Source of the DNA: Prosthecobacter sp.
GTDB taxonomy: Bacteria > Verrucomicrobiota > Verrucomicrobiia > Verrucomicrobiales > Verrucomicrobiaceae
Assembly: GCA_019186985.1 (NCBI GenBank)
Contig: JABARQ010000009.1
Location: 62,001-126,000, forward strand
Reading direction: 5' to 3'
Length of the DNA: 64,000 nucleotides
Shown here: positions 1-64,000 of the stretch, one piece after another
Position numbering within the stretch: the first letter of the stretch is position 1
Layout: each line of letters opens with the position of its first letter
Position numbers and translations under genes: made by a program
The notes under the pieces: generated by a model
What the model was told of the DNA's origin: nothing
Databases searched by the model: none
What the model saw: only the letters and a program-made list of their open reading frames with translations

Positions 1-686
1 CCCGGGCCACGATGGGCAAAGCCATGCCGATGGTGACTTCCACGGCCCCGGCCATCATTCATTTCGGGCCGACGCCCCTCGGCATGGAACCGGCCTTCCT
101 CCGGGCGATGTTCCGGCCCCCTGGCCTCTCCATGTGGCTCATGGCCCCGCTGCATCGAATCCGGCGGACCTCCACGATGCCCAGGGCCTTCACCACGCTC
201 ACCGCCACGACCCTGCGGAGGCGGGCCTCCGGGTCTGTGGTCTCCTTCATGCCTTCGGCCCGGACCGTGATCTCCGTCGCGAGGGCTGCGGGCATGATGC
301 TCGCGATCCCCGTCCCGATGCATCTTGGGACCGCGCTCATCGCCATGCGGCCCACCACGCCTGTCATCCCGGGGGGCAGGACCTCGATCATGCTCCGGAT
401 TGCGGCCGGCATCACGCTCACGACCGGCCCCTGGATTCGGAGCACGATGGGTCTCCTCGCCACGCGGCTTTTCAGCTTCAGGGCGTGGGCGACCGGGTTC
501 GGCGTCCGGGCGACGACCCTCAGGCGGGGGAGCCGGGCGCTCGGCCTGCGGTTCCGGACGACGCTCCGGGCTGGCGGCCTGAGGAGCGGGTGCCGCCGGG
601 GGAGGAGCGGCATTTTGAGCGGCGGATGTGCCGCCAAGGGCGGCCAGGGCCAGCAGCATCAGCAGGGTGTGACGGGTGGGTTTCAT
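1..686 (-). CDS. exported Arg/His/Gly/Pro-rich low-complexity protein (C-terminus outside window)
   Basis: The frame starts with ATG at 686 and stays open to the left edge (228 codons seen, no stop). The first 23 residues (MKPTRHTLLMLLALAALGG, then TSAA) form a clear Sec signal peptide. The rest is an Ala/Pro-rich stretch (about residues 24-70) that passes into a long tract made almost only of Arg, His, Gly, Pro, Glu and Asp, without repeats of fixed length. Cys is absent. Such composition suggests an extended, possibly metal-binding or polyanion-binding envelope protein, but that is inference; I recognise no domain. It is divergent from the gene starting at 857, with a 170-bp gap. The overlapping plus-strand frames are weaker candidates because only this one opens with a signal peptide. 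Confidence 0.7.
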   Translation of the reverse strand, partial: MKPTRHTLLMLLALAALGGTSAAQNAAPPPAAPAPQAASPERRPEPQAERPAPPPEGRRPDAEPGRPRPEAEKPRGEETHRAPNPGAGRERDAGRNPEHDRGPAPRDDRRGGPHGDERGPKMHRDGDREHHARSPRDGDHGPGRRHEGDHRPGGPPPQGRGGERGEGPGHRGGPPDSMQRGHEPHGEARGPEHRPEEGRFHAEGRRPEMNDGRGRGSHHRHGFAHRGP

Positions 687-856
687 CGTGGGTTGGGGAC
701 GGGATGGCGCCGGAGCGCGGGTTCGACGGCCTAACGGCACCGCCTGCGGGCCTTGTGTGCCGGGTTCCTGAAAAAGAGGCCCCGCCCCGAAGAAATCTTG
801 TCCGGCGCACGCTTTTAAAGTGGACTACCTGGCTCCTTTCACCCCCAAACCGCCCC

Positions 857-3800
857 ATGCTCCGATCCTGCCTCCTGCCCATCGTGCTGGCCGCCGTCAG
901 CGGCTTTGCCGCCAACAACGACGCACCGGCCAACGCCTCCCACGCCATCATGCCCGTGCCGGATGCCGCGTCGACCAGGCGTCCCCAGAACGTGACACCC
1001 CCGGAAAAGGGCGAGCGTATCGTCCTCATCGGCAACGGGCTGGCCGAACGCGACGTGCATTACAGCCGCATCGAGACCGAGCTGCATCTGCGCTACCCGG
1101 ATCGTGACCTCTTCGTGCGCAACATGGGCCATGTCGGCGACACCCCGGGCTTCCGCCCGCATCCCTCCCGCAAGTCCCCCTGGGCCTTCCCTGGCGCGGA
1201 AAAGTTCCATCCCGACAAAAAGGTCCACAACGGCAAGGGCTTTTTCCCCATGCCGGACGAATGGCTGACCTTCCTGAAGGCCGACACCCTCGTGGCCTTC
1301 TTCGGCTACAACGAATCCTTCGACGGACCGGACAAGGTGAAGAACTTTGAGGATGAACTCGATGCCTGGGTGCAGCACAGCCTCGGCAGGGCCTACAACG
1401 GCAAAGCAGCTCCGCGCATCGTGCTTGTCAGCCCCGTTGCCTTTGAAAACCAGTCCGCCAGCCGCGACCTGCCCAACGGCGAAAAGGAAAACGCCAACCT
1501 CATCCTCTATGCCGCCGCCATCGAAAACGTCGCCAAGAGGCACGGCCTCACCTTCATCGACCTCTTCACCCCCACCAAGGCCCTCTACGCCACCGCCAGA
1601 CAGCCGCTGACGACCCTCGGCTTCGTGCCGAACGAAAAAGGCTACCAGGAGATCGCCGGCATCCTCGCCACCGGCCTGTTCGGCCATCAGAGCCACGAGT
1701 CCAAGGCCGACCCGGAGCTGCTGAACGCGGCGGTGAGGCAGAAGGACTGGTTCTGGAACAACGACTACAACCTCCTCAACGGCGTCCACACCCACGGCCA
1801 GCGCTATGAGCCCTTCGGCCCTCAGAACTACCCTGACGAGGTCAAAAAGACGCGCGAGATGGCCGCCCTGCGCGACCAGCTCATCCATGACGTCGCCGCC
1901 GGCCGGAAGAAGGACCTCGCCGTCGACGACAGCGGCACGCACAAGCTCCCGTCCGTCCCAACCAATTATCAGCCCAGCGCCAAGAACGGCAGCAAGGAGT
2001 ACCTCTACGGCGACGCCGCCCTGAAGTCGATGACCGTGCCCGAAGGCTACAGGATCGAGCTGTTCGCCAGCGAGAAGGAGTTCCCCAACCTGGCCAATCC
2101 CATGCAGATGAGCTTCGACGACAAGGGCCGCCTCTGGGTCGCCACCATGCCGACCTATCCGCACTACCGCCCCGGCGACGCCATGCCCGATGACAAGCTC
2201 CTCATCTACGAGGACACCAACAACGACGGCAGGGCCGACAAGGAGACCGTGTTTGCCGACAAGCTGCACCTGCCCATCGGCTTCGAGTTCGCCCCCGAGG
2301 GCGTCTACATCTCCCAGGAGCCCTACCTCGTCCTGCTTCGCGACACCAACGGTGATGACAAGGCCGACAGCCGTGAGCTTCTGCTCGGCGGCTTTGACAC
2401 CCACGACACCCACCATGCCATCAGCGCCTACACCGCCGACCCCAGCGGCGCGATCATGATGTGCGAAGGCGTGTTCCTGCACTCCAACATCGAGACGCCC
2501 TACGGTCCCGTGCGCTCTGTCGACGGCGGCTTCTACCGCTACAGCCCGCAGCGCGGCCAGCTCGAGCGAACCATCCAGATGAGCATCCCGAATCCCTGGG
2601 GCTTCGTCTTTGACCGCTGGGGCCAGGACTTCCTCCTCCACACCTCCGGCACCACCATGAACTGGGCCCTGCCCGTCGAGGTCAAGCCCACCTTCGGCAG
2701 CAAGACGCCTTCCACCCCGGACCTCGTCCCCAAAGGCCACGCCGTGCGCCCGACCAGCGGCCTCGAAGTCGTCAGCAGCAGCCACTTCCCCGACGAGGTC
2801 CAGGGCGATCTCATCTACTGCAACGCCATCGGCTTCCTCGGCATCAAGCAGGTGAAGATCCAGGATGAAGGCACCGGCTGGAAGACCGAGCACCGCCACA
2901 ACCTGCTGCAGAGCAGCGACGGCAACTTCCGCCCCGTGGACCTCGAGTTCGCCCCCGACGGCAGCCTCTATGTCATCGACTGGCACAACGTCCTCATCGG
3001 CCACATGCAGCACAACGCCCGCGACCCCCTTCGCGACCACGTCCATGGCCGCATCTACCGCATCACCTACCCCTCACGTCCGCTCGTCAAGCCCGCACCG
3101 GTGGCCGGCGCGGGTGTTGACCAGCTTCTGGAAAACCTGAAGGCGCCCGAGCTTCGCACCCGCTACCGCAGCCGCCGCGCCCTGCGCGGACATCCGGCCT
3201 CGGAAGTCCTGCCCGCCGCCAAGGCCTGGGCTGCCAAACAGGACGATACCCACGCCAAGCTGGAAGCCCTGTGGGTCACCTGGGGACTGAACCAGGCGGA
3301 TGAAGGCCTGCTGCGTGAAATGCTCGCCTCCTCCGACTTCCACGCCCGCGCCGCCGCCGTCCGCGTCCTGCGCTACAACATGCACAAGGTCGCCGATCAC
3401 GCCGCCCTGCTGGAAAAGGCCGCCAATGACGAACACGGCCGCGTCCGCCTGGAGGCCATCGTCGCCGCCTCCTGGATGACCAACATCCCCGCCGCCAAGA
3501 AGATCGTCGCCGCCGCCAGCGCCAAGCCTCTCGACGAATGGAGCAAGAACGCCGCCCAGACGGCCGCCGACCGCCTCGCCGGGATCGCCGAGAAACCGCT
3601 CGTCGAATACGTCGCCGCACCGGCCCCCGCCCATCTCGACGCCGCCGCCAAGAAGCAGTTCCTGGCCGGACAGGAAGTGTATCATCGCGAAGGCAGCTGC
3701 ATGACCTGCCACCGCGGCGACGGCAACGGCCTCGCGCCCGCCTTCCCTCCCATCGCCAAGAGCGCCTGGCTGACCGACAAGGATCGCGCCATCAAGATCG

Positions 3801-4051
3801 TGCTCTACGGCCTGATGGGGCCCATCGAGGTCAACGGCCAGAAGTTCGACGGCCAGGTGCCGATGACGCCCTTCGCCGGCATGCTGAAGGATGATGAAAT
3901 CGCCAACGTGCTGACCTTTGTGCGCAACCATTTCGGCAACCAGCACGGTCCGGTCAGCGCTCAGGACGTGAAGAAGGTCCGCGACGCCCAGCCCGGCCGC
4001 ATGATGTTCTACATGGCCGACCAGCTGCTGAAGGAGCACCCGCTAAAGTAA
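857..4051 (+). CDS. SGNH-like / PVC-type dehydrogenase / HEAT / cytochrome c fusion protein
   Basis: The frame is open further upstream, but ATG 857 begins a typical signal peptide (MLRSCLLPIVLAAVSGFA), giving a 1064-residue exported protein. Residues about 50-300 resemble a PVC-type SGNH hydrolase domain: block I reads LIGNGLAERD (57-66), without the usual nucleophilic Ser, and FFGYNES is the block III equivalent. Residues about 400-770 match the PVC-type membrane-bound dehydrogenase (TIGR02604-like) beta-propeller, with phrases such as GRLWVATMPTYPHY and DTNNDGRADK. HEAT-like helices follow, and a class I cytochrome c domain has CMTCH at 948-952 with a possible Met ligand in VPMTPFAGM. In this family the propeller is thought to oxidise a sugar or alcohol and pass electrons to the haem. 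The substrate is not known. It is transcribed away from the preceding gene and ends at a good terminator. Confidence 0.85.
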   Translation: MLRSCLLPIVLAAVSGFAANNDAPANASHAIMPVPDAASTRRPQNVTPPEKGERIVLIGNGLAERDVHYSRIETELHLRYPDRDLFVRNMGHVGDTPGFRPHPSRKSPWAFPGAEKFHPDKKVHNGKGFFPMPDEWLTFLKADTLVAFFGYNESFDGPDKVKNFEDELDAWVQHSLGRAYNGKAAPRIVLVSPVAFENQSASRDLPNGEKENANLILYAAAIENVAKRHGLTFIDLFTPTKALYATARQPLTTLGFVPNEKGYQEIAGILATGLFGHQSHESKADPELLNAAVRQKDWFWNNDYNLLNGVHTHGQRYEPFGPQNYPDEVKKTREMAALRDQLIHDVAAGRKKDLAVDDSGTHKLPSVPTNYQPSAKNGSKEYLYGDAALKSMTVPEGYRIELFASEKEFPNLANPMQMSFDDKGRLWVATMPTYPHYRPGDAMPDDKLLIYEDTNNDGRADKETVFADKLHLPIGFEFAPEGVYISQEPYLVLLRDTNGDDKADSRELLLGGFDTHDTHHAISAYTADPSGAIMMCEGVFLHSNIETPYGPVRSVDGGFYRYSPQRGQLERTIQMSIPNPWGFVFDRWGQDFLLHTSGTTMNWALPVEVKPTFGSKTPSTPDLVPKGHAVRPTSGLEVVSSSHFPDEVQGDLIYCNAIGFLGIKQVKIQDEGTGWKTEHRHNLLQSSDGNFRPVDLEFAPDGSLYVIDWHNVLIGHMQHNARDPLRDHVHGRIYRITYPSRPLVKPAPVAGAGVDQLLENLKAPELRTRYRSRRALRGHPASEVLPAAKAWAAKQDDTHAKLEALWVTWGLNQADEGLLREMLASSDFHARAAAVRVLRYNMHKVADHAALLEKAANDEHGRVRLEAIVAASWMTNIPAAKKIVAAASAKPLDEWSKNAAQTAADRLAGIAEKPLVEYVAAPAPAHLDAAAKKQFLAGQEVYHREGSCMTCHRGDGNGLAPAFPPIAKSAWLTDKDRAIKIVLYGLMGPIEVNGQKFDGQVPMTPFAGMLKDDEIANVLTFVRNHFGNQHGPVSAQDVKKVRDAQPGRMMFYMADQLLKEHPLK

Positions 4052-4078
4052 AGGGAGAGCACCTTCCATCGAATCCCG

Positions 4079-4112
4079 CAGGGTGGCTCCGGCCACCCTG
4101 TCTTCGTTTTGG
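4079..4112 (+). terminator. Rho-independent terminator after the dehydrogenase-cytochrome gene
   Basis: A 9-bp perfect stem, CAGGGTGGC (4079-4087) with GCCACCCTG (4092-4100), closes a TCCG tetraloop and is followed by a T-rich run, TCTTCGTTTTG. It lies 28 bp after the stop at 4051 and separates that gene from the leuA leader. Confidence 0.75.
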
Positions 4113-4201
4113 GCTTTGAATCCAGGCTCAAGATGCAGGTCTCACACCCGGCAAGCTCCAGCCTTGACCTCCGGGCCAACCCGGCCAGTATTGGCGGCCC
4201 G

Positions 4202-4258
4202 ATGACCACGCCCGCCCAGGCTCTGCTTCTCCTCAACCTTCGACTTACTCGAGGGTAG
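4202..4258 (+). CDS. leucine leader peptide upstream of leuA (attenuator-type)
   Basis: A short frame reads M-T-T-P-A-Q-A-L-L-L-L-N-L-R-L-T-R-G-stop: 6 of 18 codons are Leu, four of them consecutive (4223-4234), and the TAG stop lies 151 bp before leuA. Leu-rich leader peptides upstream of leu biosynthesis genes are the classic mark of ribosome-mediated attenuation, so this is probably a leucine sensor. I see no strong Shine-Dalgarno before ATG 4202. An in-frame ATG at 4133 would give 41 residues with the same Leu-rich end. The role is inferred from position and composition; the frame itself is read directly. Confidence 0.6.
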   Translation: MTTPAQALLLLNLRLTRG

Positions 4259-4409
4259 GCGGCCCGCGTTTCCTCGTCATGCCCTCGCTGCCACGTCGCA
4301 GCCATCTTCCAAGGAGCCCCGGCTTTCATCGCGCAAATTCAGCCGCCAGAAAGACTCATCTGGAGCCCTGACATCCCTTGAATCCTGTTTAAAGAAAGAA
4401 GTTCCCGCC
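4241..4409 (+). promoter_or_regulatory. leuA 5' leader with possible attenuator structures
   Basis: The last codons of the leader peptide contain CGAGGG (4250-4255), which can pair with CCCTCG (4282-4287). Immediately after comes a hairpin, GCTGC (4287-4291) with GCAGC (4298-4302). These pairings overlap by one base and could compete, as expected if a ribosome stalled on the Leu codons decides the fold. I see no stem followed by a strong U-tract in this stretch, so the switch could act on translation or through Rho instead of an intrinsic terminator. leuA itself is preceded by an A/G-rich stretch (AAAGAAAGAAG). Confidence 0.35.
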
Positions 4410-6074
4410 ATGTTGAAAAACCCCGCCACCAAATACCAGCGCTTCGATCCGGTGAAGCTGCCGAACCGCCAGTGGCCCTCCAAAACCCTCGATCAGGCCC
4501 CCATCTGGTGCTCCGTCGACCTGCGCGACGGCAACCAGGCCCTCGCCGTCCCCATGAACGTCTCGCAGAAGCTCGAGATGTTTGACGCCCTCGTGAAGTG
4601 CGGCTTCAAGGAGATCGAGGTCGGCTTCCCCAGCGCCTCCAACACCGAGTTCTCCTTCAACCGCCGCCTCATCGAGGAGAAGCGCATCCCGGACGACGTC
4701 ACCATCCAGGTGCTCGTCCAGGCCCGTGAGGACCTGATTGAAAAGACCGTGCAGAGCCTCATGGGCGCCAGGCAGGTCATCATCCACATGTACAACTCCA
4801 CCTCGCCTGCCCAGCGCAAGTACGTGTTCGGCAAGTCGAAGGAGGAGATCATCGAGGTGGCGCGCAACGGCGCCCGCCTGATCAAGGAGCGCCTGCACCG
4901 CCTGACTGAAGGCGGCACCAAGGTCACGCTGCAGTATTCGCCCGAAAGCTTCAGCGCCACCGAGGTCGAGTTCGCCAGGGAAATCAGCGAAGCCGTGATG
5001 GAGGTCTGGCAGCCCACGCCGGAGCACCGGATGATCCTCAACCTGCCCGACACCGTCGAGGTCTGCATGCCCAACGTCTATGCCGACCAGATCGAATGGA
5101 TCTGCACGAACATCAAAAACCGCGAGAGCCTCATCATCAGCCTGCACACGCACAACGACCGCGGCACAGGAACTGCGGCCACCGAGCTCGGCCTGCTGGC
5201 CGGCGCCGACCGCGTCGAAGGCACCCTGTTTGGCAACGGCGAGCGCACCGGCAACCTCGACATCGTCCAGGTCGCCATGAACCTCTACATGCACGGCACC
5301 GATCCCAGGCTGGACTTCAGCGACATGACCGGCCTGATCGCCATGTATGAACGCACCACCGGCATGACCGTGCCGCCGCGCCAGCCCTACGCCGGCGAAC
5401 TGGTCTTCACCGCCTTCAGCGGCAGCCACCAGGACGCGATCAAGAAGGGCCTGGCAGGTTACGAACAGCATCACAGCATCTGGGACGTCCCCTACCTCAC
5501 CATCGACCCGCATGATGTCGGCCGCGAGTACCGCGAGGTCATCCGCGTCAACAGCCAGAGCGGCAAGGGCGGCGTCGCCTACCTTCTCGAAAGCGAGTTC
5601 GGCATCGAGCTGCCCAAGGACATGCAGCGCGAGTTCGGCCCCATCGCCAACGACATCGTGGACAACCTGGGTCGCGAGGTCAGCGGCGCGGAATTGAAGC
5701 AGATGTTCTGGAAGGAATACATCGAGCGCGAAACCCCTTTCGCCCTGCATCACTTCCATGCCGACGGCGTCGACGGCGTCTTCACCTGCCGCAGCAGCCT
5801 CGTGGTCGAAGGCCGCGAGCGCGGCATCACCGGCACGGGCAACGGCCCCATCGCCGCCTTCGTGGACGCACTCGTCAGCGACGCAGGCGCCGCCCCGTTT
5901 GAAGTCGTCACCTACCGCGAGCAAAGCCTGAGCAGCGGCACCGGCGCCAGCGCCCTCGCCTTCATCCAGATCAAGACCACCGGCGGCAGGCTGGTCTGGG
6001 GGGCTGGCACGGACACCAACATCGAGCTCGCCTCCATCAAGGCCGTGGTCAGTGCGGTGAACCGCGCCCGCTGA
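4410..6074 (+). CDS. leuA: 2-isopropylmalate synthase
   Basis: The 554-residue product catalyses the first committed step of leucine synthesis, condensing acetyl-CoA with 2-ketoisovalerate in the cytoplasm. It has the DRE-TIM-metallolyase signature VDLRDGNQA (about residues 36-44), the metal-binding HTH of SLHTHNDRG (His246, His248), GNGERTGN, and a C-terminal LeuA regulatory domain from about residue 420, the usual site of leucine feedback. Length and the N-terminal phrase KYQRFDPVKLPNRQWP fit the long type-2 LeuA class (TIGR00970-like) known from actinobacteria and fungi. The gene stands alone, behind a Leu-rich leader peptide. No leuBCD genes are near. Confidence 0.95.
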   Translation: MLKNPATKYQRFDPVKLPNRQWPSKTLDQAPIWCSVDLRDGNQALAVPMNVSQKLEMFDALVKCGFKEIEVGFPSASNTEFSFNRRLIEEKRIPDDVTIQVLVQAREDLIEKTVQSLMGARQVIIHMYNSTSPAQRKYVFGKSKEEIIEVARNGARLIKERLHRLTEGGTKVTLQYSPESFSATEVEFAREISEAVMEVWQPTPEHRMILNLPDTVEVCMPNVYADQIEWICTNIKNRESLIISLHTHNDRGTGTAATELGLLAGADRVEGTLFGNGERTGNLDIVQVAMNLYMHGTDPRLDFSDMTGLIAMYERTTGMTVPPRQPYAGELVFTAFSGSHQDAIKKGLAGYEQHHSIWDVPYLTIDPHDVGREYREVIRVNSQSGKGGVAYLLESEFGIELPKDMQREFGPIANDIVDNLGREVSGAELKQMFWKEYIERETPFALHHFHADGVDGVFTCRSSLVVEGRERGITGTGNGPIAAFVDALVSDAGAAPFEVVTYREQSLSSGTGASALAFIQIKTTGGRLVWGAGTDTNIELASIKAVVSAVNRAR

Positions 6075-6091
6075 TTCCAAGGCTTCGTCGT

Positions 6092-6127
6092 GCACACCGG
6101 CCTCACCTAGGGGCCGGTGTGCCTTTC
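6092..6127. terminator. bidirectional terminator between leuA and pabB
   Basis: An 11-bp perfect stem, GCACACCGGCC (6092-6102) with GGCCGGTGTGC (6112-6122), encloses a 9-nt loop in the 61-bp gap between the convergent genes. The plus strand continues CTTTC. The strong stem and the position suit a shared terminator. Confidence 0.65.
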
Positions 6128-6135
6128 AGCAGGCG

Positions 6136-7389
6136 TCAGGACCACGCGGTGAGCAGCCCGCTGGCCTTGTGCAGCGTCTCCTCCCATTCCCTTTCCGGAA
6201 TGCTGTCCGCCACAATGCCTGAACCGGCATGGAAGCTGATCTGACGACCCTGCTTCACCGCCGTACGGATGGCGATGTTCCACTGGCTGGAGCCATCGAA
6301 GCCAAAGAAGCCGATCGCTCCCGTGTAAAGCCCGCGCGGATGCCCCTCCAGCTCGGCGATGACCTCCAGCGCCCGCCGTTTCGGAGCGCCGCTGATGCTG
6401 CCTCCCGGGAAGCAGGCCCGGAAGGCGGCGGCATGACTGATGCCCGGCTTCAGCCTTCCCGTCACGGTGGACACCAGATGATACACCTGCGCAAAGCCCT
6501 CCACGCGCCAGAGATCCGGAGTCTGCACGCTGCCAAACTCACACACCTGCCCCAGGTCATTGCGCTCCAGGTCGGTGATCATCAGCAGCTCGGCGCGCTC
6601 CTTTTCACACAGCGGCAGCTCCCGAGCACTGGCGGCATCACGCTCCGGATCTCCGGGAAACCTCGGCCTGGTCCCCTTGATCGGACGCGTGGTGATGACC
6701 GGCCCGTCCATCTTGAGAAACAGCTCCGGTGACGCCGACAGCACGGTGCTGTCACCCAGCTCGACAAAGGCCGCATGAGGTGCGGGCGACACCTTGCGCA
6801 GACGCTGGTAAAGCTCCAGCGCCCGGGCCTGCTCCGGCCAATCGGCGAACCAAGGATGTGACAAATTCACCTGGTAGATGTCACCCGCCGCGATGTACTC
6901 CTGGGCGCGGCGCACCGCAGCCGCATACTCCTCCCTGGTCACCAGGGGCCGGAAATCCAGTCGCGGGGCGGCGGCGGACCGGCGCGGCGCGTTTCCATCA
7001 AGTCCGGCTGGCGGCCTGCCCAGAACGCCCCACTGCCTAGAATCGTGAGTGAACCTCAGCAGCCCGTCATACACCCCCAGGCGGAACCTGCCGTCAAAGC
7101 CCACCCAGCCCGCCAGACCACCCGCCGCCTTTTGCAAACCCTCGGTCAAGGCCAGCTCCACCTGCTCCCAGTCATGATCCATTTGCCCCTCCAAAACCTG
7201 CCCAGGCGCCGCCCCAAGGATGGAGACACTGCCCGGCCCGGTCACGGCGCTGTCCAGCCAGAGCAAGCCTGGATGATCTTCCATTCCAAGCGCCGCCTCC
7301 AAGGGTTCCCCGTTGATCGCCAACGGCTTCCAGCCATCTCCCCCCGCATGTGGAGAGGAGGGTGAATGGGTGAAAGAAGTCTGAAGCAT
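6136..7389 (-). CDS. pabB: aminodeoxychorismate synthase component I
   Basis: The frame extends upstream, but the chorismate-binding protein begins at ATG 7389 (MLQTSFTHSP), giving 417 residues. PabB converts chorismate, with ammonia from PabA, to 4-amino-4-deoxychorismate for folate synthesis. The chorismate-binding core is complete: YQVNLSHPW, PIKGTRPR with Lys238 (the Lys typical of PabB, where TrpE usually has Ala), ELLMITDLERNDLG, FPGGSISGAPK, and the terminal GSGIVADS. The N-terminal region is short, as in single-domain PabB; no pabA or pabC lies beside it. It diverges from the gene at 7441, with 51 bp between starts. The longer upstream frame over-runs that divergent gene and is rejected. 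Confidence 0.9.
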   Translation of the reverse strand: MLQTSFTHSPSSPHAGGDGWKPLAINGEPLEAALGMEDHPGLLWLDSAVTGPGSVSILGAAPGQVLEGQMDHDWEQVELALTEGLQKAAGGLAGWVGFDGRFRLGVYDGLLRFTHDSRQWGVLGRPPAGLDGNAPRRSAAAPRLDFRPLVTREEYAAAVRRAQEYIAAGDIYQVNLSHPWFADWPEQARALELYQRLRKVSPAPHAAFVELGDSTVLSASPELFLKMDGPVITTRPIKGTRPRFPGDPERDAASARELPLCEKERAELLMITDLERNDLGQVCEFGSVQTPDLWRVEGFAQVYHLVSTVTGRLKPGISHAAAFRACFPGGSISGAPKRRALEVIAELEGHPRGLYTGAIGFFGFDGSSQWNIAIRTAVKQGRQISFHAGSGIVADSIPEREWEETLHKASGLLTAWS

Positions 7390-7440
7390 TGACACTGCGG
7401 GGCGGGGATCGTACCATACGTTTTTCCTGCGGCAAACGGC

Positions 7441-8685
7441 ATGGCGTCCCCCCCCACGATCCAGCATGCAAGCCAGGGCCGGGCAAACGCCATGGCCCTT
7501 GGCATCCTGTGCAGTCTGATGGCCGTGGAAACCGGTCTCATGATCCGCGCGGTCAGCCTCAGCGAGTCCAGGCCCGCATCCGATTCGCCTGCGGCAAAGG
7601 CAGCTCCTTCCCCGAATGCCGCAGCCGTGACGGAAACCAGGCCCGCCCCGGTCCTCGCGGCTCCGCCCGTCAGCATCAGCCCGCCACCCGTCGGACAGCT
7701 TGCCGCCCCTGCGACAGCTCCGGCGGTTTCCACTCCGCCCGCAGTTGCAGGGTTCAGCCCGCCGCCCATCGGCAGCCTGCAGCTTCCCGGAAACTCCCCA
7801 TCGGTTGCCCCGCCAGCACCGCCCCCCGCAGCTCCGCCAAAAACGGCCGCCAGCCCTCCACGAACCAACGTTGCTTCCACGACCTCCAGGCCCGGCCCCG
7901 CAGACCCCGCCGCAGGCATGTCCCTGCCGGAGATGATCGACCTCGCGAAACAAGTCCGTTCCCTGGGCGACATGCAGGGCGCCCTGGAGGTGCTGAAACG
8001 TGCCGACCTCCAGTTCCCCGCCTCGCCCGAAGTCATCGCCGAAACCGCCACCTCCTATGAAACCATGGGGCTTGCCGACAAGGCCACCTCGCTCTGGAAG
8101 CAGCTCGCCGCGATGGAATCCGCCCGTGCCGGAGGCTATGGCGACCTCGCCAAAAGAAAGCTGAACATCTCCAGCACCGCCGCCGGCGCGCCCGCTCCGG
8201 CCTTCTCCGGCGACTTCGGCCCCAAGATGCTCTCCCTCGGCGCCTGCACCGCCACCCGTGATCCTTCAACGGTGAACGGTGAAAAGGTCGTGCTGCGCAT
8301 CCCCATCCTGCGCAACGGCAACGCCACCGTCGATCCCTCCCAGGTGGACATCGACGTCTACTTCTTTGACCGCGTGAACGGCGAAAAAGTCGCCCAGACC
8401 ATCGCGGATGAACCCTTGTCCGCCTGGGGTGCCGCCCCGGTGGACTGGAGCGGCATTGGTGAAGAGCCGCTCGATGTCACTTATTTTCTGCCGACACTCA
8501 CACCCGGTGAAGTCGCCGCCCACGGACGCCGTGCCTACCACGGTTACGTCGTGCGGCTCTACTACCAGCACAAGCTCCAGGACGTGGCCGCCGAACCGCG
8601 CGACCTCCTGGACTTCGGCCAGTCCGCGCCTCAGACCGTGCCCGGAGGCGGGATGAACCCTCTGCTGCCACCGGTGTCGAACTGA
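7441..8685 (+). CDS. membrane-anchored Pro-rich protein with TPR-like segment
   Basis: The 414-residue product has one hydrophobic helix near the N-terminus (about 17-37), a long Ala/Pro-rich linker (about 45-150), a helical stretch resembling one or two TPR units (about 160-225, with ASPEVIAETATSYETMG), and a C-terminal beta-rich domain (about 240-400, with VVLRIPILRNGNATVDPSQ). I cannot assign a function. The next gene starts 23 bp after its stop and encodes a pseudokinase-FGE-like protein, so the two are probably one transcript and may act together at the membrane. No strong Shine-Dalgarno marks the start; an in-frame Met at codon 18 is an alternative. Confidence 0.7.
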   Translation: MASPPTIQHASQGRANAMALGILCSLMAVETGLMIRAVSLSESRPASDSPAAKAAPSPNAAAVTETRPAPVLAAPPVSISPPPVGQLAAPATAPAVSTPPAVAGFSPPPIGSLQLPGNSPSVAPPAPPPAAPPKTAASPPRTNVASTTSRPGPADPAAGMSLPEMIDLAKQVRSLGDMQGALEVLKRADLQFPASPEVIAETATSYETMGLADKATSLWKQLAAMESARAGGYGDLAKRKLNISSTAAGAPAPAFSGDFGPKMLSLGACTATRDPSTVNGEKVVLRIPILRNGNATVDPSQVDIDVYFFDRVNGEKVAQTIADEPLSAWGAAPVDWSGIGEEPLDVTYFLPTLTPGEVAAHGRRAYHGYVVRLYYQHKLQDVAAEPRDLLDFGQSAPQTVPGGGMNPLLPPVSN

Positions 8686-8708
8686 CGGCCCGTCCCACGA
8701 CCGCCCAG

Positions 8709-10706
8709 ATGACCATTCTTTTTTTTGACGTCAACGCCGCCACACGCAGCGAACGGGCAGCAGCGCTTGCCCAGCAGACAGGCTGGAAGGTCCACGCCAT
8801 CGGCTCCGTCGCCGAAGGCCGCGCCTGGCTGGCCAAGGCCCGTGAGCTCGACCTCCTCATTACCGAGGCCATCGTTGATGAAAAGAACAGCGGCTTCACC
8901 CTGCGTGATGCAGCACTCGCCAGGTTCAACAACGCCCGCGTTCTTTTCACCACCCGCTACGACCTCACCGGTTACGAGGCCAAGGTCAGCGGCTGGCCTG
9001 TCCTGGCCGACGCCCCCTACAGCCTGGAAAAGCTGATCGCCAAGGCCCACAAGGCCCTGGAGATCGCCCCGCCGACCCAGATGCTCGTCCCTGCCGAGGC
9101 CTCCCCCCCGCCCTACCTCCAGGCCGGGACCATGCTCGGCCAGTATCAGGTGCTGGAACGGCTCTCCTACGAAAACGAATCCGAAACCTACCGCGCCATC
9201 CAGGTGAGCGTGCAGCGCCCGGTGGCCCTGGTGCTGCTGCGTCCCGAGCTCTCCCACCGCCCGGAGGTGGTGGAACGCTTCAAGGCCCGCGAACGGCTCA
9301 AGGCCTCCATCACCCACCCTCGCGTGGCGCCGCTTTATGAGGCCGGCGAAGTCAACGGCCTCGTCTTCTACACCCGCGAACTGCCACGCGGACACAACCT
9401 CGAGGAAATCGCCGCCGCCGGTGAAACCCTGTCCGAACGCCGCGTCGCCGAACTCCTCTACGGCGTCGCCGAAGCCATGGACTTCGCCCTGGAACGCGGC
9501 TGCTACCACCGCCGCCTGGAACCGCGTGACATCTTTCTGGACGACCAGGGACGCGCCAGCATCGTCAACATCTTCCGCCCCGCCGACACCCGCACCCGTG
9601 ACTCCCGCGAAGAAGTCGCCGAGCTGCTCTCCCTCATTGACCCCATCGCCGCCGACGGCAAGGCACGCGGCCTCATCGCCCAGCTTTCCGAAAAGCCGCT
9701 CGACTGGTCCGGCCTCATGGCGGCGCTTGATGATGTGCGTGAAGCCATGCGTGAGCGGTCCATCATGCGCCGCATTGAAGCCGAGGAAGGTGGCGGCAGG
9801 TCCAGCGCTCAGAAAGGCATGCCCTGGTGGTTCTGGGCAGGCGCCCTGGCCTCGGCCGCCATCGTGTTCCTCCTGGGCAACCTCGCCGGCACCGCCACCC
9901 CCACCGTCGTGGCCGCCACCGCCATCCTCAAGGAGCCCGACATGGTGGAGATCCCCGCAGGGCCCTTCCGCTATCAGAAAAACGAACGCCGCAACCTGCC
10001 CTCCTTCTGGATCAGCCGTCACGAAGTCACGCTGGGTCAGTACGCCGACTTCCTCGCCGCCCTGAAAAAGCTGCCTCCGCGCAGCTTCGACCACCCCGAG
10101 CAGCCAAGGACCAAGGCCGGCCACACCCCGCCGAAATGGGACGACACCTACGCCGCCGCCAAGGCCGGCTCCACATTCAACGGACAGACCATCAACCTCA
10201 ACACCCCCGTAACCCAGGTGGACTGGTGGGACGCCTATGCCTTCGCCAAATGGCGCGGCGTGCGCCTGCCCACCGAGGAGGAATGGGAAAAGGCCGCGCG
10301 CGGCCGGGACGGCCTGCTCTTCCCCTGGGGAGACAAGCCCGACAAGACAGCCGCCAACCTCGGCGATGACTACGACGCCAACGGCAGGAAGGGCGGCAGG
10401 GTCGACGGCTACAACCTCTTCGCACCCGTCGACCGCAAGACCGCCGACATCAGCCCCTTTGGCATCCATGACATGGCAGGCAACGTCAGCGAATGGACCG
10501 CCGGTGAATTCAGAAACGACCCCTGGCCCGCCCATCCGGATTATCCCGACCTGCGTGTTCCCGTGGTGCGCGGCGGCCACTTCGCCCTCAAGGCCAGCAA
10601 CGACCTGCTGACCAACCGCTTCTTCACCGAGTCCGCCGGCGAAACCACCCTGGCCCGCGGCTTCCGTGTCGCCAGCGACTCGCCGCCCTCCGGCGGCAAA
10701 GGCTGA
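8709..10706 (+). CDS. pseudoreceiver-pseudokinase-transmembrane-FGE-like domain protein
   Basis: The 665-residue protein has four parts. Residues 1-120 look like a response-regulator receiver, but the phosphoacceptor position reads Glu (LLITEAI, Glu53). Residues about 141-350 have a Ser/Thr kinase fold outline with every catalytic motif degraded: no beta-3 Lys (PVALVLLRP), HRD replaced by HRR (267-269), and no DFG (IVNIF, 285-289). A transmembrane helix spans about 373-394. Residues about 408-660 are a formylglycine-generating-enzyme (SUMF1)-like domain, with LPTEEEWEKAARG, MAGNVSEW and ARGFRVA, but without the catalytic Cys residues. It therefore looks like a binding or scaffold protein, not an enzyme. 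It follows the TPR-like protein by 23 bp. Confidence 0.85.
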   Translation: MTILFFDVNAATRSERAAALAQQTGWKVHAIGSVAEGRAWLAKARELDLLITEAIVDEKNSGFTLRDAALARFNNARVLFTTRYDLTGYEAKVSGWPVLADAPYSLEKLIAKAHKALEIAPPTQMLVPAEASPPPYLQAGTMLGQYQVLERLSYENESETYRAIQVSVQRPVALVLLRPELSHRPEVVERFKARERLKASITHPRVAPLYEAGEVNGLVFYTRELPRGHNLEEIAAAGETLSERRVAELLYGVAEAMDFALERGCYHRRLEPRDIFLDDQGRASIVNIFRPADTRTRDSREEVAELLSLIDPIAADGKARGLIAQLSEKPLDWSGLMAALDDVREAMRERSIMRRIEAEEGGGRSSAQKGMPWWFWAGALASAAIVFLLGNLAGTATPTVVAATAILKEPDMVEIPAGPFRYQKNERRNLPSFWISRHEVTLGQYADFLAALKKLPPRSFDHPEQPRTKAGHTPPKWDDTYAAAKAGSTFNGQTINLNTPVTQVDWWDAYAFAKWRGVRLPTEEEWEKAARGRDGLLFPWGDKPDKTAANLGDDYDANGRKGGRVDGYNLFAPVDRKTADISPFGIHDMAGNVSEWTAGEFRNDPWPAHPDYPDLRVPVVRGGHFALKASNDLLTNRFFTESAGETTLARGFRVASDSPPSGGKG

Positions 10707-10799
10707 ACCCCCACCCTGCCTGCGCGACGAACCAATGCCCCTGCCTCGCCACGTCATCTTCTCGACAAGTCAGAGCATCAAAAATCAGCAAGCCGCGCC

Positions 10800-11291
10800 A
10801 TGCCCGCCATCTACTTCACCACCCATGACTCACCGCTCGGGGAACTGACGCTCGCCGCCACGGACGAGGGCCTCTGCGGGCTTTACTTCAAAGGCCACAA
10901 GCCTGCCCCCGAACGAAAAGGATGGAAGCGCGACGACGGCCCGAGGTTTGACGCCGCACGCTCCTGGCTCGACTCCTGGTTCGCCAAAGCCCGGCCCCGC
11001 AAGCTGCCGAAGCTCAGCATCCTCTCCGGCACGCCGTTCCAGCGTCGCGTGTGGGACGTGCTGCACACCATTCCCCCGGGAAAAACCACGACCTATGGCG
11101 ACATCGCCCGCGCCATCGGCTCGCCCGGGGCGGTCAGGGCCGTGGGCGCCGCCGTGGGCCGCAATCCGCTTTCCCTTTTCATTCCCTGTCACCGCGTCAT
11201 CGGGCGTGACGGCTCCCTGACGGGCTACGCCGGCGGCCTGCAGCGCAAGACCTGGCTGCTCGGCCACGAGGGCGTTTTAAAACCCGCCTGA
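10800..11291 (+). CDS. ogt: methylated-DNA--[protein]-cysteine S-methyltransferase
   Basis: The 163-residue protein directly reverses O6-alkylguanine in DNA by moving the alkyl group to its own Cys. The active-site motif IPCHRVI is intact (Cys130), and the DNA-binding helix region [26 protein letters not shown] and the Arg-finger segment [14 protein letters not shown] are present. No AraC-type Ada domain is attached, so it is of the Ogt/MGMT class. The next gene begins 8 bp after its stop and encodes an alkyltransferase-like protein. Confidence 0.95.
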
Positions 11292-11299
11292 CCACCTTT

Positions 11300-11668
11300 A
11301 TGCCGAAGCCGCCCTCCCGGGCCTTTGCCCGCATCCGCGCCGAGGTGCTGCGCCTGGTCGCCCTGATCCCAGAGGGCAGGTTCACGACCTATGGAAGCAT
11401 CGCCGTGCACATGAACGTCGTCGCCCGCCATGTCGCCACCGTCCTGAGCAGGCTCAGCGAGGAGGAGTCCGCCAGCCTGCCCTGGCACCGCGTGGTCAGC
11501 GCCGACGCCCGCATCAGCCCAAACATGGACCCGAAGCTCGCCGCCCGGCAGAAGCGCCTGCTCAGGGCCGAAGGCCTGCGCTTCAACCGCGAGGGCTTCA
11601 TCCAGGACGCCGACGATCATTTCCACCCCGTCGGCCTGCGCCGGAACATCCGCTGGAGCGATCCATGA
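11300..11668 (+). CDS. alkyltransferase-like protein (ATL, MGMT fold with Trp for Cys)
   Basis: The 122-residue protein has the C-terminal DNA-binding fold of MGMT, but the active-site motif reads LPWHRVV: Trp62 replaces the acceptor Cys. In characterised ATL proteins, such a change gives binding to O6-alkylguanine without repair, and the lesion is handed to nucleotide excision repair. The phrase IPEGRFTTYGSIA is the matching winged-helix segment. It is in tandem with the Cys-active enzyme, 8 bp downstream, so both probably come from one message. It lacks the N-terminal domain of MGMT, as ATLs do. Confidence 0.9.
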   Translation: MPKPPSRAFARIRAEVLRLVALIPEGRFTTYGSIAVHMNVVARHVATVLSRLSEEESASLPWHRVVSADARISPNMDPKLAARQKRLLRAEGLRFNREGFIQDADDHFHPVGLRRNIRWSDP

Positions 11669-11737
11669 ACCGATTTGGCACACGGGCAGGAGCCATCGGG
11701 AAAAGAAATGTCCCCGGTTCCTCCCCGTTCTCCTGCC

Positions 11738-14563
11738 ATGACCTTCCGTGTCATCCTCACCATCCTGACCTCCGCCGCCCTTCACGCCGATGATGCGGCT
11801 GAATCCCTTTTTGTTCGCCGCGTCTGGCCCACCTTTCAGGACAAGTGCCTCGCCTGCCACGGCAACGACGAGAAAAAGATCAAGGCCGGCTATGACATGC
11901 GCAGCCTTGAGACGGCCACCCGCGGCGGCGACAGCGGCACCCGGGCCCTGGTGCCCGGCAAACCCGAGGAAAGCCCGCTCTACCTCGCCTCCACCCGCAG
12001 TCATGACGACTGGGAGCCCATGCCGCCCAAGGAGGCGGACCAGCTCAGGCCCGAGCAGCTTGCCTGGATCAAGGACTGGATCACCGGCGGCGCACCCTGG
12101 CCGGATGAAGCAAAACGGGCGATGATAGCCAAAGCCCATGCCGAACAGTGGAACGCCGAGGACGGCATCACCGTCCGCACCACCGGCGCCCTCACCCCCG
12201 AATGGGCCGGGCGCCGATACAAACCCGACTCACTCTGGGGATACCAGCCCGTCAAAAGGCCCGCACTTCCAAGCTCAGAATCCGAACACCCGGTGGATGC
12301 CCTGCTCGCCGTCAAGGATCCGGCCCCGCAGGCTGATGCCCGCACACTCATCAGGCGCGCCACCTTTGACCTCACCGGACTGCCGCCGACGCCCGAGGAA
12401 ACCGCCGCGTTTGAAGCTGATTCCATCCGCCATCCATCATCCGCGTTCCTCAAGCTGGTCAGCCGCCTGCTCGACAGCCCCCGCTACGGCGAACGCATGG
12501 CCCGCCACTGGCTCGACGTCGTGCGTTATGCGGACAGCAGCGGCTTCGCCAACGACTACGAGCGCGGAAACGCCTGGCGCTATCGCGACTATGTGGTCCG
12601 CAGCTTCAACGCCGACAAGCCCTTCGACCGGTTCATCCTCGAACAGATCGCCGGAGATGAGCTGAGCCCGGACGATCCCGAGATGCTCATCGCCACCGGC
12701 TTCCTCCGCATGGGACCCTGGGAGCTCACCGGCATGGAGGTCGCCAAGGTCGCCCGGCAGCGCTTCCTCGACGACGTCACCAACAGCGTCGGTGAAACCT
12801 TCCTCGCCCACTCGCTGCAATGCGCCCGCTGCCACGACCACAAGTTCGACCCGGTCCCCACTCACGACTACTACGCCATGCAGGCCTGCTTTGCGACCAC
12901 CCAGCTCGCCGAGCGGCCCGCCGCCTTTCTTGCCTCCGAAAATGCCACGGGCTTTGAAGAAAGGAAGTACCTGGAGGCACGCTTCGCCGAACATCTCTCC
13001 GTGTTGAAAAAGCTCGACGAGAAGCTGCTCGCCAATGCTGCAAAGTGGTTCGCGGAAAAGAAGCTGGACCGCAGCGCCTGGGACAAGGCCGTCGCCAACG
13101 CCCGAAAGTTTGTTGGGCAGGGCGGCCGGACCGGAAGGGCGCGCAGCTTCACCGGCGTCTTCGAAGCCGCACGCGGCACTCTTCAAAAACAGGGTGTTCC
13201 CGAAGAGAGCTATCCGCCCAAGCTGGTCGGCTTCGAGCCGGCGGACTTCGGCAACGAACGCGTCGCCCGGAAGGGGCTGGAGCGCCTCAGATGGGAGCTG
13301 GACCGCTACGAACCCTTCGCCTTCAGCGTCTACAACGGCGTCACCCCCCGGGTCACCAGTGTCACCCAGCCCATGCGCATGCCGACCGACCGCATGAAAA
13401 ACGGGGAGCTTGAGCAAACCGCCATCCTCAGCGGCGGCGACCCCTTTTCCCCCACCCTCAAGGTCAGGCCGGGCGTGCTGAGCATCCTCGACCAGAAAGC
13501 CGCCGCCCGTTTCCCGGAATCCGTGGAAGGCAGGCGCACGGCCTTGGCGAAGTGGATCGCCAGCCCGGCCAACCCGCTCACCACCCGCACCATCGCCAAC
13601 CGTCTCTGGCTCTGGCATTTCGGCCAGGCCATCGCCGGCAACCCCAACAACTTCGGCAGCACCGGCAAGAAGCCCACGCATCCCGCGCTGCTCGACTTCC
13701 TGGCGGCGTCGCTCGTCGAGAAAAAATGGAGCCTCAAGGAGATGCACCGGCTGATCATGACCAGCGCCGCCTATCAGCGCAGCTCCATGCCTGCCGATTC
13801 CAGCTCCAGGCTGGGCCGTGAGGACCTGGAAAAGAGCTGCGCAGTGTTCAAACCGCGCCGCCTCATGGCCGAGGAGCTGCGCGACGCCATGCTCAGCATC
13901 ACCGGTGAACTCAACCCCACGATGGGCGGCATCCCCAACCGCCCGGAAATCAACATCGAGGTCGCCATGCAGCCGCGCATGGTCATGGGCACCTTCGCCG
14001 CCGCCTGGGTGCCCAACCCCCTGCCCTCTCAGCGCCACCGCCGCAGCCTTTACGCGCTCAAGATCCGCGGCCTGCGCGACCCCTTCATGGAGGTCTTCAA
14101 CGAGCCTGCCCCTGACTTCTCCTGTGAAGCGCGCGAAGTCTCCACGGTGACGCCCCAGGTCTTCAGCCTCTTCAACGGCCAGCCCATCCATGACCGGGCG
14201 CTCGCGCTCGCCAACCGGATTCTGAACCAGGAAAAGGCCGCCGACCCGATGACACGGCTTTTCCTGCTCGTCCTGGGCCGTCCGCCCTCACCAGATGAAA
14301 AGGCGGACTGCACCAGCCACTGGAGCCGCATGGAGATCCGGCTGGCCGGAGTCACCCCTGCCAAGCCGAAACACCCCCTCGAGGTCCGGCGAGAAGCCGT
14401 CGAGGAAAACACCGGAGAGAAGTTCAGCTTCCAGGAAAAACTGCCCGCCTACGCCGACTTCGTCCCCGACCTCCAGCCCTCGGACTGCGACGTCAGAACC
14501 CGGGCGCTGGCGGAGGTCTGCCTCGTTCTGCTGAACTCCAACGAGTTCACCTACCTTTATTGA
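11738..14563 (+). CDS. exported cytochrome c with DUF1549 and DUF1553 domains
   Basis: ATG 11738 opens a short signal peptide (MTFRVILTILTSAALHA), so the product has 941 residues; an in-frame Met 21 codons earlier is less likely. A planctomycete-type cytochrome c domain has CLACH at 37-41. DUF1549 follows (about 190-400, with RATFDLTGLPPTPEE and the ARHWLDVVRYADSSGF phrase) and contains a second CxxCH (CARCH). DUF1553 fills the C-terminal part (about 590-930, with NRLWLWHFGQAI and TNPNNFGSTGKKPTHP-like text). These large PVC proteins are presumed periplasmic electron-transfer or catabolic proteins; no activity is established. It converges on a relative that ends at 14582. The usual DUF1501 partner is absent. 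Confidence 0.9.
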   Translation: MTFRVILTILTSAALHADDAAESLFVRRVWPTFQDKCLACHGNDEKKIKAGYDMRSLETATRGGDSGTRALVPGKPEESPLYLASTRSHDDWEPMPPKEADQLRPEQLAWIKDWITGGAPWPDEAKRAMIAKAHAEQWNAEDGITVRTTGALTPEWAGRRYKPDSLWGYQPVKRPALPSSESEHPVDALLAVKDPAPQADARTLIRRATFDLTGLPPTPEETAAFEADSIRHPSSAFLKLVSRLLDSPRYGERMARHWLDVVRYADSSGFANDYERGNAWRYRDYVVRSFNADKPFDRFILEQIAGDELSPDDPEMLIATGFLRMGPWELTGMEVAKVARQRFLDDVTNSVGETFLAHSLQCARCHDHKFDPVPTHDYYAMQACFATTQLAERPAAFLASENATGFEERKYLEARFAEHLSVLKKLDEKLLANAAKWFAEKKLDRSAWDKAVANARKFVGQGGRTGRARSFTGVFEAARGTLQKQGVPEESYPPKLVGFEPADFGNERVARKGLERLRWELDRYEPFAFSVYNGVTPRVTSVTQPMRMPTDRMKNGELEQTAILSGGDPFSPTLKVRPGVLSILDQKAAARFPESVEGRRTALAKWIASPANPLTTRTIANRLWLWHFGQAIAGNPNNFGSTGKKPTHPALLDFLAASLVEKKWSLKEMHRLIMTSAAYQRSSMPADSSSRLGREDLEKSCAVFKPRRLMAEELRDAMLSITGELNPTMGGIPNRPEINIEVAMQPRMVMGTFAAAWVPNPLPSQRHRRSLYALKIRGLRDPFMEVFNEPAPDFSCEAREVSTVTPQVFSLFNGQPIHDRALALANRILNQEKAADPMTRLFLLVLGRPPSPDEKADCTSHWSRMEIRLAGVTPAKPKHPLEVRREAVEENTGEKFSFQEKLPAYADFVPDLQPSDCDVRTRALAEVCLVLLNSNEFTYLY

Positions 14564-14581
14564 GCCGCACCTTGAGCCCGA

Positions 14582-16771
14582 TCAGTGATTGAACAGGAAC
14601 TCCTTCGTGTTCAGGATCGCCCAGAGCAGGTCCTCGTAGCCGTTGCGCCGGGCGCGCTGGGAGTCCAGCGGCTTGCCGGCCGCGTCCGTCCTAGGCTTCA
14701 GCAGATGCGCCTCGGCAATCTGCACCTCCTCGGCCGTCGGCTCTCGCGAGAAGGCGGCCAGATACAGCTCACGCACACGCTTCGGCTCCGGCATCTCCGC
14801 CTTGGAAAGCTGCTCGGCACGTCCGCCTGAGGCGGTCAGCTTGGCCTTCACGTCGCTTGCGTTCATCAGGTGCAGGCTCTGCGCCAGGCTGGCGCTCTGC
14901 ACACGTTCACACTCGCAGACGCTGGCGTTGTCAGGCCGGCCGAAGACCTTCAGGAAGGGCGAGGCGCGGGTGTAGCTGTTGTCAGGCAGCGAAATGGCGC
15001 GCGTGCCCGGCGGCAGGTCGGCAAAGTCCGTCTTGGACGCCGTGACCATGTCGATGCTGTCCAGCAGCACCTCGGCGGTCATGCGCTTCGGGTAAAAATG
15101 GGAGTAGGCCTGGCGGTCGATGCCATTGTGCTGGTTGGGCATGGCGCTGAGCTGGTAGGTGTGGCTTTGCGTGATGACCCGCACGAGCGACTTCAGGTCA
15201 TAGCTGCTGTCGAGGAAGTGCTTCGCCAGGGCGTCCAGCAGCTCGGGGTTCGTCGGTGGGTTGGTGTCGCGCAGGTCGTCCTCGGGCTCGATCAGTCCAC
15301 GCTTGAAGAAGTGCTTCCAGTAACGGTTCACGAGGGCCTTGGCGAAGAAGGGATTGTTCTTGTTGCTCATCCAGTCGGCCAGCGCGAGGCGTGGATCATC
15401 GTCAGGCGCGATGTCGAGCTCGGGCTCGCCGAGGCCGGCGGGCTTCAGCATGACACGCGTCTTGCGGTGCTCGGTCTGCGCCAGGCCGCGCTTGTGGAAG
15501 ATCAGGTCTTCCCCGGCGATCGCGGTGGGCTTGCGGCCGATCTGGCTGAAAAAGGCCGCCATGTGATAATACTCGGCCTGCGTCCAGCGCTCGAAGGGAT
15601 GGTGGTGGCACTGGGCGCACTGCATGCGCACGCCGAGGAAGAGCTGCGCCACGTCCTCCACCTGCGTGGTCGGCTCCTTGACGCGCTTGTACCAGGCCAC
15701 GGGCGGGTTGGAGACGATGGTGCCGGTCGAGGCCAGGATCTGCCGGACGATCTGGTCATAGGGCGTGTTGGCGAGCAGGTTGTCCCGCATCCAGGCATGA
15801 AAGGCGAAGTTCGCGGTGATGTCGGCGTTTTCGGCGCGCTGGTTTTTCAAGAGCGCCGTCCACTTGTTGGCGAAGTAGTCCGCATAGTCGGGTGAGTTGA
15901 GCAGGGCCTCGACGGCCCGGTCACGCTTGTCCGGCGACTTGTCGGCAAGAAAGGCCTTGGTCTCCTCCAGGGTCGGCAGACGGCCGCCGATGTCGAGCGA
16001 GACACGGCGGAGAAAGGTGCTGTCGTCACAGATGGGCGAGGGCGGGATGCCGATCTGCTTCAGGTTGGCGAAGACCTGCTGGTCGATGAAGTTCTTCACC
16101 GGCGGCAGGTGGTCAACCGGGGCGCCAAGCGGGATCGAGACGCTGCAGACGCTGACCTTGCCCCCAAAGCGTACCATCACCGCCACGTTGCCGGGCAGGT
16201 CAAGGGTGCTGACCAGGCCGTTGTCCGTGGCGGAGGCCATCGCCACGTCGTTGGCCTCAAACAGGGCCAGCTTGGTCACATCCCGGCTGCTGCCATCGGA
16301 GTACCGTGCGGTCACCTTGAGCTGCTGGTTGCTCTGGGTCTTCAAGGTGATGCGTGCAGGCTCCACGACGATGTCCTTGAGCACGGGCTCCTTTGGCTGG
16401 GTGTAGGGCATGCCCTCGGCGATCCAGCGCACCAGCGTCTGATAAAACTCGGAGCCGGGTTCAAGATGCTTGCCTCCCGTGTGCGGCACGATGGCGGCGC
16501 CCTTGGTGATCAGCAGGCTTTCCTCCGGAGCGGGCGGGAACACGCGGCGGCCCTTGCCCTGCTTGACGATGGCCTCGTAGTCCTCCTCAGGCTCAAAGCC
16601 GAGCACGCTCAGGCGGAAGCCGCGCTGGCCGGTGACAGCCTTGGCGTGACAGGCCCCCGCGTTGCAGCCCGTCTTCGTCAGAATGGGCTGGATGTCCCGC
16701 ACGAAGCTCAGGGGCTCCGCGGCGAAACCGGCGGTGGCAAGGCAGCAGATGGGGAGGATTTTCCGGAGCAT
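14582..16771 (-). CDS. exported DUF1549/DUF1553 protein with CX4CH haem-like motif
   Basis: The start is ATG 16771, giving a signal peptide (MLRKILPICCLATAGFA) and 729 residues; the upstream in-frame GTG would overlap the divergent gene at 16828. The N-terminal motif is GCNAGACH (Cys36, Cys41, His42), a CX4CH spacing. A Big2-like Ig segment follows (about 130-215, with TARYSDGSSRDVT), then DUF1549 (about 230-430, with CAQCHHHPFERW) and DUF1553 (about 470-720, with NRYWKHFFKRGLIEPEDD). The domain order is typical of the second class of planctomycete-type DUF1549/1553 proteins. It lies tail to tail with the gene ending at 14563, 18 bp away. Confidence 0.9.
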   Translation of the reverse strand: MLRKILPICCLATAGFAAEPLSFVRDIQPILTKTGCNAGACHAKAVTGQRGFRLSVLGFEPEEDYEAIVKQGKGRRVFPPAPEESLLITKGAAIVPHTGGKHLEPGSEFYQTLVRWIAEGMPYTQPKEPVLKDIVVEPARITLKTQSNQQLKVTARYSDGSSRDVTKLALFEANDVAMASATDNGLVSTLDLPGNVAVMVRFGGKVSVCSVSIPLGAPVDHLPPVKNFIDQQVFANLKQIGIPPSPICDDSTFLRRVSLDIGGRLPTLEETKAFLADKSPDKRDRAVEALLNSPDYADYFANKWTALLKNQRAENADITANFAFHAWMRDNLLANTPYDQIVRQILASTGTIVSNPPVAWYKRVKEPTTQVEDVAQLFLGVRMQCAQCHHHPFERWTQAEYYHMAAFFSQIGRKPTAIAGEDLIFHKRGLAQTEHRKTRVMLKPAGLGEPELDIAPDDDPRLALADWMSNKNNPFFAKALVNRYWKHFFKRGLIEPEDDLRDTNPPTNPELLDALAKHFLDSSYDLKSLVRVITQSHTYQLSAMPNQHNGIDRQAYSHFYPKRMTAEVLLDSIDMVTASKTDFADLPPGTRAISLPDNSYTRASPFLKVFGRPDNASVCECERVQSASLAQSLHLMNASDVKAKLTASGGRAEQLSKAEMPEPKRVRELYLAAFSREPTAEEVQIAEAHLLKPRTDAAGKPLDSQRARRNGYEDLLWAILNTKEFLFNH

Positions 16772-16827
16772 GACTGACAAACCTACGCGATGAGCAGCGT
16801 CCATTTCGCAGCCACCCCGCATCTTCC

Positions 16828-18096
16828 ATGCACACACACCTTCACGCCGCCTTTCTTGCGCTCTGCCTGCCCGTCCTTGCCTTCGGCTGGGGGCAGCCGC
16901 ATCTGGCCATCACCCGGGCGGCGCTGGAGACGCTGCCGGAGTGGCAAAAGACGTTGTTAGGCAACGAGCTGCAGGCGCTTGGCGACCGCCACTGCATGAT
17001 CCCCGACAACGTCTACTCCGACAGGGAGAACGCAAGGTACGCCGCCATGGAATCGCGTCCGGGGGAGGCCTACCTCCAGGTGCTGCACCTGCCCACCCTT
17101 CAGCCGGACTGCCTGGAGGTGATGACGCATTTCATGAACCAGGCCGTGACCGCCCTGCGCGAGAAGCGCCTGGGCGACGCCGTGCGCTTCATGGGCACGC
17201 TCTGCCACCAGATCGAGGATTACGGCAGCCCCTCGCACACCGTGCCGGGCGACAACATGTTCACGCTGCTCCAGCAGTTCCTGCCCCCGACGGATGTGAT
17301 GAAGGACAGGCTCATGCACGGCCCCATCGAAAACGGCGGCTTCACCGTCAGCATCCCGGGCTACCGGCCGCAATTGTTAGGCACCACCGTGGACGAGGCC
17401 GCCTGGCGGCTGATGCACCGGGTGCATGAAGGCATCCTCAACGCACGCTCCACCACGATCCCGATCATCCAGGCGCTGTATGCGGATGACGCCGCCGCCG
17501 TGACGAAGCACCAGCTCAGGGCGGCGGTCGTTGACGCCCAGATTGTCGCCGACGCCATGCACACCATCCTCTGCCTCGGCACGCAGAAGCTGGATGCCGG
17601 GGCCGTGAAGACGCTTCAGCAGGCTGCCATTGATGCCTTCCTGCCCCTGGAGGCGGAGAAGCTGTACTATCCTCAGACGCAGTTCTTCAGCTCGCCTCAC
17701 TGGGGGCATCCCCGGATCGGTGTCATTCTTGCCGAGGGCAGCCGCGCCATGCCATTGAAGCTTCGTCTCGACGAAGGCAGCCGGGAATTCTCCCGTGGAA
17801 TCAGCGCAGGCATGGGCAAACCGCTCACCTTCATCCTGCCCGGGGGCGTTTTTTCCCGCTTCACCGTGATCGCCGGCCTGCATCCTGAGCTGGGGGCCAG
17901 GGGGCGGGTTGAATTTGCCATCCTCGGTGACGACAAGCCCCTGGTTTCGGCCACCTTGAACGGCACGGATCCAGCCCGACGTCTTGAATGCCGCCTGGAG
18001 GGCGTCACCCGGCTTCAACTCTCCCTCAGCTCGCGCGGGCTCGATTCAAAGAGCAATTACGCCATCTGGGCTGAACCGATGCTGATCAAACCCTGA
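16828..18096 (+). CDS. exported zinc-dependent phospholipase C-like protein with NPCBM-like C-terminus
   Basis: The 422-residue protein has a signal peptide (1-19, ending LAFG) directly followed by WGQPH (21-25), the N-terminal Trp and first His that bind zinc in phospholipase C and S1/P1 nucleases. A second metal motif, HQIEDYGSPSH, provides His127, Asp131 and His137. The C-terminal part (about 285-422, from HPRIGVILAEGS to NYAIWAEPML) matches the jelly-roll NPCBM carbohydrate-binding module. A role in hydrolysing a phosphoester outside the cytoplasm, on a carbohydrate surface, is inferred. Its start is 56 bp from the divergent DUF1549 gene. Confidence 0.75.
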   Translation: MHTHLHAAFLALCLPVLAFGWGQPHLAITRAALETLPEWQKTLLGNELQALGDRHCMIPDNVYSDRENARYAAMESRPGEAYLQVLHLPTLQPDCLEVMTHFMNQAVTALREKRLGDAVRFMGTLCHQIEDYGSPSHTVPGDNMFTLLQQFLPPTDVMKDRLMHGPIENGGFTVSIPGYRPQLLGTTVDEAAWRLMHRVHEGILNARSTTIPIIQALYADDAAAVTKHQLRAAVVDAQIVADAMHTILCLGTQKLDAGAVKTLQQAAIDAFLPLEAEKLYYPQTQFFSSPHWGHPRIGVILAEGSRAMPLKLRLDEGSREFSRGISAGMGKPLTFILPGGVFSRFTVIAGLHPELGARGRVEFAILGDDKPLVSATLNGTDPARRLECRLEGVTRLQLSLSSRGLDSKSNYAIWAEPMLIKP

Positions 18097-18110
18097 TCGA
18101 CGGGGCGCTC

Positions 18111-19370
18111 CTACTTGCCGATGCACCAGAGGTTCTTGTAGCCGCGGATGAACAGCTGGCCGTCGCTCACCGCGATGGAGCCGATGATCTTTTCGCCCAG
18201 GGTGTTGGTGGAGAGGAGTTCAAACTTCGGACTGGCCTTGAACACGAAGCAGTCGCCGCCCTGGTTCGCCGCATAGCATTTTCCATCAGCCGAAAGCACC
18301 AGTGACGACCAGTTCTGGCCCGTGGGGCCGGGTCCCTTGAGGCGCTCGCTGTAGACAAGCTCGCCGGTCTTCAAGTCACGGCATTCGGCCAGCCCACCGT
18401 CGCTCAGGATGTAGTGATGGCCCTCGTGGATGACGCCGCTGCCAATGCGCTGGCTGACCTTGGGCAGGTGCCAGAGGCGCTTCCCGGTCACATCACCGCT
18501 TCCTCCCGCCTTCACCGCCACGCCCATGCCGCCATAGCCGCCAAAGGCGACCACCACATTGTCCGGCGTCAGCAACGGGGAATTGTAGACCAGCTTGTTC
18601 AGGCCTTCGCAGGTCCACAACTCACCGCCTTTGAGCGGGTCAAAGGCGGCGACCCGGCCGGGATAACTGAGAATCAGCTCGTAGCGATCACCGATCCTGC
18701 GGAAAAGCGGGTCCGCCCAGGAGCCGAGCCAGTTCTTGTTGCCCGACTCACCGCTGTCACCGCCGGGTTCATCATGCTGCCAGAGAGTTTTTCCGGTCTT
18801 CAGATCAAAGGCATACAGGGTGGTCTTGGGGCCTGGTCCGAAGTTCAGGAAGACACGGTCTCCTGCAATCACCGGGGAAGTGCCGTTGCCCCAGATATGG
18901 TGCTGCCGGCCCAGGTCAGTGCGCTTCCAGAGCTCCTTGCCATCCAGGTCATAGCAGAACACGCCGGCGCTCGCAAAAAACACCACGATCTGCGAACCGT
19001 TGGTGGCGGGGGAGGCGGCGCAGTAGGGATTGGTGGAATGGGTGAGTTCAGGCTCCTTGTAGGTGGTTCCTGCTTCCCAGAGCTGTCGCCCCGTCCTGCG
19101 GTCAAAGCAGAGCAGCAGACGTCGCCCGGCCTTTTCCACCGCCTGGGTCACGAACAACTTCTCGCCCCAAATCACAGGCGTGGAATTGCCACGGTCTGGC
19201 AGTTCCACCCTCCAGGCCACGTTCTCCGTCTGGCTCCATTTTTCAGGCAGCCCGGATTCGGAGGTGGTGCCATCTCCGTTCGAGCCCCGCCACATCGGCC
19301 AGTTGGCTGCCTGGGTCAGTGAACCCAGACCCAGAATGATCGAGACAATACGCAGGATGGATGCATGCAT
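18111..19370 (-). CDS. exported PQQ-binding-like beta-propeller protein
   Basis: ATG 19370 opens a signal peptide (MHASILRIVSIILGLGSLTQA), giving 419 residues; the frame runs eight codons further up without a better start. The start of the mature protein, NWPMWRGSNGDGTTSESGLP, and repeated blade motifs such as CFDRRTGRQLWEA, AFDLKTGKTLWQHDEPGG and AFDPLKGGELWTCEG identify a PQQ-like (YxWD/quinoprotein) propeller. In PVC bacteria these stand-alone propellers are abundant and of unknown function; PQQ binding is not shown. It is preceded by a candidate promoter with an overlapping palindrome (19429-19480). Confidence 0.88.
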   Translation of the reverse strand: MHASILRIVSIILGLGSLTQAANWPMWRGSNGDGTTSESGLPEKWSQTENVAWRVELPDRGNSTPVIWGEKLFVTQAVEKAGRRLLLCFDRRTGRQLWEAGTTYKEPELTHSTNPYCAASPATNGSQIVVFFASAGVFCYDLDGKELWKRTDLGRQHHIWGNGTSPVIAGDRVFLNFGPGPKTTLYAFDLKTGKTLWQHDEPGGDSGESGNKNWLGSWADPLFRRIGDRYELILSYPGRVAAFDPLKGGELWTCEGLNKLVYNSPLLTPDNVVVAFGGYGGMGVAVKAGGSGDVTGKRLWHLPKVSQRIGSGVIHEGHHYILSDGGLAECRDLKTGELVYSERLKGPGPTGQNWSSLVLSADGKCYAANQGGDCFVFKASPKFELLSTNTLGEKIIGSIAVSDGQLFIRGYKNLWCIGK

Positions 19371-19428
19371 GTCCCATAAACGGCATCCCGACACGCATCT
19401 TCCAAACCCGCCACCGACTCACTCCCAC

Positions 19429-19452
19429 TTGATCGATCATGGTCTCGATCAA
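19429..19452. promoter_or_regulatory. operator-like inverted repeat upstream of the PQQ-propeller gene
   Basis: A perfect 8-bp inverted repeat, TTGATCGA (19429-19436) and TCGATCAA (19445-19452), has an 8-bp spacer. It lies about 60 bp before ATG 19370 and abuts the -10 element of the candidate minus-strand promoter, so a bound repressor would cover the transcription start. Symmetry and position are seen; the regulatory role is inferred. Confidence 0.45.
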
Positions 19453-19480
19453 ATTTAGTGGTTTTTATATATTTTCTGAA
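19452..19480 (-). promoter_or_regulatory. candidate sigma70-type promoter of the PQQ-propeller gene
   Basis: On the minus strand, TTCAGA (19480-19475) and TAAATT (19457-19452) are separated by 17 bp in an AT-rich setting and face the gene that starts at 19370. The -10 box is good and the -35 box weak. Confidence 0.4.
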
Positions 19481-19768
19481 TCACACCAGCCGACCCGTGA
19501 AACCTTCTTGGGCGACTGCCAATCCAGACCGAGGCAACGCTTCTTGCCCAGCTTGTTCAATGCCAGGAGTTTGGGATGTATCCTCGGCTGCTCCTGCCCA
19601 ATTCCATTCAAAGCAGCCCTTGACGTTTGCCAAAACAGTTCAATTGAACACACACAAGTGACTCAAGGTGTCAAGGGGCTTTCTTCTAAAATTATCAGAG
19701 TTTTGCCCCAAAAACGAGGTCTCATTTTTGATAATTCATTCTCTTTTTGCAAAAATCATCCCCCCGGG

Positions 19769-19797
19769 TTGACGGCCTGGGCAAAAGTTTTTACTCT
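19769..19797 (+). promoter_or_regulatory. candidate sigma70-type promoter for a small RNA
   Basis: TTGACG (19769-19774) and TACTCT (19792-19797) have exactly 17 bp between them. The -35 box matches consensus at five of six positions. No protein gene follows on this strand within 2 kb, but a terminator hairpin ends about 150 bp downstream. Confidence 0.5.
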
Positions 19798-19803
19798 CCC
19801 GCT

Positions 19804-19947
19804 GTCAACGCCCGGCGGTTTCCGGGTGCTGATCACAGAGTTGCAGCTTCTTAGCTTCGACTTTCGTGCCAAACGGTCCTCACTGTTGTTGGTTGCTGGA
19901 TCGCCAAACAGACCCTCTGGTTTTCGCAGACCAGAGGGTCTTTTGTT
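19804..19947 (+). ncRNA. candidate small RNA of about 144 nt
   Basis: The candidate is bounded by a good promoter (expected start about 19804) and an intrinsic terminator. It carries a small hairpin near its 5' end, CCCGG (19811-19815) with CCGGG (19822-19826), and the strong terminator stem at its 3' end. No Shine-Dalgarno plus convincing reading frame is visible. I do not recognise it as tmRNA, 6S, SRP or RNase P RNA. The same hairpin could simply end apaG transcription from the other side, so existence of the RNA is inferred. Confidence 0.4.
19911..19947. terminator. strong intrinsic terminator, usable in both directions
   Basis: A perfect 10-bp stem, GACCCTCTGG (19911-19920) with CCAGAGGGTC (19931-19940), is followed on the plus strand by TTTTGTT. 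On the minus strand it lies 33 bp after the apaG stop and is followed by TGTTTGG, a weaker tract. It can end both apaG and the candidate small RNA. Confidence 0.8.
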
Positions 19948-19972
19948 GGCGGCGAAAATCGAACCGGTTGAC

Positions 19973-20359
19973 TCAGGCCATCAAGGGCGGGTGCATTTCA
20001 AATCGCGGAATGCGCACGAAGACAGGCCGCCCCTGCTTCGTGGTGCCGAAAAATGAACCAGTCGCCGAGCTCTCCGCCTTGATCACATGGTAGGAGTTGT
20101 AGCTGAACGTCTGTCCTGGCTCGAGCTTTGGAAACTGCCCCACGACGCCATCTCCCTCGACCACCAGCGTGTCTCCATCCGTGTCGCGAACAATCCACTT
20201 TCTTCCAAAGATGTTCACAGTCTCCGCTGATCCGTTGTGAATGGAGACATGGTACACAAACGGATGCGGCCTGTCGGGCGGAGCCGGCCGTGTCGGATCA
20301 TACGACACGTCGTCCACGGTGGCTGTCAGACCAGGCAGATGATCGAAGTGAACGGTCAT
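19973..20359 (-). CDS. apaG: ApaG-domain protein
   Basis: The 128-residue protein is a complete single-domain ApaG (fibronectin-III-like fold): YHVSIHNGSAETVNIFGRKW, then VEGDGVVGQFPKLEPGQTFSYNS, and a C-terminal RIPRFEMHPP. ApaG was named from its link with apaH and is described as affecting Co2+/Mg2+ resistance; its biochemical role is unsettled. The ApaG fold also occurs in F-box proteins of eukaryotes. It stands alone between a tRNA and an intergenic region, and ends at the 19911-19947 hairpin. Confidence 0.92.
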   Translation of the reverse strand: MTVHFDHLPGLTATVDDVSYDPTRPAPPDRPHPFVYHVSIHNGSAETVNIFGRKWIVRDTDGDTLVVEGDGVVGQFPKLEPGQTFSYNSYHVIKAESSATGSFFGTTKQGRPVFVRIPRFEMHPPLMA

Positions 20360-20473
20360 TGATGGATGCTAGTTGGGTTGGCGGTTGAGAACAAGCCCCG
20401 GAACAGGGCGTTCATTCCTCCGGCGAGAAAGCCGTCTTCGTGCCAGCTCCCGATCCAAAGGCCAGGATCAACG

Positions 20474-20563
20474 TGGCGGACAGAGAGGGATTCGAACCCT
20501 CGGAACGTTTTACCGTTCACACGCTTTCCAGGCGTGCCCGATCGACCACTCTGGCATCTGTCC
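20474..20563 (-). tRNA. tRNA-Ser (GGA)
   Basis: Read on the minus strand, the 7-bp acceptor stem GGACAGA (5' end at 20563) pairs with TCTGTCC, followed by discriminator G and an encoded CCA (20476-20474). The anticodon stem CACGC/GCGTG carries the loop CTGGAAA, anticodon GGA. A long variable arm (class II tRNA) and the T-loop GGTTCGAATCC complete a serine tRNA of 90 nt with CCA. Confidence 0.95.
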
Positions 20564-20671
20564 TTCACATCATCGCTGCCGGTCGAGGCAGCGGGCCGCG
20601 ATAGTGCTGTCTCCCTTCGGTTCCCGCAAGCTGATTTTCCGCGAGTTGTCAGACATGGCGACAAGGCAGCC

Positions 20672-22111
20672 CTAGAACGCCGTCACGCTGATCTCCAGGT
20701 AGGCGAAATCGGTGTCGCCTCCCCTCAGGGTGGACTCCACCTGGCCGCCCGGCATGAAGTGCGCATAACCAAGGATTGCTTCCACATGCCTGTTCACCTG
20801 GCAACGGAGGCGGATGTCAAACTCATGCCCGGCAAAGCTGCCCGAACCCCCGGTCAGGTCCGCCTGGCCGGTGCCTGCAAAACGGTCCTTGTCACTGGCA
20901 AGCCAGTACCAGCTGTAGCCAAAATCGAATCGAAACACCTTCGTTGGCGCAGCCTCCATCCTCAGCTTGGGCGTGCTGATGTTCTCGAACTGGATGTAGT
21001 CGTTCGCCGACCAGGGCCGTCCGAAGCCGAAAAAGCGCTCAAACCGGTTGTCTTCGCCGTCGTCCGGGTCCCGGTCGCCGCTGGCATAACCATAAAAGCC
21101 GCTGAGTCTCGGCCGCCAGGGATGATCCTCCCAGGTGTGTCCGATTTCAAAGACGCCGCCGCAGGCCTGCATGTCACGGTCTCCGCTCCGGCCGGTCTGG
21201 TAGATGACGCTCAGGTCGAAGTCGAGCCCGGTTCCCGGCACCACTCCGTAAGCGCGAAGCCCCGGCGAATGCACCAGCCGCTCGGGCACGGCATCATGGG
21301 CGGACTGGTTGAGGGCCAGGTAGAACGGCTCAAAAGTCACCACGTCCGACCAGCGCCGCCAGTGGCCGATGAGGGCGTACATCCACTGCTGCTCCACGGG
21401 CTGGTCCCGGTGGTACTTGTCCCGGAGCAGGGGCTGCACGGCCAGCAGGTCAAGCTGCCAGTCGTTCTTTTCCTGGCCGAGGGCCGCCTGAAAACCCTGA
21501 AACGTGTTCGCGGTGTTGCGCCACTGGTTGTTGCCGATCAGACGACGATCCAGAAATTCGAAGTTGTGAATGCCATAACGCAGGCTGAGCGGGCGCGTGC
21601 TGCCCAACGAATCACGCCCCAGGGCCTCGGCGAAGTACAACTCGCCGTAGAGGCGGATGAACTCGAACTCATTCACATCCTTGGTGTCGCGTGGATAATC
21701 GCCATGATACCGGCGGGAGTCCTGCATTTCGACGGCAAGCCGGAACGGATCCAGGATGTCGTGGACGGCCAGATAGGCACGGGTTCGATGCAGCAGCGGC
21801 TGGTCAAGGCCCGCTTCGGCGCGGCGCATGTCATCATCCCGGTACTCATGACGGAAACGATGATCGATCCCGATGTCGAGCCAGCCGGCGTCCCGCAGCA
21901 GGCCCCACTCCGTCCTCCCGGCCTGACGGGCATACTTGGGCAGGTCGGGATCACGGGCCGTGCTGTAACTCCTGGGGGCGCGGTAAAAGCCGTCCTGTTC
22001 GCCCGCCTGCGCCCATGCACCCAGCATCAAAGCCCCCAGGCGGAGCACGGAGGCCCCGCGGCTGAACAGAAGCCGGATTGGACTGGCTGAAGGCAGGATG
22101 ACGCTGAACAA
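20672..22111 (-). CDS. alginate-export-family outer-membrane beta-barrel protein
   Basis: The 479-residue protein has an N-terminal export signal (to about residue 36, ending GAWAQA) and alternating amphipathic strands throughout. Phrases such as [44 protein letters not shown] and RLYGELYF match the alginate_exp (PF13372) family of 18-stranded barrels related to AlgE. The C-terminus ends in Phe (YLEISVTAF), as expected for outer-membrane insertion. Many PVC members are not linked to alginate and may be general anion or oligosaccharide porins. No alginate genes are near. It diverges from the isomerase gene at 22210. Confidence 0.82.
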
Positions 22112-22209
22112 GGCTGGCTTTCCTGCCCTTGAACCCAGGGAAGGTCAAGCCGCTCAAAAGCCGGAGACTTTCACCTTGCACGCGCAGGCCGCCCGCCTTC
22201 CGGTCACGC

Positions 22210-23103
22210 ATGGCACTGATCATCAATGGCGAGGAGGTCGACGACGAGGTCATCGAATCTGAGTTTCGCAACGTCAAGGGGCACTACGAACGCCTGCTGC
22301 AGGTGGCATGCTGCGAACGCGACCCTGAGTTCCGCGGCTATGCCAAGGACAACATCATCTCCCGCGTGCTGCTGAACCAGGAGTCCTTGAAGCGCATCCC
22401 CGAGGTGGACGAGGCCGCCATCACGGCCAGGCTGGAAAAACTCATCGAGGAGGCCGGCGGCGAGACGGAGTTCTACATGCGCATCGGCATGCCCTACAAG
22501 GATGAAAAGGTTGTGCGCGAAAACGTCGCCGGAGGCGTGCGCCTCGACCAGATGCTCGCCCAGGTCTATGGTGCGGAGCCCGAACCCACCGAGGCCGAAA
22601 TGCGCGCCTTTTATGAAAGGAACCTCGCCAGCTACATGAGCGAGGAGATGATCCACGCCGCCCACATCACCAAGGGGCTGCAGGGAGCCAGAAGCAGGCA
22701 GGAGATCTTCAACCTCATGCGGCAGATCCGTCAGGAGCTGCTGGCGGGGGAGGATTTCATGAAGCTGGCCGAGCAGCACCGCGCCGACGACCAGCAGATG
22801 ATCGACCTCGGCTGGTTCAAGCGGGGTGAGTTCATGGAGGAGTTCGAAACCATCGCCTTCTCCATGAGGGAGAACGAGATCAGCCCCGTGTTCACCACCC
22901 AGCTCGGCTTCCATGTCTGCACCGTCCTGGAGCGCAAGCCCTCCGAACCCCTGCCCTTTGAACTGGTGAAGGACGCCGTCCGTCAGCGCATGATCGAGGA
23001 GTTCAAGGATGCCAGGTTCAATGAATTCATCGAGCAGCTGAAGGCCGCCGCCGACATCCAGGACACCGATCCTGCGGACGACGGCGGCAGCTGCGGGCAC
23101 TGA
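22210..23103 (+). CDS. parvulin-type peptidylprolyl isomerase without a signal peptide
   Basis: The start ATG 22210 (MALIINGEEVDDEV) is chosen because the 27 upstream codons are basic and unlike the family. The 297-residue product has a SurA/NifM-like N-terminal helical region (1-140) and a PpiC rotamase domain (about 150-255: ADDQQMIDLGWFKRGEF, then ISPVFTTQLGFHVCTVLER). It lacks an export signal, so it probably acts in the cytoplasm, like NifM-type isomerases. The tail ends GGSCGH, a possible metal site. It converges on the S41 protease gene. Confidence 0.85.
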   Translation: MALIINGEEVDDEVIESEFRNVKGHYERLLQVACCERDPEFRGYAKDNIISRVLLNQESLKRIPEVDEAAITARLEKLIEEAGGETEFYMRIGMPYKDEKVVRENVAGGVRLDQMLAQVYGAEPEPTEAEMRAFYERNLASYMSEEMIHAAHITKGLQGARSRQEIFNLMRQIRQELLAGEDFMKLAEQHRADDQQMIDLGWFKRGEFMEEFETIAFSMRENEISPVFTTQLGFHVCTVLERKPSEPLPFELVKDAVRQRMIEEFKDARFNEFIEQLKAAADIQDTDPADDGGSCGH

Positions 23104-23122
23104 AAGGCCTGAGGCGTTTCAG
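23100..23122. terminator. short hairpin between convergent genes
   Basis: CTGAAA (23100-23105) pairs with TTTCAG (23117-23122), with an inner GCCT/AGGC pairing separated by single mismatches. It spans the stop codons of the two convergent genes. The plus strand continues GGCTTCTTC, only weakly T-rich, so terminator activity is tentative. Confidence 0.3.
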
Positions 23123-24573
23123 GGCTTCTTCACCGGCGCCTCCTCAAGGGGCCTTGCCTTGGGCACGTCGGGTGGAGGAGCCTTTGACGGCCCGGGCGCA
23201 GCCTCCTCCTTCGGCCTGAAGGCTTCAAAGATCAGCACGCCCTTGAGGGCATCCACGGCACGCTCAACCTGCCGGTCCCCGAGGTTGCCGATCTCGATGG
23301 CGGCCGCCTCTCCCGTGCCATGCCCCGCCCTCCATTTGGCGACACGGATCTCCTCTTCAATGCTGAGCGTCGAGACGATGTCCGGCTCGACCCCGTGCTC
23401 GTGGATGGTCCGGTGGCCAGGTGTGTAATATTTGGCGATCGTCATGCGCATGGCGGCCCCGTTTTTCATCGGGATGATGCTCTGCACGCTGCCCTTGCCG
23501 AAGCTGGTCGTGCCGACCACGATGGCACGCCTGAGGTCCTGAAGGGCTCCCGCCGTGATTTCCGCGGCACTGGCGCTGGCATGGTTGATGATGACCGACA
23601 TCGGATAACGCCGCTGCCTCTGCCCGTCCCTGGACGGCGTGCGGTAGGGCGGCGGGTTCTGCGCGGCCGCACGGCCTTCGGTCGTCACCACCACGGTGCC
23701 CTCGGGAAGAAACTCGCCGCAAACCGCCACGGCGCTGTCCAGCAGACCGCCGGGGTTGTTGCGCAGGTCGAGCACGAAGGCCTGCATGCCCTGCTTCTCC
23801 AGCCCGTCCAGCGCATGCCCCAGGTCCCTGGCGGTCGCCTGCGTGAACTGGGAGATCCTGGCATAACCAATCTTGAAGTCACCGGCCAGCTTCGGCGTGA
23901 AGAGCATCGCGTCATGCACGGAGGTCTCGCTCAGCGTTTCACGAACCATGGAGAACTCCAGGAACTGCCGTGTCGAGGGCCTGCGCACCGTCAGCTTCAG
24001 GGATTCACCCGCCTTGCCCGACAGGAGCTGGATGGCCTCGGCCACGCCGACGCTGTCCGTCAGGATCTCATTGATGCGCACCATCTGGTCCCCCGCCACC
24101 ACGCCCGCGCGCGCGGCAGGACCGTCCTCACGCACGCTGACGATGGTCAGGGCGCCCTCGCGCAGGGCAACGCTGATGCCCACGCCTTCGGATTCATCCG
24201 ACTGCTCCCGCTTCATCTCCTCAAAAAGGCCGTGCCCCATGTATTCACAGTGCGGGTCCAGCTTTCTCAGCATTCCTTCCAGGGCTCCCTCGACCAGCGT
24301 CTCATAGGTGACGCGGCTTTCATCCACATAGCTCTGCCGGATGGTTTCCATCGCCCGGGTCAGCAGTTCCATCTGCCTGTAGGCATCCTCCGGCGGCGGC
24401 TTGGCGGAAACGGGAGCGGGCTTGGCTGCCTTGTCAGGTGCGGCGGGGGAAGCCTCATCCCTGGGGGCGGCGGCAGGAGCCGCCGGCGGTGCAGGCGTGG
24501 CCGCGCCCGAGGTCAATGCCACGGCGAAACAAAGGCTGAGGGCCGGATAGCTGCGCATGGGCCGAGTGTGCAT
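23119..24573 (-). CDS. S41 family C-terminal processing peptidase
   Basis: ATG 24573 is preferred because GGAG lies 5 nt before it; the 484-residue product then begins with a signal peptide (to about residue 25) and an Ala/Pro-rich linker. A PDZ domain (about 145-230: VGISVALREGALTIVSVREDGPAARAG) binds C-terminal tails of substrates. The peptidase domain has NHASASAAEITAG, with the catalytic Ser, and TSFGKGSVQS, with the catalytic Lys. It ends with a Lys/Pro-rich tail. Such proteases cleave exported proteins in the periplasm. It is monocistronic and upstream of tRNA-fMet in the opposite direction. Confidence 0.92.
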   Translation of the reverse strand: MHTRPMRSYPALSLCFAVALTSGAATPAPPAAPAAAPRDEASPAAPDKAAKPAPVSAKPPPEDAYRQMELLTRAMETIRQSYVDESRVTYETLVEGALEGMLRKLDPHCEYMGHGLFEEMKREQSDESEGVGISVALREGALTIVSVREDGPAARAGVVAGDQMVRINEILTDSVGVAEAIQLLSGKAGESLKLTVRRPSTRQFLEFSMVRETLSETSVHDAMLFTPKLAGDFKIGYARISQFTQATARDLGHALDGLEKQGMQAFVLDLRNNPGGLLDSAVAVCGEFLPEGTVVVTTEGRAAAQNPPPYRTPSRDGQRQRRYPMSVIINHASASAAEITAGALQDLRRAIVVGTTSFGKGSVQSIIPMKNGAAMRMTIAKYYTPGHRTIHEHGVEPDIVSTLSIEEEIRVAKWRAGHGTGEAAAIEIGNLGDRQVERAVDALKGVLIFEAFRPKEEAAPGPSKAPPPDVPKARPLEEAPVKKP

Positions 24574-24722
24574 GAATCTCCGTCGATGGACAGAGCAAAA
24601 ATCATGCAGCCTTTCTGCTCCAGCCTCGCGGAAGGCCCCGGTTTGCTTTGCCTCGACAAAACGGATCCTTCCAAAAACCGTTTGCCATCCGTGAACCATG
24701 AACGATAGGGAAAGGCTCAAAT

Positions 24723-24799
<77 letters not shown>

Positions 24800-24806
24800 A
24801 TTTCAA

Positions 24807-24838
24807 GCCCGGAGCATCACGTCTCCGGGCTTTTTGTT
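24807..24838 (+). terminator. Rho-independent terminator of tRNA-fMet
   Basis: A perfect 8-bp stem, GCCCGGAG (24807-24814) with CTCCGGGC (24823-24830), is followed directly by TTTTTGTT. It starts 7 nt after the tRNA CCA end. Confidence 0.9.
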
Positions 24839-24911
24839 GGGCGGCGGCTCCGATGCGATTGCGGACCGCTGACGGCTTGCAGAACATCCTTCGGCAGACC
24901 ATGACAACCGC

Positions 24912-25775
24912 ATGCCCGACCTCGACCTGCCCGTTCGCGCCGCCATGGAAACCGCCATCGCCCATGGCATCCGTCCGGACCGCTGCGACATTCTGCAAAA
25001 CGGCAGCACGCTGGTGCTGCGGCTGACCGAGACCCTGGTGGCGCGCGTCGTCCAGGATCGCGAAGGCCCCAGGCAGGGCACGGAGTGGTTCGCCCGCGAA
25101 AACGCCATCGCCCTGCACCTGACGGAAGGCGGCGCGCCGGTCATCCCGCTGCATCCAGGCCTTCCTCCCGGACCGCACGAACACCTGGGCTACCCGCTGA
25201 ACTTCTGGGAGTTCGTCACCCGCGTTGAAACCGAACCTGCGGCGTCGGAGATCGGACGCACCCTGCATCTCTGCCACGGCATCATGCGCCGCTTTCCCCA
25301 CCCCCAGCCAAGGCTGGCGATCCTCCGCGAAAGCCTCGACATCCTCCGGCAGCGAACGCTTTTTCCTCCTGCCCAGCAGAAGATGCTGGCCGATCACCTC
25401 CGCAAGGCGCTCGAGCTCCTCGACAGCTGTGACCTGCAGCCTCTCCATGGCGACGCCCACATGGGCAACCTCATGAACACCACGCGCGGACTGCTCTGGA
25501 CCGACTGGGAGGACACCTTTGCCGGGCCCGTGGAATGGGACCTCGCCTCCATCATCTGGAACGCCCGTGTGCTGGAGGAGGATCATTCCACCGTGCGGCG
25601 GATCCTTGACGCCTATCTTGCTGCGGGCGGCCGGATTGACGACGCGATCCTGGAACACTGCATGACCGCACGCGCCGCCGTGATGACCGCCTGGTATCCC
25701 ATCCTGTATCCTCATCCCGATGAAGAACGCCGCCAGCGGCTGCAGCGCCGGCTTGAGTGGCTGGCGGCACGCTGA
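24912..25775 (+). CDS. APH-family phosphotransferase
   Basis: The 287-residue protein has the aminoglycoside-phosphotransferase/choline-kinase fold. The catalytic loop LHGDAHMGNL (Asp as base, Asn as metal ligand) and the second metal motif WTDWEDTFAGPVEWDLA are both complete. The N-terminal lobe is short and diverged. Substrates in this family range from aminoglycosides to small metabolites, and none can be chosen here. It is the first gene after tRNA-fMet; the following sulfatase starts 67 bp downstream. Confidence 0.85.
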   Translation: MPDLDLPVRAAMETAIAHGIRPDRCDILQNGSTLVLRLTETLVARVVQDREGPRQGTEWFARENAIALHLTEGGAPVIPLHPGLPPGPHEHLGYPLNFWEFVTRVETEPAASEIGRTLHLCHGIMRRFPHPQPRLAILRESLDILRQRTLFPPAQQKMLADHLRKALELLDSCDLQPLHGDAHMGNLMNTTRGLLWTDWEDTFAGPVEWDLASIIWNARVLEEDHSTVRRILDAYLAAGGRIDDAILEHCMTARAAVMTAWYPILYPHPDEERRQRLQRRLEWLAAR

Positions 25776-25842
25776 CCGGTGCAATCCCTGCGCGCAGTTT
25801 TTTCTTTCAAGCCAGCCTGCGGAGCGGGAACATGCCGCACGC

Positions 25843-27261
25843 ATGAAATCCCTCATCGCACTCCTCGCCCTGGCGGCCGTGACCTCCCAGGCAGTCACCA
25901 CCGCGCCGCCGAACATCGTGCTCGTCATGGCGGACGACCAGGGCTGGGGTGACATGGCCTACAACGGCCACCCCAGGGTGCGCACCCCCAACTTCGACAG
26001 CATGGCGAAGTCCGGCATCCGCTTCGACCAGTTTCATGCCGCCGCACCGGTTTGCTCACCCACACGCGGCAGCGTGATGACCGGCCGCACCCCGAACCGA
26101 TATGGCGTCTTCTCCTGGGGGCACCCCATCCGTCCGCAGGAACTCACGATCGCCAAGGCACTCAAGACGGCAGGCTATCGAACGGGCCACTTCGGCAAAT
26201 GGCACCTCGGCTCCGTGCAGGCGGCCAGCCCGGCCAGCCCGGGCGCCTGTGGCTTCGACGAATGGGTCTCCGCACCCAACTTCTTCGACCTGGATCCCAT
26301 CCTCAGCGTCAAGGGCAGGGCCACTGAATTCAAAGGCGACAGCTCCGATGTCACCGCCGAGGTCGCCATCCAGTTCATTCGTGAATGCGCCAGGGATGAA
26401 AAACCCTTCCTGGCGGTCGTTTGGTTTGGCTCACCCCACAGCCCGCACCGGGCCCTGGAGCAGGACGCCGCCCTTTATGAAGGGCTGACCCAGGCGGAGA
26501 AAAACTTTTATGGTGAAATCACCGCCATGGACCGCGCCTTCGGCCGCCTGCGCAACGAACTTCGCTCCCTGGACATCGAGCAGGACACCGTGCTCTGGTA
26601 CTGCAGCGACAACGGCGCCCTGCCAAAGATAGGCTCCAGCGGCGGACGTCGCGGGAACAAGGGCAAGGTCTACGAAGGCGGCCTGCTCGTGCCCGCACTG
26701 CTCGAATGGCCGGCGCAGTTCCAGGAGGCGAAGGTCATCTCCGCCCCCTGCGTCACCTCCGACATCCTGCCCACAGTGCTCGATATTGCCGACGTGAAGC
26801 TGGAGAAGACTCCACCGCTGGATGGCGTCAGCCTCCTGCCCCTGCTCAACGGTGAAAAACGCAGCCGCAGCATGCCGATCGGCTTCTGGGACAGCGGCAC
26901 CAAAGGCATCGGCACTCCCTCGGATGTCTGGATGCGCGACCTCCTGGAAGCTCAGAAAAAAGGTGAGGAGCCCAGTGACCCGCTGCGCCTCGCCGCCGAC
27001 GCCGGCAAGATTGGCGACCCGGTGCCGCTGAACAAGTTCCCTGGTCACTCCGCCTGGCTCGACTGGCCCTGGAAGCTGCATCGCATCGAGGACAAAAAGA
27101 CCGGTGACGTGGAGTGGGAGCTCTACGACCTCAGCGCCGACCCGGACGAAAGCCGGGTGCTCTTTGCCGAGCAGCCCGACCGTGTCCCGCAGATGCAGGA
27201 AGCGCTGGAAAACTGGCTGGAAAGCGTCGCCCGCAGCCTGAACGGCGAGGATTACCGCTGA
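25843..27261 (+). CDS. exported sulfatase (S1 family)
   Basis: The start ATG 25843 gives a signal peptide (MKSLIALLALAAVTSQAVT) and 472 residues; the open frame begins earlier, inside the preceding gene. The metal-binding NIVLVMADDQGWGD and the formylglycine site CSPTRG (Cys71), with TGHFGKWHLG, are intact, so it should be an active arylsulfatase-type enzyme after Cys conversion. A later metal site is CSDNGALP. Substrate is probably a sulfated carbohydrate, but is not determined. It converges on a DUF1549/1553 gene. Confidence 0.93.
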   Translation: MKSLIALLALAAVTSQAVTTAPPNIVLVMADDQGWGDMAYNGHPRVRTPNFDSMAKSGIRFDQFHAAAPVCSPTRGSVMTGRTPNRYGVFSWGHPIRPQELTIAKALKTAGYRTGHFGKWHLGSVQAASPASPGACGFDEWVSAPNFFDLDPILSVKGRATEFKGDSSDVTAEVAIQFIRECARDEKPFLAVVWFGSPHSPHRALEQDAALYEGLTQAEKNFYGEITAMDRAFGRLRNELRSLDIEQDTVLWYCSDNGALPKIGSSGGRRGNKGKVYEGGLLVPALLEWPAQFQEAKVISAPCVTSDILPTVLDIADVKLEKTPPLDGVSLLPLLNGEKRSRSMPIGFWDSGTKGIGTPSDVWMRDLLEAQKKGEEPSDPLRLAADAGKIGDPVPLNKFPGHSAWLDWPWKLHRIEDKKTGDVEWELYDLSADPDESRVLFAEQPDRVPQMQEALENWLESVARSLNGEDYR

Positions 27262-27276
27262 ACGAAGGCGCCATGC

Positions 27277-29241
27277 CTAGTCGATAAACAGCAGCTCGTT
27301 CGAGGCCAGCAGCACCTGGGCGTATTGTGACCAGACAGCGGGATCAGATTCACGTCCGGCCATGAACCGACGTGCTGCAGCAGCCTCCGGAGACGTTGGC
27401 GGCCGCATGAACAACCTGCCATAGGCCCCCTCCAGCCAGCCGCCGCCCTGTGTTTGAATCCATTTCCCAAGGACATCCGCCCGCGACTGCATGAAGGGGG
27501 AGTTCAGGGCGAACAAGCCCTGCAGCGGCGTGGTCGTCTCCGTGCGCCAGGGACTGTGTGCGCCAGGATCGGGCACGTCATGGATGCGCAGCATCGGGTC
27601 CATGTCCTGACGGTCCGAGGCGCCATAAAGTGAACGCCGCAGGTTCTTCACGTCGCCAACGGATGCCGCAGGCCCTCCCAGGCGGAGGTCGATCTCCCCG
27701 GTGGCGGTGAGGATCCCGTCACGCCAGGACTCCCAGTCGAGCCGACGCCGGGTCATGCGCGCGAAGAGCTTGTTTTCCGGATCCTGCCTTTCATTTTCAG
27801 GAGCGATGCTGGCCTGCTGCCAGGCGGCGGAGTTGAGGATCTCCCGGTGCAGCCATTTCAGGGACCAGCCGTTTTCGATAAGCCTGCCAGCCAGGTCATC
27901 CAGCAGTTCCGGGTGCGTCGGCGGCTCGCCCAGGTTGCCAAACTCGCTCGGGGTGTCCACCAGGCCGCGGCCGAAATGATGCTTCCAAACCCGGTTGACG
28001 ATGACCCGCGCCGTCAGCGGGGCGGCGTCCTCGACGATGGCCTGAGCCAGCTCCAGCCTGCCGCTGCCCGTGCTGAACTGACGGGGGCGGCCGCTCTTGG
28101 ATGGAAAGGCCGACAGAAACCTGCGGGGCACGGGCTCGCCAAGGTCGTTGGGATTGCCGCGCCTCTGCAGCTCCAGGCTGCGTGACATGCCCATCTTGTA
28201 GTCGAGCTTCGTGCCCTTCTTGTTGTCGGCCTCGACGACATACAACGCGGCGTCAACCACGGCGTTGGCCATCTCCATCTGGTAATGCGGCGTGACGGCC
28301 TTGATCGCGTCGATCTTCACCTGGATCGCACGGGTCTGCTCCGCCAGGTCCTTGGGCTTCTTCTTTTTCAGCTCACCGATCTGCTTCTCCAGGGAGGCCA
28401 CCTCGGCACGGGCCCTTTCCACCGGCTTCCAGAAGCGGTCATCCATCGTCGGCAGCTCCGTCTGCTTCACGGAGGCAAAGACCCCCGCCAGGGCGTAGTA
28501 GTCCTGCGCGGTGACGGGGTCGGACTTGTGGTCATGACAGCGGGCGCAGGCCAGGGTCAGGCCCAGAAAGGTGCGGCCGACGGCGTCGACATGCTCCTCC
28601 CATTCGTCGGCCACCGTCGTCCGGATGATCTCGGGCGGAAGCTGCAATTCCTTGAAGTAGGTTGGGCTGAGGCCGATGAAACCCAGCGCCACACGGTCCT
28701 TCGGGCCGGTTCCCGGCAGGTGGTCCGCGGCAAGCTGCCGGATCACGAACTGGTCATACGGCATGTCCGTGTTCAGCGCCTGCACCACCCAGTCACGGTA
28801 CAAATAGGCGTACCTCGTCGAGTCCAGCCAGTCGGGCACCTGGTCGGTGTAGCGGGCAAGGTCCAGCCAGTGCCGCGCCCAGCGCTCCCCATGATGTGGC
28901 GAGGCCAGGTAATGTTCGACCCGCGCCTGCTGGGAGTCCGGACCAGCCTTCACCACCCGGTCCGGAGGCAGGCCGGTCAGGACAAGGGCCAGCCGTCTTT
29001 CCAAAGTTTGTTCGTCCGCCCTGGGGGAGGGCTTCAGGCCTGCGGCCTCCATCCGGGCCAGCAGGTAGCGGTCGATCCGGGTTTTCGGCCAGGCGGCATC
29101 CTTGACGGACGGTGGCTCCACCCGGCGCAGGGGGGCGAAGGACCAGGGCACGGGCCGTGGACCGTCGTCCTTGGCCAGGATGCCAGGGGCTGGACACAAG
29201 GCCGCTGCGCCCAGAAGGAACACGAGACGAAGGGAAGGCAT
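27277..29241 (-). CDS. exported DUF1549/DUF1553 protein lacking the N-terminal cytochrome domain
   Basis: ATG 29241 opens a signal peptide (MPSLRLVFLLGAAALCPAPGILA), giving 654 residues. The mature protein begins with the short segment WSFAPLRRVEPPSVKD typical of the start of DUF1549, and the cytochrome c domain present in relatives is missing. DUF1549 contains a CARCHDHKSDPV motif that may still bind haem or metal; DUF1553 runs from about 400 (NRVWKHHFGRGLVDTPSEFG) to the end (LLASNELLFID). The domain loss makes it a shorter class. Role unknown; it lies tail to tail with a sulfatase. Confidence 0.88.
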   Translation of the reverse strand: MPSLRLVFLLGAAALCPAPGILAKDDGPRPVPWSFAPLRRVEPPSVKDAAWPKTRIDRYLLARMEAAGLKPSPRADEQTLERRLALVLTGLPPDRVVKAGPDSQQARVEHYLASPHHGERWARHWLDLARYTDQVPDWLDSTRYAYLYRDWVVQALNTDMPYDQFVIRQLAADHLPGTGPKDRVALGFIGLSPTYFKELQLPPEIIRTTVADEWEEHVDAVGRTFLGLTLACARCHDHKSDPVTAQDYYALAGVFASVKQTELPTMDDRFWKPVERARAEVASLEKQIGELKKKKPKDLAEQTRAIQVKIDAIKAVTPHYQMEMANAVVDAALYVVEADNKKGTKLDYKMGMSRSLELQRRGNPNDLGEPVPRRFLSAFPSKSGRPRQFSTGSGRLELAQAIVEDAAPLTARVIVNRVWKHHFGRGLVDTPSEFGNLGEPPTHPELLDDLAGRLIENGWSLKWLHREILNSAAWQQASIAPENERQDPENKLFARMTRRRLDWESWRDGILTATGEIDLRLGGPAASVGDVKNLRRSLYGASDRQDMDPMLRIHDVPDPGAHSPWRTETTTPLQGLFALNSPFMQSRADVLGKWIQTQGGGWLEGAYGRLFMRPPTSPEAAAARRFMAGRESDPAVWSQYAQVLLASNELLFID

Positions 29242-29358
29242 GTCCACTCTACAGCCCGGACCGGCCCATGCTTTCAAATGAACGCATCAGGGGTCGTCCG
29301 GGATCAAAACACCTGTTGTCCGCCGTCCCGGTTGTGGTAGCCTTTCCCTCCCACCCCC

Positions 29359-31071
29359 ATGTTCGAATCTCTCCGGCGTGCCCGCTTGCAACGAGAAGGC
29401 CTGTCCTGCGGAAAAGTCCGCCGGAAGCATCAGGATGGCGACCTCGTGGATGAGCTGCGGACCCACCCTGCTGCCACGGCCCTCGTCTACCTGCTCTTCT
29501 TTACGGGCATCGGCCTGCTCATGAAGGTGGCCGCCGCCGCCGTGCCGGGCACCATCCAGCCCCAGCTCACCGCCTACCTCTGCGCCGCCGCCGTCGGAGG
29601 AGCCCTGGTCATCCACCTGCGGGTCGCCCTGCGCGAGGATGTGGCTGACAACACGGAGCTGGCGCTCGTCCTCGGCACCCTGCTCCTGCAGTTCCTCGCC
29701 AGCGTGGGCATGATCGACTTTGCCTACCAAAAAGGATGGACTGGAGCCCTGCCCATCCTGGCCCTGCCCCACGCCCTCGGCCCGATGGTGCTCTCCGTCG
29801 CCCTGGGCAGGAAGATCGGCCTCTTTGGCGCCATCTATTCCAGCCTGCTCGGCGCCATCATCTTCATGTCGGTGAACGTGGTCACCTACCTGGCCTGCTC
29901 TGCCCTGATCGGCTTCCTGGTCGTGCTGTTCACCAACCGTGTCCGCCGCCGCAACCGCCTGCTCATGGCCGGGCTCTACATCGGCGCCGTCGCCGCCGCC
30001 TTCTCCCTCATCATGCACCACGCCGCCGGCGCCGTCGAGCCCGCCGCCCTCGGCCGCGTGATGGGCATCCCGCTCCTGGTCGGCATCCTCACCGGCCTCG
30101 CCGTCGGCGGCGCCATGCCCATGATCGAAAGCTTGTTCGGCGTCACCACCGAGGTCACCTGGCTGGAGCAGGCCGACCTCAACCACCCCCTCATGCGCCG
30201 CCTCAGCATCGAGGCCCCCGGCACCTACCACCACAGCCTCATCGTCGCCAACATCGCCGAGGCCGCCGCCGAGGCCGTCGGAGCCAACGCCGCCATGACC
30301 CGCGTCTGCGCCTACTTCCACGACATCGGCAAGCTCACCAAGCCGGAGTACTTCATCGAGAACATGGACCCGGCGAACAACCCCCATGAGGACCTGACCG
30401 CCCGCATGAGCGCCCTCATCCTCATCGCCCATGTGAAGGACGGCGTCGACCTGGCCATCAAGCACAAGCTCAACTGCAGCATCATTGACGTCATCGAGCA
30501 GCACCATGGCACCACCCTGGCCTGGTACTTCTACAAGCGCGCCCTCGACCAGAAGGCCGAGATGATACGCCTCGTCGAACAGGGCAAGTCCAAGGAGGAC
30601 GACGTGCCGCAGGTCACCGAGGACGTCTTCCGCTACCCCGGTCCGAAGCCGCAGTTCAAGGAGGCCGCCATCATCTCCCTCGCGGACGCCATCGAAAGCG
30701 CCTCCCGTTCCCTGGAGAAACCCAACCCCGCCCGTGTCGAGGCCCTCGTGGATGAAATCGTCCAGAGCCGCATGGTGGACGGCCAGCTCGATGAATGCGA
30801 CCTCACCATCGCCGAGCTCGCCCGCGTGAAGGCCAGCTTCATCAAGACCCTCCTGAGCATGATGCACAGCCGGGTGAAGTATCAGAAGGCCAGCGAGACC
30901 CAGGCCGCCACCAGCATCATCGGCCCCAGGGACATGGCCGCCTCCGCCCAGCCCCAGGTTCATGACGGCCGCACCGTCGCCATGGAGTCCCCCTACATCA
31001 CCAGCAGCGAGACGCCGCCCTCCGAAAGGAAGAAGCGCGCCCCGCGCAAGCCGCCCGCCTCCGCCGCCTGA
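29359..31071 (+). CDS. membrane HD-domain phosphohydrolase (PgpH/7TM-7TMR_HD type)
   Basis: The 570-residue protein has about seven membrane helices between residues 40 and 245, then a cytoplasmic HD domain with YHHSLIVANIAE, YFHDIGKL (His321-Asp322) and EQHHGTTL. This matches PgpH, which degrades cyclic di-AMP in Firmicutes. It is shorter than PgpH because the large extracellular 7TMR-HDED domain is absent. The C-terminal 70 residues are Pro/Lys-rich and unstructured. ybeY starts one base after its stop, the conserved pgpH-ybeY order, so they are co-transcribed. Confidence 0.85.
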   Translation: MFESLRRARLQREGLSCGKVRRKHQDGDLVDELRTHPAATALVYLLFFTGIGLLMKVAAAAVPGTIQPQLTAYLCAAAVGGALVIHLRVALREDVADNTELALVLGTLLLQFLASVGMIDFAYQKGWTGALPILALPHALGPMVLSVALGRKIGLFGAIYSSLLGAIIFMSVNVVTYLACSALIGFLVVLFTNRVRRRNRLLMAGLYIGAVAAAFSLIMHHAAGAVEPAALGRVMGIPLLVGILTGLAVGGAMPMIESLFGVTTEVTWLEQADLNHPLMRRLSIEAPGTYHHSLIVANIAEAAAEAVGANAAMTRVCAYFHDIGKLTKPEYFIENMDPANNPHEDLTARMSALILIAHVKDGVDLAIKHKLNCSIIDVIEQHHGTTLAWYFYKRALDQKAEMIRLVEQGKSKEDDVPQVTEDVFRYPGPKPQFKEAAIISLADAIESASRSLEKPNPARVEALVDEIVQSRMVDGQLDECDLTIAELARVKASFIKTLLSMMHSRVKYQKASETQAATSIIGPRDMAASAQPQVHDGRTVAMESPYITSSETPPSERKKRAPRKPPASAA

Positions 31072-31072
31072 G

Positions 31073-31519
31073 ATGTCCGCCGGACCGCCCCGACCCAGGC
31101 TGCACCTGCACAATCACCACCCGAAGCGCAGGCTGCCGCTCCGCTGGCTGAAGCACGTCGCCCAGGCCGCCATCCCCCGCTGCCAGAAGGCCGCACGCTC
31201 CGCCGACGCCCCGCTTCTCCATCTTGATGAAGTCGAGGTTTCACTGGTCGGCGACGCCGAAATAGCCCGCGTTCATGGCGAGTTCCTCGACGACCCGACG
31301 CCCACGGACGTCATCACCTTCCATCACGGTGAAATCCTCGTCAGCACCGACACCGCCGCCCGGCAGGGGGAGGAACACGGCCAGGACATCGCCCGCGAAA
31401 CCGCGCTCTACATCGTCCACGGCCTCATGCACCTCGGCGGCTGGGACGATCATGAGCCCGGGGAGGCGGCGCAGATGGCCCTCCTTCAGGAGCAGATTTT
31501 AAAGGAATGCCTTTCCTGA
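31073..31519 (+). CDS. ybeY: endoribonuclease YbeY
   Basis: The start ATG 31073 (MSAGPPRPRL) lies one base after the pgpH stop; the longer open frame inside pgpH is not used. The 148-residue product has the UPF0054 zinc motif HGLMHLGGWDDH (His116, His120, with the third His one residue later than in the usual HGxLHLxGYDH) and the upstream DDPTPTDVITFH. YbeY matures the 16S rRNA 3' end and takes part in ribosome quality control. It is the second gene of the HD-protein operon. Confidence 0.9.
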   Translation: MSAGPPRPRLHLHNHHPKRRLPLRWLKHVAQAAIPRCQKAARSADAPLLHLDEVEVSLVGDAEIARVHGEFLDDPTPTDVITFHHGEILVSTDTAARQGEEHGQDIARETALYIVHGLMHLGGWDDHEPGEAAQMALLQEQILKECLS

Positions 31520-31545
31520 GCGTTCCGTCATCCGGACTCCCGCCC

Positions 31546-32298
31546 ATGCGCTACGCCTTCTTCGACCTCGACCACACCCTGCTGCCGTTCGACACCCAGG
31601 CGCTCTTCTGCAACTTCGTGCTCCGCCGGCATCCCTGGCGCATCTTTCTGCATCTTTGGTTCGTCCCCTTCGCCCTCGGCCGCGCCCTTGGACTCGTCAG
31701 CACCGCCGCGGCCAAGCGCGCCTGCCTCTCCTACCTCGCCGGCATGAAGCGCGCCCATCTCCGCCGCCTCGCCCGCGACTTCGCCCACGACTGCGTGGAC
31801 ACCTGGATCTACCCCGAGCTGCGCGCGGAGATCCTCCGCCACAAGCATCAGCACCGGAAGCTCGTGCTCAACACCGCCAGCCCCGACTTCTACGCCCACG
31901 ACATCGCCGAGGTGCTCGGCTTCGACCACTGCATCGCCACCCAGTTCAAGCTGACGGAAAACCTCGTCCCCATGCGCCCGCCGATCCTCGGCTCCAACAA
32001 CAAGCGCGAGGCCAAGATCGTCGCCATGAAAAACCGCCTGCCCGGCGTCGCCGCCCTTAGTGACGAGGAACGCTTCCACTGCTGGGCCTACAGCGACAGC
32101 GCTGCGGACATCCCGCTGCTTGAGTTCGTCGGCAACCGCGTGCTCGTCCATCCCAGCCGCCGGCTGCGCTCCCATTTCCCCCAGGCGGACGTCACTGTGC
32201 TCACGCCCCGCAGGCCCTACTGGGGCAGGCTTGGTGATCTGTTCGCCGTGCTGCGCCAGATGACCGGCCTGCACAGGGAGCGCGGCCCGCATTCCTGA
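31546..32298 (+). CDS. HAD-IB family phosphatase (SerB-like)
   Basis: The start ATG 31546 (MRYAFFDLDHTLLP) places the catalytic DLDHT motif at the very N-terminus, as in HAD-IB hydrolases; an in-frame Met 39 bp earlier would overlap ybeY. The 250-residue product has the second motif LNTASPDF and the third YSDSAADIPLLE, and a helical cap between them with two hydrophobic helices. Relatives dephosphorylate phosphoserine or phospholipid-like compounds; the substrate is open. It is probably the third gene of the HD protein-ybeY unit. Confidence 0.85.
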   Translation: MRYAFFDLDHTLLPFDTQALFCNFVLRRHPWRIFLHLWFVPFALGRALGLVSTAAAKRACLSYLAGMKRAHLRRLARDFAHDCVDTWIYPELRAEILRHKHQHRKLVLNTASPDFYAHDIAEVLGFDHCIATQFKLTENLVPMRPPILGSNNKREAKIVAMKNRLPGVAALSDEERFHCWAYSDSAADIPLLEFVGNRVLVHPSRRLRSHFPQADVTVLTPRRPYWGRLGDLFAVLRQMTGLHRERGPHS

Positions 32299-32356
32299 AG
32301 CCCGGTTCGGAAGGCTTGCATGACATGGCCCGTTTCATTAGAAGCACAGCCTCACC

Positions 32357-33385
32357 ATGACCACCGACCGCCGCTCCTTCCTCGCCACCCTTGCCACAGC
32401 CACGGCCGCCAGCGCCTTCGGACGCGACTGGAGCGGCCGGAATCCCGAGCGTTATCCAGACCCGGACGTCATCGCCATCGACCCGGCCTTTGAGAAGCTC
32501 ATCCAGGGCAACTCGCCCATCCGCCGCCTTCACACCGGCATGCTCTGGGCGGAGGGCCCCGCCTGGAACGGCAGCGGCAACTACCTGGTCTGGAGCGACA
32601 TCCCCAACAACGCCCAGATGCGCTACCTCCCCGAGGACGGCCACGTCTCCGTGCTGCGCAACAATTCCGGCAACAGCAACGGCAACACCTTCGACTGGCA
32701 GGGCCGCCAGATCTCCTGCGAACACGCCACCCGCCGCGTCGTGCGCTATGAACTGGACGGCAAGGTCACCGTGCTCGCCTCGGAGTTTGAGGGCAAACCC
32801 CTCAACGCCCCGAATGATGCCGTGGTGCATCCCGACGGCGGCGTCTGGTTCACCGACCCCGGCTACGGCAGCATGATGGACTACGAGGGCAACAAGGGCG
32901 AGCTGCTGATCAAGGAGGCCGTCTACCGCATCGACCCCTCGGGCAAAATCGCCAAGGTCACCGACGACCTCGTCAAGCCTAACGGCCTTTGCTTCAGCCC
33001 GGACTACCGCAGGCTCTACATCGTCGACACCGGCGCCCCGAAAAACATCCGCGCCTATGACGTCGAGGACGGCGTCAGGCTCGGCAAGGGCAGGGAGTTC
33101 ACGCCTAACAAGGGTCTGCTCGCCGACAAGGCCGGCAAGGGCAACTCTGACGGCGTGCGCTGCGACGTCGAGGGTAATGTCTGGGCCAGCGCCGGCTGGA
33201 TCGGCGAAGGCTATGACGGCGTGCATGTCTTCAACCCCGAAGGCCGCCTGATCGGCTTCATCCGCCTGCCCGAGACCGTCAGCAACCTGTGCTTCGGCGG
33301 CCCGAAGAGGAACCGTCTCTTCATGACCGCCAGCCAGAGCCTGTTCTCGCTTTATGTGAACACGCGCGGCGCCCACTTCTGCTGA
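32357..33385 (+). CDS. Tat-exported SMP-30/gluconolactonase-family protein
   Basis: The 342-residue protein begins with a Tat-type signal (TTDRRSFLATLATATAASAFG). The six-bladed SMP-30 propeller is clear: EGPAWNGSGNYLVWSDIPNN with the first metal Glu, NAPNDAVVHPDGGVWFTDPGYG with Asn and Asp ligands, and KPNGLCFSPDYRRLYIVDTG. It probably hydrolyses a sugar lactone such as gluconolactone in the periplasm. A monocistronic gene; it converges on the PLP enzyme. Confidence 0.92.
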   Translation: MTTDRRSFLATLATATAASAFGRDWSGRNPERYPDPDVIAIDPAFEKLIQGNSPIRRLHTGMLWAEGPAWNGSGNYLVWSDIPNNAQMRYLPEDGHVSVLRNNSGNSNGNTFDWQGRQISCEHATRRVVRYELDGKVTVLASEFEGKPLNAPNDAVVHPDGGVWFTDPGYGSMMDYEGNKGELLIKEAVYRIDPSGKIAKVTDDLVKPNGLCFSPDYRRLYIVDTGAPKNIRAYDVEDGVRLGKGREFTPNKGLLADKAGKGNSDGVRCDVEGNVWASAGWIGEGYDGVHVFNPEGRLIGFIRLPETVSNLCFGGPKRNRLFMTASQSLFSLYVNTRGAHFC

Positions 33386-33402
33386 GCACCGTGCGGTGTC
33401 GC

Positions 33403-34566
33403 TCAGCCCGCCGCCAGGGCGCGCTCGATGTCGGCCCACAGGTCCTCGACGTGCTCGATGCCGACGGAGAAGCGGATCAGCCCGTCGGTGATGCCCGCCG
33501 CCTCCCGCACCTCGCGGGGCACGGAGGCGTGCGTCATCGTCGCAGGGTGACAGACGAGGCTCTCGATGCCGCCCAGGCTTTCGGCCTGGGTGAACAGGTG
33601 CAGCCTGCGGATGAAGGCCAGCGCCCCCTCCTGGCTATGGCCGAAATCCGCCAGCATCATGCCGCTGCCGCCGGTCATCTGCCGCTTCGCCAGCTCATGC
33701 TGAGGATGGCTGGGCAGGAAGGGGTAGCGCACCGACTTCACCCGCGGATGGGCCTCCAGCCGCGTCGCCAGCTCCAGGGCGTTGGCGCTATGGCGCTCCA
33801 TGCGCAGGGCCTCGGTCTTCACGCCGCGCGAGGTCAGCCAGGTGTCAAACGGGCTCGGCTGCAGGCCCAGCGCCTTCTGGGCGAAGATCATCTTCTCCTG
33901 CCATTCGTCCGTGTTGCTGCAAACCGCGCCGCCAAGCGTGTCGGAATGGCCGTTGGTGTATTTCGTGGTGCTGAGCAGCGACAGGTCAGCCCCCAGGTCG
34001 AGCGGCTTCTGCAGCAGGCTGGAGGCGAAGGTGTTGTCCACCACCACCGAGGCGCCCACGCCGTGCGCCACATCGGAAAGCGCCCGGATGTCGAGCACCT
34101 TCAGCAGCGGGTTCGTGGGGGATTCCAGCCAGAGCAGCGCAGGCTTCAGACGCGCCACTTCGTCATAATGGGCCGGGTCGGCGAGGTTCACATAGTGGAT
34201 GTCCACCCCGAACTTGCGCAGCACCCTTTCAAACAGGCGGTAGGTGCAGCCGTAGATGTTCTGCTCGGAGACGATCGTGTCCCCGGCCTTCAGGCCGAAG
34301 GCGATGGCGGTGATGGCGGACACGCCGCTGGCAAAGACGGTGCAGTGCCGGGCGTTCTCCAGGCTTGCCAGCGTGGTCTGCAGGTTCCTGAAGTTGGGGC
34401 TGCCGCTGCGGGTGTAGTCAAAGCCGCCCGGGTTGCCCGTCTCAAAGGTCGAGGTCATGTAGATCGGCGGGATCACCGCGCCGGTCTCGCTCCGGTAATC
34501 CTGGCCGACATGGATGGCGCGCGTTTCAAAACGGGCGTCGCTGGGCACGGTGGGGTCGTCTCTCAT
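33403..34566 (-). CDS. trans-sulfuration family PLP enzyme (cystathionine gamma-synthase/lyase type)
   Basis: The start ATG 34566 (MRDDPTVPSDARFETRAIHVG) is the family-like N-terminus and gives 387 residues. Marks of the Cys/Met-metabolism PLP fold are YTRSGSPNFRNLQ, FASGVSAITA, WLESPTNP, VVDNTFASSLLQKPLDLGAD and the Schiff-base segment STTKYTNGHSD (Lys202), with SLGGIESL near the end. It may act as cystathionine gamma-synthase, gamma-lyase or a related enzyme; sequence alone does not separate these. The start region is divergent from the ABC exporter genes, 119 bp apart. Confidence 0.9.
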   Translation of the reverse strand: MRDDPTVPSDARFETRAIHVGQDYRSETGAVIPPIYMTSTFETGNPGGFDYTRSGSPNFRNLQTTLASLENARHCTVFASGVSAITAIAFGLKAGDTIVSEQNIYGCTYRLFERVLRKFGVDIHYVNLADPAHYDEVARLKPALLWLESPTNPLLKVLDIRALSDVAHGVGASVVVDNTFASSLLQKPLDLGADLSLLSTTKYTNGHSDTLGGAVCSNTDEWQEKMIFAQKALGLQPSPFDTWLTSRGVKTEALRMERHSANALELATRLEAHPRVKSVRYPFLPSHPQHELAKRQMTGGSGMMLADFGHSQEGALAFIRRLHLFTQAESLGGIESLVCHPATMTHASVPREVREAAGITDGLIRFSVGIEHVEDLWADIERALAAG

Positions 34567-34685
34567 GATGGGCGCGCATTCAACCATGCAGCGGCGGACA
34601 TGCAAGGCGGGCGCGCTCTCCATCGTGGTTAGGCCGCCCCGCCTGCCCCTTGCATTCCCGGGGGCATCGTCCATCCTCCGCGCCC

Positions 34686-35450
34686 ATGTCCGCCCCCACC
34701 GACACGCGCGATGTCATCCTGGAAGCACGCGAACTCACCCGTGAGTTCGACGGCGTGAAGGCCCTGGACCGCTTCTCCTTCAAGCTCCATCGCGGCGAGG
34801 TGCTGGGCCTGCTCGGGGCCAACGGCGCCGGCAAGACCACCGCCATGAACTGCCTGCTGGGCCTCACCCTGCCCACCAGCGGCGATCTTTTCGCCTTCGG
34901 CCTGCCCCTGCACCAGCACCGCATCGAAATCCTCCGGCGCGCCAACTTCTCCTCCGCCTACACCGCCCTGCCAGGCAACCTGCTGGTCGGCCAGAACCTG
35001 CTCGTCTTTGCCAAGATCTACGGCGTGAGGGACCCCCGGCAAAAAATCGCCCAGCTCATGGAGCTGCTGGAGATCTCCCACCTTGCCAAGCGCGTCACCG
35101 GCCAGCTCTCCGCCGGTGAGTCCACCCGCGTGAACCTCGTGAAGGCCTTCCTGAACGATCCCGAGCTGCTCATGCTCGACGAGCCCACCGCCAGCCTCGA
35201 CCCCGACATCGCCGACAAGGTCCGCAAGGTGGTACGCAGGGTGCAGCGCGAGCGCAGCATCGGCATCCTCTACACCTCCCACAACATGCGTGACATCGAG
35301 GAGGTCTGCGACCGTGTCATCTTCCTCCACAAGGGCCGCATCGTCTGTGAAGGCACGCCCTCCGAGATCCTCTCCCGTTCCAGCAGCGCCTCCCTGGAGG
35401 ACGTATTCATCAAGATCGCCCGCGACGGCGAAATCGTCGACGAACCATGA
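34686..35450 (+). CDS. ABC-2 type exporter ATP-binding protein
   Basis: ATG 34686 gives 254 residues. Walker A is GANGAGKTT (Lys50), the signature LSAGES replaces LSGGQ, Walker B is LLMLDEPTASLD, and the H-loop is YTSHNM. It belongs to the DrrA/NodI-like ABC-2 exporter group. The permease gene starts within its stop codon (ATGA, 35447-35450), so the two are coupled. The substrate is unknown; relatives move drugs, lipids or polysaccharides. Confidence 0.93.
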   Translation: MSAPTDTRDVILEARELTREFDGVKALDRFSFKLHRGEVLGLLGANGAGKTTAMNCLLGLTLPTSGDLFAFGLPLHQHRIEILRRANFSSAYTALPGNLLVGQNLLVFAKIYGVRDPRQKIAQLMELLEISHLAKRVTGQLSAGESTRVNLVKAFLNDPELLMLDEPTASLDPDIADKVRKVVRRVQRERSIGILYTSHNMRDIEEVCDRVIFLHKGRIVCEGTPSEILSRSSSASLEDVFIKIARDGEIVDEP

Positions 35451-36244
35451 ACTTCAGCACCATCAGCGCCCTCGTCCTGCGCTACCTTTTCCTCTACACC
35501 CGCACCCCGATGCGCATGGTGGAGCTCGTCTTCTGGCCCGTGGTCGACCTCGTGGTCTGGGGCAACGTCACCGTCTTCATCCAGAAGAACACCAACCCCG
35601 AGTTCGGCAGCTTCGTGCTCTTCTTCCTCGGCGGCATGATCCTCTGGGACATCATGTTCCGCGCCCAGCAGGGTGTCGCCATCTCCTTCCTGGAGGATGT
35701 CTGGACCCGCAACCTGCTGAACATCTTCGTCGCCCCGGTCCGCACCGCGGAATACGTCAGCGCCACCTTCATCGTCGGCCTGCTGCGCATCATCGTCACC
35801 GCCATCGTGCTCAGCCTCATCTCCTGGTTCGGCTACACCTTCAACGTCTTCTCCCTGAGCTGGTGGCTCATCCCCTTCTTTGCCAACCTCATGCTCTTCG
35901 GCTGGTCCCTGGGCATGATCTCCACCGCCCTCATCCTGCGCTGGGGCCAGGCCGCCGAATCTCTCGCCTGGGCCATCCCCTTCTTCTTCCAGCCCGCCGT
36001 GGCCGTCTTCTACCGGGTCGAGGACATGCCCGCCTGGTCGCAGCCCATCGCCTGGTGCTTCCCGCCGACCTACATCTTTGAAGGCATGCGCGATGTCATG
36101 AAGACCGGCTCCATGAACTGGAGCTACCTCTGGGTCTCCGCAGGCCTGAACCTTCTCTACCTGGCTCTCGCAGGCTGGCTCTTCCTCTGGATCCTCAACC
36201 TGACCCGCAAACGCGGCCTGCTGACCAAGTTCGCCACCCAGTAG
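35447..36244 (+). CDS. ABC-2 type exporter permease
   Basis: The 265-residue product has six predicted membrane helices and the ABC-2 membrane fold, with the charged segment EYVSATFIVGLLRI and a C-terminal cytoplasmic Lys/Arg tail (LTRKRGLLTKFATQ). The conserved stretch PPTYIFEGMRDVMKTG lies before the last helix. It overlaps the ATP-binding gene by 4 bp and forms its membrane partner. Confidence 0.9.
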   Translation: MNFSTISALVLRYLFLYTRTPMRMVELVFWPVVDLVVWGNVTVFIQKNTNPEFGSFVLFFLGGMILWDIMFRAQQGVAISFLEDVWTRNLLNIFVAPVRTAEYVSATFIVGLLRIIVTAIVLSLISWFGYTFNVFSLSWWLIPFFANLMLFGWSLGMISTALILRWGQAAESLAWAIPFFFQPAVAVFYRVEDMPAWSQPIAWCFPPTYIFEGMRDVMKTGSMNWSYLWVSAGLNLLYLALAGWLFLWILNLTRKRGLLTKFATQ

Positions 36245-36360
36245 AGGCAGGCTCCCCGGTCTGAACTGCCTGAAGTCTGCTTCTTGACTCCGCGGCGCCG
36301 CGTGGCTTCTTCCGCCGCTCCTCCCCATGGGGCGGCACCGGCATCCCAGCACCTGTTCTC

Positions 36361-36747
36361 ATGGCAAACTACGGCCAGTACAAGCAGGACAGCTCCGCGT
36401 CAGGCGGCGGAGGCGGGCAGGCCATCGTTGAACTCTGCGCCCTGACCGGCGGTGGTGTCATCTTCTGGTCACGAAGGCGTTTTCAAATCGGCACGGAGCT
36501 CATGCTCAGGCTGAGGCGGGACTCCCTGCCATCGCACCTGACTCCCCAGGGGCCTCCGGAGGATCCCTGGGCCAACGTCCGGGGATTTGTGGTTCAATGC
36601 ACCCGTGATCGCCGCACCGACGGCTCCCAGGCCTTCAAGGTCGTCCTGCTTCTTGAAAGCGCCCTTTCCATGGATGTCCCCGCCTCCCCCGTCCTGCCCT
36701 GCATGAAAATGGACCTGCCAGGCATCAAGGCGCCCGGCCTCAACTGA
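36361..36747 (+). CDS. small protein, possibly PilZ-like
   Basis: The 128-residue protein has a Gly/Ser-rich N-terminus and then a beta-rich stretch: IVELCALTGGGVIFWS, QIGTELMLRLR, and VRGFVVQCTRDRRTDGSQAFKVVLLLE. The order resembles a PilZ c-di-GMP-binding domain, but the RxxxR and D/NxSxxG signatures are not convincing, so the assignment is weak. It is flanked by the ABC permease (116 bp upstream) and a converging secreted protein. Confidence 0.5.
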   Translation: MANYGQYKQDSSASGGGGGQAIVELCALTGGGVIFWSRRRFQIGTELMLRLRRDSLPSHLTPQGPPEDPWANVRGFVVQCTRDRRTDGSQAFKVVLLLESALSMDVPASPVLPCMKMDLPGIKAPGLN

Positions 36748-36778
36748 ATCCTCCCGGGCATGCCTGATCCAGGGTGAA

Positions 36779-37645
36779 TCAAAGCCCGGGAGGCAGTTCG
36801 GAAACCTTGCGCCCGCCTTTTTTCTTCGTGGTTCCCTCCGGCTTGGAGGGGTCGAAATAGACGCCCCCGCTGATGATGATCTCCCCCTTCGGCGTCTGAG
36901 CCATCATCGGCCGGCCGCCGTCGTCCTTGTAATACGACATCTTCTCCAGCCTGCCCTCCGGGTTCAGCACCGCATGCGCAAAGACATGCGGCTGCGCCAT
37001 GAACAGCACCTGCAGCCGGTTCGCGGCATCCAGGGTGATCTGCGGATCATGCACCATGCTCAGGGGTCCCAGCCGCAGGGTGCTGAGCCGCTCACCGGTC
37101 TTGTCGTCCAGCATGCGGAAGTACAACGATGTGCTGTCAAAGTCCCTGAAGATGTGCAGCGCATAACGCCGGGGCTTGCCGGCGTCCTTCATGCCCTCCG
37201 GCACGCCGAAGCTGCGCTCCCACATCGGCTTGCTGTCCACAATGCTGAACCTTGCCCGGTTGCTTTCAAAATAATCCCCCGACTGGGAGTGCAGCACCCG
37301 TGCCTTCAGGGCGTAGTTTCCAATGTCCGCAGGCGCGTATCCGTTGGTCACCGTGACCTTCTGCTGAATGGCGGCCCCGGGCTGCATCTGCACGATGTCC
37401 GAACCGTCCACCTCCATCTGGGCCAGCGGCAGGCCGTCCGTGGAGGTGATTTCAAAGGAAAGCCAGTCCGCCCTGCCCGGCCCTCCCAGCACGGCGGTGG
37501 CACCGGTGCGGTTGACGACGGTCACCGTGGCCGTGATGGCCTCCAGCGCCATGAAGTTGGCTCGTGGCAGCTTGATGGACACGTCAAACTGCGCCCAGGA
37601 GGAGGTGGTGCAAAGGCAGGCAAGAATCAGAAAAAGCAGTCGCAT
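36779..37645 (-). CDS. secreted protein of unknown function
   Basis: The 288-residue protein has a signal peptide (MRLLFLILACLCTTSSWA, about 1-18). The first 120 residues look like an Ig-like domain (FDVSIKLPRANFMALEAITA, then VTVVNRTG); the second half has WD-like or propeller-like repeats with LQVLFMAQPHVFAHAV and GRPMMAQTPKGEI. A Lys/Arg-rich tail (GTTKKKGGRKVS) follows. I do not recognise a catalytic motif. The gene is monocistronic and 63 bp downstream of the CPxCG gene on the same strand. Confidence 0.75.
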   Translation of the reverse strand: MRLLFLILACLCTTSSWAQFDVSIKLPRANFMALEAITATVTVVNRTGATAVLGGPGRADWLSFEITSTDGLPLAQMEVDGSDIVQMQPGAAIQQKVTVTNGYAPADIGNYALKARVLHSQSGDYFESNRARFSIVDSKPMWERSFGVPEGMKDAGKPRRYALHIFRDFDSTSLYFRMLDDKTGERLSTLRLGPLSMVHDPQITLDAANRLQVLFMAQPHVFAHAVLNPEGRLEKMSYYKDDGGRPMMAQTPKGEIIISGGVYFDPSKPEGTTKKKGGRKVSELPPGL

Positions 37646-37708
37646 GGCGGGGGGAGTGCATACAAACCAGAAAAAAGCGCCCTTGGGAACAGTAAAATGA
37701 GCCCGCGC

Positions 37709-37894
37709 TCAGTCTCCAAGACCCAACGCCGTGCCCACCACCTCCCCATCCGACTCCTCAAACAGGATGCGCATCGGCCGGCAGCAGACCTCGCAGTCGT
37801 AATCGACGTCACAGGGCACTTCCGTGAAATGAGGGGCAGGCACCTCGAATTCCTGGAAGCAGGCCGGACAGGTCACCGGGGTCGTCTCCGTCAT
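37709..37894 (-). CDS. CPxCG-type zinc-ribbon mini-protein
   Basis: The 61-residue protein has two Cys pairs, TCPACFQEF (CPxC) near the N-terminus and DCEVCCRPM in the middle, typical of the CPXCG family of small zinc-binding proteins. It starts inside the stop codon of the kinase gene (ATGA overlap, 37891-37894), so translation is coupled. The biological role of this family is not known. The overlap with a kinase-receiver hybrid suggests a signalling link, which is inference. Confidence 0.85.
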   Translation of the reverse strand: MTETTPVTCPACFQEFEVPAPHFTEVPCDVDYDCEVCCRPMRILFEESDGEVVGTALGLGD

Positions 37895-39318
37895 GCGCCC
37901 GTCTTGGCAAGCCTCCTCTGCCTGCGTTCCAGCACCTGTTTCACCACGCGCACCAGGTCCTCGCTGTCGTAGGGTTTCGGCAGGACGTCCGCAAACCCAT
38001 GCGCGCTGGGCTGCAGCATCGCCGGATCCGACCGGTTGCCGCTGGAAACAATCGCGTCCACCTCGGGGTCCACCTGCCGCAGCAGCTGCATGGCACGCGC
38101 CCCGCCCATGCCCAGCGGAATCGTCAGGTCGACCAGCACGAGGTCAAATGGGCGCCGCGCCATCATCGCCTCGCTGTAGGCCTTCACCGTGTCGCTTCCA
38201 TCCGCCGTCTCACTGACCTCATAGCCTTCCTTCCTCAGGGTCCGCACCATCAGGTTGCGCAGCAGCACATCGTCCTCCAGCAACAGCACAAGCCCGGCAT
38301 AGGGCTTGGCGGAAGTCGCAGGCCCCGTGGGCGCCTTCACGGCAGGCCCGCTCATCGCGGCGGCCGATCCCGGAGCCGTCCCCGCCCCGAAAACCGCCAC
38401 CGCGGCAGTCGCCGGCCCCTGCGGCGGGGAGGCAAGCACGTCCAGCAGCTCGCCCTTCAGTTCTTCGGCCGACTTCTGCCGCTGGTTCCGGTCCGGCTTC
38501 AGGGCACGGGTGATGATCGCGTCCAGCCGGGCGTCACAGGAAACCAGCGATGACGGCGGATGCCAGGCCCCCCTCGGGATCTGCCCGGTCAGCATCTGAT
38601 AAAACATCACCCCCAGCGCATAGATGTCCGCCCGGTGGTCGATCTCCGACTTGGCATCGTACTGCTCCGGTGCCGCATAGTCCGGCGTGCCCATCGCCAT
38701 GTTGGTCTGGGTCAGCATCGTCGCCTGGGGATCCACCCGCTTCGCCAGCCCGAAGTCCGCCACCTTGATGCGCCCGTCCTTGGAAAGCAGGATGTTCGCC
38801 GGCTTGATGTCCCGGTGCACGATGCCCTTGGAATGCGCATAGGCCAGGGCGTCACAGACCTTCACCAGGATCTCGATGGCACGCATCGCCGACAACGGCC
38901 CCGCGCACAGCGACTGATGCAGGTCGATGCCCTCGATGTACTCCATCACATAAAACAGGTAGTCCCCGACGATCCCGAAGTCGTACACGCTGACGATGTT
39001 CGGATGGTTCATCTGGGCCAGCGACTGCGCCTCACGCCGGAAACGCTGCCCGTAGGCATAGTCGGTGCCGTGCTGCCGGTGCAGGATCTTGACTGCCACG
39101 GCACGCTCCAGGTTCAGCTGCCTGCCCCGGTAGACCGCCCCCATCCCACCCTGGCCGATCATCAGGTCAAACTGGTAAATCCCGCCAGGCATCATTTGCG
39201 TCAGCTCCTGCGGCGTTGGGTACGGCGTCGGCGTCGTCCAGCCGGCAACCCCTTCGGACACCGACGGCACACGCGGCGGTGGCGTGCTTTTTCTGCCGAA
39301 GGAGAAGAGTCGTCTCAT
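37891..39318 (-). CDS. Ser/Thr protein kinase fused to a response-regulator receiver
   Basis: The 475-residue protein has an intact kinase domain (about 48-295): Gly-rich loop GQGGMGAVY, VAIK Lys in AVAVKILH (Lys77), HRDIKPANILL (Asp170), DFG (188-190), and APEQY. After a Pro/Ala-rich linker comes a receiver domain (about 342-465) with acidic pair EDD (349-350), phosphoacceptor Asp397 (VLVDLT), a Ser in place of the switch Thr (VSSGNR) and Lys448 (LPKPY). Both modules therefore look functional. It has no membrane helix. The CPxCG gene is coupled at its 3' end. Confidence 0.93.
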   Translation of the reverse strand: MRRLFSFGRKSTPPPRVPSVSEGVAGWTTPTPYPTPQELTQMMPGGIYQFDLMIGQGGMGAVYRGRQLNLERAVAVKILHRQHGTDYAYGQRFRREAQSLAQMNHPNIVSVYDFGIVGDYLFYVMEYIEGIDLHQSLCAGPLSAMRAIEILVKVCDALAYAHSKGIVHRDIKPANILLSKDGRIKVADFGLAKRVDPQATMLTQTNMAMGTPDYAAPEQYDAKSEIDHRADIYALGVMFYQMLTGQIPRGAWHPPSSLVSCDARLDAIITRALKPDRNQRQKSAEELKGELLDVLASPPQGPATAAVAVFGAGTAPGSAAAMSGPAVKAPTGPATSAKPYAGLVLLLEDDVLLRNLMVRTLRKEGYEVSETADGSDTVKAYSEAMMARRPFDLVLVDLTIPLGMGGARAMQLLRQVDPEVDAIVSSGNRSDPAMLQPSAHGFADVLPKPYDSEDLVRVVKQVLERRQRRLAKTGA

Positions 39319-39396
39319 GGGTTGATTCCGAAGGCCTTGAATCTCCCGGAGTCCGGCAATGACGCAAGCGTCAATCCGCCGGATCCGTCCCCGGCC

Positions 39397-40983
39397 TCAC
39401 ATGACCGCCCCGGCCTCGCCCGTCATCGGCACGGGCTCCGTCGACAGGCCGGGCTTCGGCCTGGCCCGGCTGAACAGGGTCCGCAGCTCGGCCATGATCC
39501 ACAGCCTCACCCCCCAGCGCAGGAACATGAAGGCGCTGAAGTTGGGCGAATAACTCTGGCCGAGCGTGAGGTCCATGCCCGTGTTCCAGGCCCCGTAGGT
39601 GCCCTTCGCCAGACGCTTCTTCGCCATCGCCACCAGGCGCCGGTTGTAGAAGGTCATGAACTTCGCAAACAGGTTGCCGGCCGGTCCGTCATAGGGCAGC
39701 CGGGTCCATTCATAATCCGGGCTGTCATAAACCAGCCGCACCGGCCCGACGAAATAGGTGCCCAGGTCCATGATGAACGAAATGCGCACCAGTTCGGCAT
39801 CCCCCAGATAGTGGTACTTGCCCTTGTAAAGGCTCTCAAACCAGAGCCGGTAGCTGCGCTTGTACGCACCTTTCAGGTAGGCCAGCTCACCCGACACATC
39901 CTTGCCCATGGCCGCCTTCTTGATCAGGTCGGTCACGGCATAGACCGTGTGCCCGCAGTAATCCAGCCCCTGGCTGTAAAGCGGGTCGATGAACCCGGCC
40001 GCATCCCCCACCATCGCCCAGCGGTTGCCCGCCATCTGCTCGGAGTAATAAGGCAGCCCCTTGTAATAAAAGGTGTCACCCTCCACCGGCTCCGCCCCTT
40101 CGAACATCAGCCGCCCCACCGGATGCGTCATCAGATGTGCACGCAGCCGTTCCGTCAGGCTCGGTCCTTCAGGCAGGGCGAAGACGCTGCGGTCCCACAC
40201 GATCCCCACGCTGTAGTCGCCGTTGGCCAGCGGAATCAGCCACACCCACCAGCCGCGGCCCATGAGATGATTTGTGGCGCTGCTGCGGGAGGCCCGGACG
40301 TTCCGGGTCAGGCAGGGATGCATCTTCCGGCTCTTGTAGCTGTCGAGCGGATTGACATTCCTGAACCGGCACCAGATGGAGGAGGTCGGGTGCTCCTCAC
40401 CCAGAGGGCGGTGAATCCCCAGCTTCTTCGCCAGAAACGCCGCCCTGCCCGAGGCGTCGATCACCCATCGCGCCGTGAACGCCCGGGCCTCGCCCTCCTG
40501 AGTCGTCAGGCTCACCCGGTGATTCTCATCCCCCTCCGCCAGCACGACCTCACGGATCGTCGCCGGACGCAGCAGCTCCGCCCCGGACTCAACCGCCAGA
40601 TCCAGCACATGCTGGTCCAGCAGGGCGCGGTCGAGCTGAAAGGTCGGCAGCCGGCTTTGAAACTTCGGCCCCAGCTCCGTGCAGTCTTCCACCCGGTCCT
40701 CCGGCCTGCTGCAAAACCACATCCGCAACCCATGCTTCTGATAATGATGGGCGCTCAGGTAGGGATTGAGATGCAGCACCCTCGTCAGAAAGCAGCCTCC
40801 CACCTCGGACGTGCTCTCCCCCACCTTGCGGTCAAACTCCCGCGTCCTCTCCACCACCAGCACCTTCAGCTCCGGCAGGTCGCGCTTCAACAGAAGCGCC
40901 GAAGCCGCCCCGCTGAACGCCCCGCCAAGAATGATCACATCATAGTCAGCTTTGGAGGTGTTCTGGCTGGCGGGGGCGTGCAT
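39397..40983 (-). CDS. FAD-dependent halogenase-like oxidoreductase
   Basis: The start is ATG 40983 (MHAPASQNTSKADYDVIILGG), giving 528 residues; upstream frame is rejected as it overlaps the divergent gene. FAD-binding GGAFSG (20-25), KVGESTSEVGG (Lys53) and a WxWxIP motif (WWVWLIPL, about residue 265) match the flavin-dependent tryptophan-halogenase fold, and GDAAGFIDPLYSQG is the second FAD motif. Members of this fold in bacteria include real halogenases and non-halogenating monooxygenases, so the reaction is open. It diverges, with 51 bp between starts, from an acyltransferase gene. Confidence 0.8.
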   Translation of the reverse strand: MHAPASQNTSKADYDVIILGGAFSGAASALLLKRDLPELKVLVVERTREFDRKVGESTSEVGGCFLTRVLHLNPYLSAHHYQKHGLRMWFCSRPEDRVEDCTELGPKFQSRLPTFQLDRALLDQHVLDLAVESGAELLRPATIREVVLAEGDENHRVSLTTQEGEARAFTARWVIDASGRAAFLAKKLGIHRPLGEEHPTSSIWCRFRNVNPLDSYKSRKMHPCLTRNVRASRSSATNHLMGRGWWVWLIPLANGDYSVGIVWDRSVFALPEGPSLTERLRAHLMTHPVGRLMFEGAEPVEGDTFYYKGLPYYSEQMAGNRWAMVGDAAGFIDPLYSQGLDYCGHTVYAVTDLIKKAAMGKDVSGELAYLKGAYKRSYRLWFESLYKGKYHYLGDAELVRISFIMDLGTYFVGPVRLVYDSPDYEWTRLPYDGPAGNLFAKFMTFYNRRLVAMAKKRLAKGTYGAWNTGMDLTLGQSYSPNFSAFMFLRWGVRLWIMAELRTLFSRARPKPGLSTEPVPMTGEAGAVM

Positions 40984-41034
40984 GTTTTGACTCGACTTGA
41001 ACTTGGACTGACAATACGGGCAGAGGGTCCGCCG

Positions 41035-41988
41035 ATGACGCCTGAAATAACCGCCAAACACTCCATCCCGCAAGTTCCGCCACGGCGGAACACCGGACTG
41101 CATGGCGCCTTCTGGACCCGCTGCCTGCTGCGGTTCATGCGTTTTGTGCCGACAACATTGGCCCTCCTCCTCGTCCGGCCCGTCACCCTTGTCATCTACC
41201 TCCTCGCCACGACCCAGCGCCACGCCATCCAGACCAACCTCCGCGCCCTCCGCCCGGACTTCGGCCCGATCGAACGCTGGTGGGCCGGCTTCCGCGTTTT
41301 CCTCAACTTCGCCCTCACCTACCTCGACCGCCTCTGGTCCATGCACTTCGGTCATGAGGTGACCTGGGATGTCCCCAACACCGACCGCTTCGCCTCCCTG
41401 CGCAACCACCCCGGGGGCGTGCTCATCTTCACCATCCACAGCGGCAATTACGACATCGGCGCCAGCCTCTTCGCCCGTGAATTCGGCCGCCGCCTCCACA
41501 CCGTCCGCGCCCCCGAGCAAACCGAGGAACTCCAGCGCCTCCGCGAAAAGGAACTCCGCCAGACCGAAAAGGAAAACCCCAGGCTGCGCGTCCATTACAA
41601 CTTCGGCGACAACCACCTCGGTCTCGAACTCTGCCGTGTCCTCATGGAAGGTGACGCCGTCGCCGTCCAGGGCGACCGCGTGCTCTCCGCCGTGTCACCG
41701 GTCGAGATGACATTCAACGGCCGCGTCTACCAGCTCCCCCGCGGCCCCCTCGTGCTGGCGGAAATCTCACGCGTGCCCTGCTACCCCATCTTCCTCGAAC
41801 GCACCGGCCGCCTCCGCTACCGCATCCATGTCGGCGAATGCTTCCACGACGGCACCTCCCGCCTGCGCAGCGACGACATCGGCCGGCTCTGGCTGCCCGT
41901 GCTGCATCAGCATCTTCAGGAGCACTGGGACCAGTGGTTCGTCTTTGAACCCCTCGTCAGCCTTCAGGAATCCGGCCCCTCAGCGTGA
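41035..41988 (+). CDS. LpxL/HtrB-like lysophospholipid acyltransferase
   Basis: The start ATG 41035 follows the divergent halogenase-like gene by 51 bp; the frame is open far upstream but across the other gene. The 317-residue protein has an N-terminal membrane segment (about 36-58) and the HX4D catalytic motif HSGNYD (His135-Asp140), with the later VAVQGDR and PRGPLVLA blocks of lipid A late acyltransferases. It may acylate lipid A or another lipid precursor. Its last 9 bp overlap the convergent sulfatase gene. Confidence 0.85.
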   Translation: MTPEITAKHSIPQVPPRRNTGLHGAFWTRCLLRFMRFVPTTLALLLVRPVTLVIYLLATTQRHAIQTNLRALRPDFGPIERWWAGFRVFLNFALTYLDRLWSMHFGHEVTWDVPNTDRFASLRNHPGGVLIFTIHSGNYDIGASLFAREFGRRLHTVRAPEQTEELQRLREKELRQTEKENPRLRVHYNFGDNHLGLELCRVLMEGDAVAVQGDRVLSAVSPVEMTFNGRVYQLPRGPLVLAEISRVPCYPIFLERTGRLRYRIHVGECFHDGTSRLRSDDIGRLWLPVLHQHLQEHWDQWFVFEPLVSLQESGPSA

Positions 41989-43479
41989 CGCGGCCCCCGC
42001 CTTGCTCCTCGCCCCCTTTTTGGCCCCGCCCTTCGGAACCTCCTCCCCCAGCTCCGGCCCGTTGTCCGGCGGCATCGACTGATGCCAGGCCAGCAGTGCC
42101 CGAGTCATGCGCTCGACAACGCCGGCATTCTCCAAAGCCACGTTGCTCGTCTCAGCACGATCCTTGCTCAGATCATAGAGCTGCGGCTTCGTGCCATCAT
42201 AGTCACAGAGCAGCTTCCAGGAACCTTCGCGCATCGCCAGATCCGGAAGCCGCTCCGGCAGCGACGGAGAAGCCGTCTTGCGGTCCGGCGGACGCCTCCA
42301 GAAAATTGGCGCCCTGCGCGAGGCCTCCGATTTCCCCAGCAGCACCGGCGCAAGATTTTCACCATCCATGGCCGCCCCGCCCGCCTCCACCCCCGCCACA
42401 GCCAGCAGCGAGGGCACCAGGTCAAACGCAGCAAACACCGAGCTCTTGTTCACCACACCCGCCTTCGCCGGATCCATCAAGCCCGGCCCCCAGACGATCA
42501 GCGGCGAACGCGTACCACCTTCATAGAGCGTCGTCTTGGAGCCCCGGAACGGCCCGGCGCTGCCCGCCCCCGGCTCCGGGCCATTGTCCGAGCAGATCAG
42601 CAGAAGCGTGTTGTCGCGCAGTTCCGGCGTTGAGCGCAGATGATCGAAAAGCCTTCCAAACTGACGGTCCATCGCCTCCAGCACGGCCAGATATTTCCCA
42701 CGCTTGTCCTCCGCCCACTTCTCCACCGTCGGCCACCACGGACCGTGGACGTCATCCGGCCAGAGGTTGATGTAAAACGGCCTGCCGGCCGCCTCCGCAC
42801 GCTTCATGAAAGGAATCGCCGCATTCACAAACCCGCCCGTGATCTCGCTGCGCTGCATCCACACCACAGGCCCGCCCAGCCGCTCGGCATCCTCCCAGAT
42901 GCGCCCGGGCTCCTTGTCGCCCGGCTTCCTCGTCATCGGCAGCAGCTTGGGACCCATGCCTTCAAAGTTGGTCAGGCTCTCGTCAAAGCCGTAGGCGCTG
43001 ATCGGCGGCGCGTCATCCACGTCACGCTGCCCGCCCAGGTGCCATTTGCCAAAGTGCCCCGTGGCATAACCAGCCTGCTTCAGCATCCGGGCCAGCGTCG
43101 GCGCCTTCGGGTCCAGCCACTGCGCCACGCCGCGCCTCTCGTTCTGCGCCCGGTTGTCCAGGTAGGAGCTGATCCGCCACCGCTGCGGATACTGCCCCGT
43201 CGTCAGCGCGCAGCGTGAGGGCGAGCAGATGGGTGAGTTCACATGAAAGTCCTCGAACCGGATCCCCTCAGCCGCGATGCGGTCGATGTTCGGCGTCTTC
43301 GCCTCCCTGTTGCCAAAGCACGAAAAGTCGCCCCAGCCCATGTCGTCGATGAAGACCATCACGATGTTGGGATGCATCTGCTTCTCCTTCGCCAGACAAG
43401 CTGGCACAACAAGGGCCGACGCCAACCCAAGGACCAGCAGGCACGACAGTTTTTTCATCAAGGGTTGGGTCATGGTCAT
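41980..43479 (-). CDS. exported sulfatase, third gene of sulfatase operon
   Basis: The 499-residue product has a signal peptide beginning MKKLSCLLVLGLASALV after seven extra codons. The active site CSPSR carries Cys85, preceded by NIVMVFIDDMGWGDF and followed by GHFGKWHLGG, so the FGly site is intact. A Lys/Arg-rich tail (KKGARSKAGAASR) ends the protein. The start at 43479 overlaps the upstream sulfatase stop by 4 bp (ATGA), which supports that start over the Met at codon 8. Substrate not determined. Confidence 0.92.
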   Translation of the reverse strand: MTMTQPLMKKLSCLLVLGLASALVVPACLAKEKQMHPNIVMVFIDDMGWGDFSCFGNREAKTPNIDRIAAEGIRFEDFHVNSPICSPSRCALTTGQYPQRWRISSYLDNRAQNERRGVAQWLDPKAPTLARMLKQAGYATGHFGKWHLGGQRDVDDAPPISAYGFDESLTNFEGMGPKLLPMTRKPGDKEPGRIWEDAERLGGPVVWMQRSEITGGFVNAAIPFMKRAEAAGRPFYINLWPDDVHGPWWPTVEKWAEDKRGKYLAVLEAMDRQFGRLFDHLRSTPELRDNTLLLICSDNGPEPGAGSAGPFRGSKTTLYEGGTRSPLIVWGPGLMDPAKAGVVNKSSVFAAFDLVPSLLAVAGVEAGGAAMDGENLAPVLLGKSEASRRAPIFWRRPPDRKTASPSLPERLPDLAMREGSWKLLCDYDGTKPQLYDLSKDRAETSNVALENAGVVERMTRALLAWHQSMPPDNGPELGEEVPKGGAKKGARSKAGAASR

Positions 43480-44858
43480 GGAGCGGCCTTTGCTTTCTTT
43501 TTGCCCAGAAGACGGAATTCGTCCGTCAACAGCAGCGGCTTGCCAGACACAAGCCGCGCGTCATTCGTACCCTTCATCCAGGCGTCCAATCCCTGCCGGA
43601 GTTCGGCAAGCGGACCGGCATGGGCGGGGTCGGCGGCAAGGTTGTTCAGCTCGAAAGGATCGGCATCAAGGTCGTACAGCTCCTCCTCCGGCCGTTCCCG
43701 GTAGCGTTTGACGAGGAAGGCCGCACGCGGGTCCGTCTTCGCAGCCTTCTCCCATGAGGCGATGTAGGCGAGGCTGTCCTCATTGGCAGCACGGTCGATG
43801 TGTGAGGTGAAGCGAAACTCAGGATGCAGATTGCGGATGTACTTCCAGCGCTGCGTGCGCATCGAACGGCTGGGATACACGTTCATGTCGTTGTCGCCGG
43901 TGTGCGTCGTGAAGATCGCCTCACGATGCGCATCCGTCCTGCCCTGGAGCACCGGCAGGAAGGAACGGCCGTCAAGGTCCGCAGGAGCACCGCCGCCACC
44001 GGCCTCGATCAGCGTGGGCAGGATGTCGATCCACTGCACCAGGGCGCTCGTGCGAACTCCCTCGGCCACCCTGCCCTGCCACTGCACGATCAGCGGCACG
44101 CGCGTGCCTTCATCATAGAGGTTCCATTTGCCAAAAGGCAGCTGCGCCCCGTGGTCGCTGGTCTGCAGGAAGAAGGTGTTCCGCGTGCCCAGGCTCTGCT
44201 TCGCCGCCTTATAAACCTCGCCGATCTCCCCATCCATCTTCATCACCGCGTTGATGTAGCGGGCGCGGTAGTGGCGGAATTCCGGCGTGTCCACATGCAT
44301 CGGCTGCACCCGCACCCCGGCCGGGTCCACACCCTCCGGCGGCGGCAGCGGCACATGCGGCCAGTTCGTGCCAAAGAACAGGGCGAGCGGCTTCCCGCTC
44401 TTCCGCTGCTTCAAAAAGTCAACGCAGGCCTGCACGCCGCCGTGGTCATGGTAGCCGTAGTTCTCCGCATGATCAAAACCCTGCTCGGTGACATGGGCGT
44501 AATGGCTCGTCTTGCCAAAGCTCACCGTTTCATAACCCAGCTCCTTCAGATACGCCGGCAGCCGCTTCAGCCCGGCATGCGGCTTCGCATGGTTCGGCTC
44601 CGCACCATTCCTGGCCGGGTAAAGACCGGTGAACAGGGCCGCCCGGCTCGGCGCACAGCTTGGTGAGTTCACAAAGGCGCGCTCAAACACCATGCCCGCC
44701 GCCGCCATGCGGTCCAGGTTCGGCGTCGGAATGTCCCCGGCTCCATAGACGCTCATGTCCGCCGCGCTGTGATCGTCCGCCAGCAGCACGACGAGATGAG
44801 GCGGCGCGGCGGCAAGCGGCGCGGCCAGGAGGGTCAGGATCAACCAGGATTGCTTCAT
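43476..44858 (-). CDS. exported sulfatase, second gene of sulfatase operon
   Basis: ATG 44858 begins a signal peptide (MKQSWLILTLLAAPLAAA), giving 460 residues, and overlaps the preceding gene by 4 bp. The FGly site is CAPSR (Cys68), the N-terminal metal site VVLLADDHSAADMS, and SFGKTSHYAHV fits the S1 family of heparan-N-sulfatase-like (S1_8) enzymes. TSDHGAQLPFGKW is a second metal site. It is translationally coupled to the sulfatase on both sides. Confidence 0.92.
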   Translation of the reverse strand: MKQSWLILTLLAAPLAAAPPHLVVLLADDHSAADMSVYGAGDIPTPNLDRMAAAGMVFERAFVNSPSCAPSRAALFTGLYPARNGAEPNHAKPHAGLKRLPAYLKELGYETVSFGKTSHYAHVTEQGFDHAENYGYHDHGGVQACVDFLKQRKSGKPLALFFGTNWPHVPLPPPEGVDPAGVRVQPMHVDTPEFRHYRARYINAVMKMDGEIGEVYKAAKQSLGTRNTFFLQTSDHGAQLPFGKWNLYDEGTRVPLIVQWQGRVAEGVRTSALVQWIDILPTLIEAGGGGAPADLDGRSFLPVLQGRTDAHREAIFTTHTGDNDMNVYPSRSMRTQRWKYIRNLHPEFRFTSHIDRAANEDSLAYIASWEKAAKTDPRAAFLVKRYRERPEEELYDLDADPFELNNLAADPAHAGPLAELRQGLDAWMKGTNDARLVSGKPLLLTDEFRLLGKKKAKAAP

Positions 44859-46315
44859 GGATTCAGCCGGTATTCCCGCATCCACCAGGCAAGCCGCTCC
44901 TCGTCGGTCGGCCCGGGCTTTTGCAGGCGTTTCTGCCAGACTTTTTGATAGGTCTTCCGCTTGTCCTCCTGGATCTGCGCCAGCGGCGGCTCGGTGGCGG
45001 GATCGCCGGCCGCCCCCTGGTCTTGCGTGGCCTGGATCCAGGCCTCCAATCTGCCGCGCAATGCCTCCACACGCGGCTTCTGCGCCGGATCCCGGGCGAT
45101 GTTGCGCAGCCCGGCGGGGTCCGTGGCGAGGTCGAAAAACTCCACCTCCGGCCGTGTCGGCGCCAGCCAGGAGGCCTGAAAGCTGTCGAGCTCCCCGCGG
45201 GCCTGCAGCACCCTCATCAGGGGCATCCCGGGATACTGCTCCTCCTTGTAGCTGGACCAGTTCAAGCGTGACAGCCGCGGGTTGAAATGCCGCACCAGCC
45301 AGGCGTCCTCCGTGATGACGGCGCGGATGCGGTCCATCGCGTCACCGCATCGGTCACGCGCCGCGAACAAACAATCACGCACGGGAAACTCCCCGGTCAG
45401 CACGTCGCGCCCCTGCATCCAGCCGGGCACAGGCTGGCCTGCAACGGCCAGCATGGAGGGCGCAAGGTCGATCAGACTCACGAGCCGCGGCTCCGTCCTC
45501 CCTTTGTCCACACCCGGCCCGCGCATCAGCAGCGGCACCTGCAGGCCCTCGACGCTCAGCCACTGCTTCCCCCATGGCATCGCGCGGCCATGGTCGGCGA
45601 AAAAGACAACCAGCGTCTCCTCCAGCACCCCCTCCGCCTCCAGCTGCGCCAGGATCGTTCCCACACGGCCGTCCACCACCTCGACGCTGCGCTGATAGGC
45701 GTACCAGTCGCGCCTCATCAGCGGATGATCGGGGTAGTTCGGTGGCAGCTCGATGGCCTTGAGCGCTTCTTCGTCAAAGGACTCCGGCACCGGAAAGGGC
45801 CGGTGGGGTTCGCTGACCTGGAACTGCGCAAAGAAGGGCTGGCCGGGCTTGCGCCGCCGCCAGTCGTCACCATCGAACAGCGTCCTCTCATCGTGGGCGA
45901 AATTGTAGTGCGTCTTGCCCTTCGTGATCCTTTTGCCGGAGCGGATGCTGTCCGGCGCCGGGGCGTTGGTGACGAAGTAACCGGCCTGCCTGAGCAGGGT
46001 CGGCAGAGGCATGTAAGGCGCGGGCAGGGGCTGCGGGTTCTCCGTGTCATGCGGATGCAGCCCGGTCGTGGTCTGGTAGCAGCCGAGGATGAAGGCCGAT
46101 CTCGACGAACTGCACACCGGGGCCGTGGCATAGGCCCGGGTGAATCGCCTGCCCTCGGCCGCCAGGCGGTCCAGGTTCGGCGTCCGCACCCCCTTCGCCC
46201 CCAGCGCCGCAATGTCCGGCGACATGTCATCCGCGATGATCCAGACCATGTTAGGCATCGCCGCCGACAGAAGCATCGGGCAGAGGGCGGAAAACAGGAC
46301 GGACAGACAGCGCAT
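44855..46315 (-). CDS. exported sulfatase, first gene of operon, with CSSSR active site
   Basis: ATG 46315 (MRCLSVLFSALCPMLLSAA) gives a signal peptide and 486 residues. The sulfatase fold is clear from MVWIIADDMSPD, FFADHGRAMPWGK and HRPFPVP. The maturation site reads CSSSR (Cys68), with Ser where CxPxR has Pro. Such variants occur in S1_8-like PVC sulfatases as I recall, so it may still be converted to formylglycine. It is the promoter-proximal gene of three sulfatases joined by 4-bp overlaps. Its start is 165 bp from the divergent DUF1552 gene. Confidence 0.88.
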   Translation of the reverse strand: MRCLSVLFSALCPMLLSAAMPNMVWIIADDMSPDIAALGAKGVRTPNLDRLAAEGRRFTRAYATAPVCSSSRSAFILGCYQTTTGLHPHDTENPQPLPAPYMPLPTLLRQAGYFVTNAPAPDSIRSGKRITKGKTHYNFAHDERTLFDGDDWRRRKPGQPFFAQFQVSEPHRPFPVPESFDEEALKAIELPPNYPDHPLMRRDWYAYQRSVEVVDGRVGTILAQLEAEGVLEETLVVFFADHGRAMPWGKQWLSVEGLQVPLLMRGPGVDKGRTEPRLVSLIDLAPSMLAVAGQPVPGWMQGRDVLTGEFPVRDCLFAARDRCGDAMDRIRAVITEDAWLVRHFNPRLSRLNWSSYKEEQYPGMPLMRVLQARGELDSFQASWLAPTRPEVEFFDLATDPAGLRNIARDPAQKPRVEALRGRLEAWIQATQDQGAAGDPATEPPLAQIQEDKRKTYQKVWQKRLQKPGPTDEERLAWWMREYRLNP

Positions 46316-46479
46316 CCCGGATTGAACGTGCAGGCCATGCCGGCATTTCAAGCCGAAGGCACCTCGGCCTATCCCGGATGCACGGGGACGGGACTCGGTC
46401 GCCTGCCTGCCCAGGACTGGCCTGCTCTCTGCTGCAACAAACGCACCGCCTTACTCGTTAACCAACTGTTAATCCCCCC

Positions 46480-47745
46480 ATGAACCGTCGTCACTTTCTC
46501 CTCAGCTCCCTCGGCACCACCCTCGCCCTGCCGGGAATGTCCTCCCTCATGGCCAAGTCCGTGGGCGGCTCCGTCCAGGCCGCCAAGGGAGCAGGCATCG
46601 GCGCACGCCGCTTTGTCGCCATCGGCAACCTTCTTGGCTACCAGACCAAGAGCCTGTTCCCGACCACCCAGGGCCGCAGCTACGAGAAGACCGCGCTGCT
46701 CGAACCGGTGTGGGATATCCGTGACAAAATGACGGTGTTCCGGGGCCTCGACCACGGCGTGAAGGGCGGCCACTTCGCGGTGCATTCCTTCCTCTCCGGC
46801 GTCCTTCACTCCGAGGCGCAAAACCGCCCTGAGGGCAATGTCACCATCGACCAGTTCCTCGCCGACGAGGTGGGTTTCGAGACACGCTTCCCCTCCCTCA
46901 CCGTCGGTTCCGAAGGCGGCATCCACGGCGGCTGCCAGATCGCCTGGACCAAGTCCGGCGTCCGCGTCCCCCCCGTCACCAACCCGGCGGAATTGTTTGA
47001 AAAATTGTTCGTCACCGACTCCCCGGAGCGCCGCGCCCGCCGCGTCCAGGACAACAAGGTCCAGGCCTCCATCCTCGACTCCGTCCTCGAGGAGGCCGGC
47101 CGCCTGTCCAAAAAGGTGAACAAGGAGGACAAGGACAAGCTCGACGAATACCTGACCTCCGTCCGCGACGTCGAAAAACGCCTCGAACTCCGCCAGCGCT
47201 GGACCGACCAGCCCAAGCCCAAGGCCCCCTTCGACAAGCCCGCCAACCGCAACGCCGTTGAGGACCTGCCCCTGCTCTACGAACTGATCGCCCTCGCCCT
47301 CCAGACCGACTCCACCCGCATCGCCACGCTTGAAATCGGCGGCGACTTCATGCCCCAGCACCTCGGCATCAAGAAGGACTGGCACGGCCTCTCCCACCAC
47401 GGCAACGACCCCGAGGCCATCGCCAGCCTCATCACGCTGGAGAAGTATCAGATCGAGCATTTCGGCAAGTTCGTCGCCCGCCTCTCCAGGATCAACGACG
47501 GGGAGCGCAGCCTGCTCGACTCCACCACCGTCCTGTTCGGCAGCGGCATGGGCGACGGCAACTCCCACAAGAATTCCGATCTGCCCATCCTCCTGGCAGG
47601 CGGCGGCTACAAGCACGGCGAGTTCCGCGAGGTGCCCCGCGAAGGCATCAACAAGGTGCCGCTCTGCAACCTGTTCGTCGACATCGCCCAGAAGATGGGT
47701 GTTGAAACGGATTCGTTTGGCAGCAGCACCGGACGGTTTGCCTGA
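46480..47745 (+). CDS. Tat-exported DUF1552 protein
   Basis: The 421-residue protein starts with a Tat signal (NRRHFLLSSLGTTLALPGMSSL). The DUF1552 family features are GARRFVAIGNLLGY, FRGLDHGVKGGH, SLTVGSEG, and GSGMGDGNSHKNSDLPILLAGGG, the last resembling an alkaline-phosphatase-fold metal site. DUF1552 proteins are typically encoded just before DUF1592/1588 cytochromes in PVC genomes, as here (94 bp gap), and may act with them. Biochemical role is not established. A small palindrome TTAAC-N5-GTTAA (46458-46472) lies 7 bp before the start. Confidence 0.88.
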   Translation: MNRRHFLLSSLGTTLALPGMSSLMAKSVGGSVQAAKGAGIGARRFVAIGNLLGYQTKSLFPTTQGRSYEKTALLEPVWDIRDKMTVFRGLDHGVKGGHFAVHSFLSGVLHSEAQNRPEGNVTIDQFLADEVGFETRFPSLTVGSEGGIHGGCQIAWTKSGVRVPPVTNPAELFEKLFVTDSPERRARRVQDNKVQASILDSVLEEAGRLSKKVNKEDKDKLDEYLTSVRDVEKRLELRQRWTDQPKPKAPFDKPANRNAVEDLPLLYELIALALQTDSTRIATLEIGGDFMPQHLGIKKDWHGLSHHGNDPEAIASLITLEKYQIEHFGKFVARLSRINDGERSLLDSTTVLFGSGMGDGNSHKNSDLPILLAGGGYKHGEFREVPREGINKVPLCNLFVDIAQKMGVETDSFGSSTGRFA

Positions 47746-47839
47746 TGGCGCACGGCTTCGAAGGCATGGCGGCAACGCAGCCCGCTTGTCCCGCAAGATG
47801 CGCACAGCGCACTTGCCAACACCTCACGTCCCCCGTTCG

Positions 47840-50353
47840 ATGACGAAATCCCCCCTCACCGCCCCACGCTCCTCCTGCGGAGCGGGAGGTCTGCTTGGCC
47901 TCGCCCTTGCCGCCTCCCTGGCCTCCGCCGCCGATGCCCCGCCGAAGCTCGTCCAGCAGTTCCTGGGCAAATACTGCCTCGAATGCCACGACGCCGACGT
48001 CCAGAAGGGAGACCGTGCCTTCCACGAATTCACCCTGCCGCTGAAGTCGGTGAACGAGCTCATCGAGGCCCGTGACATCATCGACCAGCTCACGCTCAAG
48101 GAGATGCCGCCGAAGAAGGCGGACCAGCCCGGCGATGAGGAACGTATCGCGATGATCCGTGCGCTGCGTGACGGCACCGTGGCGGCCTACGGCAAGTTTC
48201 AGAGCACCGGCAGCCGCACCGTCATGCGCCGGCTCTCCAGCCGTGAGTATGAAAGCACGCTCGTCACCCTGTTCGGACGCCGGGTGGACACGCTTGGCCT
48301 GACCGCGGACTTCCCGAAGGAGAAGACCGCCGAGCACATCGACACCATCGGCAAGTCCCTCGTCACCTCCGGCTTCCTCGTCGACCAGTACTTCCAGGCC
48401 GCCAACCGTCTCGTTGAAACCCGTCTCGGCAAGCCCGCCATGGAACCGAAGGACTGGCGCTTCAACGGCCACTTCGTCCAGTATGAAGAGCTGCAGGGCT
48501 CCCACAAAAGCGCCTTCAACTTCCGCTACCTCAACCTCTACGAACAGCCGAACACCGACACCCGCCAGGGCGGCTACGGCCACATCGAGGACTTCAAGCA
48601 GGGCGTTCCCGTCTCCGGCCTCTACGACATCGAGGTCGAGGCGACGGCCATGCATCGCGACACCCATTACGACCCCGCCATCTTCGGCATCGACTTCTCC
48701 GAACCCTTCATCCTCGGCATCGTGCCCGGCGACGTCACCAAGGGCCACATCCATTATCCCCAGGCCATCGAACCGCTGCTCGCCAGCACCGTCGTGCCCG
48801 ACAAGGAGCCGAAGTGGTTCAAGTTCCGCGTGTGGCTGGAGGCCGGCCAGACACCGCGCTTCATCTTCCCCAACGGCCCCTACGAATCCCGCGCCTCGGT
48901 GCTCGCCATCAACAGGCGCTACAAGGACGAGTTCAAGGCCGATGTCGGCTCCTCCGGCGTCGGTCGCGCCCACATCCTTCTGGAAGGCAAGCTCCCCCAC
49001 ATCCGCATCAGCGAGATCAAGATCCACGGCCCCGTGCCGGAAAAGCCCGGCAGCGCCGAGGAGGTGGCCGTGTTTGGCAAGGACGGCTTCCTGGAAGGCC
49101 GGGCGCTCGAGCAGCTCTACGCCTTCGCGGAAAAGGCCTACCGCCGTCCGCTCAACGACGCCGACCGACAGCCCATCCGTGCGCTTTATGAAAAGCGCCT
49201 CGCCGAAAAAGCCGCCCCGCGCCAGGCGGCCCTGGATGCGCTGAAACTCATCCTTTGTTCGCCCAGCTTCCTTTATCTCAGCGAAATCACCGACGAAAAG
49301 GACAAGGCGCTCAAGCCCCACGACCTCGCGTCCCGCCTCTCCTACGCCCTCTGGACCGCTCCGCCCGACGAGCAGCTGCTCGCCGCCGCCAGCTCAGGCA
49401 GCCTCACGCAGTCCGCTGAACTGAAGAAGCAGATCCTGCGCATGCTCGCCGACGAACGCATCAGCGGCTTCGTCAACGGCTTCCTCGACAGCTGGCTGAA
49501 CCTCCGCGACCTCGGCTCCCAGCCTCCGCCGCGTGAGGTGGTGCGTTTCTACTACGCCGAGGACCTGCCCACCTCGATGAAGGATGAGGCGCGCCTGTTC
49601 TTCCGCGATCTGCTGAGGAACAACGGCTCCGTCGCCCAGTTCATCGACTCTCAACACACCTTCGTGGACAAGAAGCTCGCAAAGCTCTACGACCTGCCCG
49701 AACAAAAAACACTGCGGCTTGCCGACGGCTTCCGGAAGGTCAGCCTCAAGGGCGAAAACCACCGCGGCGGGCTGCTCGGCATGGCCGCCGTGCTCACCGT
49801 CAGCGCCAACGGCGTCGAGACCTCCCCAGTCACCCGCGGCGTCTGGGTCACGGAAAACATCCTCGGCATCCCGCCGCCCCCGCCGCCGGACGTCGTGCCC
49901 GCCATCGACCCCGACGTCAGCGGCGCCACCACCATCCGCGACCGCCTCGCCAAGCACCGCGCCGACGCCGCCTGCGCCGAATGCCATCGCAAGATCGACC
50001 CCCTCGGCTTCAGCCTGGAGACCTTTGACCCCGTCGGCCGCTGGCGCAGCAGCTATCCCAGGCCCAGGAACAGCAAGGCACCGGCCCCGAAGATCGACAC
50101 CACCGGTGAGTTCCCCTCCGGCGAGACCTACACCGACTTCGCCAGCTTCAAGAAGGTCATCCGCGACACCCGCGAGGATCACTTCACCCGCCACCTCATC
50201 CGCCAGGTCCTCTCCTACTCCACCGGCCGTCTCATGGAGCTCAACGACGACCTGGTCATCGACGATCTCCAGGTCAGCGTGAAGAAGCAGGGCCTCGGCC
50301 TGCGCACGCTGCTCGTTGAATGCCTGATGAGCGAGATCTTCCGCTCCAGGTGA
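47840..50353 (+). CDS. exported cytochrome with DUF1587/1592/1588/1585/1595 domains
   Basis: ATG 47840 begins a signal peptide (about 1-30, ending SLASA); the frame is open 170 codons earlier inside the previous gene. The 837-residue product has CLECH (46-50) in a cytochrome c domain, DUF1587, a long domain (about 230-400) with carbohydrate-binding-like text, DUF1595 (KAYRRPLNDADRQPI), DUF1592 (LASRLSYALWTAPPDEQL), DUF1588 (MAAVLTVSANGVETSPVTRG) with a second CAECH, and a C-terminal DUF1585 (LIRQVLSYSTGRLMELND). This domain order is that of the planctomycete large cytochromes. It pairs with the DUF1552 gene. Confidence 0.93.
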   Translation: MTKSPLTAPRSSCGAGGLLGLALAASLASAADAPPKLVQQFLGKYCLECHDADVQKGDRAFHEFTLPLKSVNELIEARDIIDQLTLKEMPPKKADQPGDEERIAMIRALRDGTVAAYGKFQSTGSRTVMRRLSSREYESTLVTLFGRRVDTLGLTADFPKEKTAEHIDTIGKSLVTSGFLVDQYFQAANRLVETRLGKPAMEPKDWRFNGHFVQYEELQGSHKSAFNFRYLNLYEQPNTDTRQGGYGHIEDFKQGVPVSGLYDIEVEATAMHRDTHYDPAIFGIDFSEPFILGIVPGDVTKGHIHYPQAIEPLLASTVVPDKEPKWFKFRVWLEAGQTPRFIFPNGPYESRASVLAINRRYKDEFKADVGSSGVGRAHILLEGKLPHIRISEIKIHGPVPEKPGSAEEVAVFGKDGFLEGRALEQLYAFAEKAYRRPLNDADRQPIRALYEKRLAEKAAPRQAALDALKLILCSPSFLYLSEITDEKDKALKPHDLASRLSYALWTAPPDEQLLAAASSGSLTQSAELKKQILRMLADERISGFVNGFLDSWLNLRDLGSQPPPREVVRFYYAEDLPTSMKDEARLFFRDLLRNNGSVAQFIDSQHTFVDKKLAKLYDLPEQKTLRLADGFRKVSLKGENHRGGLLGMAAVLTVSANGVETSPVTRGVWVTENILGIPPPPPPDVVPAIDPDVSGATTIRDRLAKHRADAACAECHRKIDPLGFSLETFDPVGRWRSSYPRPRNSKAPAPKIDTTGEFPSGETYTDFASFKKVIRDTREDHFTRHLIRQVLSYSTGRLMELNDDLVIDDLQVSVKKQGLGLRTLLVECLMSEIFRSR

Positions 50354-50453
50354 CCTTCCGGCCTCGCGATGTGACAAGGGGCATCGGTGGCGGCAGCCGC
50401 CCTTGAGGTTCCTGTAGGTTCGCCCCCCGGACGACGTTGGTGCAGTCCTGCCC

Positions 50454-52565
50454 ATGAAACGCCTCCTCGTCCTGCCCGCCATCGGCCTGTTGAACTTGTG
50501 GTTCGGCGAACTTCATGCCGAGAAGCTGACCACCGGCCTCCTCATCGTCGGCGGCACGGAGTCCGGCTGGGCGGCGGCGGTCCAGGCGGCCCGGATGGGG
50601 GCGAAGTCCGTCACCCTCGTCCATGACGGCTCCTGGCTCGGCGGCCAGTACACGGAGCAGGGCCTGGCATGCGTGGACGAAAGCAAGGGCACGGGCGAGT
50701 TCGGCTGGGGGCCGGCCTGGCATCCGATGAAGCGCTCCTTTCATCGCTTCGGCCTCTTCAAGGAACTGATGGACCGCATCGAGGCCTTCAACACGCGGAA
50801 ATACGGCTCGCCAATGCCAGGAAAGCCCATGCACGGACCCACGACGTTTCGACCTGCCGAGGCGGAGGCGATTTTCCGCGAAATGCTCCAGCCCTACATC
50901 ACCAGCGCGCAGGTGACGCTGAAACTGAATCACATCCCCGTCGCGGCGTTGAAATCAGAGAACCAGGTCACCGGCATGATCTTTCGTTCGGACAAGGGCG
51001 AGACGCTGGAGGTGACGGCTGCTGTCACCATCGACGCGAGCGACTGGGGCGATGTCGTGCAGCTCAGCGGCGCCGGGTTCGAGGTCGGGCCGGACCCGAA
51101 GTCACGCTACGGCGAGCCCCATGCGCAGGAGGATGTCTCCGCGATTCCGCCGAACGAGATGAACCCGCTCACCTGGACGCTCATCGTCGAGGAAGGCAGG
51201 ACGGACACCCCGCTCCCCGCGCCACGGCACTACGATGAACGGCGTTATCTCCGCAGCACCTCGTTTGGACGCAGGGACGCCGCGAAGCTGGAGTGGGATC
51301 ACCCGGTGAAACTCGGCAGCAACTCGCCCTGGCCCGCGAAAGGAAGCGAGAGCAAACGCCAGGGCACCATCCTCAGCATGCGCCGCATTGTCGAGGGCAC
51401 CACGAGCAAGGATGGCATCACCAGCGCCCTCATCTGCTACTCAAACGGCCAGGACTATCCGCTGGAGCGCCTGCCTCGTCATGTGTGCGAAGCGCTGGAG
51501 GCCACCGAAAGCGGAGCGTCGAGGAAGAACCTCGTCCTGATGAACCGCGAGCAGCGCCAGATCGTGTTCGAGGACTGCAAGGCGCACTCGCTGGGCCTTT
51601 TGCATCATTTGCAGACGACCGTGCATGATCGCGCCAGGGACAGGGCCAACAGCCTGCGTCACTACCACCTCAGCACGGAATTCGGCACTCCCGATCATCT
51701 GCCGATGAAGCCCTACATCCGAGAGAGCCTGCGGTTGAAGGCGCTCTACATGATGCGCGAGCAGGACAGCCTCATGGGCGAGGCCGCCAAGGCCGCGAAG
51801 GAGACCTTTGCCACGGTGATGTATCCCGACGCCGTCTTCGCCTGGCAGTTTCACTACGACTTCCACGACACGGGGCGTGCCTATTTGAAGGGCGGGGGCG
51901 ACTCCGGCCCGTGGACGCACTACGGCAAGCCCGGGCGCGACATCCACCAGCTCAGCGAGCGCAGCGTCTTTCCACTCCGCAGTCTCATCCCGGTGAAGAC
52001 CGACGGCCTCATCGGCGCCCAGGGCAACGTCGGCTTCAGCAGCATCGTCAGCAGCGCCGTGCGTCTCCACGATCACCGCGTGCACATCGGCCAGGCCGCG
52101 GGTGCGCTCGCCGTGCTCGCCATGAAGCATCAGAAGCAGCCGCGCGATCTCGCCTGGGACCGTGCCCGCCTTGAGGAAATCCAGCACGCCCTCTGCGGCG
52201 GCACCGAAGGCACTCCAATGCTCCTCTGGCCCTGGCGGGACCTTCCCGCGGATCACGCCGCGTTTGTGGCGATCAATCGTTTGAGCGCCAGAGGCCTCAT
52301 TTCCACCGCGCGAGACGAAGTGGACTTCAAGCCCGATGCACCGGCGACGAACGAGTGGCAAAAAGACATGTTGCGTCACTGCGGCCTCGAATTGCCCGTG
52401 GATGAAAAACTCACGCGAGGCCAGTTCGCGGCCCTGCTCTGGCAAAAGCTCGAAAAACTGCCTGCCAAGCCATGGGAACGCCAAAAGCCCGATGACGCCG
52501 ATGCCGATGGCATGCCCGATTTGAATGATCCGACGCCGTTTGGGGCGTTGGAGTCACGATTTTAG
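50454..52565 (+). CDS. exported FAD-dependent oxidoreductase with SLH-like C-terminus
   Basis: The 703-residue protein has a signal peptide (about 1-22) and an FAD-binding start GLLIVGGTESGWAAAVQAARMG, then HDGSWLGGQYTEQG and TIDASDWGDVVQLSGAG, the marks of the FAD_oxidored (PF12831-like) family. The C-terminal 130 residues contain WRDLPADHAAFVAINRLSARGLIS and KLTRGQFAALLWQKL, which look like the two halves of an S-layer-homology domain. DADADGMPDLNDPTP at the very end resembles a thrombospondin-3 calcium repeat. Substrate unknown. Confidence 0.8.
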   Translation: MKRLLVLPAIGLLNLWFGELHAEKLTTGLLIVGGTESGWAAAVQAARMGAKSVTLVHDGSWLGGQYTEQGLACVDESKGTGEFGWGPAWHPMKRSFHRFGLFKELMDRIEAFNTRKYGSPMPGKPMHGPTTFRPAEAEAIFREMLQPYITSAQVTLKLNHIPVAALKSENQVTGMIFRSDKGETLEVTAAVTIDASDWGDVVQLSGAGFEVGPDPKSRYGEPHAQEDVSAIPPNEMNPLTWTLIVEEGRTDTPLPAPRHYDERRYLRSTSFGRRDAAKLEWDHPVKLGSNSPWPAKGSESKRQGTILSMRRIVEGTTSKDGITSALICYSNGQDYPLERLPRHVCEALEATESGASRKNLVLMNREQRQIVFEDCKAHSLGLLHHLQTTVHDRARDRANSLRHYHLSTEFGTPDHLPMKPYIRESLRLKALYMMREQDSLMGEAAKAAKETFATVMYPDAVFAWQFHYDFHDTGRAYLKGGGDSGPWTHYGKPGRDIHQLSERSVFPLRSLIPVKTDGLIGAQGNVGFSSIVSSAVRLHDHRVHIGQAAGALAVLAMKHQKQPRDLAWDRARLEEIQHALCGGTEGTPMLLWPWRDLPADHAAFVAINRLSARGLISTARDEVDFKPDAPATNEWQKDMLRHCGLELPVDEKLTRGQFAALLWQKLEKLPAKPWERQKPDDADADGMPDLNDPTPFGALESRF

Positions 52566-52610
52566 ACAGTTGAGCGTGGCAGTCAGTCGAATGATGAGCA
52601 CTAGATCAGA

Positions 52611-53240
52611 ATGAAAAAGGTCTGGCCATTTAAAGAAGCTGCCAACATCGCGACATTTGTGTCCAAGCATCTCTTTTCGGGCGATGCTGTCTGTTACGCC
52701 TACCATGACTGGGAAGATGGCTCGTGGCAGTTCCTCCCCAACAGGGGCACCCAACAATCTGACGTAATGTTGGTGTGTTTGGAGGATGTGTATAAACTCG
52801 ACACATCCATCGGTGAGCCGGCTGACTTGCCCCCTGGCTGGATGGCAAAACGAGACGGGCCATTTTCACCATGGTCACGTTCAAAAGATCATCCTTATCC
52901 AGTCTTTGCAGATGATGGCTACTATCTGGATGATGCGACACAATACGAACGGCTCTATCCTGACATATGCCAGATTCCCAAAGAGCTGGATCGGAAAACG
53001 CTGAGGGCAGGCGATCTGGTAAAGCTGATTTTCCGCTTCGCGAATGAATGGTCTCCCAGAAAGGACAACGAATGCGAAAGAATGTGGGTGCAGGTGCTTG
53101 CCGCAGATGAATACAATCTCAACTACCAAGGGAAGCTGCTAAGCACACCACACCTACATTCAGCGATTGGTGAAGGTCACGAATTATGGTTTCATCCTCT
53201 TCATGTCTTTGCTCTGGAAAGAGCAGGGGACTCAGATTGA
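52611..53240 (+). CDS. small soluble protein with DUF2185/DUF2314-like halves
   Basis: The 209-residue protein has an N-terminal half with DAVCYAYHDWEDGSWQFLPN and PPGWMAKRDGPFSPWSRSK, and a C-terminal half with LVKLIFRFANEW, ERMWVQVLAADEYNLNYQGKL and LHVFALERA. The halves recall DUF2185 and DUF2314 domains, known from immunity-like proteins of polymorphic toxin systems, but I cannot confirm either. Its GC is clearly lower than neighbours, suggesting transfer. No toxin gene is beside it. The start at 52611 has no strong Shine-Dalgarno. It converges on the DHDPS-like gene. Confidence 0.7.
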   Translation: MKKVWPFKEAANIATFVSKHLFSGDAVCYAYHDWEDGSWQFLPNRGTQQSDVMLVCLEDVYKLDTSIGEPADLPPGWMAKRDGPFSPWSRSKDHPYPVFADDGYYLDDATQYERLYPDICQIPKELDRKTLRAGDLVKLIFRFANEWSPRKDNECERMWVQVLAADEYNLNYQGKLLSTPHLHSAIGEGHELWFHPLHVFALERAGDSD

Positions 53241-53316
53241 GTAGTGCCTTCACCCCGCCGTCCCGCTCAGCCACCGAACCCTGAGGGAACTGACACAGTG
53301 CATACTGTCTTTGGAA

Positions 53317-53333
53317 GGAAAGCGAGGCTTTCC
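53317..53333. terminator. hairpin between convergent genes
   Basis: GGAAAGC (53317-53323) pairs with GCTTTCC (53327-53333) around a 3-nt loop. It lies in the 136-bp gap between the low-GC gene and the convergent DHDPS-like gene. On the plus strand AATCTTT follows. A modest terminator at best. Confidence 0.35.
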
Positions 53334-53376
53334 AATCTTTGCCTTGGCACCTCATGGACGGCTTTCGCCCATGCTT

Positions 53377-54492
53377 TCACTTCGCCGTTTTGAACGGCAG
53401 CGGATCCGTCTTCAGATAAGGCCGCAGCGCCTCAAAGCGGAAGTCGATCTCAGCCACTTCGTCGTCCGTCAGCTTCAACTCGGAGAAGATCGGCTTGTCG
53501 GGGATGCTCCGGTTTGGACCGTACTGCCGCGAGATCATGTTCCTGAAGACGCCGCGCCTCTTCCACAGGTGCAGCTGGAAGCCGCGCAGGTCGCCGCCGG
53601 GCAGATGCTGGCCCAGGTTGAAAAGCAGCATGAGCTTCGCATGGATGTCGCGCACGGCATCTGCATCCCGCCCCTCCTCCATGAGGTTCCAGAGCCGCGT
53701 CAGCACGTCGGCATACACCGCCCTCTCGGTAATCAGCCCCTCGGTGCCGAGATGCGATTCATAAAGCCAGCCGTGGGCGCCCCGGGCGCTGAAGACACGC
53801 CGGATCGTGGGTTTGGCGGCGCAAAGCTCCCGGGTGCGGGCGATGATCGGCGCGGCCTCCTCCTTGATGTAGCCGAACTGCGGAAACTCCCTCGCCAGTT
53901 CGGTCATGAGCCGCACCGAAGGTACCGGGCCTTTGTAGGCCACCCCGCCGGTCGTCTGGAAGATGACAGGACGTTTCGCCACCTTCGCCAGCTCGCGCCA
54001 GTACCGCCGCAGATCCTCCTCCGTGAGCCCCGAATCCGGCGGGCGCGAGATGATCGCCGCAGGCGCCAGCTTCTCGGCATGCCTCGCATACACGAGCATC
54101 TCCTCCGTGTCCCGCCCCTGCACGCCGAGGCACAACGCCGATGTCTTGAAATCGTGTGAAGTCTCCGCGAGCACTTCCATGCCCCGCATCTTTTCCTCCA
54201 TCGTCAGCAGGTCCACGCTGTCGCCCGACTGAGGCCAGATCATGCCCGGACAGCCGCCCCAGTCGACAAACCGCGCCTGGTTCGCCAGCACCTCATTGTC
54301 CACCGCCCCCGTTTCCGTGAACGGCGTCGACAGGATCGGAAACGGCCCGCGCACCCTCGGGTCGGCGTCCGCAGCCTGCGCGCCACGTTTCTTGTCCACG
54401 CTCAGCAGGCTGCCAGTCCACAGGGCTGGAACAAGCGAAGCCGCCGTTCCGAAGAGTTGTCGTCTTGTGCTGTGTCTCATCATGGGTTTCAT
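53377..54492 (-). CDS. Tat-exported dihydrodipicolinate synthase/N-acetylneuraminate lyase-family protein
   Basis: The 371-residue protein begins with a Tat-like signal (RHSTRRQLFGTAASLVPALWTGSLL); Met1, Met4 and Met5 are all possible starts. The TIM barrel of the DHDPS/NAL family has STPFTETGAVD, MIWPQSGDSVDLLTMEEK and GYIKEEAA with the Schiff-base Lys210. The Tyr of the family YNxP motif is replaced (VIFQTTGG, about 177-184), so aldol chemistry may differ. Export of such an enzyme is unusual and seen in PVC bacteria. It diverges from the gene at 54560. Confidence 0.82.
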   Translation of the reverse strand: MKPMMRHSTRRQLFGTAASLVPALWTGSLLSVDKKRGAQAADADPRVRGPFPILSTPFTETGAVDNEVLANQARFVDWGGCPGMIWPQSGDSVDLLTMEEKMRGMEVLAETSHDFKTSALCLGVQGRDTEEMLVYARHAEKLAPAAIISRPPDSGLTEEDLRRYWRELAKVAKRPVIFQTTGGVAYKGPVPSVRLMTELAREFPQFGYIKEEAAPIIARTRELCAAKPTIRRVFSARGAHGWLYESHLGTEGLITERAVYADVLTRLWNLMEEGRDADAVRDIHAKLMLLFNLGQHLPGGDLRGFQLHLWKRRGVFRNMISRQYGPNRSIPDKPIFSELKLTDDEVAEIDFRFEALRPYLKTDPLPFKTAK

Positions 54493-54559
54493 CCTTATCC
54501 ATCAAAACAGCCCCGGGCTGGAAGCACAAAACACTTCCAGCTCAGCTCCATGCCAGCAC

Positions 54560-55807
54560 ATGAAAAGCGCCTTCCTCGCCTGCCTCATCCTCACGACCGC
54601 CTGCCAGCTTCAGGCCAAGGACACCGCCGACAACATCGAGCAGGCCTGGGACATCGCCTGGAGCCGTTTCTATCTCCCCGGCGTTCAGACCTTCGGTGAC
54701 TACCTGAGCAGCTATGAAAAAGGCAGGGAGCAGGCGCATCTGCCGACCGCCGCCGAGGTGAGGCGGCAATATCCCAATCCCTGCGGCTACAGCACGGGCA
54801 TGGAGGACGGCGCCATCCTTGGCGGAGCGATGCTCAGCGTGCTCTGCGACCGGTTTGCAGTCACGAAGGATGAATCGCTGCAGCAGAAGGCCGCAAATGT
54901 CTTCGCCGGGCTTGAGCGCTGCGCCACCGTGCATGGCGTGAAGGGTTTTGTGGCACGCAATGTCTGCCCGGAGGATTCCAAAAGCACGTACATCAACTCC
55001 TCCCGCGACCAGGTCACCCATTTTGTTCACGGCCTCTGGCAGTATTCCCGCAGCCCGCTGCCGGACGAGGCCACGAAGCAACGAGTCCGCGTGATCCTCG
55101 GCGAGGTGGCGGACCGCATGACCGCCTTTGTCACGCCGGAAAACGACTACGACTTCTGCCGCGCCGACGGCACGCGCTGCCCTCTCGGCATCTGCCGCAT
55201 GTGGAAGGTGCAGCCTCATGAGGCCGCGCGCCTGCCGATGATTTATGCGGCCGCCTGGGACGTGACCCGGGAAGAACGTCACCGCGTTCAGTGGCGGAAG
55301 TACGTCGCTGAAGCCGTCGCGCAGTCCGCGAACCCCGGAGAAAACAAGCCCGCCTACGCCCTGCTCCAGATGCAGTGCTCGCTCGAGCTTCTGCATGAGC
55401 TGGAGCCCGATGAAGGGCTTAGAAAACAGATCCAGCGGCGCATGCTGCATGTCCGCGACCTCGCTGCGAAACGCTTCACCAGCGTGATCCGCCAGCTTGC
55501 AGAAAAGAGCCCGGAGGAGATGCGCATGACCGGCCCCGACTGGCGCACGGTTCCCGTCTGGAAGAACCAAAAGGGCTATCCCAACCCCCAGTGGGGCCCG
55601 TTTCGTGAAGTCTGGCACCTGACTCGTGAGGCTGGCGAGTCCGCGCTCATCCTGCTCATGGTCGAGCCGCCTTCACTTACCCCCGGCCAGAAGGGCGCCC
55701 TGAGTGAACTCATCGGCGGCTTCGACTACGACCACAACGCCAGCTGCGGCATCCTCTACCATCTCGCCGCCTTCTGGAAGGCCCGTCGGCACGGCCTGCT
55801 GGAATGA
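54560..55807 (+). CDS. exported protein, probable helical toroid, function unknown
   Basis: ATG 54560 (MKSAFLACLILTTACQLQA) opens a signal peptide, giving 415 residues; the upstream in-frame extension overlaps the divergent gene. The sequence has repeated amphipathic helices with Trp/Tyr/Gly (YPNPCGYSTGMEDGAILGGAM, FVHGLWQYSRSPLPDE, CRMWKVQPHEAARLPMIYAAAW), like alpha/alpha-toroid glycan-active enzymes, but I cannot identify catalytic residues. It is 36 bp upstream of the GH-like propeller gene and probably co-transcribed with it, supporting carbohydrate work. Confidence 0.7.
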   Translation: MKSAFLACLILTTACQLQAKDTADNIEQAWDIAWSRFYLPGVQTFGDYLSSYEKGREQAHLPTAAEVRRQYPNPCGYSTGMEDGAILGGAMLSVLCDRFAVTKDESLQQKAANVFAGLERCATVHGVKGFVARNVCPEDSKSTYINSSRDQVTHFVHGLWQYSRSPLPDEATKQRVRVILGEVADRMTAFVTPENDYDFCRADGTRCPLGICRMWKVQPHEAARLPMIYAAAWDVTREERHRVQWRKYVAEAVAQSANPGENKPAYALLQMQCSLELLHELEPDEGLRKQIQRRMLHVRDLAAKRFTSVIRQLAEKSPEEMRMTGPDWRTVPVWKNQKGYPNPQWGPFREVWHLTREAGESALILLMVEPPSLTPGQKGALSELIGGFDYDHNASCGILYHLAAFWKARRHGLLE

Positions 55808-55843
55808 CGGGAAGGATTTCGCCAAACCAACGTTTGCACAAGC

Positions 55844-57262
55844 ATGCGCCAACCGCTGTCTTGCCTGCTCCTCTCGCTCTGCCTGCCCGCCTGGGCCGCC
55901 GAGGTCATTCCCCTCGGATCCAGGAGAGAACTGCTCGTCGATGATCATCTCATCGCCTCGAAGTCCGGCGTGGAGCTGAGGCTGCACAAGCCGCAGGCCC
56001 GGGACGTGGCGCTCGTCTGCGACGCCCCCTGGGAGGGCAACACCTCCGGCTACTTCACGCTCATCCAGGACGGCCCGCTGTTCCGCTGCTACTACCGCGG
56101 CACGCATTTCGACGAAAAGCTGAAGAAGGGCGCGCACGAGGAGCTGACCTGCTACGCGGAAAGCCGTGACGGCATCACCTGGACGAAGCCGAAGCTCGGC
56201 CTGGTCGAGTTCCAGGGCTCACGGGAAAACAACATCATCCTCATCGGCGCGGGCTGCCACAATTTCACGCCCTTTCTCGACACCCATCCCGGCTGTCCGC
56301 CCGAGTCACGTTTCAAAGCGCTCGCCGGCACGGGCGACAACACCACCCGCAAGCAGAAGCCGAGCCTCCAGGCCTGGCACTCTGCCGACGGCATCCGCTG
56401 GTCGCGCATGAGGGACCAGCCGGTGATCGACGCCGGTGCGTTCGACTCCCAGAACCTCGCCTTCTACGATGCGGAGCTCGGCGCCTACCGAGCCTACTGG
56501 CGCTACTTCACCGGTGGTTATACCGACGAACGCGGCTGGAAGCCAAAGGGCGTGCGCGCCATCCGCACCGCCACCTCCAGGGACTTCTTCAACTGGCAGG
56601 ACCTGACCAACCTCGCCTACGGCCCCGATGCCCCCGAGGCGCAGCTTTACACCAACGCCGTGCGCCCCTACTTCCGCGCCCCGCACCTGCTGCTCGGCTT
56701 CCCGACCCGCTACGAGGCGAAGCATGAGCAGGTGGAGCCGGTCTTCATGACCAGCCGCGACGGCGTGAACTTCAGGCGCTGGGAGGAGCCGCTGATCCCC
56801 ATCACCGCGCCAAAGGACCGCGAAGGCAACCGCAGCAACTACATGACGAACGGCCTGCTCCAGCTCCCCGGCAGCGACCGCGAGCTGTCTGTCTATGCCA
56901 CCGAGGCCTACTACACCGGCCCCGGCAGCCGCATCCGCCGCTTCACCTCCCGCATGGACGGATTCGTCTCAGCGTCCGCCGCCGGCAGGGGCGAGGTCAT
57001 CACCAGGCCCTTCAGCTTCACCGGTTCCCGGCTCCTGCTGAACCTCGTCAGTCATGGCGAAACTCTCATCGAGCTGCAGGACGAGGCCGGGAACGCCCTG
57101 CCTGGTTTCACGCTCACCGACTGCACGCCGCTGGAAGGTGACTTCATCGACCACGCCGTGGCCTGGAAGGGCGGCAGCCTCCAGCAGCTCGCCGGAAAGC
57201 CCGTGCGTCTGCGCTTCAACCTGGCCGAAGCCGATTTGTTCGCGCTTCAGTTTGCCCCTTGA
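55844..57262 (+). CDS. exported GH43/GH32-like five-bladed propeller protein
   Basis: The 472-residue protein has a signal peptide (MRQPLSCLLLSLCLPAWA). The mature region reads RRELLVDDHLIASKSGVELRLHKP, then GPLFRCYYRG, YAESRDGITWTKPKLGLVEFQGS, and AWHSADGIRWSRM, a pattern of repeated propeller blades seen in GH43/GH32-like families of PVC bacteria. The last 120 residues form a beta-sandwich. It may cleave or bind glycans outside the cytoplasm. It follows the helical protein by 36 bp. Confidence 0.8.
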   Translation: MRQPLSCLLLSLCLPAWAAEVIPLGSRRELLVDDHLIASKSGVELRLHKPQARDVALVCDAPWEGNTSGYFTLIQDGPLFRCYYRGTHFDEKLKKGAHEELTCYAESRDGITWTKPKLGLVEFQGSRENNIILIGAGCHNFTPFLDTHPGCPPESRFKALAGTGDNTTRKQKPSLQAWHSADGIRWSRMRDQPVIDAGAFDSQNLAFYDAELGAYRAYWRYFTGGYTDERGWKPKGVRAIRTATSRDFFNWQDLTNLAYGPDAPEAQLYTNAVRPYFRAPHLLLGFPTRYEAKHEQVEPVFMTSRDGVNFRRWEEPLIPITAPKDREGNRSNYMTNGLLQLPGSDRELSVYATEAYYTGPGSRIRRFTSRMDGFVSASAAGRGEVITRPFSFTGSRLLLNLVSHGETLIELQDEAGNALPGFTLTDCTPLEGDFIDHAVAWKGGSLQQLAGKPVRLRFNLAEADLFALQFAP

Positions 57263-57364
57263 GAATGACTGGAGCGTCGCTCATCTGACGGGTGCAGGGT
57301 TGGCTTGAGACGATCCTTTCTTGCCACTTCAGGTGGCAGGCGCTTATCTAGCAGTTCCAACAAC

Positions 57365-57957
57365 ATGCCACGCCCCCGCCGATCAGCTCCAATCGCATCC
57401 GGCCCCAAAGCCATGGACAGCTACAAGCATCCAGCGGCGGACTTGGCGCTGCGGCCAGAGATGGGGGCGCAGCCGCAGCTTAAGAAGCAAGCTTATCGCT
57501 ACGATTCCTCACTCTCGCACTCCATGGAGAGGGATGGGCTGAATCCGGCGCGGGCAGCGACGGAGACGCACATCACGCGGATTTCGGAACTGGGCTTGCA
57601 GGTCGCGGATCTGGCGCTAAAGCTGTCGGAGCGCGATGTGGAGATCAAGCAGCTCAAGGCGGAACTCAAAGCCGCCCAGTCCGCCTTGCGGAAGGTCAGC
57701 GGGACGTTCCTGAACTACAGCGGGAAGGCGGAGCGGCTGAGCTTTGAGGTGTCCACGCTGCCTCTTTTTGTGCATGAACGGCTGAGTACGAAGGCCATCG
57801 TGGAGACGCTGAAAGGCCACCGCAAGGACGCCGCAAGGACGCCGCCGGAGACATTGCCGGCGATCACCGGCAGATTGCCGTGGAGGTCATCGACCCGCAC
57901 GGCAACAAGCTGCTGGCACTGCGGAAACTGGAAACTGCGGGAGGAAATAGAAAGTGA
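57365..57957 (+). pseudogene. internally deleted site-specific DNA methyltransferase
   Basis: Residues from ATG 57365 (or 57413) resemble the N-terminus of type III-like site-specific DNA methyltransferases: LRPEMGAQPQLKKQ, YRYDSSLS, LNYSGKAERLSFEVSTLPLF, VHERLSTKAIVETLKGHR. About residue 160 the text jumps, in another frame, to IAVEVIDPHGNKLLALRKLE, which resembles the C-terminus of the same family. The catalytic centre with the DPPY motif is gone, so it cannot methylate. The C-terminal frame stops with TGA 57955-57957, overlapping the GTG start of the ATPase. Family membership is recalled from knowledge, not searched. The frame change coincides with an 11-bp tandem duplication. Confidence 0.65.
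57820..57844 (+). repeat. 11-bp tandem duplication at the methyltransferase deletion junction
   Basis: The unit CCGCAAGGACG occurs twice in direct succession (57820-57830, 57831-57841) and is followed by a partial third (CCG). Removing one unit brings the N-terminal and C-terminal methyltransferase frames into register, reading R-K-D-A-A-G-D-I-A. This is seen directly in the sequence. Confidence 0.9.
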
Positions 57958-58925
57958 CGACCATGAACGCGAAACACATCACTGACATCACCATCAAGAA
58001 CTTCCGTGGTTTCGAAAATCTGGAGCTTCACGGCCTCGGCGCAGTGAATCTGATCGTGGGCCAGAACAACGCAGGGAAGACCTCGCTGCTGGAGGCGATC
58101 AACGCAGCTGCAGCACCGGGAATGATTAGCAAGCTTCCTGGCCTGTTTCGGGCCAATGCGGGCAAAGTCGCAGAACGTTACTTTCATTGGCTCGTATCTG
58201 ACGGGGCAAAGACCTGCGAAGTTTCAGCTGACACCGACGATGGAAAACGAGGGATTGTGATCTCCAAGGGAACTTTACCGCCACGCCTTGATGATTATTA
58301 TCGAAAGGAGCAGATCGGCCCTTTCGAAATTGGGAGGTGGTCCACGGGGCGAAATATGATCGAAGTCTGGGCCGTTTCCGTCCAGCATCGCTCGCCTGAT
58401 GGGTTAGTGCCGAACTTTGCTAACGCAGTGAGATCGCCTCAGAGTGAAGGGCTTATGGAGCAATTGCTTGCCAAGGTAGATCCCCGAATCAAAACGGTGC
58501 GTCTCGACTATGCGGATGAAGACCCATTCATCTCGGTGGACATCGGCTTGAGCGAGCGAGTTCCACTGCCGCAAGCAGGCCAAGGCATCTATCGTATGGT
58601 TGCGATCTTGTCAGACCTGTTGGGGGTGAAGCCAAAAGTTTGCCTGATCGACGAGATTGAGAATGGCATCCACTACACCGCCTTGAAGCAGGTTTGGAAA
58701 GGCATCGCTGAGATTTCTAGCACACTCGGCATCCAGGTCTTTGCCACCACGCACAGTCGTGAATGTTTAGAAGCTGCCCACGAGGTCTTTTTCACCGATG
58801 ATCCTAAAGGCGAAAAGGACTTCGCCGTCATCCAGTTGATGCGCGTGAAGGGGCAGGTGATCGGCAAGGTGCTGAACGAGGCACGCGTGGACGCGGCGAT
58901 GGAAAATGAAATCGAACTTCGCTGA
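57954..58925 (+). CDS. AAA/ABC-type ATPase of a defence-like two-gene module (OLD/PARIS-like)
   Basis: The GTG at 57954 is chosen because GGGAGG ends 9 nt before it; an in-frame ATG lies at 57963. The 323-residue product has a DUF2813/OLD-like start TIKNFRGFENLEL, Walker A GQNNAGKT (36-43), a signature-like QAGQGIYRM (207-215), Walker B LIDEIE (Asp233-Glu234) and a switch His in ATTHSRE (His267). These are all key residues of an SMC/OLD-type ATPase. Its GTG overlaps the stop of the methyltransferase remnant (GTGA), and a TOPRIM gene starts 3 bp after its stop. The pairing resembles PARIS (AriA/AriB), with the nuclease domain in a separate protein. GC is lower than in the surroundings. Confidence 0.85.
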   Translation: MTTMNAKHITDITIKNFRGFENLELHGLGAVNLIVGQNNAGKTSLLEAINAAAAPGMISKLPGLFRANAGKVAERYFHWLVSDGAKTCEVSADTDDGKRGIVISKGTLPPRLDDYYRKEQIGPFEIGRWSTGRNMIEVWAVSVQHRSPDGLVPNFANAVRSPQSEGLMEQLLAKVDPRIKTVRLDYADEDPFISVDIGLSERVPLPQAGQGIYRMVAILSDLLGVKPKVCLIDEIENGIHYTALKQVWKGIAEISSTLGIQVFATTHSRECLEAAHEVFFTDDPKGEKDFAVIQLMRVKGQVIGKVLNEARVDAAMENEIELR

Positions 58926-58928
58926 GCC

Positions 58929-59579
58929 ATGAGTGTTGCCATCCCCAAAGAGCATGAGTGCGATCACATCCTGATCGTCGAAGGTTACAGCGACCTGCAT
59001 TTCTACGCTTCGATGATGCACCAGATGAAGCGCCTCAAGGGAGTGTTCATCAAAGAGTTCAAAGGCAAGTCGCCCATTCTCAACCGGCAGACGCTGGGAG
59101 ACTATCTAGAACCTCGGCTCGACAAGAAGAAGAGCATCGGTATTCTGCTTGATGCAGACGACAACCCGGCTGGCACAGCCACGGCGGTTCGAGAACGTCT
59201 CAGAGAAATCACGGGAAGGCTCGTAACTGAGGGTTCGTGGCACGAGAAGGAAGGGGAAGCGCGGCTGGGCTTTTTCGTCGCCCCGACGCCTGACCAAAAA
59301 GGCGAGATTGAAACTCTGGCCTGGAATGCATTCCCGGATGAAGGGATTCACCTCTCAATGAAACAAGCGGTGGACGAGTTTCATGCCAGGATGACCGAAC
59401 TCAATTCCGAGTGGAAATCCCACAGCCCGGACAAGGGGCGGATTGGAGCCTATCTCGCGGCAGCCTATGACGAGGATCCACGTCTCGGACCAGGAGCGAG
59501 GGAGAAGAAATTTGACTTCGCTGCTCCCGGCTTTGCGAGGTTGCGGGCCTTCCTTGAAATTCTCCCTCAAAGCGCATGA
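58929..59579 (+). CDS. stand-alone TOPRIM protein, DUF3226-like
   Basis: The 216-residue protein has the two TOPRIM motifs: ILIVEGYSDLHFY (Glu18, with Asp22) and IGILLDADDNP (Asp75, Asp77, Asp78). Between and after these it matches, from memory, DUF3226-type stand-alone TOPRIM proteins (EARLGFFVAPTPDQKGEIET). In OLD-type systems such a domain is the metal-dependent nuclease that an ATPase controls. The gene starts 3 bp after the ATPase stop. It has a low-GC character and no export signal. Name DUF3226 is a recollection; TOPRIM residues are seen directly. Confidence 0.8.
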   Translation: MSVAIPKEHECDHILIVEGYSDLHFYASMMHQMKRLKGVFIKEFKGKSPILNRQTLGDYLEPRLDKKKSIGILLDADDNPAGTATAVRERLREITGRLVTEGSWHEKEGEARLGFFVAPTPDQKGEIETLAWNAFPDEGIHLSMKQAVDEFHARMTELNSEWKSHSPDKGRIGAYLAAAYDEDPRLGPGAREKKFDFAAPGFARLRAFLEILPQSA

Positions 59580-59661
59580 GCAACTTCGAAGTCCCCAACT
59601 CCATCCTGAATAGTCCCTTCTAGGAACACAAGAAACATTGGTGTAGCTTGGACGGGCAACC

Positions 59662-60333
59662 ATGAAAACACACCTCACGCTCCTTCTTCTCGTCTCATCA
59701 CTCGCCTTCGCCGCAGACCCGGCGCCTCCCGTCACGCAAACCTGCCAGCCTGAAAGGCTCGTCGCGGCGGAGGCCTTTGATAAGCCGGAATCCTTCGCCA
59801 GGGAAAAGCAGCCGGGAACAGAGGGCTGGCGCGGCGGCATTGGCACCTGGAGCATCCGCGACGGCGCTGCCTACGCCGTGCAGGAAGGCCCGAGTGAAAA
59901 ACGTCCGAACGGCCATGAGGCCGTCTGCGAGCACCTCGTCGATCTTGGAGATTATGTCCTGACAGGCGAGTTCAAGCTCGGCCCGTCACCGCAGATCGGC
60001 TTTGTCTGCCGCGACACCCACCAGCCTAACCATCATCAGGGCCGGATCGTGATCACCCCCACCGCCCTCTGGATTCAAAAGATGAGCGGCATCGCCAAGG
60101 AAACGCGCCGCGAGGAGCTGAAGAAGATCGAGGTCAGGATCGACCCCGGCACCTGGCACCGCATCACCGTTGAAATCTGCGGTGATCACTTCCTCGCAAG
60201 GATCGACGGCCATGTCCTCGAAGCCAGCCACGAACGCTTCAAGGACCGCAAGGGCCGCATCGGCTTCGTGGCGCGTGGCGAAGGCGCCCAGTTCCGCAAC
60301 ATCGCCCTGTGGAGCGCGAAGCCGAAGGAGTAG
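59662..60333 (+). CDS. exported DUF1080-like/LamG-type protein
   Basis: The 223-residue protein has a signal peptide (MKTHLTLLLLVSSLAFA) and a concanavalin-like jelly roll: WRGGIGTWSIRDGAAYAVQEG, YVLTGEFKLGPSPQIGFVCRD, and WHRITVEICGDHFLARIDGHV with KGRIGFVARGEGAQFRNIALW at the end. The text pattern is that of DUF1080 (3-keto-disaccharide hydrolase-like) proteins, common in PVC bacteria. Its high GC separates it from the defence-like island just upstream. It precedes a Gfo/Idh/MocA gene by 159 bp, a usual neighbour of this family. Confidence 0.82.
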   Translation: MKTHLTLLLLVSSLAFAADPAPPVTQTCQPERLVAAEAFDKPESFAREKQPGTEGWRGGIGTWSIRDGAAYAVQEGPSEKRPNGHEAVCEHLVDLGDYVLTGEFKLGPSPQIGFVCRDTHQPNHHQGRIVITPTALWIQKMSGIAKETRREELKKIEVRIDPGTWHRITVEICGDHFLARIDGHVLEASHERFKDRKGRIGFVARGEGAQFRNIALWSAKPKE

Positions 60334-60492
60334 CTTCGAACGGCCTTCGAAGCCGGGCCACCCGGACGCTCCGACTGCCAGTCAAAGCGACGCCATGCCC
60401 CCGGCCTGCGTTCTTTCGCGGCCGTTCCTGATTCCATCCTGGCGTTTTTTGCACCTGGCGCCTAACCTCACGAACACCCCCTTTCCCGAACC

Positions 60493-61929
60493 ATGAAAAC
60501 CCCTGAAGCACCCGCCACTTCATCCCGCCGCAGTTTCGTCAGGCAGTCCGTCTCCGCAGGATTTGGCTTCACCTTTCTGCCAGCCTACCTGACCAGCGCC
60601 CGCGCGGCCGACAATCCGAAGCTGCCGCCCAGCCGCCGCATCAACCTCGGCTGCATCGGGATCGGCGGACGCGCGGGCAGCGTCATCCCCGGCCTTACGG
60701 CAGGCGGCATCGCCACCCCCGTGGCCTTCACGGACGTGGACTTTGTCACCGCCAAAGGTGTGGAAAAGAATCTCAAGGCCTTCCCGGACGTGAAGCGCTT
60801 CCATGACTTCCGCGAGATGCTCGACAAGATGGGCAAGGACATCGACGCCGTCAGCGTCGTGACGCCGGATCACACGCACTTCACCGCCGCGATCAGCGCG
60901 ATGGCCCTCGGCAAGCATGTCTATGTGGAGAAGCCGCTGACGCACACCTTTGAGGAGGCGGAGATCCTCATGCGCGCCGAGAAGAAGTTCAAGGTGGTGA
61001 CGCAGATGGGCAACCAGGGCCACACCTCCGCCGGTGCGGAGCAGTTCAAGCAGATGCTCGCGGCGGGCATCGTCGATGACATCGTCAAGATCGACGCCTG
61101 GAAATCGCCCTCGCTCTGGTTCATGAACGCGGCGGAACGCATCCAGGGCTACCCTCCTGGCGAGCCGATGCCCGAATCCCTCAAGAGCTGGGACCTCTGG
61201 TGCGGGCCGCAGGAGGTGAAGCCCTTCAGCAAGATGTATCACGCCTTCAACTGGCGCGGCTTCCACCTCTATGGAGGCGGCATGTTTGGCGACTGGGGCG
61301 CCCACATCATCGACTTCGCGCATGATCATCTGAAGCTCGGCCTGCCCACTCGCATCACGCCGCTTGCGCTCGCCGATTACAACCAGGTGAGCTATCCGCT
61401 GAGCTCCGACATCCGCTTTGAGTTCCCGGCTCGTGGCGAGAAACTGCCCGCCGTGGAGCTCCATTGGAAAGCCGGCAGCGACATCAAATTCGACATCGAG
61501 GAGAAGTATGGCGACCCGGGCCCCGATGGCAAAGTCGTGATCCCGAATCCCGGCAATGCAGGCTCACTCCTCCACCGCAAACAAGGCGATTATCTCGTGC
61601 AGCGAGGCTCTCACGACCGCCATTCGCTCCTGTATCCTCGCGCGAAGATGGTCGAGCACAAAGACGCGATGGGGCTGCATCCTCTGGAGCGCAATCACTT
61701 CAACAGCTTCATCAACGCCTGCATGGGCGAAGGTAAAACCGAATCCCCCTTCAGCGTCTCCGGCCTCCTCACCCAGGTCTTGAACCTCGGCACCATTGCC
61801 GAGTATCTGAACGTCGACCTGAAGTTCGACCCGCAGACCAGGCGCTTCATCGGCAACGACGAGGCCAACGCCCGTCTCGCCGGCCCGGCCCCGCGCGCCG
61901 AGTGGGCGGACTGCTACAAGCTGGCGTAA
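60493..61929 (+). CDS. Tat-exported Gfo/Idh/MocA-family oxidoreductase
   Basis: The 478-residue protein has a Tat signal (TSSRRSFVRQSVSAGFGFTFLP). The Rossmann start INLGCIGIGGRAGSVIPG, the EKP motif in YVEKPLTHTFEE, and NQGHTSAGAEQFKQM with a C-terminal half of GDWGAHIIDFAHDHL match the Gfo/Idh/MocA NAD(P)-dependent oxidoreductases that PVC bacteria export. These often carry tightly bound cofactor and modify sugars or inositols; the substrate is unknown. Neighbouring DUF1080-like and esterase genes fit carbohydrate breakdown. Confidence 0.92.
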   Translation: MKTPEAPATSSRRSFVRQSVSAGFGFTFLPAYLTSARAADNPKLPPSRRINLGCIGIGGRAGSVIPGLTAGGIATPVAFTDVDFVTAKGVEKNLKAFPDVKRFHDFREMLDKMGKDIDAVSVVTPDHTHFTAAISAMALGKHVYVEKPLTHTFEEAEILMRAEKKFKVVTQMGNQGHTSAGAEQFKQMLAAGIVDDIVKIDAWKSPSLWFMNAAERIQGYPPGEPMPESLKSWDLWCGPQEVKPFSKMYHAFNWRGFHLYGGGMFGDWGAHIIDFAHDHLKLGLPTRITPLALADYNQVSYPLSSDIRFEFPARGEKLPAVELHWKAGSDIKFDIEEKYGDPGPDGKVVIPNPGNAGSLLHRKQGDYLVQRGSHDRHSLLYPRAKMVEHKDAMGLHPLERNHFNSFINACMGEGKTESPFSVSGLLTQVLNLGTIAEYLNVDLKFDPQTRRFIGNDEANARLAGPAPRAEWADCYKLA

Positions 61930-61975
61930 TCGTTCGCTGAACCCTCACCCGCTACGATGCCGCGAAGCAAAGTAG

Positions 61976-61996
61976 GCCTCTCGCTCCGCGAGAGGC
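61976..61996. repeat. perfect hairpin, 9-bp stem, 3-nt loop
   Basis: GCCTCTCGC (61976-61984) pairs with GCGAGAGGC (61988-61996) around TCC. It lies 47 bp after the stop of the oxidoreductase gene. No T-tract follows, so it is not a typical intrinsic terminator; it could be a 3' stabiliser or a REP-like element. No second copy was noticed in the window. Confidence 0.5.
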
Positions 61997-62094
61997 ACTG
62001 GGAGCTCCGCTGAATCGAAAGCCGACGAACTTCAGACAAAGATTGCAGGCGGAAGCCTTGGGCTCATCATAGGCCCTATGGAACGGCGAAACGG

Positions 62095-62106
62095 GCGAAT
62101 ATTCGC
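62095..62106. promoter_or_regulatory. 12-bp perfect palindrome upstream of the esterase gene
   Basis: GCGAATATTCGC is perfectly symmetrical and lies 36 bp before ATG 62143. It is embedded in an AACGG-rich stretch (AACGGCGAAACGG, CAAACGG). A repressor-type operator is possible; no matching regulator is in the window. Confidence 0.3.
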
Positions 62107-62142
62107 TCCAAACGGCCGTTTAGCAGAAACTGCCCCGAACTC

Positions 62143-63102
62143 ATGAAACCGCTGTTTTTGCTCCTTACCCTCCTCGCGGCCACCTTGCCCGCACAAACGC
62201 CCAAGGCGGCCCCGAAGCCTTACCAACTGCCTGCGGGCATCAAGATGGAGAAGGACATCGCCTACATCGAAGGCGGTGATGAGGCGCAGAAGCTCGACAT
62301 CTATGTGCCGGAGACGCCTTCAGACAAGCCGCTGCCGCTCATCGTGCACATTCATGGCGGCGGCTGGCGTGCGGGCAGCAAGTTTCCGTGCCCTTTCACC
62401 GCGATGGCCCTCAAGGGCTACGCCGTGGCGAGCGTTGAGTACCGCTTCAGTCAGAAGGCCGTCTTCCCCGCCCAGATTCAGGACTGCCAGGCCGCCATCC
62501 GCTGGCTGCGTGCCCATGCAAGCCAATATCATTTCGATACAAGCCATGTCGGCGTCATCGGCGGTTCCGCAGGCGGCCATCTCTCCGCGCTCGTCGGAAC
62601 CTCCGGCGGCAAAAAGGCCTTCCCTGCCATCGGCGGCCATGAAGACCAGCCTGACCGCGTGCAGGCCGTGATCGACATCTATGGCCCCGCCGACTTCAGC
62701 ACGGTCATGCAGCAGGCCGCGGCCGACAAGAACGTCAGGAACATCTTCGCCTTCAACACGCCCAGCGACCCCTACTCCTCCCTCATCGGCACCAAACTCG
62801 ATGACAAAGCAAAAGCCGATGCCGTGAGCCCTGTGCACTACGTCAGCCAGGACAGCCCCCCTTTCCTCATCCTGCACGGCACACACGACACTCTTGTGCC
62901 CTATGCGCAGAGCCTGCAGCTTGAGGCCGCCTTGAAAGCCCAGGGCGTTCCCGTCTGGCTGCAAGCCCTGCCCGGCGCAGGCCACGGCGGACCACAGTTT
63001 GGCAAACCGGCTGTCATCCAGCTCATGCAGGCCTTCTTCGACAAGCATCTCAAGGGAGCGGACGTGAGAATCGATCTCGTTCCCGAGGCGGCGCTAAAGT
63101 AG
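62143..63102 (+). CDS. exported alpha/beta-hydrolase esterase (BD-FAE/HSL-like)
   Basis: The 319-residue protein has a signal peptide (MKPLFLLLTLLAATLPAQ). The oxyanion motif HGGGW (71-75), the nucleophile elbow GGSAGG (Ser142), the acid in HGTHDTLVP and the His in GAGHGG form a complete triad of the BD-FAE/carboxylesterase type. It may remove acyl groups from polysaccharides or small esters in the periplasm. It converges on a transporter gene (9 bp between stops). Confidence 0.9.
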   Translation: MKPLFLLLTLLAATLPAQTPKAAPKPYQLPAGIKMEKDIAYIEGGDEAQKLDIYVPETPSDKPLPLIVHIHGGGWRAGSKFPCPFTAMALKGYAVASVEYRFSQKAVFPAQIQDCQAAIRWLRAHASQYHFDTSHVGVIGGSAGGHLSALVGTSGGKKAFPAIGGHEDQPDRVQAVIDIYGPADFSTVMQQAAADKNVRNIFAFNTPSDPYSSLIGTKLDDKAKADAVSPVHYVSQDSPPFLILHGTHDTLVPYAQSLQLEAALKAQGVPVWLQALPGAGHGGPQFGKPAVIQLMQAFFDKHLKGADVRIDLVPEAALK

Positions 63103-63111
63103 TCATGCCCT

Positions 63112-64000
63112 TCAGCGCGTGGCCGCCTTCGAATGAACCACCATCGTCATGATCACGCCAGCGAGCACAAGCCCAAGCGCCAGGACATAGGTCTGCCTCA
63201 TGCCCTGGGCCACGGCTTCCGGAGCCTCCGCCGGAGAGTCCAGCCCGCCTGAAAACATGGCAAACAGGCCGGCCATGACAGAACTGCCGGTGATCAGTCC
63301 GAGGTTTCGCGACAAGTTAAGCAGCCCGGACATCAAGCCGCGTTCGGAATCCACGGCGGCCGCCATCAGGGAGGTCGTGTTTGCCGTCTGAAAAGTCGCA
63401 TAACCAGCCGTCAGGACGACCAGAGGAATCACCTGTCCAGGGATTCCGGATGACATGGGGAGAAGAGCCAGGGCCAGCGTTCCCGCCCCGATCAACAGCA
63501 ACCCGGCGAGGCTCATGATGTGCGTGCCATGCCTGTCCACCAGACGTCCCGCAGGCACGCCCATCAGCATCACCACAAGAGGCCCTGCGGAAAGGACGCC
63601 CCCCACCATCACCGGGGACAAAAGCAGCGCATGAGACAGGTAAAACGGGCCAACCACCAGGGTTGTCATCAGGACGGTTGCGACAAGCAGGCTCAGCAGG
63701 AGCCCGGCCTGACGCTCCCTGGATCGCAGGACCACCGCCGGAATCCAGGGTGAGGAAGAAACCCGGTCCCTCTTCACAAACGCGGCTGCCAGGACCCCCG
63801 AACCCAGCAGCAGCAGCATATTGACCAGGCCGGGCCGGCCCTTGCCCACAGACATGGACAAGGCATAGAGCAGGGGGGTGGCGATCAAAAGCAGCATCCC
63901 GTGATGATCCAGTGCCTTTCGGCTCCCGCCCTTGAAGCCCTGCTCCTTCGGAATTCCCCAAAGAATCAGAAGCCATGCAAACAGGCCAAGGGGCAGGTTG
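63112..64000 (-). CDS. MFS transporter of the DHA2-like drug-efflux type (N-terminus outside window)
   Basis: The frame is open from the right edge to the stop at 63112, with 295 codons seen; no start is in the window. It has about eight membrane helices, with a cytoplasmic loop RDRVSSSPWIPAVVLRSRERQAG and the MFS motif-A-like GVPAGRLVDRHG in a central position. The final helix is followed by a short tail. Text such as GLMSGLLNLSRNLGLITGSSVMAG is typical of the last part of 14-helix EmrB/QacA-type exporters. Substrate unknown. Confidence 0.85.
   Translation of the reverse strand, partial: NLPLGLFAWLLILWGIPKEQGFKGGSRKALDHHGMLLLIATPLLYALSMSVGKGRPGLVNMLLLLGSGVLAAAFVKRDRVSSSPWIPAVVLRSRERQAGLLLSLLVATVLMTTLVVGPFYLSHALLLSPVMVGGVLSAGPLVVMLMGVPAGRLVDRHGTHIMSLAGLLLIGAGTLALALLPMSSGIPGQVIPLVVLTAGYATFQTANTTSLMAAAVDSERGLMSGLLNLSRNLGLITGSSVMAGLFAMFSGGLDSPAEAPEAVAQGMRQTYVLALGLVLAGVIMTMVVHSKAATR

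Follow-up and report, generated by a model that had tools for sequence, protein, structure and literature searches.

The locus we investigated lies in a window of 64,000 nucleotides of Prosthecobacter sp. and holds, all on the + strand, two intact genes between the remnants of two others. The left remnant (57365..57832) comes from an N6/N4 DNA methyltransferase of type III-like character (Mod) and covers its residues 1-161, with 46% identity (E 1.8e-25) to the 941-residue Mod of the closest homologous locus, L003 from Verrucomicrobia. The deletion junction is marked by a tandem duplication of 11 bp, read from the sequence (57820..57841), and the parts of Mod to its left and right are in different frames. 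The C-terminal tail of Mod follows at 57856..57957, as seen in an alignment of seven Mod sequences; positions 57856-57936 match residues 913-939 of the L003 protein (67% identity, E 9.7e-4). The first intact gene, A (57954..58925), encodes an SMC/Rad50/PtuA-like ABC ATPase of the AbiLi/PDC-M38A type with 323 amino acids. Its GTG start codon stands 9 nt behind a likely ribosome-binding site, GGAGG (57940..57944), and shares bases with the stop codon of the Mod tail (TGA, 57955-57957), the two forming GTGA. After a spacer of 3 bp (GCC) comes the second intact gene, B (58929..59579), for a DUF3226 TOPRIM protein of the PDC-M38B type with 216 amino acids and OLD-like active-site residues. The TGA of B in turn overlaps the ATG of the right remnant (59576..59683) to give ATGA. 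This remnant encodes the first 37 residues of a type III-like restriction helicase (Res), is 56% identical to the L003 Res (E 9.3e-5; alignment of six Res sequences), has one TGA and one TAG inside, the TAG at 59621-59623, and is then cut off. The initial annotation had overlooked it.

That annotation had placed a methyltransferase remnant before A and had called the methyltransferase dead and the other two genes intact, and the alignments bear out both statements. About 750 codons from the catalytic middle of Mod are deleted, residues 162-912, including the DPPY motif and the SAM motif region, have no match in the window, and the reading frames of A and B are whole; judged from these sequences, the methyltransferase is dead. 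What the window lacks of a type III restriction-modification system is thus the catalytic part of Mod and all of the Res helicase-nuclease beyond residues 1-37. In the organism's own genome, searches at E<=0.001 returned only short motif matches to Mod in two other ORFs and no match to Res. The GC content of A (53.8%) and B (55.1%) is below that of the window (64.0%); lower values occur in 12 of 631 stretches as long as A and in 24 of 634 as long as B. GC at third codon positions is 63% at A and B, compared with 88% and 84% in two neighbours. The low values of both measures suggest a foreign origin of the A-B pair.

A matches the Pfam families AAA_15/AAA_21, as the initial annotation had expected, and its best PADLOC model is AbiLi (E 9.5e-49), followed by PDC-M38A (E 1.4e-45). 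The residues named earlier for an OLD/SMC-type ATPase hold up well: in Walker A (36-43) G36 and G41-K42-T43, in Walker B D233-E234, and also H267 do not vary across an alignment of 30 sequences that includes the window's. The predicted structure (pLDDT 91.1) resembles the heads of SMC, Rad50 and PtuA.

B matches DUF3226 (E 9.4e-22), whereas DUF4435, the other family proposed for it, stays below its cut-off (E 0.17; 12.1 bits against 27). At E<=1, PADLOC returns only two PDC-M38B models (E 1.6e-11) and AriB (E 0.011). Among 35 sequences including the window's, E18 and D75 are invariant, position 22 is D or E in 32, position 77 is D in 28, E in five and N in two, and E128 and K169 are each kept in 33. 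Of the TOPRIM residues listed in the initial annotation, Glu18, Asp75 and Asp77 are therefore well chosen, whereas Asp78 is present but not conserved. A published account of OLD nucleases gives their active-site residues as E400, E404, D455, D457, E508 and K562 (PMC6755086). Mapped by order and helix position rather than by superposition, E18, D22, D75, D77, E128 and K169 of B match these in order; position 126, equivalent to T506 of OLD in the two-metal pattern E, E/D, DxD, T, E, K, is not conserved. The predicted structure of B (pLDDT 95.7) has 2p62 as its best solved match in VIA-align (Z 12.7), and the C-terminal regions of OLD nucleases score Z 9.2-10.6, GajA 7.5 and AriB 6.9, with unrelated folds ranking between OLD and GajA (e.g., succinyl-CoA synthetase, Z 8.5). 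Foldseek at E<=0.001 gives a single match, the OLD nuclease domain 6njx. B is thus predicted, from sequence and model, to be a TOPRIM nuclease of the OLD type whose chain is separate from that of the ATPase.

In L003 the operon is complete, in the order Mod-A-B-Res. Its Mod matches N6_N4_Mtase (E 6.5e-28) and the PADLOC model MTase_III (E 8.4e-143), and its Res is intact (ResIII, E 2.1e-6). Mod and A overlap by ATG/TGA, A and B are 3 bp apart, and a 216-bp gap precedes Res. The earlier view that three genes were once coupled in one operon stands as far as the coupling to a type III-like methyltransferase is concerned, but because Res came after B the operon had four genes rather than three. 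The initial annotation had also proposed to look for an intact methyltransferase in front of homologous pairs; since one such pair adjoins an intact Mod, it does not hold that these pairs never lie next to a methyltransferase. A quick tree with 93 rows, which did not include genome G717, places the A proteins of the window and of L003 as sisters (SH-aLRT 95), which suggests a single capture.

The intactness of A and B may simply mean that the decay is recent, as the identities to L003 are close to one another (Mod remnant 46%, A 52%, B 54%). Taken further, the locus would be a dying restriction operon in which A-B has just not yet been broken. The deleted and interrupted flanking genes fit this explanation, as does the related locus L231 in G717, whose A is 49% identical to that of the window and whose B is frameshifted; the genome also has just one close copy of A (a second match reaches 30% over 80 residues), and apart from the short motif matches neither Mod nor Res turned up elsewhere in it. 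However, the 539 codons of A and B are free of stops and frameshifts while both flanks carry lesions, and every alignment-invariant residue is kept in both proteins. We regard this explanation as possible, though rather less probable than the reading that we prefer, in which A-B is a restrained nuclease kept from a decayed operon.

A and B form a conserved dyad. Of 105 A loci that could be tested (108 minus three at contig ends), 97 have B behind A; three of the 97 are duplicates, leaving 94 distinct pairs. Among these 94, Mod and Res surround only the pair in L003, to which the window adds its remnants. The sequence available on both flanks reaches 3 kb or more in 61 of the 94 pairs and 1 kb or more in 81. 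Mod-like matches of lesser strength were found 5.0 kb from the pair in L038 and 6.7 kb from it in L045, and in L081 an ORF less than 6 kb away carries methyltransferase motifs. We found no Mod or Res beside eleven further Verrucomicrobiota pairs, none in the Polyangium loci of the sister clade (L004, L005), and none at L231 within 9.5 kb upstream and the 0.6 kb downstream to the contig end. Because relatives occur without Mod and Res (1 of 94 has both), the A-B pair probably works alone, as had been put forward as a possibility.

The surroundings of A-B differ widely between genomes. Neighbour proteins were scanned for 45 of 49 upstream (plus two more upstream) and 45 of 50 downstream cases, and named from Pfam counts and reading of the sequences. 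Among the families listed (the best 25 of 46 and 25 of 36), the frequent neighbours are housekeeping genes: hisH/hisA, biotin carboxylase and phosphoketolase. The pair is flanked by hisH and hisA in four loci (L021, L043, L051, L068), stands between enoyl-CoA hydratase and biotin carboxylase in two (L017, L037), and between hemE and trpA in L064; tandem copies occur in L051 and L058, and copies on either side of hisA in L068. Since the frequent neighbours are of this kind, the defence role that we propose for A-B is argued from protein families and analogy, not from a defence-island context. These contexts, the tandem copies and the junctions of only a few bases would also agree with a semi-selfish, toxin-antitoxin-like cassette that inserts, without a promoter of its own, into transcribed operons of any kind, mod-res being one host among others. 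The close co-directional neighbours, upstream in 49, downstream in 50 and on both sides in 28 of the 94 pairs, are descriptive counts not shown to exceed chance, and such a cassette would be compatible with a defence function; we hold this reading to be rather improbable.

The same housekeeping neighbours could point to a role in DNA repair or metabolism, for which the archaeal OLD-family protein Cran1 offers a cell-cycle precedent (PMC12796447). However, the pair occurs in 9 of 387 genomes sampled from the phylum and in 15 of 386 from the order, a patchiness ill-suited to a core cellular role, and unlike a core gene it is also carried by small plasmids and by contigs assigned to viruses; a Klebsiella plasmid of 4167 bp has A-B plus only two other annotated genes, in PLSDB gene tables that are incomplete. 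A role outside defence is therefore very improbable. A search of phage records with A turned up nothing at E<=1e-10. Six genomes from the family of the host that have the gene upstream of the relic operon were compared, and two of these six also have the downstream neighbour, the gene at 59662 (tblastn). In L202 the latter lies about 3.9 kb past the upstream neighbour and is separated from it by two other ORFs, and in L206 about 9 kb past it, where the match is cut by the end of the stretch. Because these two loci have both neighbours with other DNA between them, the sequences indicate that relatives fill the neighbourhood of the relic operon with other genes; a clean empty insertion site was not found among the six genomes.

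By its profile matches, A-B corresponds to the PADLOC candidate type PDC-M38, which likewise consists of two adjacent families (E 1.4e-45 for A and 1.6e-11 for B, here 3 bp apart); the pair in the window differs in that it derives from a type III operon. The PDC label we take to denote an untested candidate. In the open-access literature, bioRxiv's own holdings aside, we found no paper naming DUF3226 or PDC-M38. AbiL is also a two-gene ATPase-TOPRIM system, acting by abortive infection, and AbiLi is the best model for A; however, AbiLii, which is RloB-like (PMC10440598), is absent from the PADLOC matches of B at E<=1. PARIS shares the split into ABC ATPase and TOPRIM protein, and AriB is weakly similar to B (Z 6.9; profile match E 0.023), but B belongs to DUF3226 and AriB to DUF4435. 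Membership in PARIS was considered and rejected on DUF4435/AriB, which stays below the cut-off for B. A does match the AriA models (E 4.5e-21 and 1e-20), far less well than AbiLi and PDC-M38A. The pair, at first called PARIS-like, is not PARIS. Class 2 OLD proteins and Gabija GajA have a TOPRIM and a helical domain, and their active-site positions, that of T506 aside, can be matched by order to residues of B, but they combine ATPase and TOPRIM in a single polypeptide, followed by a gene for a UvrD-like helicase, whereas A and B are two ORFs.

The idea that the locus represents a system not yet described has to be qualified. The pair itself is the PDC-M38 candidate, and PMC12839542 reports OLD-ABC/TOPRIM modules that lie within operons of BREX and BREX-related systems. 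Those modules are also ATPase-nuclease pairs among methyltransferase and restriction genes, and two of our loci, L046 and L076, resemble them; however, the host operon in the window and L003 is a type III-like Mod-Res, and the window has lost it. In the open-access literature, again outside bioRxiv's own holdings, we found no report of ATPase-nuclease pairs embedded in type III operons, and to this extent the claim of novelty stands. PrrC, a nuclease unrelated to B, and the RloB family, a distant TOPRIM relative only, belong to type I loci, unlike the pair in the window. PMC12707154 presents PrrC in EcoprrI as an accessory gene inside a restriction operon, and PMC10440598 does the same for RloB in type I operons.

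Of 37 Mod loci, 20 are ordered Mod-to-Res, 14 Res-to-Mod, and three lack a Res on the same strand; a Mod match was present in 36 plasmid records, of which eight were examined (H41-H43, H45-H49), with H44 left out as a near copy. Ten of the 20 Mod-to-Res operons have extra genes between mod and res (a descriptive count), and in five of these ten an AAA_15/21-type ATPase is among them (L003, L137, L146, L152, L172). The contents include an ABC ATPase with a DUF3226 TOPRIM protein, an ATPase with DUF4276, an ATPase with a PIN-like protein, an OLD-like ATPase by itself and Fic, among others. Of the ten operons without an insert, a single genus (g71) supplies five (L140-L143, L148), and plasmids of Shinella/Agrobacterium supply three (L168, L169, L171); the called Mod and Res ORFs overlap by hundreds of bases in L142, L143 and L148, probably through overlong called starts.

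This repeatedly filled slot is consistent with A-B acting as a guard of restriction, modelled on PrrC guarding EcoprrI and PARIS responding to Ocr: a phage inhibitor that disables Mod or Res would trigger the pair, which without them would be idle or rewired. A-B also lies beside BREX-related MTase/DUF499 genes in L046 and L076 and beside a Type ISP enzyme in L032, the same idea has been proposed for BREX (PMC12839542), and PrrC and PARIS are called guardians in PMC12707154. However, methylation-based defence genes adjoin only 4 of the 94 distinct pairs, a lower bound from the neighbours scanned and the families listed, the Polyangium loci and L231 lack Mod and Res over the distances given above, and A-B persists in the window without either. 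We think it rather doubtful that A-B depends on Mod and Res in this way. Equally tentative is a broader conjecture, that mod-res operons have a swappable guard slot for unrelated second-line modules that kill the cell when restriction fails, and that the module in the window is an autonomous, addictive suicide switch which lived on when the restriction system around it died.

The explanation we favour, and consider likely, is that a mod-A-B-res operon, probably acquired by horizontal transfer, left this locus as its relic, and that A-B is a restrained OLD-type nuclease causing abortive infection. By analogy, the pair is probably an alarm-and-nuclease suicide switch against viruses. A would hold B inactive, sense an infection cue and then release B, which would cut nucleic acid, either host tRNA or DNA, and thereby bring about abortive infection, with AbiL, PARIS and AAA/TOPRIM toxin-antitoxin pairs as models; tested pairs in which AAA proteins neutralise TOPRIM_OLD toxins are described in PMC10440598. 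Within mod-A-B-res, the pair would have stepped in as a second defence line upon failure of restriction. That it is a restrained toxin may be the reason why A-B outlived Mod and Res.

These findings link the candidate pair DUF3226/PDC-M38 to a physical place in a type III restriction operon, and they predict that its ABC ATPase holds a nuclease of the OLD type. The intact and relic operon versions of one module offer a direct test of its dependence on the host restriction system. With extra genes in 10 of the 20 Mod-to-Res operons, mod-res operons are places to seek second-line modules. If the conjecture of a guard slot were true, stand-alone defence pairs would be born from, or shed by, restriction operons through survival of this kind.

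The ABC-type ATPase (A; 57954-58925, 323 aa, GTG start) and the TOPRIM protein (B; 58929-59579, 216 aa, ATG start) have intact reading frames and lie 3 bp apart, as the initial annotation had described. The nearest homologous locus, L003 on a contig of a Verrucomicrobia MAG, harbors an intact four-gene operon encoding a methyltransferase (Mod; 941 aa, N6_N4_Mtase), A, B, and a restriction helicase (Res; 1032 aa, ResIII), and so provides the intact methyltransferase in front of a homologous pair that the annotation had proposed to look for. In a search of the window's own genome, 57365-57832 matches residues 1-161 of the L003 Mod with 46% identity, and 57856-57936 matches its residues 913-939 with 67% identity. 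The two pieces are in different reading frames, their junction carries an 11-bp tandem duplication, and in the alignment the methyltransferase motifs fall within the missing part. The methyltransferase remnant before A had been recognized earlier, whereas a Res remnant after B had been overlooked: 59576-59683 matches only residues 1-37 of the L003 Res (56% identity) and contains one TAG and one TGA. Multiple alignments are consistent with both Mod pieces and the Res piece. The genome (5.9 Mb, 96% complete), searched with the L003 Mod and Res at E<=0.001, contains no further Mod or Res, with the exception of two ORFs that match only short motif stretches of Mod.

In the window, the stop codon of Mod overlaps the GTG start of A (GTGA), as had been claimed, and the stop codon of B overlaps the start of Res (ATGA). 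In L003, Mod and A are joined by an ATG/TGA overlap, A and B are separated by 3 bp, and Res starts 216 bp past B. A maximum-likelihood tree of 93 ATPases, computed with a quick method, places the A proteins of the window and L003 as sisters (SH-aLRT 95), followed by two Polyangium pairs (98), whose loci contain no match to Mod or Res, and then by L006 (99). The simplest reading is that a mod-res operon captured the pair once. A close relative of the pair (L231:9497-11121, 49% to A) was found later, and is absent from the tree, in a genome of the same order; its B is frameshifted, no Mod is present across 9.5 kb upstream, and the contig ends 0.6 kb downstream. The broken B in a close relative without Mod counts against our main reading of the pair as a probable defense pair; moreover, the intact A and B of the window may reflect recent history.

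The GC content of A (53.8%) and B (55.1%) is below that of the window (64.0%), in agreement with the earlier observation, and GC3 is 63% for the pair versus 88% and 84% in two neighbor genes. This composition suggests a foreign origin of the pair. The genes on either side of the relic operon, 2.4 kb apart in the window, are both found in two of the six relatives fetched, where they are separated by about 3.9 kb (L202) and 9 kb (L206) containing other ORFs; in L202 (4113-10018), from the same genus, these occupy the place of the relic operon. A clean empty insertion site was found in none of the six. Elsewhere in the window, a second low-GC patch (57-59% GC) holds a 209-aa ORF (52611-53240), and positions 19001-20000 form a low-GC patch of 54%.

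We gathered 108 ATPase loci from genomes, viruses, plasmids and relatives' contigs; three end too soon, and in 97 of the 105 testable loci A is followed by a same-strand ORF of DUF3226 type. Counting the window's genome each time, the ATPase was detected in 9 of the 387 phylum genomes sampled, in 15 of 384 genomes from the class (query L003 A) and in 15 of 386 from the order. In PLSDB, A matches 142 plasmid records, of which 129 are from Klebsiella, and B matches 114, of which 110 are from Klebsiella; the great majority of the matches listed (40 for A, 30 for B) are plasmids of about 4.1-4.2 kb. One of them, the 4167-bp ColRNAI Klebsiella plasmid NZ_CP076014.1 (L165), has only two annotated genes besides the pair, a helix-turn-helix protein and Rop. 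Among 94 distinct pairs, 61 of which have at least 3 kb of flanking sequence on each side, only the L003 pair is accompanied by this Mod or Res; the pair thus usually lives without Mod and Res, and the rarity of this linkage speaks against our main reading.

Close co-directional genes lie upstream of 49 of the 94 pairs, downstream of 50 and on both sides of 28. In Pfam scans of these genes (45/49 upstream, 45/50 downstream), the commonest among the first 25 families listed were phosphoketolase and GATase on the upstream side; downstream they were histidine phosphatase, HisA and biotin carboxylase. Both hisH and hisA flank the pair in L021, L043, L051 and L068, and one of them adjoins it in L014, L058 and L075; these loci are from Campylobacterota, plus the unassigned MAG L043. 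Tandem double copies occur in L051 and L058, and L068 has one copy on either side of hisA. Such housekeeping neighbors weaken the defense-island argument. Judged from the neighbors scanned, at least 4 of the 94 pairs adjoin methylation-based systems: L003 (Mod and Res), L046 (3-5972; N6_N4-type methyltransferase upstream, DUF499 downstream), L076 (1518-6044; followed by a DUF1156 methyltransferase) and L032 (preceded by a Type ISP enzyme). The L046 and L076 pairs are within or beside BREX-related genes.

Relatives of the L003 Mod (E<=1e-60) occur at 28 places in the phylum, spread over 27 of its 387 sampled genomes. Inspection of these 28 loci, together with L003 and 8 of the 36 plasmid records with a Mod match, showed 20 that run from Mod to Res, 14 from Res to Mod, and 3 that lack a same-strand Res. 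Descriptively, 10 of the 20 Mod-to-Res operons hold inserted genes between Mod and Res. The insert is an ATPase with DUF3226 in L003, a single 548-aa ATPase in L137, an ATPase with DUF4276 matching HEC-01A/HEC-01B in L146 (4827-6640), and an ATPase with a small protein in both L152 (4220-6096; a Verrucomicrobiota genome) and L172 (9498-11593; a Planktothrix plasmid). The others are Fic/SoFic (L149), a 160-aa protein with a DUF1828 protein matching PDC-M24B (L138), NYN and LOTUS proteins (L170), a 144-aa protein with matches to PDC-M19A and to a type I specificity model (L144), and a 354-aa protein (L167); Res is in pieces in L170 and L144. In L152 and L172 the small proteins are relatives of one another (28% over 138 aa, E 1e-14) and are tentatively PIN nucleases, given the VIDTN start and, for L172, a Pfam hit at E 0.2; the L152 protein has no Pfam match.

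Of the Pfam families suggested by the initial annotation, AAA_15/AAA_21 match A and DUF3226 matches B, whereas DUF4435 scores far under the cut-off for B. In PADLOC, A matches AbiLi (9.5e-49) and PDC-M38A (1.4e-45), in both cases more strongly than the AriA models of PARIS, and B matches PDC-M38B (1.6e-11). The model of A (pLDDT 91.1) has an SMC/Rad50/PtuA-type head (Z 18-21 among the matches listed), and the Walker A residues, DEIENGIH and THS are invariant in the alignment. The best structural match of the B model (pLDDT 95.7) is PH0156 (2p62; Z 12.7, 189 residues, 3.3 A), followed by C-terminal regions of OLD nucleases (Z 9.2-10.6), succinyl-CoA synthetase (8.5) and a small TOPRIM protein (8.1); GajA (7.5) and AriB (6.9) score below 8, which may reflect shared arrangement only. 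Foldseek returned one hit for B at E<=0.001, an OLD domain (6njx), with AriB at 0.035, and among solved structures sequence profiles matched PH0156 (8.4e-7) and AriB (0.023). The two-metal site of Burkholderia OLD comprises E400, E404, D455, D457, T506, E508 and K562 (PMC6755086); matched by order and secondary structure, the counterparts in B are E18, D22, D75, D77, E128 and K169, and the position equivalent to T506 is variable. That this match rests on order, with one residue missing, is a further point against our main reading. In PARIS, AriB is sequestered by AriA and freed once Ocr is sensed (PMC12409363), and TOPRIM_OLD toxins are neutralized by AAA proteins in tested pairs (PMC10440598). 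By analogy, and from the predicted structures and active-site matches, we infer that A may act as sensor and antitoxin and B as the nuclease effector.

The pair is already a PADLOC candidate, PDC-M38; a literature search for papers naming DUF3226 or PDC-M38 found none. Operons of BREX and BREX-related systems are described as harboring embedded OLD-ABC ATPases together with nucleases of the TOPRIM, HNH, REase or PIN type, which serve as backup effectors countering anti-restriction; the main text of that source does not contain the term DUF3226, and its passages on type III systems do not treat mod-res operons (PMC12839542). PrrC and PARIS have been termed guardians of restriction, accessory genes with a presumed toxin function are coupled to some restriction systems (PMC12707154), and RloB occurs in type I operons (PMC10440598). 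The pair is of the same kind as the BREX-embedded modules, but its host operon in the window and L003 is type III-like. The kind itself is therefore known; within the literature searched, the novelty lies in a host operon of type III and in the decayed state of that operon in the window.
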